IMG/VR virus record: IMGVR_UViG_3300012199_000181
Location: 1-20,140 of that record
Source: a virus
Reading direction: 5' to 3' (one strand)
Length of the DNA: 20,140 nt
In this document: positions 1 to 20,140 of the stretch, piece after piece
Numbering within the stretch: the stretch's first letter is position 1
Layout: each line of letters begins with the position of its first letter
Program-made: the position numbers and the translations under genes
Notes under the pieces: model-generated
What the model was told of the DNA's origin: nothing
Seen by the model: the letters and a program-made list of their open reading frames with translations, nothing else
Databases searched by the model: none

Positions 1-378
1 CTAGCGGGGTGCTGCCGGAGCTTGCACCGCTACCTGCCGGATACCATCAGCACTCCAAAACTGCGGGTTTTTATTGCCCGCCATCAAACCTTGTACCAGA
101 CCCTCGATCATCACCGGCGAGCCCGGCGCAATGTTGGCACACGGCTGCGTCGGTGCGGTCAGCGTAATGCTCAAGTTCTCGTACTTGTCACGGTCGAACG
201 ACTTCACTGCCACGGCCACCGTAGCCGTCCACTTCAGGCCGCCATTCTTGTCGCGGGCTTGGACTTGCTGGCTATTCGAGTCGTTCCGATCAGCTCGCTC
301 CATCTTTTGCTCTATAGCCAAAAAGATGCCGGGCCGCCCAAACGTCTTGGCAAAGTCCACTACGATACGGTCAATCAT
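1..378 (-). CDS. Hypothetical small beta-rich protein, possibly replication-associated
   Basis: This is a complete 125-residue protein ending in TAG at positions 1-3. The reading frame is open back to 489, but the ATG at 378 is chosen because AGAAAGGGG lies 8 bases upstream, and the extra upstream residues (rich in Cys, Tyr and His) look non-coding. Alternating hydrophobic and polar stretches in the middle (WTATVAVAVKSF, NLSITLTAP, SPVMIEGLVQGL) suggest a beta-barrel such as an OB fold. The pattern of a Gln-Ala-x-Asp-x-x-Gly-x-x-x-Trp segment, then a QP turn, then PVxxxGL, loosely recalls actinobacterial 'plasmid replication, integration and excision activator' proteins. That resemblance is from memory and weak. 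No signal peptide or membrane segment is seen. It lies downstream of the sigma-factor gene on the same strand, separated by a 143-base leader. Function is not established. Confidence 0.6.
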   Translation of the reverse strand: MIDRIVVDFAKTFGRPGIFLAIEQKMERADRNDSNSQQVQARDKNGGLKWTATVAVAVKSFDRDKYENLSITLTAPTQPCANIAPGSPVMIEGLVQGLMAGNKNPQFWSADGIRQVAVQAPAAPR

Positions 379-448
379 GCAAGAAACCCCTTTCTGTGCT
401 TGGTTGCGCGCCAAAAGCGCAACTGTTCGATAACAACAATAGCAATGC

Positions 449-487
449 GGATAGCTGTTTTTGGGCATACGAATGCCCGGGCTATCC
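449..487. repeat. Nested inverted repeat (hairpin) between sigma factor and next gene
   Basis: An outer 7-bp pair GGATAGC (449-455) / GCTATCC (481-487) encloses an inner 6-bp pair GGGCAT (463-468) / ATGCCC (473-478) with a 4-base loop. A 7-base bulge separates the two stems on one side and 2 bases on the other. It sits in the 143-base gap between two minus-strand genes. On neither strand is it followed by a T-run, so it does not read as a normal intrinsic terminator. It may be an RNA structure in the leader of the downstream gene or the end of the sigma transcript. Confidence 0.5.
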
Positions 488-521
488 ACGGTAGGTTTTC
501 GGGAAGTAGAAAATCGTCCGT

Positions 522-1361
522 TTAAGGCAATCTGAAATCCGGTGGTAGAGGGATTATTTTCGCCTGGCGGATAATGACTAACTCACCAGGCCATGCAAAG
601 AACCTGCGGGTAATCTCGGCGTCGCCAGGTTCGTCCGGCGGCTCATCATCGCCCATAACGCTGTGTGGACTATGGAGGCGGTAGAAAGTCCGCTCTTCGT
701 TCACCACACGAATTTGCTCTTTGGTATACCGCCGGCTACCCAACCGTATCTCCCCTGACTTCTTCCAACCTTCCCACACGCCGCCTCTAAATAAGCCTCG
801 CAAAAGGCGGTCAATGTCACGTTCAGCAGATGATGCTACAGCACGTTTGAAGTCAGCCGTCTCTGGGTAATATTTCCTGCGTAATTCTGTTTTGCCACGG
901 CTCACATTTGAACTCACTGCTGACTCACTGATACCTAATTTTGCAGCAGTCTCTTGTTGGGTATATCCGTAGTAGTGTTTCGACAGAAAGCAATCCCGAT
1001 ACTTCTCCGGCATCTGTGGTACTTCCTCTCGGAGCCAGAGCAGATCACATATCCGGTCTTCGTCTCCCTCTACGTTCAGTTCGGCCTCGCTTTCCGGTAT
1101 AGGGAGGAAATCTATCAACTTGGTATGCCGGTGAGCATCACGCGCAAGGTTCGTCGCGATACGGTAGAGCCAACTTTTAGCAGTCTGTTGTAAAATCGTC
1201 TCCTTATATTTCAAAACCCGCTCAAAGGTATCCTGGTAAAGATCACGGGCAAGCTCTTGGTCATGTACCAGACCCATCAAGTAGCGCACAATCGGCTGCT
1301 GGTAATATTCGTAAAGTTTCTCAATCTCGGAGCCAGAGTCATCAGGTGATAGTTGACGCAT
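522..1361 (-). CDS. ECF-type RNA polymerase sigma factor with C-terminal extension
   Basis: This 279-residue protein has the two core sigma-70 domains. Region 2 spans about residues 13-80, with the -10 recognition helices around DLYQDTFERVLKY and the typical SWLYRIATNLARD segment. Region 4 spans about 105-163, with the helix-turn-helix in YGYTQQETAAKLGISESAVSS (about 131-151). No region 1.1 or 3 is seen, which is the extracytoplasmic-function (group 4) layout. After region 4 about 115 residues remain that ordinary ECF factors lack, including an acidic Asp/Pro/Glu stretch near 238-249. The start at 1361 is chosen because GGAAAGGGG lies 6 bases upstream; an ATG at 1391 is the alternative, with AAGG 8 bases upstream. 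It would direct RNA polymerase to particular promoters, possibly phage late or neighbouring ones, but the target is unknown. No anti-sigma gene is evident. Whether it belongs to the phage or to flanking host DNA cannot be decided here. Confidence 0.88.
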   Translation of the reverse strand: MRQLSPDDSGSEIEKLYEYYQQPIVRYLMGLVHDQELARDLYQDTFERVLKYKETILQQTAKSWLYRIATNLARDAHRHTKLIDFLPIPESEAELNVEGDEDRICDLLWLREEVPQMPEKYRDCFLSKHYYGYTQQETAAKLGISESAVSSNVSRGKTELRRKYYPETADFKRAVASSAERDIDRLLRGLFRGGVWEGWKKSGEIRLGSRRYTKEQIRVVNEERTFYRLHSPHSVMGDDEPPDEPGDAEITRRFFAWPGELVIIRQAKIIPLPPDFRLP

Positions 1362-1445
1362 TGCTTGCCCCTTTCCAGTCAGTTTAGTCATCCTCGCCGC
1401 CTTACTTGTATATACGTATGAAACCCGAAAACCCTGCGTCGTGTA

Positions 1446-1472
1446 TTGCGAGTTCGGCAAATGTTGTATAGT
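1446..1472 (+). promoter_or_regulatory. Candidate promoter for the plus-strand gene at 1480
   Basis: TATAGT at 1467-1472 matches the -10 consensus at five of six positions, and TTGCGA at 1446-1451 matches the -35 at four of six. The spacer is only 15 bases, which is short. A start point 7-8 bases after the -10 box falls at or beside the ATG at 1480, so the transcript would be nearly leaderless. This fits the absence of any Shine-Dalgarno sequence before that ATG. Confidence 0.4.
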
Positions 1473-1479
1473 CGAACTC
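1450..1479. repeat. Inverted repeat bracketing the -10 box, possible operator
   Basis: GAGTTCG (1450-1456) and CGAACTC (1473-1479) are perfect 7-bp inverted copies separated by 16 bases. The -10 candidate TATAGT ends immediately before the right arm. Such placement fits a dimeric repressor or activator site controlling the divergent pair of genes, though a chance occurrence is possible. Confidence 0.45.
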
Positions 1480-1767
1480 ATGACCAATCATGAGCATCTA
1501 GGCGAGTCTGAACCTAGTCAGCCGGACAGTCCCTTCAGCGAGCTAGGCTTCTTCACTCAAACTTTTGCTGAATATATCGCCACTGGCCGTTTAGACCCAT
1601 CAACTATTAGCCCTGAGCAGTTGCGCGTGCTCGACAGTATCGCAAGGAAGATGGCCTCCGATATTGAGTTTCTAATCAACCATGGCGAACTGCCGCCAGA
1701 GGCAGGGTTGCCACCCGAATTGCTGCAACGCTTGGAAGGGGAAGGTCATAACGACATGCCACAGTAG
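1480..1767 (+). CDS. Hypothetical small acidic protein
   Basis: This 95-residue protein is the only convincing plus-strand gene. It begins MTNHEHLGESEPSQPDSP, continues with an amphipathic stretch (FTQTFAEYIATGRLDPSTIS) and has a helical second half (PEQLRVLDSIARKMASDIEFL), ending in a Pro/Glu-rich segment. It is acidic, soluble and without membrane helices. The frame is open upstream to 1441, but that region overlaps the putative promoter and would start with GTG, so the ATG at 1480 is preferred. No Shine-Dalgarno is present, suggesting leaderless translation. It is divergent from the sigma-factor gene, from whose start it is separated by 118 bases, and converges on the end of the tail operon. 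I do not recognise the family. A small partner or regulator of the sigma factor is conceivable from position alone. Confidence 0.6.
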   Translation: MTNHEHLGESEPSQPDSPFSELGFFTQTFAEYIATGRLDPSTISPEQLRVLDSIARKMASDIEFLINHGELPPEAGLPPELLQRLEGEGHNDMPQ

Positions 1768-1832
1768 CTACAGCGGCACTACGGTTATGTCCCGATTGTG
1801 GAAGCCCGACGTACCCGCTGGGCACCTCAACT

Positions 1833-2333
1833 TCATGCCGCTTCGTATGTGATAACCGCACCGATACAGCGCTTCCCACCAGAAGCGGTGAACACATTCC
1901 CAGCCGCGTCTTTACCGAAGCCTACTGTTGTAGCACCGCTGGCAACATCCCAGATACCAACTACCGATATGGTGTTATCAACGATGCGGCAAGTGTCTGT
2001 CCAGTGCATCCCCGGGATGGTCGCGGCAGTGACAGGTAGGCTGATGGTGAACGAGGTTGAGTTACTGGTTCCGTCCGATCCCTGGTAAATCACTAAAGTC
2101 ACCGTCTTGCCTATCTGTATATATCTGTAAAAGCCACCGGCTGGGACAGCGGAAAAACCTGTAATAGTCGGCGTCCAATCCTGCCAGACACCAAAGTCAT
2201 TACTATTATTAAATAATGATAAAATATTTAACCACTTAAATCGATTCGTCGAGGGGCCAGACGCCGTTTCTCCAAGCGCGAAATCATTTAATGATGGCGT
2301 TGTGTTTTCGCTATATCCTGAAATTTTTCCCAT
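1833..2333 (-). CDS. Small tail fibre-like protein
   Basis: This 166-residue protein starts at an ATG preceded by GAGAGGAA six bases away. The N-terminal 45 residues (MGKISGYSENTTPSLNDFAL...) match the short virion-anchoring segment seen at the start of many phage tail fibres. The rest has the pattern WQDWTPTITGF...FYRYIQIGKTVTL, a beta-rich segment I know from the distal parts of many phage tail proteins. It is the last gene of the late operon, 20 bases after the tail hub, so a role at the tail tip in host contact is likely. A local AT-rich patch near 2203-2245 encodes residues about 30-43 and stands out from the flanking composition. No enzymatic residues are recognisable. Confidence 0.75.
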   Translation of the reverse strand: MGKISGYSENTTPSLNDFALGETASGPSTNRFKWLNILSLFNNSNDFGVWQDWTPTITGFSAVPAGGFYRYIQIGKTVTLVIYQGSDGTSNSTSFTISLPVTAATIPGMHWTDTCRIVDNTISVVGIWDVASGATTVGFGKDAAGNVFTASGGKRCIGAVITYEAA

Positions 2334-2353
2334 TTCTGTATTCCTCTCTTATT

Positions 2354-4495
2354 TTAGCTTGGGCCGCTTGGATTGCCTAACGTGCTCATCGCTATCAATT
2401 CTTTAGTGACCTGCTCAACCTTAGTTACGATGCGCTTTGGCAGCAAGCCGAGCTGCAACGTCACCTGGTTCGGCGCGTAGTCTATATGCACAATCTGGGC
2501 TAGTAAGCCATCAACGAGCGTACCAAACCCGTTAAACCCTATAATCAGCCCCGGCTTAAACTGCGTGGTGTCGATAGTTTTGTCCACAACCGTTACTGTA
2601 GTCTGATATTGTTCGTCTTTTTTCTCCGCAACCTCGCTGCTACCAATAGCATGAGCTGTGGCTGTGTCTGTCACCCTGTTATCACTCAACCTTGATAGCG
2701 CTACACCGTACTCGTTGATGCTAGTGCTATCCTGGTCGAGCGTATAGATATTAGAACCGGCAACCACTCCCCCCGTAAAGTACGCCTCGTTCGCGACATA
2801 CTCCGTAGTGGCCACGATCTTGATTTGATTGAGGTGTTTTCCCTTCGTCAGCACAATGTCGGCAACGGTGTTGGCCTGCTTGAAGTACACTGTATTGGTG
2901 TTGAAGGTGTAACTTAGTGATAACCCTGTAGCATCTATAGAGCTACCATTATAGGTAACTGCACCGCCCTCAGTTGCGTAGGCGTCCAACACCGGCTCTA
3001 GTATTTGCGTAGTTGGGTCTTTGCTGGTATAGGTGGCAACGGTACTCAATGGCGCAGCATACGTCTCAAAGTACATCTCCTGTGAACTGGCAATCCCCCA
3101 ACCACTGCCGACATTGAGGTACTCGTGACCGCCGCTGTAAGTCACCGTGTCGTGCAGATATACCTTCACGCCACTGCTATCTGATGCTGTGACATAGAAG
3201 AAGTAAGAAGTCGACGGGCTGACCGCGATAGGTGAAGCAAACACGAACTGGTGGGCTGCTGCCGTAGTCGAAGATATGTTCATAGAAGTTGAGCCTATTT
3301 CGGCTCCCCCAGGGCTCAGGCACAGGTGAATAGTAACGGTGTTGGTGGTGCTGACAACTGCTGCATAGATAGTGATAGCACCAATGTTATTCACTCCTGA
3401 GCCAGTGGTGAATGTCTGGCCGACTAATATGAAAGACGGACTAGTAACAGTACCGAAGTCATCTTGCACCGTTTGAATTTGGTCAGCAACCAGTAGCCCG
3501 TAGCCACGTATAAGGTGGTTCGTCAGGTCTTGACCATCGCTATACACCGTCAAGTCGATAGTGTCATCCTGCCCGTCGCCACCAAAGTTGGCCTCCCACC
3601 GTTTGAGCCTACCCCTAAACATAGTGATGCCGTTGGGGTGGTAGTAGCCGTACTCAACTACTACAATCTCATTACCGTTCTTGATAAGCTCGTCGGCACC
3701 GCCACCAAGTCCAAGGATGAGGTTCGCACCGTCGCTGAGAATGTTGTTGCTCCCCTCATCAAGTACGTTCGCGCCGGATTCGTCCAGCACGGCGTCATTG
3801 CTTGGCAAGGAGCTGGTATCGGCCGATACTGGCAGCTGTATCTTGATCTGTACGCCGCCGGTGTTTATGTCTTGGCTGAATGAAAAGTCAGATGAAGGGC
3901 GGGGCAGGCGGCCCAAATATGTACTAGCTGAGTCATAGACTTTGTAGATGTAGCGCTTCTGCATGTCGATGTTCCCAGCGCTCACGCCGGTCGAGTAGTA
4001 GACGGTAATGGCTATGTAATCAACATATGCCGTCACGGTGGTATCAGGGTGCAGATCGGCACTGAACGCTACTCCGAAGTCAGAGTTGTTTATGTCAGCC
4101 GATGTCCAGCTCTCGCCCCATAAATCTGATACGCTGCCATAGGTAGCTACTGCGTCGCTGGTCGGCCATAGCGTCACTGTATCGGCCTTATTGGTAACGC
4201 CGATGCTGCCGTCGGATTTAACAATCTTGACTGCATAATCGGTCACGTTATTGGTGCCGTTGCCGCTGGCGTGGCGCGTTACTTCAACCACAATACCCTG
4301 GATGTCCGAGCCGGCCGGGATACTAAACCCGTAATTGGTAGTCTTGAGGTAGTGGGTATGGTTCGGGTTGGTATCAACTGCGGTAGCATAAGTGGCGTCT
4401 AAGGCTTTGGCGTTGTTAGGGTTTGACCACGTATCACCGCTCAATGACGAATCATCGGCTGCCGTACTTGGTGAGTTGGGGCCTATGTATGCCAT
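2354..4495 (-). CDS. Tail hub / tail-associated protein with two extra beta domains
   Basis: This 713-residue protein follows the Dit gene directly, the usual place of the siphovirus hub (Tal) protein that plugs the tail tip. The ATG at 4495 is chosen because it follows the Dit TGA by one base. An in-frame ATG at 4522 has no ribosome site. Residues 1-170 form an N-terminal beta-sandwich (TWSNPNNAKALDATYATAV ... WTSADINNSDFGVAFSA ... AYVDYIAITVYY), a pattern I associate with phage and surface proteins. Residues 178-345 and 483-713 resemble the hub proper (IYKVYDSASTYLGRL, FRGRLKRWEANF, late FKPGLIIGF and LLAQIVHIDY). Residues about 346-482 look like an inserted carbohydrate-binding-like domain (FTTGSGVNNIGAITIY ... 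TSYFFYVTASDSSGVKVYL). Residues 235-262 hold a short degenerate repeat with Leu-Asp-Glu/Gly-Ala-Asn units. No peptidase or lysozyme motif was seen. Confidence 0.78.
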   Translation of the reverse strand: MAYIGPNSPSTAADDSSLSGDTWSNPNNAKALDATYATAVDTNPNHTHYLKTTNYGFSIPAGSDIQGIVVEVTRHASGNGTNNVTDYAVKIVKSDGSIGVTNKADTVTLWPTSDAVATYGSVSDLWGESWTSADINNSDFGVAFSADLHPDTTVTAYVDYIAITVYYSTGVSAGNIDMQKRYIYKVYDSASTYLGRLPRPSSDFSFSQDINTGGVQIKIQLPVSADTSSLPSNDAVLDESGANVLDEGSNNILSDGANLILGLGGGADELIKNGNEIVVVEYGYYHPNGITMFRGRLKRWEANFGGDGQDDTIDLTVYSDGQDLTNHLIRGYGLLVADQIQTVQDDFGTVTSPSFILVGQTFTTGSGVNNIGAITIYAAVVSTTNTVTIHLCLSPGGAEIGSTSMNISSTTAAAHQFVFASPIAVSPSTSYFFYVTASDSSGVKVYLHDTVTYSGGHEYLNVGSGWGIASSQEMYFETYAAPLSTVATYTSKDPTTQILEPVLDAYATEGGAVTYNGSSIDATGLSLSYTFNTNTVYFKQANTVADIVLTKGKHLNQIKIVATTEYVANEAYFTGGVVAGSNIYTLDQDSTSINEYGVALSRLSDNRVTDTATAHAIGSSEVAEKKDEQYQTTVTVVDKTIDTTQFKPGLIIGFNGFGTLVDGLLAQIVHIDYAPNQVTLQLGLLPKRIVTKVEQVTKELIAMSTLGNPSGPS

Positions 4496-4496
4496 A

Positions 4497-5282
4497 TCAG
4501 ACGTAAAGCACGCTATATACAATATTTATATTAAATGTGCGGCTGGTGAGGTTATCGCTGTAGGATATGGTCTGCGCTCCTGGCGGGAACAAGGGGAACG
4601 CTCCAGTAAAATCCACAGCCACGCCGTTGACGGTAACATTGCTCCTAGCGCAATCAATGACTAGCACGTCACTGGTTGCCCAGGTGCGCTGTACTGTTAT
4701 CTCTTGGCCGTTGCCGCTATTGCCGATAATGACCGTCTTATTGGTCGCACCGCTAACGGCGGTATAGGTGATGGTAAAGATTGGTTGCTGGTATGGAGCT
4801 GTGCCGCCAAAGGTGTAGTTATCGCTGTAGCTGGCACTGGTTCGGCCGCTCACGTTCAGGATAGTAGTTTGGCTGATGTCCTGGCCGAAGGCGTTTGTAC
4901 AGGTAAACGTGATCGTGAAATTAGCGTATGTCAGATAGCCTGGCCTCTGTACATCAATATTGGTAGCGGTAGCCACGTACCGCCTGGTGCCGCCGCCGTA
5001 GTCCATATCAAGGTTCGCCCCTTGCGCTACCAGGTAGCCGTTGAAGGTGTCTATAAGCGTGTCGCAGTCAGAGATAGTCGTGCCGACAATGACCCCGGTC
5101 ACGGTAATAGGTTTGGCTGGATACTCTACAAATGGGATAGCACTGGCGTTGGCATGGGATAACGCGTACGATTGCGCCTTTTTAGCGTTCTTACCGGCGT
5201 GTTCGATGCCTTGCGTGATAATGCCGTGGTTGCCATCGAAGGTTTGCAAACTGTGGCCGTTATAGGAAATCTGAATTGCCAT
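4497..5282 (-). CDS. Distal tail protein (Dit)
   Basis: This 261-residue protein has the two-part layout of siphovirus distal tail proteins, which form the ring joining tail tube to hub. The N-terminal part, about 1-133, is the ring domain and contains KPITVTGVIVGTTISDCDTLID and a Phe-Thr-Ile-Thr-Phe strand. The C-terminal part, about 134-261, is beta-sandwich-like, with the typical ending FPLFPPGAQTISYSDN then RTFNINIVY. Its ATG overlaps the tape-measure stop codon (TAATG), so translation is probably coupled. The gene lies between tape measure and hub, exactly as expected. It carries no large insertion, so any receptor binding is likely by the hub and fibres. Confidence 0.85.
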   Translation of the reverse strand: MAIQISYNGHSLQTFDGNHGIITQGIEHAGKNAKKAQSYALSHANASAIPFVEYPAKPITVTGVIVGTTISDCDTLIDTFNGYLVAQGANLDMDYGGGTRRYVATATNIDVQRPGYLTYANFTITFTCTNAFGQDISQTTILNVSGRTSASYSDNYTFGGTAPYQQPIFTITYTAVSGATNKTVIIGNSGNGQEITVQRTWATSDVLVIDCARSNVTVNGVAVDFTGAFPLFPPGAQTISYSDNLTSRTFNINIVYSVLYV

Positions 5283-6994
5283 TAGTACTGCCCTTGCACG
5301 ACTGACAAGCCACTGCCCGCGTTCAACGAGTCTTGGTTGATCGACTCGAAGAACTTGCTTACGGCCGCTGGTGTGGAGAGCACGACTTGCTGGATATTGA
5401 CTGTGCTGCGGTTGCCGCCATTATAGTTATTGCTGGTGTTATTGTTCACCGGCGATGTGCCGCCACTGGCCGGTACGCCAGTCACTAACTGTGTGGTAGC
5501 GATGTTAGCTTGGGCCTGGATGCCCTGCAAGCCTTGGATAAGCCCAGCACCCATGTTCTTGCCGATCTCAGCGAATACGGCCGACGGCGAGTGGATGCCA
5601 AGCAGACTCTTGAAGCTACTAACAATTTCTTTGCCGAGGTTTTTGACATGGTTTAGGGCTGCTCCGAATTGACCTGTCATGCCGTCGATCAAACCGGCGA
5701 TGATGTCATGACCGGCTTGTGCAAGCAGACTCTTAGGGTGCTCAAGTGCGCTAACAATTTTTATTGCAAGTTTGGCGAGCCAAGAAAAGGCCGTACCGAA
5801 CCAACCAATCAAATTGCTAATCCACCCTATAAGATCAGTGATAACGTGGATGACAAAGGCTAGAACGTCTATGGCAATGCGTAAGCCGTTAATGAATAAG
5901 TAAATAGCGCCGATTAGAGTCACGCCGATAATAACCGCCAGTATCTTCAGCACGTCCATCAATGCTGGCTGTAGAGAGTTGTAAAGCCGGACGACCGCAT
6001 CCCTTATTTCCCTAAACGCCGGCCCGATATTTGATGCCAATGAGTTCCAAAGTGCCTTGAGCGAGGGCATCATAGCTTCAAAGACTGCTTTGACTGTCTC
6101 TATTACATCCTTAAATACTTTCCACTCGGTCTGGAATCCCTTAATCTCAAACTTTGCAAAAGCCTTGGCAAAATTCTCTACATCGCCTATAAAGTCTTTG
6201 AATGTCTTATCGCTGGCGAGTTTAGCAAGCCAGTTGAGGAACTCATTTAACTTCTCCTCGATTTTCGGTATGGCACCAACCCCCAAGTCGATAAAGTGGT
6301 TTTTAAGCATCTCCATCTTGCCAGCAAAGGTAGTTGCAGCCGCCGATGCGCTGCCACCGAACTCCTTAGCCAGCTCTTGGAGTATGAGTTTTTGGGCATC
6401 GGCTTGATCGTTGACAGCCATAAAATGCTTGACTTGTTCCTTTTGCTGGTCACTCAGTGAAACACCGACTTTACGAAGTGCGGTGACACCGTTAATCGGG
6501 TCTTGAAGGGCTTTACCGACCTGAATAGCAGTATTAGACAACTGCTCTGAACTTGGTGTAGCGCCATTATTCATAGCAGTAGCCATGTCGGTAACGGCTT
6601 TAGTAGCTGCGGGGAACACGTCTTTATGAATACTGGTAAAAGTAAGCAGCATGTTTTCTGCCGCCAGAGCAGCTTCACCGTCAATAGGCGTAGTTTTCAT
6701 AATGCTATCTGCCAGATTATTAACCTGGTCGGCCGTTACCCCGGCTGCGCCTCCGGTAGACTTCAAGACAGCTTGCAGCTGTGCTTCGGCCTGCTGATGC
6801 TCTTTGTAGTTATCCGTAACGGCTTTAATGCCCGTCTTGAGACCCTCCCAGGCATCATTGACTAACTGCGCCGCAACTACTCCGCCGCCAACTTGTTTCC
6901 ACAGGCCAGCAAAGCCGTTTTTAGCCTCCTCGACGGCTGCTTTAGAATCGTCGTTGACGTGTATCTTTACGTTTACGTTGGCATCGTCATTCAT
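5282..6994 (-). CDS. Tail tape measure protein
   Basis: This 570-residue protein sets tail length and probably leaves the tail during DNA injection. Residues 1-70 are charged and helical. Residues about 70-245 carry the phage tape-measure core (ENMLLTFTSIHKDVFPAATKAV, GKALQDPINGVTALRKVGVS, ATTFAGKMEMLKNHF). Residues 345-415 are strongly hydrophobic with several potential membrane helices (ILAVIIGVTLIGAIYLF and following), as expected for a protein that may enter the cell membrane. Residues 464-489 include GIHSPSAVFAEIGKNMG, a signature common near the C terminus of tape measures. At about 1.5 angstrom per residue the tail would be roughly 85 nm, a short siphovirus tail. Its ATG lies 6 bases after the stop of the frameshifted chaperone and lacks a strong ribosome site, which suggests coupling. 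Confidence 0.93.
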   Translation of the reverse strand: MNDDANVNVKIHVNDDSKAAVEEAKNGFAGLWKQVGGGVVAAQLVNDAWEGLKTGIKAVTDNYKEHQQAEAQLQAVLKSTGGAAGVTADQVNNLADSIMKTTPIDGEAALAAENMLLTFTSIHKDVFPAATKAVTDMATAMNNGATPSSEQLSNTAIQVGKALQDPINGVTALRKVGVSLSDQQKEQVKHFMAVNDQADAQKLILQELAKEFGGSASAAATTFAGKMEMLKNHFIDLGVGAIPKIEEKLNEFLNWLAKLASDKTFKDFIGDVENFAKAFAKFEIKGFQTEWKVFKDVIETVKAVFEAMMPSLKALWNSLASNIGPAFREIRDAVVRLYNSLQPALMDVLKILAVIIGVTLIGAIYLFINGLRIAIDVLAFVIHVITDLIGWISNLIGWFGTAFSWLAKLAIKIVSALEHPKSLLAQAGHDIIAGLIDGMTGQFGAALNHVKNLGKEIVSSFKSLLGIHSPSAVFAEIGKNMGAGLIQGLQGIQAQANIATTQLVTGVPASGGTSPVNNNTSNNYNGGNRSTVNIQQVVLSTPAAVSKFFESINQDSLNAGSGLSVVQGQY

Positions 6995-7000
6995 GCGGAT

Positions 7001-7192
7001 TTACTTTTTTACCTGTTGGGCTTTGGCTTCCGCCTTAGACTTTATCTCGAAGAGCGCATCAAACCATAAGGGGCGTTGTAGGTATTGGTCGTATGTCCAG
7101 CCGAAGGTTTGGCACATGCTGAGGATGCTAAAACGGGGATCGACTTGGCCGCTGCCGTTTATCACGGCCAAAAAGTAGTCTTTCTCTAGCCT
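7001..7192 (-). CDS. Tail assembly chaperone, -1 frameshift extension (gpT-like part)
   Basis: This frame has no good start of its own. It is entered by a -1 ribosomal slip at 7192-7198 and adds 63 residues to the first 128 of the upstream ORF, giving a 191-residue fusion equivalent in arrangement to lambda gpGT. The extension begins RLEKDYFLAVINGSGQ and contains CQTFGWTYDQYLQRPLWFD, a pattern typical of the T part of siphovirus tail chaperones. It ends in a Lys/Ala-rich tail and a TAA at 7001-7003, 6 bases before the tape-measure ATG. In lambda the T part binds tail tube subunits while the G part binds the tape measure. The same division is inferred here. Confidence 0.88.
   Translation of the reverse strand, partial: RLEKDYFLAVINGSGQVDPRFSILSMCQTFGWTYDQYLQRPLWFDALFEIKSKAEAKAQQVKK
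7145..7171 (-). other. Possible stimulatory stem-loop for frameshifting
   Basis: TTGGCCG and CGGCCAA form a perfect 7-bp stem (7145-7151 with 7165-7171) and a 13-base loop. On the mRNA it begins 20 bases after the slippery site. This is farther than the usual 5-9 bases, so its role is uncertain. It could also take part in a larger fold. Confidence 0.35.
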
Positions 7193-7575
7193 TTTTTTTC
7201 GCTGTCGCTGACCTCGCTGGCAGCTTGCAGCGCCTTTACCCTGCTCATGACGAACTTTACGTCTTGGGTGGGCAGAGCAAGCAATTGGTTGAGTACGTCG
7301 CTGTTATTACCGTCAACTGATAGCACCATCAGCTCTAACAGCTTGTTGTCGGCATTGATCTGCGCCGTCGGGTCGGTTTCCATGACCATTTTGCCGTTCT
7401 TTGGCAATTCGTTGGCGTTCTGACCCTCAAGTCCGGCAGCATCTACCTCGTAGCGCGCCTTATTGGCGCTGAGGCTAATCTTGCGTACTTCCTGGTCGAT
7501 AAAACCAGTTACATAACCTCTGATTGTGACCTGTTTACCGCTGGTGGGCAGCGCTAATGTTTCTATTTCCTGCAT
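7186..7575 (-). CDS. Tail assembly chaperone, in-frame product (gpG-like)
   Basis: This 129-residue protein is encoded between the major tail protein and the tape measure, the fixed position of the tail assembly chaperone. AGGAG lies 7 bases before the ATG. The N-terminal half is beta-rich and the C-terminal half helical (ADNKLLELMVLSVDGNNSDVLNQLL, VKFVMSRVKALQAAS). The last codons are GAA AAA AAA GGC TAG, which place a slippery A AAA AAA heptamer at the stop. Most ribosomes should yield this short form, and a minority the 191-residue extension. It is expected to bind the tape measure and recruit tail tube subunits during assembly and to be absent from the mature virion. Confidence 0.9.
   Translation of the reverse strand: MQEIETLALPTSGKQVTIRGYVTGFIDQEVRKISLSANKARYEVDAAGLEGQNANELPKNGKMVMETDPTAQINADNKLLELMVLSVDGNNSDVLNQLLALPTQDVKFVMSRVKALQAASEVSDSEKKG
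7192..7198 (-). promoter_or_regulatory. Programmed -1 ribosomal frameshift site (A AAA AAA)
   Basis: The minus strand carries eight consecutive A (7199 to 7192), phased as GAA AAA AAA GGC TAG. The P and A site codons AAA AAA can re-pair perfectly after a one-base backward slip. The next -1 codon is AGG, and the -1 frame is then open for 63 codons to 7001, encoding a recognisable chaperone segment. A GAGG lies about 12 bases upstream, where an internal Shine-Dalgarno stimulates slippage in dnaX-type sites. Confidence 0.88.
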
Positions 7576-7584
7576 CGTTCACTC

Positions 7585-8766
7585 CTATGTTAGTGTTGCG
7601 TTCGCGCTAATTACTGTTACACCAAAGGCAGCACCGTCTGAGGTGTCGAACTTAGGAATGTATTTGATGTCGGAGAAGTTGATTTCACCCGCCTTGTACT
7701 TCGGCGTGGGGTCGTTGGTGGTGAGGTTGTTGAAGGTGACGCGGATCTCGTAGGTTTTGCCACCGGAGTAAACAAAGTGACGTACCACGCAGGCGCTTTT
7801 AGCCAGGTTGTTGTAGGCTATAACGTCTTTGGGGTCATCAAAATACTTCTTGATGTTCAAAGCGACCTTAGCGGGCTTCCTGAGCAATACTGCCGGGTCT
7901 TGGCCGCCTGAGCGGTGTTCGCCCTTGGCGTCTTTGAAGTCGTAGGTGATTTCCCAATTCGAGCCTGGTTCTACCCTTGTTTGTGCAGCGCTCAACGCGG
8001 CGCTGGCGGTGCTGCCAAAGCGGAACTCGGTGTTGGACCACAATACGGGCGGCAGCATATTGAAGCTTTGTGTTGCTGCGCGCAGATAAACAAAGTCACC
8101 GCTGGCACCGGCTGCCACGTTAGTCGTTGTAGAGATAGTCGTGCTTGTTACCGCGCTCACCGTGAAGTTAATAATCGAACCAGAGGCTTCGTACAGTGTC
8201 ATAATGTCACCGACTACTACGCCTGTCGCGGGGGCCGGGTCGTAGTCAGTTTTCAGAGTAAAGACATAAGGGCTGGTACCGGCAATGCTAGCGATCTCGC
8301 GGCCTTGGAATGAGCCAAGCGCGCTGATCGTCGGCTTGATGCGTAGCTCGTTGCCGTTGGCCTCAAACGTCAGCTTGGACACCTGGCAGCCCATGTAGCG
8401 CTGCACGATGTTGCCGCTGGAAATATCGAAGGTGTAAGACTTGGGGGCGGCCGGGTCTAGGGTATAAGGCTGGGTGTAAGGGTCGGCACCTGTCCGGCTG
8501 CCCGCTTTAAGCATCATGGCAAAGAGCTTGTCAGCGGTGTTCGGCTCGAAGATCAGGATCATGTCGCCGGTGTGGTCACGGAGTCCGGCCACAACAGCTT
8601 GGGTGCCGTAGACGTTGCCGGCCACTGGCTCCAATTCTTGCAAGTTGCGGTTGGTGGTTATCGAAACGTCGTAAGATTCAAGATAATCGGTAGGAGTGAC
8701 GGCTGTGCCGGCTGTAGTTTCAACTGCCGCCCCTACATAGCCCTTATTAGACAGCGTTTCAGCCAT
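7585..8766 (-). CDS. Major tail protein (tail tube subunit)
   Basis: This 393-residue protein lies just upstream of the tail chaperone. It has the composition of a tube protein: beta-rich, Ser/Thr/Gly-rich and with few cysteines. The N terminus (SNKGYVGAAVETTAGTAVTPTDYL) matches the opening of many siphovirus tube proteins. The body includes VQRYMGCQVSKLTFEANG and the C-terminal part YEIRVTFNNLTTNDPTPKYK. Residues about 165-235 look like an inserted Ig-like or beta domain (DYDPAPATGVVVGDIMTLYE onward), which could decorate the tail surface. The ATG follows the previous TAA by 2 bases, and AAGGAGG lies 13 bases upstream, farther than usual. No alternative start is near. Confidence 0.85.
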   Translation of the reverse strand: MAETLSNKGYVGAAVETTAGTAVTPTDYLESYDVSITTNRNLQELEPVAGNVYGTQAVVAGLRDHTGDMILIFEPNTADKLFAMMLKAGSRTGADPYTQPYTLDPAAPKSYTFDISSGNIVQRYMGCQVSKLTFEANGNELRIKPTISALGSFQGREIASIAGTSPYVFTLKTDYDPAPATGVVVGDIMTLYEASGSIINFTVSAVTSTTISTTTNVAAGASGDFVYLRAATQSFNMLPPVLWSNTEFRFGSTASAALSAAQTRVEPGSNWEITYDFKDAKGEHRSGGQDPAVLLRKPAKVALNIKKYFDDPKDVIAYNNLAKSACVVRHFVYSGGKTYEIRVTFNNLTTNDPTPKYKAGEINFSDIKYIPKFDTSDGAAFGVTVISANATLT

Positions 8767-8768
8767 AG

Positions 8769-9029
8769 TTATTTGCTAGCCTCCTTGTCGGCGTTTGGTT
8801 GCGGTGCGCTTGCTGGTGCTTGATTTACAGGGAGGTTTGGCTGGTCGACAGGAGTTGAGGGTGTGTCTGCCGGTGGCTTTTCGGCAACCATGTTAGTAAC
8901 GTCGTCCTTGACTGCCGTGAGGTAGGGGCCGTTTAGTGGCTCATCGCTCTCAATGAGGTTGTCGGCAAGGTGCCTTGAATTGGCAAATACTCGATTTTCA
9001 GCACCTTTTTTTATTTCATATCTGAACAT
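8769..9029 (-). CDS. Small phage protein with Pro-rich disordered tail
   Basis: This 86-residue protein starts at the ATG at 9029, chosen because AGGAGG lies 4 bases upstream. The frame's earlier ATG at 9044 would run through that ribosome site. Residues 1-45 form a small domain (MFRYEIKKGAENRVFANSRHLAD). Residues about 53-86 are Pro/Ala/Asn-rich and probably disordered. It sits between the tail terminator and the tube protein, 2 bases from the latter, and its own ribosome site is the strongest nearby. Function is unknown. The domain-plus-disordered-tail layout resembles the 125-residue protein encoded at 18192-18569. Confidence 0.72.
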   Translation of the reverse strand: MFRYEIKKGAENRVFANSRHLADNLIESDEPLNGPYLTAVKDDVTNMVAEKPPADTPSTPVDQPNLPVNQAPASAPQPNADKEASK

Positions 9030-9089
9030 TATTCCTCCTATCATATAGTTTTTATGTAACCTTTGTCAAAAGCAGCCCGGTACTCCATG

Positions 9090-9620
9090 CTAATCCCTTA
9101 CTAACACCGTCTGGCGTTCGGTTACGGCTATATCTATGACTGCTTCCCTGGTTTCGGGCATATCGGGGCGCTGCGTCGCGTCATACGATATGCTCACGTC
9201 GTTATTGATAGTGACAATGCCCGGCACGCTCTGGCTCTGCAAGGTAATATGGCGACGCAGGCCATACATCAAGCTTGTCGGCAGCAACATGCCGGTCGTC
9301 GGGTCGCGGCCTTCAATATAAGTCTGTAGCTGGCGTTTGACGGTATCATCGCTTGGCGGCGTACCGAATCCGGTCTTCACGTCTACCAGAATGTGCACAT
9401 ACACATGCTCGGTGATGTCATCGGCTCCGGTTGGCCCGACTTTGTACGTGCCGGCGGCTTTATCGACAATGACGCACGGGAATGCCGCTTCTGGCATGTT
9501 CAGGCTGTCCGGCAGGCCGGTAAAGTAGGCTTGCATGATGTTTCCGGCCGGTCCGAACACTTCCTGCACAATGGCCATGATACGCTGTGCTGCATCGGGG
9601 TATAATTGCTGTCCATCCAT
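9090..9620 (-). CDS. Probable tail terminator protein
   Basis: This 176-residue protein lies between the tail completion gene and the tail tube gene, the normal site of the tail terminator, which caps the tube at the head-proximal end. The start is supported by AGGGG 9 bases upstream and by a gap of one base after the previous TAA. Features consistent with the fold are an N-terminal helix (AAQRIMAIVQEVFG), the strand FPCVIVDKA, a strand HVYVHILVDVK, and a late TREAVIDIAVTERQ. These fit the alpha/beta tail terminator type. Assignment rests on position plus general pattern, not on a diagnostic motif. Confidence 0.65.
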   Translation of the reverse strand: MDGQQLYPDAAQRIMAIVQEVFGPAGNIMQAYFTGLPDSLNMPEAAFPCVIVDKAAGTYKVGPTGADDITEHVYVHILVDVKTGFGTPPSDDTVKRQLQTYIEGRDPTTGMLLPTSLMYGLRRHITLQSQSVPGIVTINNDVSISYDATQRPDMPETREAVIDIAVTERQTVLVRD

Positions 9621-9621
9621 G

Positions 9622-10080
9622 TTATGAGGCCCCTAGTTTAGACCGTATATCGGCAACAATCGCACGTCGCACAATACTTGTAACCTCCCTATCGGGGCCG
9701 AGCATCCGGCGGCGGGGCAATTTGCTTGTTCCGAGCTGGTGGTATTGGAAATATGGGGCGGTGTTGTCGATGGTTAATGACATTGCGGTGGCTTGCGAGC
9801 GGAAGCTGCTGCGCATTTTGCCGGTTGCCACCAGCGGCAATGAGGCATACGCGGCAAAGTGCATTGATTTGTAGGCTTGGGTAGCCGGTGACAATTGTGC
9901 CCACGGCGTGCTGAACACGCTACCTTCGCTGTCAAAGGCCGGGCCGCTGTAGTAGTCAGTCAATTGGTGGCCGATCTCAGTCAACGGCTTCTTGAAGTCG
10001 TTAAGCTTCGCGCCAAGCGCATCCAATTTGCGCATGACTTCCTCGCCGCCCGTCACTTCCACGCTTATAGATAGCGGCAC
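9622..10080 (-). CDS. Tail completion / virion morphogenesis protein (Phage_tail_S-like)
   Basis: The protein resembles the phage virion morphogenesis family: a WAQLSPATQAYK segment, then LVATGKMRSSF, then YFQYHQLGTSKLPRRRMLG, matching the family's W..L...T, TG.L..S and Y..HQ.G...P.R..LG pattern. Members help complete the neck or tail. The start is taken as the GTG at 10080 (152 residues). It lies one base after the previous gene's TGA, with AAGGTGGTG just upstream. The longer frame to a TTG at 10134 would overlap the adaptor gene by 53 bases and lacks a well-placed ribosome site. The next gene begins one base after its TAA. Confidence 0.8.
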   Translation of the reverse strand: MPLSISVEVTGGEEVMRKLDALGAKLNDFKKPLTEIGHQLTDYYSGPAFDSEGSVFSTPWAQLSPATQAYKSMHFAAYASLPLVATGKMRSSFRSQATAMSLTIDNTAPYFQYHQLGTSKLPRRRMLGPDREVTSIVRRAIVADIRSKLGAS

Positions 10081-10081
10081 G

Positions 10082-11098
10082 TCACCACCTTCGGCCGTAA
10101 TAGAGGTTGCCGACAGGGTTTCCAGAATCGTCAACGGTAAATGGCTGCCCTTGGATGTCGCTCATGCAGAATACGCGGGGTGCGCCGCCCTGAGAGCCAG
10201 CAGTAGTGGCGGTCGAGCTGTTTGGCCAGCCATCCGCGCCGCCGGTAGCACCTGGCAAGTCTTGTGGCTTCCCATCTTTACCCACCAGCACCCGCTCTTT
10301 CATAATCAGCTTGTCCAATTCCTTCTCTGCCCAGTCAATCTTATCCTTGCCGTTTATGTTGGCATTGGTGTTTTGGCTGTACTGTGCCTGGCGCAAGTAT
10401 CCTGCGGCCAACACGATGCAGATTTGCTTGAGCTGTGAGTTGATCGGTGGTTGCAGGGGCGTGGCGTAAAACTCATCAAGTGCGCCGTTTATTTCGTCTT
10501 GCGCGGCCTGGCGCTTCTCATCTATCTGGTCGTCCGTCACATACGGGGCATGCACAAAGCCCGCCTCGCGGCGTATCTCATCGAGCGTGCAGTAGTTAAC
10601 ATTAAAATTGCCGCGCACGGCTGTTGCTGCTGCCAGGCTAGTTTCGGCAAAGGTAACAGAGTTGTAATTCGTGTACTTATACCAATAGCCGCCGCCGCCA
10701 GCCGCATCGGTATAAGTGGTGGCTGCATCATTTGGGTCAATATTTATGGTAGCAAGCAGCGCAAAAGAGTTGTCGGGCGGCTGCGAGCCATCAACATTGG
10801 CCGCCCTGTAGACATTGAGCTTATCGCCAAACAGTGCGTACACCGGCTCATACTGGTTGTGTTCAAGCGATGTATAGGCAGACAACGGAATTGCAGTCGG
10901 TGAAGTCGTTGAAGTTGAAAGAATAATCTCGCTGCCCTTAGCGCCAGCGGTGCCGATGAGCACGAAAACGGCGCCGGTAAAGTCATTGGTATTGGCGACT
11001 GTTAACGAGTTAGAGCCAGCCGCCACACTTGCTGTCAGTTGGGTTTGGTCGCTGATCGTGCCGTCTTGGTAATTTCGTAGATTTAAAGTTTGCGCCAT
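10082..11098 (-). CDS. Head-tail adaptor with N-terminal beta/FN3-like extension
   Basis: Of 338 residues, about 168-280 are the adaptor. It has the helical pattern CTLDEIRREAGF, DDQIDEKRQAAQDEINGALD and WAEKELDKL, resembling the gp6/DUF1320 type of head-tail connector that sits under the portal. Residues 1-165 are different: a beta-rich part (NSLTVANTNDF) followed by a fibronectin-like strand set (LNVYRAANVDG ... ATTYTDAAGGGGYWYKYTNYNS). This is much longer than ordinary adaptors of about 100-130 residues, and the extension could project from the neck. A Gly/Ser-rich C-terminal tail (about 282-310) follows the adaptor. The ATG has only a weak ribosome site, and the preceding small ORF ends 15 bases upstream. 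Confidence 0.75.
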   Translation of the reverse strand: MAQTLNLRNYQDGTISDQTQLTASVAAGSNSLTVANTNDFTGAVFVLIGTAGAKGSEIILSTSTTSPTAIPLSAYTSLEHNQYEPVYALFGDKLNVYRAANVDGSQPPDNSFALLATINIDPNDAATTYTDAAGGGGYWYKYTNYNSVTFAETSLAAATAVRGNFNVNYCTLDEIRREAGFVHAPYVTDDQIDEKRQAAQDEINGALDEFYATPLQPPINSQLKQICIVLAAGYLRQAQYSQNTNANINGKDKIDWAEKELDKLIMKERVLVGKDGKPQDLPGATGGADGWPNSSTATTAGSQGGAPRVFCMSDIQGQPFTVDDSGNPVGNLYYGRRW

Positions 11099-11113
11099 TG
11101 GTTTTATTCTAAC

Positions 11114-11251
11114 CTATAAATAAATAGTTGTATCGTTATTGCCTAGCATGATTGGATCAGTGACATCGTTGGGGATGAGAACGCCGCTGGCAAGCAGTAC
11201 GTCTAAGACTACATTGTACAGGCTTTGGTTGTAAGTAGAGGTGTTGTACAT
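11114..11251 (-). CDS. Small Tyr/Asn-rich peptide of 45 residues
   Basis: This short ORF fills most of the gap between the LamG-like gene and the adaptor gene. It reads MYNTSTYNQSLYNVVLDVLL and continues to IYL and a TAG. The Y-N-x repeats in the first 13 residues recall short phage tail-associated proteins and fibre linkers that I know only as unnamed open frames. The ATG at 11251 follows the previous TGA by 8 bases. A GTG at 11263 in the same frame overlaps that TGA as GTGA and is an equally good coupled start (49 residues). No strong ribosome site is present. Coding status rests on the packing of the operon and on its phage-like composition. Confidence 0.5.
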   Translation of the reverse strand: MYNTSTYNQSLYNVVLDVLLASGVLIPNDVTDPIMLGNNDTTIYL

Positions 11252-11259
11252 CGTCTGTG

Positions 11260-12453
11260 TCACATTCCGATTATCGAAAAGAACGCCGATGTATTTGACG
11301 TATAGTCAACCATCGCGGCAATGTTGGTTACGTCAATCCGGTTCGTACCGACTGCCGTCAGCTTGTAGCCAATCTGCATGGTGTCGAGCGTACTCTTTGT
11401 CCAGTTCGCACCGTCAGGGTCTTGATATGCTACCAGTAGGGAACCAATCGGAAAGGTCGAGCCGGTAGAGGTTGTCTTCCAGAGAGTGGAGTTCGGTATC
11501 AGGGCACTTGATTGCTGAATAGTGCCGCTCGCAGTCTTCTCAATTTCAGCCTTGATGGCGGTCGTAGCATCAGCCGTGTTATTGCGGAAGCGCATCAGGA
11601 TAAATACGCAGTTCACCATGTCACTGACGGTTAAGCCCGAGTCGGTTACATTGAACAGGTCTTCTTGGTTAAGGGTACTTGAACCATTGAAGGTGGTTGC
11701 GTCATCGGGAGTGACTTCGTTTACTCTTGTATAGTTATTGCTGCTTCCGGCCGTCCCGCCAGTCTGGGTAACAAAGCTGTTAGCGTCACCCGCCGCGTTC
11801 GGTCTGAGGGCAATGATTTTTCCCGAACCAGGATAAGTTTTTTGGAATGAGCCGGTGCTGTCATTGACTGCAATATCGTCAAAAAACCAGTCTCCGGTCG
11901 TCTGGGCTTCGCCGTTCAGGTTGCCGCCAAAGTTCAAGGTATCGCCGGCATTGGTTGATATTGTCTGGGCTGAGCTGGTGGCAAACACTGTACCATTCAG
12001 TCGAGCTTCAATAATTTGTGAACCGCCAGCTGGTGATCGGTCGATTCTTAATTCCACCATGTACCATGTGTCGGCTGTTAAGGCTGAACTGCTGCTGCCA
12101 ATCTGAGAACCGCCGCCGTTAAATAGAGCTAGTGTGCTGCTATTGTCTAGCGTAATCCAACAGCGATCAGCGCCATTTCCTGTATCGCGCATGGTGATAA
12201 TTCGGTTGGCTGCCGAAGGTGCGGTATGCACTCTTAAATAAAGTCGGGCAAAGTAGGGGCCGTTGCCAGCGCTGCTGACATACTGCAAACGAAAGCGCAT
12301 CTGCGTTGCTGAGGCTAACGATGATATACGGCCAGCATAGGTGCCGCTTCTGACAGTCGTGCTGCTGATAGTTGGCGAACCAGAGGTAGCCGTAAACTCA
12401 ATACCCGTGGTGACGGTGTTCATTTCAAAACCGCAGGTAACTAGCCTCGCCAC
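11260..12453 (-). CDS. LamG-like lectin-domain minor tail protein
   Basis: This 397-residue protein starts at a GTG one base after the previous TAA, with GGTGG nearby. The N-terminal half (about 1-205) has a concanavalin-A-like/LamG jelly-roll pattern: GFEMNTVTTGIEF, SGTYAGRISSL, YFARLYLRVHT, DTWYMVELRIDRS and DWFFDDIAVND. Such domains bind sugars. The second half (about 206-397) is another beta-rich part with TRVNEVTPDDATTFN and TSTGSTFPIG, typical of phage and gene-transfer structural proteins. No catalytic residues were recognised. Its position directly after the tailspike suggests that the two act together in surface attachment. The name is based on fold pattern, not a specific family match. 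Confidence 0.72.
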   Translation of the reverse strand: MARLVTCGFEMNTVTTGIEFTATSGSPTISSTTVRSGTYAGRISSLASATQMRFRLQYVSSAGNGPYFARLYLRVHTAPSAANRIITMRDTGNGADRCWITLDNSSTLALFNGGGSQIGSSSSALTADTWYMVELRIDRSPAGGSQIIEARLNGTVFATSSAQTISTNAGDTLNFGGNLNGEAQTTGDWFFDDIAVNDSTGSFQKTYPGSGKIIALRPNAAGDANSFVTQTGGTAGSSNNYTRVNEVTPDDATTFNGSSTLNQEDLFNVTDSGLTVSDMVNCVFILMRFRNNTADATTAIKAEIEKTASGTIQQSSALIPNSTLWKTTSTGSTFPIGSLLVAYQDPDGANWTKSTLDTMQIGYKLTAVGTNRIDVTNIAAMVDYTSNTSAFFSIIGM

Positions 12454-12454
12454 T

Positions 12455-15400
12455 TTAAGCCACCGCGATGCAACGCCAGAGTGACGTGGCGCTATTAAAC
12501 ATGAAACCTACTGTTAAGGGCAGGGTAGTCGAGCCGTTTGATATTGTAGGCGCTGTAACGTTGGAGTTCTCAGTATTAACCCAGGTAATTGATTGGGCTA
12601 CTGCCGAAGCGTCATAGATACGAATGATCTTAGTTTGGGCATCGGCAGCTGATGCAGTCGTTAGGGTAATTGTCATGGCCGCTGCTGACGAGTTGGTGAA
12701 GTTCTGAATGCCGTGGCTTATGTCGGCTGTACCGGCATTGCCCGATACAGAGATGGTCTGTGGCGTCTGCACCTGCAATGCATACGTCTGAGTGCCGGTA
12801 AATGTCTGAGCGGCATCAGTACGCGCAATCGTAGCTGATGTAGATGGGAAAGTCATAGTGGTAGAGTCAGTACCGTCTAACGTCAGCGACTTGTTTACGC
12901 TCAGTGTCTTGCTGGCCGCACCAAACGATACAGTTCCATCGTTACCGCTGACAGTCAGACTATTTGTGAGGGTTAACGTCTTGCCATCGGTTCCGGCCAA
13001 AGTGATATTGTTATTGGTCGTGAGGGTTTTACCATCAGCAATTGTCAGGGTAGCGCTTGAGGACGGGCTAGTAATGGCTACCTTGTTGATGCTCGTAGCG
13101 GTAGCCGCACCGATTGTCGGCGTTGTTAGCGTAGGCGATGATGCCAACACTACCGCACCGGAACCTTGTACGCCATTGCTAAGATCGCTAGCGGCTAGTT
13201 GGCCAACAGTGATAGCTGCGCCGCTACTCGTTTGCTTTAACACTTGCGACGTTCCACCAGTGCCGCTTAGGTCGGCGTTTGTACCGCCATAGGCAAGTCC
13301 AACCTTGTTAGCATTCCATGTGCCTGCTGTCACCGTGCCGACAGTGGCTATATCTGTGCCAACAAGCTTAGAAGCCGCTATGGAACCGGCCAGCATAGCA
13401 TTTGTAACACCACCAGTTGCTACAGACAGTGTATTGCCAGACTTACTTAAACCGCTGCCTGCGGTAATCTCGCCAGCGCCTGTAAATTGTGCCCAGGCGA
13501 TGTTATTTGTGCCATAAGTGAACGCGGCGTTGGAGCTAGGAGTAGTAACGACATAACCAGCTGAAGCGTTGGCGGTGCCTGCTTCAACGAACGTATATGC
13601 CCCGGCAGGTGGGTCGTTTGAATCGTCCATATCCGTAGCTCTGGATAATGACAGATTAGTGGTGTTGGAGGTAACTACATAAATACCATTGCCCGGCTGG
13701 GTAGAGTTAGCGGAACCAGCGCCAGTTGCGGCCGGTGCATCCTTCACCAATATACGATCATTTACAGACGGTGAGACGCCATCGACAGTGGTTCCACTGA
13801 TCTGGGTCACACTGCCAGAGCTGATGGTAAACGTTTCGCTGCCGGTGGTGGCCGCTTGTACTGACGGCTTGGGGCTGAGTCCTTGCGCCACATTGTCCAC
13901 GTAGCTCTTGTTGGCTGCATCAGTCGAGTTGACCGGCGTGGCTACGTTTACAATCGTATTGGAATTTGAATCGAAGCCTTGCCCTGCCTGTACGAGTCCT
14001 GAAGACTGGAGAATCGTCAAAGGCGAACGGCCGTTTACATTGTCTCTGAATACAAAGTTTTCAGTCGTGTCATTGCGTAGTCCAACTGTCCACTGCACCG
14101 TACCTGCATTGGCCAGCTGCAAACCCGCTGAGTTGCTGGTACCAGCACGGCTAGCATTGAAGAAGGAGTTGGTGCCTGAATTGACATTCAGTGCCGCTGC
14201 GGTGAAAGTTTTTGTGCCTGCAATGGATGACTGAGTGGTTGAGGTATCGACATAACCCGTGAGCGCATCGGGGCCGCCAGCGCTGTGTCTTGAGGCGTGC
14301 GCTTCCAACTGAGCCACAGTGCTGTCTATATTGGAGAACGTGACCCCAGGACAGCCGAATATTGAGATGTTGGTATTGTTATTAAGCTGGACTGCGTAGC
14401 CGGATAGCACCGTTTTATTGCAGTTGATGAACTTAATGCTGGTAGCTTTGCCGGATTGTAATTCGATATCGTAAAGGTTCGTTCCGAGCGTACCGCCAGC
14501 TCTGGTGATATTCTCAAAGGTTATGGCTCTGGAAGTTATGTTGCCAGCTCCAGCGCCAACATAGAACAACGAGTTTACTGTGGTGGTCAGGTCGAAAATA
14601 TCAATATTACGGAACACAAACATAACACCGCTTCGTACTCTAGCCACGCCGCCGTTCGTCACCTCTGCCGTAATATCGGTAAAGTAGTTCGTATACAGGA
14701 AGTCGGCTGAAGCTGACGTTGCAAAGTCGAAGAAGTAGGTAGCGTGCGTTGATTCGGTCTCCAGGGTGAGACGAGTCCATGAGTTAGCGTTATGTACCGC
14801 GCCGGTCGCTGAAGTGAAATCGAAGGCCGGTACAGTTGTCGCGCCGCCATGGTACAAGTAGCACTCCCGCCAGCTGTTGTAGTAATAGCCGAAGTCAAGT
14901 TGTTTCCATATGGACTTGCCAGGGTTGAGCTGCGCGATATAAAGGTTCAGGAAGTAGCACTGTTGCAGCACGCCTTGTGGTGCAAACACATGGCCGCCGC
15001 CAGACCAGACGCGTATTTCCATGTCCCTAAACGTAATAAACTTTTTACCGTCTTCAAAGTGGAACAGATCGTTGGTGCCGGTAGTTGATCGCAGTATCGT
15101 AGCGCCACGGCCAGCGCCTTGCACTACGCTGCCGTTCGGTATCGAAGTAAGTGCGGCGGAGTCGATGTTAAAGGTACCAGGCGGGAAGTCTAAGACAGCG
15201 GCGGTGCTAGGCATAGCGCTTATTGCCGATTGGACGGCGGTCGTGTCATCAGTCGTGCCGTCGCCTTTAGCGCCGTATGCCTTAACGTTATAGACTTGGC
15301 CGCCTTTGTCTTGTAGCGGAGCTTGCAGCGTGCCGTCAACTTGAACGGCGCCGCCAAACTCAGCTACATTGCTTGATGATGAGGCAATAAATTTGCGGAC

Positions 15401-17758
15401 AAGCAGCTGACGGCTGCCAGTCAAGCGCATAATCTCACGGACATTGATGCCGCGAGCGGAAACGCCTGTGCCAGTAGCGATAGCATTACGGTTCAGCACG
15501 AACGTTTTAGCGGTGGTGTCTATAGATAAAATCTTTGTGTCATCGGCAAAATAGGTGATTGCATTGTCCCATATCCAGTCCTCAGCAGCAGGTGTAGCCC
15601 CGGATGAAGACGTGTAACTACCGTTTGGCGAGCCGCTTGTGACCGAGACGCCGCTCATTGTCCACCTACCGCTACCCACTGTTTTGTCTTGAAGCTCAAA
15701 CCGTAGCGGGTTCGGGCTGACATTCTTATACCACTGGCGGAAGCCTAGCCCGTTATCGCGGGAATATTCATCGTTATACAGGTCGAGTGTTCGTGATACG
15801 CTGCCAGGCGCGCCAGAGCGCGTTGTGAGTGAAAGTGTAGCCTCTGAGTCATCTGTAGCCGAAGAACTGGCCACCGGCGAAATGAGGTCGATAATTGACC
15901 AGGCATTGCCGTCGCCGGTCGTATCGCCGGTGCGTCTGACTTCAAGCAAGTCCGAATCATCTTGATCTATCGTGTAGGTTGAAGTGCCGGTGCCATTAGA
16001 GTGCGAAGTAGTAAATCCGGCATGGCCGCTAACAGTGCCGCTGGGATCTGACAGTGTTAAGTTTGCGTTGTCATCTAGTGATGCGTTGCTATTTTGTGCA
16101 AGTTTGCCTGTCGTGCCGTTAAAGCGAACAACCGCGTTATCAGTGGCCGATGCTGGGCCGATTATTGCACCAGCACTGCTATGTGTATCCACATAATTTT
16201 TAGTGGCTGCATCTTGTACGCTAGTGGGATCAGTAACATTCGTGAGCTTATGATTAATGGCTGTGTCGCCAGCTAAATGTAGCCCAGTTACTTGAGGGGC
16301 ACTCGCAGTACCGCCGTTAATATCGCCGCCAAGCTGTACCCGCGCCGCTAAGTCTGAAGTAAGGTTCGTAACTTGCGACTCAGTGATATTTGGCACATCC
16401 CCCGCTTGTATTGATGATAGCGTGGTGTGTGTACCATCCGAACGCAGATATTTGCCAGAGGATTGTGCGCCGGCTAGTGCATCCATCGATGCTTGCTGCG
16501 TCGCTTGACCAGTGCCACCGTTGGCCACACTGACTGGCGTATTGAGTGAAATAGTATTACCAGATTTGCTAAGACCCGTGCCGGCTAAGGTGGCACCGGC
16601 AGAGCTGAACTGTGTCCAGGTTTGGCTCGTGGTATCGACAGTAATTGGTGTCGCACCAACCAGTACCCAGCCTGAACTACCATAGGTTGTACCACCATCG
16701 ACAAAGGTGAAAGCCCCGAGTTGGCTTGAACCGCTCGCAAAATCAGTTGGTCGAGTCCAGCTGCTTGATTGCACCACCCAAATCCCGTTTTGACTAGCGG
16801 TTGTTTGGCCGGTTAGGAGTACTCGGTTGCCAACCGTTAGCGATACGCCGTCGATAGTCTGCGTGCCGCTCAATGTCACATTGCTCGTACTAAGTGCTGC
16901 CACGCTATTTTTAACAGATAAGCCCTGGGCTATCGCATCAACATAGGCTTTATTGGCTGCATCAGATGAGCCGCTTGGAGCAGGTACTGACGGCGAGGAT
17001 GAGAAGGTTTTAACACCAGCAACGTTTTCATTGCCGGTGGTATGCACCACCGCAGAGTCATTGGCTTTAGCGGCTAAGTCAGTGGTCAGGTTCGCGACAT
17101 CGGATTCGGTGATCGCCAATACTGTTTTGACCTGACTTGCTGTCAGATCGGCCGCATTTGCCGGAGACGCGGTATTATTGCCTTTGATTGTATTGGCTGG
17201 CAGCTGCGCTTGCTTAGCGTTGGTAACGGCGTTATTAGCTATCGCAGGGCTGGCTGCCGTGCCAGCAAGATCGCCGGCGAGCTCGATTACTCCGTAGCTG
17301 CTCGTAGAAGCGGCAGGCAGGTTGGCAACTGGCACCGCTGCACTGCTATTGAGCGGGGCATAGCCGTTGGCCGCGCCTTTATTTGCCGTGTACTCATAAG
17401 GATACGAGCCGCCGCCAGTCTCAAGGTTATTGACTGCCGTTTGCAGATCGGTCGTATTTTGCGCGACATCGAGCAACGCGACCGTTACTTGTCCGGTGTG
17501 TATTTTAGTAGTCGCTGAGATGGTAAATACATCACCAGAGCGGGCGCTGACCAGCACCTTCTCCATATTCGGATCGAGCGCCGGGTTGGAAGGGAACGAG
17601 AGGCCATTCCAGAGTGTGACAATAAACCCGTTGCCTGGTTGTGGAAACTTTGCGCCATCGCCTGAGTGGAGCGTGATGGAGGTGACGCCGGTGGTACTCA
17701 GGTTGGTAAGCGTCGTACTGATCGCGTTGTCGGCTGTTTGTTTGAAGGCTGTCGCCAC
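12455..17758 (-). CDS. Large tailspike/tail fibre with pectate-lyase-like beta-helix
   Basis: This 1767-residue protein is the largest gene here, starting at a GTG with AGGGG 6 bases upstream. Residues 1-120 look like the virion-attachment end. Residues 188-260 have the phage fibre repeat NTIKGNNTASPANAADLTA. Residues 263-406 and 1277-1447 are two copies of one module (SDAANKAYVDAIAQGLS ... GLSKSGNT). Residues about 820-1140 form a right-handed beta-helix of the pectate lyase 3 type, starting YNVKAYGAKGDGTTDDTTAV and including LDFPPGTFNI. HASRHSAGGPDAL follows near 1154, a motif common in fibres. The C-terminal 300 residues are Ser/Thr-rich repeats ending in a compact cap (FMFNSATSLWRCIAVA). 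Beta-helices of this kind often cleave or bind host polysaccharide. I could not identify catalytic residues, so enzymatic activity is unproven. Confidence 0.87.
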   Translation of the reverse strand: MATAFKQTADNAISTTLTNLSTTGVTSITLHSGDGAKFPQPGNGFIVTLWNGLSFPSNPALDPNMEKVLVSARSGDVFTISATTKIHTGQVTVALLDVAQNTTDLQTAVNNLETGGGSYPYEYTANKGAANGYAPLNSSAAVPVANLPAASTSSYGVIELAGDLAGTAASPAIANNAVTNAKQAQLPANTIKGNNTASPANAADLTASQVKTVLAITESDVANLTTDLAAKANDSAVVHTTGNENVAGVKTFSSSPSVPAPSGSSDAANKAYVDAIAQGLSVKNSVAALSTSNVTLSGTQTIDGVSLTVGNRVLLTGQTTASQNGIWVVQSSSWTRPTDFASGSSQLGAFTFVDGGTTYGSSGWVLVGATPITVDTTSQTWTQFSSAGATLAGTGLSKSGNTISLNTPVSVANGGTGQATQQASMDALAGAQSSGKYLRSDGTHTTLSSIQAGDVPNITESQVTNLTSDLAARVQLGGDINGGTASAPQVTGLHLAGDTAINHKLTNVTDPTSVQDAATKNYVDTHSSAGAIIGPASATDNAVVRFNGTTGKLAQNSNASLDDNANLTLSDPSGTVSGHAGFTTSHSNGTGTSTYTIDQDDSDLLEVRRTGDTTGDGNAWSIIDLISPVASSSATDDSEATLSLTTRSGAPGSVSRTLDLYNDEYSRDNGLGFRQWYKNVSPNPLRFELQDKTVGSGRWTMSGVSVTSGSPNGSYTSSSGATPAAEDWIWDNAITYFADDTKILSIDTTAKTFVLNRNAIATGTGVSARGINVREIMRLTGSRQLLVRKFIASSSSNVAEFGGAVQVDGTLQAPLQDKGGQVYNVKAYGAKGDGTTDDTTAVQSAISAMPSTAAVLDFPPGTFNIDSAALTSIPNGSVVQGAGRGATILRSTTGTNDLFHFEDGKKFITFRDMEIRVWSGGGHVFAPQGVLQQCYFLNLYIAQLNPGKSIWKQLDFGYYYNSWRECYLYHGGATTVPAFDFTSATGAVHNANSWTRLTLETESTHATYFFDFATSASADFLYTNYFTDITAEVTNGGVARVRSGVMFVFRNIDIFDLTTTVNSLFYVGAGAGNITSRAITFENITRAGGTLGTNLYDIELQSGKATSIKFINCNKTVLSGYAVQLNNNTNISIFGCPGVTFSNIDSTVAQLEAHASRHSAGGPDALTGYVDTSTTQSSIAGTKTFTAAALNVNSGTNSFFNASRAGTSNSAGLQLANAGTVQWTVGLRNDTTENFVFRDNVNGRSPLTILQSSGLVQAGQGFDSNSNTIVNVATPVNSTDAANKSYVDNVAQGLSPKPSVQAATTGSETFTISSGSVTQISGTTVDGVSPSVNDRILVKDAPAATGAGSANSTQPGNGIYVVTSNTTNLSLSRATDMDDSNDPPAGAYTFVEAGTANASAGYVVTTPSSNAAFTYGTNNIAWAQFTGAGEITAGSGLSKSGNTLSVATGGVTNAMLAGSIAASKLVGTDIATVGTVTAGTWNANKVGLAYGGTNADLSGTGGTSQVLKQTSSGAAITVGQLAASDLSNGVQGSGAVVLASSPTLTTPTIGAATATSINKVAITSPSSSATLTIADGKTLTTNNNITLAGTDGKTLTLTNSLTVSGNDGTVSFGAASKTLSVNKSLTLDGTDSTTMTFPSTSATIARTDAAQTFTGTQTYALQVQTPQTISVSGNAGTADISHGIQNFTNSSAAAMTITLTTASAADAQTKIIRIYDASAVAQSITWVNTENSNVTAPTISNGSTTLPLTVGFMFNSATSLWRCIAVA
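13418..13930 (-). repeat. Second copy of tailspike module
   Basis: This encodes residues about 1277-1447 of the tailspike. It starts with STDAANKSYVDNVAQGLS and ends with SGLSKSGNTLSVA. It is the diverged partner of the module at 16541-16972. This copy is longer because of an inserted Gly/Ser/Ala-rich stretch around the NGIYVV segment. Confidence 0.6.
14333..15301 (-). other. Beta-helix domain of the tailspike
   Basis: This encodes residues about 820-1142. The beginning, KAYGAKGDGTTDDTTAVQSA, is the classic start of pectate-lyase-3 phage depolymerase domains. FPPGTFNIDSAALTSIPNG and VVQGAGRGATIL follow, then many short strands with Asn, Thr and aromatic residues typical of helix rungs. Confidence 0.75.
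16541..16972 (-). repeat. First copy of tailspike module
   Basis: This encodes residues about 263-406 of the tailspike. It starts with SSDAANKAYVDAIAQGLS, contains TIDGVSLTVGNRVLL and NGIWVV, and ends with GLSKSGNTISL. The same ordered motifs recur at 13418-13930, so the two copies flank the beta-helix. Confidence 0.6.
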
Positions 17759-17827
17759 TTTATCCCCTATCTACCAACACATCGGCAGCTCGTCGGAAGT
17801 GTCTTCTGTTTACTAAGTTTTGGTCCT

Positions 17828-18181
17828 TTATACCTGTTTCACGATCAACGTTACGTTCGTTGTTGAGTCGTGGGTATCCTGGTTAGCGCTGAAAGTGACT
17901 TGCACGGTATATGCGCCGGATAGCATGACAGGTGAAGTCAGCTTATCGGCCGTCTTAGTATTGGCGGCCAATGAGCTTTTGCTGTACACGGTAACACCGT
18001 CGGCATCAATTAGGCTAACAGTAGCTGTAGCGCTGTTGTCAACGGTAGCTGGCGTTAGACTGTTCACCTGCCATAGCTCGCCGTTGAACTTCTGGCTGGT
18101 ATTGCTGACGGTCGTAACGCTCCCCCCATGCGTGAGCGATAGGGTTTGCGCGTATCGTTTGATGCCATAGCGACTTATCAT
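17828..18181 (-). CDS. Small beta-rich virion protein
   Basis: This 117-residue protein starts at an ATG with AAGGA 8 bases upstream. It has a beta-sandwich-like pattern: RYAQTLSLTHGGSVTTV, WQVNSLTPATVDNSATATVSL, VTVYSKSSL and GAYTVQVTFSANQDT. It resembles small Ig-like or carbohydrate-binding-like phage surface proteins, but I cannot assign a named family. No membrane segment or signal peptide is seen. It lies between the Pro/Ala-rich protein and the tailspike, 69 bases before the latter. A role on the capsid surface or in spike attachment is a guess from position. Confidence 0.62.
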   Translation of the reverse strand: MISRYGIKRYAQTLSLTHGGSVTTVSNTSQKFNGELWQVNSLTPATVDNSATATVSLIDADGVTVYSKSSLAANTKTADKLTSPVMLSGAYTVQVTFSANQDTHDSTTNVTLIVKQV

Positions 18182-18191
18182 GGTTCAGTCC

Positions 18192-18569
18192 TTACGATAT
18201 TTGGGCAGCAGTTGCCGCTACTTCCTCTGGGCTTGGCTGGCCTTTAACTGGTACTGAGGCGGCAGCGACTTCCTCTGGTGATGGAACGTTAAACTGGCTT
18301 GGAGCTGGCGCTGGGGCAGGAGCTGGCTCGCTCTGTTGCTGTGGCTGCGGCGACGGTAGGTCGCGTATTGGCCAGCCATCACCGCCGGGAATGTCTTGGT
18401 TCGATGGCGGTACGGCGGCAGCTTGTTCGCCCTGGCGCTCCTCTTTGGCTACAACTACTCCCGCTTCCAACAGGAGCTTGGCGGCGTTTTCGTCGAGGTC
18501 TTGGACGATCTGCCCGGCCACGTAGGTCACGTCGTTATGCCTGATGTTCGATAGTGCTTCGTATATCAT
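18192..18569 (-). CDS. Small head-region protein with Pro/Ala-rich tail and internal repeat
   Basis: This 125-residue protein has AGGAG 6 bases before its ATG. Residues 1-45 form a small domain (NIRHNDVTYVAGQIVQDLDENAAKLL). The pattern of a basic strand, a GQxV turn and a helix with LLEAG is known from small phage and transposable-phage proteins. Residues about 46-95 are Pro/Gln/Ala-rich and surely disordered. The segment PSPEEVAA occurs twice (residues 96-103 and 112-119). It may be a linker or accessory of the capsid, encoded next to the decoration protein, but no function is known to me. Confidence 0.68.
   Translation of the reverse strand: MIYEALSNIRHNDVTYVAGQIVQDLDENAAKLLLEAGVVVAKEERQGEQAAAVPPSNQDIPGGDGWPIRDLPSPQPQQQSEPAPAPAPAPSQFNVPSPEEVAAASVPVKGQPSPEEVAATAAQIS
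18213..18284 (-). repeat. Direct repeat encoding PSPEEVAA twice
   Basis: This covers residues 96-103 and 112-119 of the Pro/Ala-rich protein. The unit PSPEEVAA is repeated with a 16-residue period. The underlying bases share the run acttcctctgg in both copies, consistent with a small tandem duplication. Confidence 0.55.
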
Positions 18570-18578
18570 CGGTTACTC

Positions 18579-19193
18579 CTAGCTCGTCACCCGCTTAGAG
18601 GTCGTTAGTTCCTTAGTAATGTAGGCCATGACGATTGGCTTTGAACCGTTAGGAGCGGTGTTGGTCGATGCCGTGTTGCTCTCAATAGCGCTCGTCGATG
18701 TGGCGACAGTCGGCCTAGTGGCTTCCCATGTGCCGTTAACCTCAGTGCCAAGCACCAAATCTGCCGGTAACATACGCTCAAGTCCAAGCTTTACGCCGAT
18801 GCCGACGCTAATTGTGTCATTGGCGTCATTGGTGTAAGCCGGTAGTACGATGCTAGTAACAGTCTTGAAGGCTTTATTGCCGACAACCGTGGCTGTACCG
18901 TTTGAGGTAATGTTCTCAGTGATCGTCGCGCCCCGGATGTTCGTACCGTTGATGGTCACAACACCGTTCTGGCCGGCGAAGCCGCCAGTGATGGTAATGT
19001 TGCGCGGAAAATCGGGGTTGGTGAGGTTGGCGGTTATCGTTTGGGCGGCAACAGCCAAGTTGGTTGCCGCTAGTACAGCAGTGGCGCTGGCGGCTGCCGG
19101 ATTAGTCCAAGTCTGGACATACACAGCACCGTACTTGGACTGAAGCTCGTTGACGATCCTACGCTCGTTAGAAGTCTTGATGATCTGCATCAT
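18579..19193 (-). CDS. Probable head decoration / capsid accessory protein
   Basis: This 204-residue protein is encoded directly after the major capsid gene. AAAGGAG overlaps the capsid stop codon. Two ATGs occur in a row (19193 and 19190), and the second has the better spacing. The protein is rich in Ala, Thr and Val with many beta strands (ATAVLAATNLAVAAQTITANL, NITITGGFAGQNGVVTINGT, KTVTSIVLPAY). This is common in phage decoration or capsid-stabilising proteins. The C-terminal part (about 165-204) is Ser/Thr/Asn-rich and likely flexible. Position and composition give the call; a known family was not recognised. Confidence 0.6.
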   Translation of the reverse strand: MMQIIKTSNERRIVNELQSKYGAVYVQTWTNPAAASATAVLAATNLAVAAQTITANLTNPDFPRNITITGGFAGQNGVVTINGTNIRGATITENITSNGTATVVGNKAFKTVTSIVLPAYTNDANDTISVGIGVKLGLERMLPADLVLGTEVNGTWEATRPTVATSTSAIESNTASTNTAPNGSKPIVMAYITKELTTSKRVTS

Positions 19194-19201
19194 GAACTCC
19201 T

Positions 19202-20140
19202 TTAAGCTACAGCATTTTTTATGAGATAGAACGCCTCCGGGCCGACAACTTCAGCGTGGTAGTAATCGTTGTTGCGAATCCACTTCGTCTTGCGCTTCTG
19301 CTCGAACCAGCTATCTACGTAGCGGCCCTGCTCAAGCGTGAAGTGGTAGGCACCGTTCACTGTGCGTAGTCCTGGGGTTGGGGTAATGTAGGCGAGCCAC
19401 ACATGGTTGCCCCAAACGAAGTTCATGGAAGCGGTCAAGTTCTCGGCGGCACTGTCGTACACCGCGCTAGAAACGAGAATCTTGTTGATGCCGAACTGAC
19501 CGAACAACTGTTGCATCAGTTCCAGTGTGAGGCTGGCAACGTTGGAGTACTTGACGCGCTCAATGAGGTCGGGGTGCTGTTGCAGAATTGAGAACGTGTA
19601 GTAGCTCATGAACAGCGTGTTGGCAGGCTTCAGGCCATTCTTGCGCTGTTGCTGGGCACCAGTCTTCAAATCCTCAAAGGGTGTGGAGTTAGCGTAGTCG
19701 CTCCACTGGTTTGTGCCGGAAAGGGTCGTGTTGATGGTCAACTTAGCAGTATCGGCCAGAGTAGTAGCAACGGCTGTCTCCTTGGTCAGCGCCATCATTT
19801 CGCTCAAGTTGTTCACGATGTCGATTTCAAGATCAAGCGGAGCTTCGGTCATTACATCCTGGTCGAAGTCGATACCGTCCATCAACTCGTGACCGCGCAG
19901 TGGGCCGAACGCCTTGGAAGTCATACTGAACTGTGCCTGCTTGGTTTCACCGAAGCGGGTACGGGTGTCATCAACCACTTGCTTCAGGGCTTCCTTGCCG
20001 TATGTATAGATATTGAATTGTTTCTTAGGCACCATGACTGCTGGTGCCACCTGCTCGGCAATGAACTGAGCGGGGTCGTTGTAATATGCCTGGCTAACAT
20101 TAGTTAGAGGAATATCTTTGGTGAAAAATTGACCTTGCAT
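19202..20140 (-). CDS. Major capsid protein
   Basis: This 312-residue protein starts at the ATG in the last bases of the window, so its upstream signals cannot be judged and an earlier start is not excluded. The N terminus (FTKDIPLTNVSQAYYNDPAQ) and the following VAPAVMVPKKQFNIYTYGKEAL are typical of HK97-fold capsid proteins of the roughly 300-residue type. Later segments include LRGHELMDGIDFDQDVMTEA, ANTLFMSYYTFSILQQHPDL and ASMNFVWGNHVWLAYITP, which match a common capsid pattern. The C terminus ends EAFYLIKNAVA. It would form the icosahedral shell. No delta domain is evident, so any scaffolding or protease would be encoded beyond 20140. Confidence 0.88.
   Translation of the reverse strand: MQGQFFTKDIPLTNVSQAYYNDPAQFIAEQVAPAVMVPKKQFNIYTYGKEALKQVVDDTRTRFGETKQAQFSMTSKAFGPLRGHELMDGIDFDQDVMTEAPLDLEIDIVNNLSEMMALTKETAVATTLADTAKLTINTTLSGTNQWSDYANSTPFEDLKTGAQQQRKNGLKPANTLFMSYYTFSILQQHPDLIERVKYSNVASLTLELMQQLFGQFGINKILVSSAVYDSAAENLTASMNFVWGNHVWLAYITPTPGLRTVNGAYHFTLEQGRYVDSWFEQKRKTKWIRNNDYYHAEVVGPEAFYLIKNAVA

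Follow-up and report, generated by a model that had tools for sequence, protein, structure and literature searches.

Does the short open reading frame (ORF) between the tail tube and tape measure genes of this DNA end where its stop codon lies, or do some ribosomes read on into a second frame and make a longer protein? The window, that is, the whole stretch of DNA analyzed here, is an IMG/VR virus record of 20,140 bases from an uncultured virus of bacteria. A -1 slip in the tail chaperone gene is a well-known trick of long-tailed phages, and an earlier note had read this locus as such a case. Here we set out the gene layout and slippery site in the window, the comparison with related loci and the other ways in which the two frames could be expressed.

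Gene layout and slippery site in the window

The earlier note had likened the position of the locus to that of lambda G/GT, and the flanking genes bear this out, with a Phage_tube_2 match on one side and a PHROGs tape measure match on the other (Table 1). The putative G/GT gene sits between the two, all on the same strand. The predicted Dit gene confirms a siphovirus-type tail module, and a neck/tail completion protein is encoded further upstream of the tube gene. The tail genes are adjoined, on the same strand, by a gene for a protein of the sigma-70 family whose regions 2 and 4 show an ECF-like layout (522-1487). Between the head and connector genes, an unusual place, lies a gene for a 1,767-aa fiber-like protein with a pectate-lyase-like domain (12455-17758).

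Table 1. Positions of the tail genes and of the candidate recoding elements in the window
Feature	Position	Strand	Basis
Distal tail protein (Dit)	4497..5282	-	Pfam/PHROGs searches
Tape measure protein	5282..6994	-	PHROGs tape measure, E 3.7e-26
-1 frame T extension, 63 codons plus stop	7001..7191	-	sequence; T profile of relatives
Possible weak stem-loop downstream of heptamer (GGCUAGAG...CUUUUUGGCC), putative stimulator	7140..7191	-	folding z
Zero-frame TAG stop ending gpG	7186..7188	-	sequence
Slippery heptamer A_AAA_AAA, inside eight-A run 7192-7199	7192..7198	-	sequence
gpG-like tail assembly chaperone, zero-frame product, 129 aa	7186..7575	-	ORF, ATG 7575
Tail tube protein (Phage_tube_2)	7585..8766	-	E 1.7e-13

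In the zero frame, the G ORF ends with GAA (7200-7198) AAA AAA GGC TAG, GGCTAG following directly after the eight A's and the single codon GGC separating the heptamer from the stop. A -1 slip on A_AAA_AAA (7198-7192) would join 128 residues to the 63 of the extension, the new frame reading RLEKDYFLAVINGSGQVDPRFSILSMCQTFGWTYDQYLQRPLWFDALFEIKSKAEAKAQQVKK and running to a TAA stop at 7003-7001; the 129-residue ORF, its end and the 191-residue total are exactly as the earlier note had given them. The open -1 frame reaches back to 7303, which leaves an overlap of 118 nt with the G ORF, and the first base of the tape measure gene, 6994, lies seven bases past the end of the extension at 7001. The 191-aa product, made of the 128 upstream residues and the T extension, is very probably a gpGT-like fusion. 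The extension had also been described as having no start of its own, which the sequence contradicts, possible starts being TTG 7171 (56 aa), GTG 7165 and ATG 7117.

How far these features might arise by chance was assessed by shuffling. The -1 frame after the A run stayed open in 147 of 5,000 dinucleotide shuffles (about 3%). Of the codon-shuffled G ORFs, 10% had a canonical heptamer somewhere in the 118-nt overlap and 1.2% had one in its last 18 nt. A heptamer alone proves nothing, since a second in-frame A_AAA_AAA, at 9012 in a neighboring ORF, leads into a -1 frame of just 4 codons. Codon usage across the T region did not clearly favor the T frame over the other frames. Evidence from the window alone, namely, the site and the open frame, is thus moderate and suggestive, and it is the relatives that make the case firm.

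One more heptamer, A_AAA_AAT at 19214-19220, is found toward the end of what is likely the major capsid ORF, and its -1 frame is in phase with the next ORF (18579-19193); as the latter has an AAAGGAG ribosome site of its own, the heptamer is probably incidental.

Similarity of the G and T segments to other proteins

Tail assembly chaperone proteins are highly divergent, so that a family match is supportive rather than defining. The search proposed in the earlier note, the 191-residue fusion against the tail-chaperone profiles of Pfam, gave no match, and neither Pfam nor PHROGs gave a family match for the fusion or its parts. Comparison of the fusion with phage records, at both the DNA and the protein level, returned nothing significantly similar, and single-protein scans of viral contigs with G, T, tube and Dit found no relatives. 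To speak of a clear gpT-like segment, as had been done, was therefore too strong, since the link runs only through a profile of relatives.

That profile was built from the T segments of eight relatives, chosen partly for a shared WT motif and with the window left out. Searched with it, the -1 frame of the window ranked first of 442 ORF segments (E 0.13; next, 14), and 2 of 5,000 shuffles of the sequence scored as well. A broader profile from 15 relatives, a fairer test because the eight had been partly selected for WT, again placed the window T first (E 0.19; next, 1.9), with 5 of 5,000 shuffles as good. What the T segments have in common is a WT-containing motif following an aromatic residue. 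The G protein of the window matched that of one related locus, L030 (phmmer E 1.4e-5, 28% identity), and the G parts diverge too far for a profile of the relatives' G proteins to have singled it out. In a fold search with the G model (pLDDT 60), several top viral matches were named tail assembly chaperone (E 0.04 or weaker); the PDB fold search with this model returned nothing. T is predicted to form a small helical bundle, and neither predicted structure is strong evidence for chaperone identity.

Slippery sites in related loci

Taking the tape measure gene as an anchor, we collected about 95 loci from viral and genome contigs. Pairs were chosen by ORF layout alone: the end of the first ORF had to overlap with an open stretch in a different frame, and that stretch had to stop just short of the tape measure gene; near-identical loci were removed, and those above 56% G+C were left out. 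This gave 23 pairs with a -1 relation, the window included, and 2 with a +1 relation. An in-frame X_XXW_WWN heptamer was found within the final 90 nt of overlap in 21 of the 23 -1 pairs, 2 being without one, and in neither of the +1 pairs. Slippery site and extension are thus conserved in relatives, which upholds the earlier reading of a programmed -1 frameshift. Counted per position, heptamers occurred at 24 of 397 positions in the overlaps versus 14 of 2,861 in the upstream in-frame background of the same ORFs (odds ratio, 13; Fisher p 1e-13, an optimistic value because the window is among the 23 and the pairs are mutually related). Effect size and heptamer diversity are a stronger argument than the p value, the sites in the pairs comprising A_AAA_AAA/G/C, C_CCA_AAA/C, G_GGA_AAN and C_CCT_TTA. 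The T segments of two relatives, L006 and L008, matched phrog_9001, "tail assembly chaperone" (E 5.8e-6 and 0.0019, respectively).

Among named phages, the Gordonia phages Malibo and NancyRae and the Microbacterium phage GardenState have tape measures homologous to that of the window and, directly upstream, a tail assembly chaperone for which two forms are annotated, one short and one joined. Three bases before the end of the short form lie G_GGA_AAC, G_GGA_AAA and G_GGA_AAC, respectively, in a -1 relation. These chaperones share with the window the adjoining homologous tape measure, the -1 extension and the heptamer at the end of G, but their sites are G_GGA_AAC/A, their T extension is longer and no alignable G or T was found. 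Bacillus phage vB_BpsS-36 also has a tape measure homologous to that of the window, and its T, which matches phrog_9001 (E 1.6e-25), is the T segment of a -1 pair upstream of it; relatives of the window match this family as well, whereas the window's own T falls below threshold. The -1 extension is present upstream of homologous tape measures, named phages included.

The vB_BpsS-36 record (MH884513.1; L099:2232-2821) annotates two separate hypothetical genes of 345 nt and 183 nt. An A_AAA_AAG heptamer lies immediately before the first stop, with the -1 frame open across it, so that the record probably lacks a joined chaperone.

Another relative, L016, has a 55% identical tape measure, preceded by one continuous 195-aa ORF with no split G/GT (L016:3269-3856). 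The end of this ORF resembles T segments by eye, and the lineage may make only the fused chaperone.

The window thus has the site, the open frame and the gene order, and its relatives have the same architecture with slippery sites of their own. Slippery site, -1 extension and gene position are conserved in relatives, and we take this family evidence to be decisive. Gene order combined with slippery-site statistics over relatives identifies the chaperone where family models do not. Such models miss the fusion in the window, and the chaperone of vB_BpsS-36 is annotated as two genes; herein lies the practical value of the approach for annotation.

Ribosomal slippage and other explanations

The same fusion could arise at transcription, if RNA polymerase slipped on the eight A's so that some mRNAs gained an extra A and standard translation then entered T. 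The DNA does have eight A's, and in bacteria RNA polymerase is known to slip on runs of about nine A's or T's (PMC5009743), but the homopolymer run is not conserved as such, since relatives at the same gene position use C_CCA_AAA/C, G_GGA_AAN and C_CCT_TTA, and many have mixed heptamers such as C_CCA_AAC or G_GGA_AAT. Because the heptamers at this position are not all homopolymers, ribosomal slippage is favored as the shared mechanism, and we consider the polymerase explanation improbable. That the window lineage alone moved its G/GT switch from ribosomal to RNA polymerase slippage on A8 seems to us a shade less probable still; if it did, the chaperone ratio would be set at transcription.

The possible starts in the extension raise another prospect, that T is a separate small protein made by coupled reinitiation in or just after G, at TTG 7171, GTG 7165 or ATG 7117, and that there is no fusion. 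TTG 7171 lies 14 nt past the TAG, close enough for reinitiation, but it lacks a good Shine-Dalgarno sequence; at least six relatives (L006, L017, L047, L051, L052 and L067) lack any ATG, GTG or TTG in the T frame as far as 60 nt beyond the stop of G and nevertheless retain heptamer and extension, and heptamer enrichment would be left unexplained. We therefore regard a separate T as very unlikely. A sequencing or assembly error, the true gene having nine A's and one continuous ORF, is conceivable for a homopolymer in an uncultured virus contig, and L016 does have a single ORF at this position. The split layout with its heptamer, however, recurs in the 21 pairs, across many assemblies and at sites mostly other than A8, which makes such an error hardly credible.

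We hold it to be highly probable, then, that the locus encodes a tail assembly chaperone of the lambda G/GT type, with two products generated by a -1 ribosomal slip. Most ribosomes would stop at the TAG to give gpG, while a minority would shift into the -1 frame at A_AAA_AAA and translate a further 63 codons to give gpGT. Points against this reading are that in E. coli A_AAA_AAA is reported to be less shift-prone than A_AAA_AAG (PMC5009743), that the structure downstream of the site is weak, and that two pairs are without a heptamer and L016 has an unsplit ORF. The resemblance to lambda gpG/gpGT lies in the order tube, G, GT, tape measure, in the -1 shift close to the 3' end of G and in a short T extension that runs up to the tape measure gene; the differences are that the slippery site is A_AAA_AAA, whereas that of lambda is G_GGA_AAG, and that the window protein has no detectable similarity to named families. 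In lambda, the binding partner of gpG and of the -1 frameshift product gpGT is the tape measure protein, and that of T is the tube protein; the gpG:gpGT molar ratio is about 30:1 and matters (PMC5009743); the original work is that of Xu, Hendrix and Duda (2004), as cited in PMC10885494. By analogy, the G part would coat the tape measure protein and the T part recruit tube protein, G and GT would both leave before tail completion, and the G:GT ratio would matter. The occurrence of the slip, its frequency and these contacts are inferred. The system is of an ordinary, well-known kind and the instance is new, a diverged and previously unannotated example of a recoding event that is widely conserved.

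Putative stimulatory elements around the slippery site

Downstream of the heptamer, the possible stem-loop folded with z values of -1.6 to -2.1 in short stretches and -0.2 in a longer stretch; the structure is weak, and a role as stimulator is only putative. On the 5' side, a Shine-Dalgarno-like GAGG lies about 13 nt from the slippery site. We rejected it as a stimulator, since its Shine-Dalgarno energy (-6.7 versus -5.2 for shuffles) is not remarkable and it is not consistently present in relatives.

Among the relatives, three with A_AAA_AAC sites (L021, L051 and L078) have strong folds downstream of the heptamer (z -5.8, -4.3 and -2.6, respectively), whereas A_AAA_AAA/G sites are mostly without a strong downstream fold, as if weaker sites required structure.
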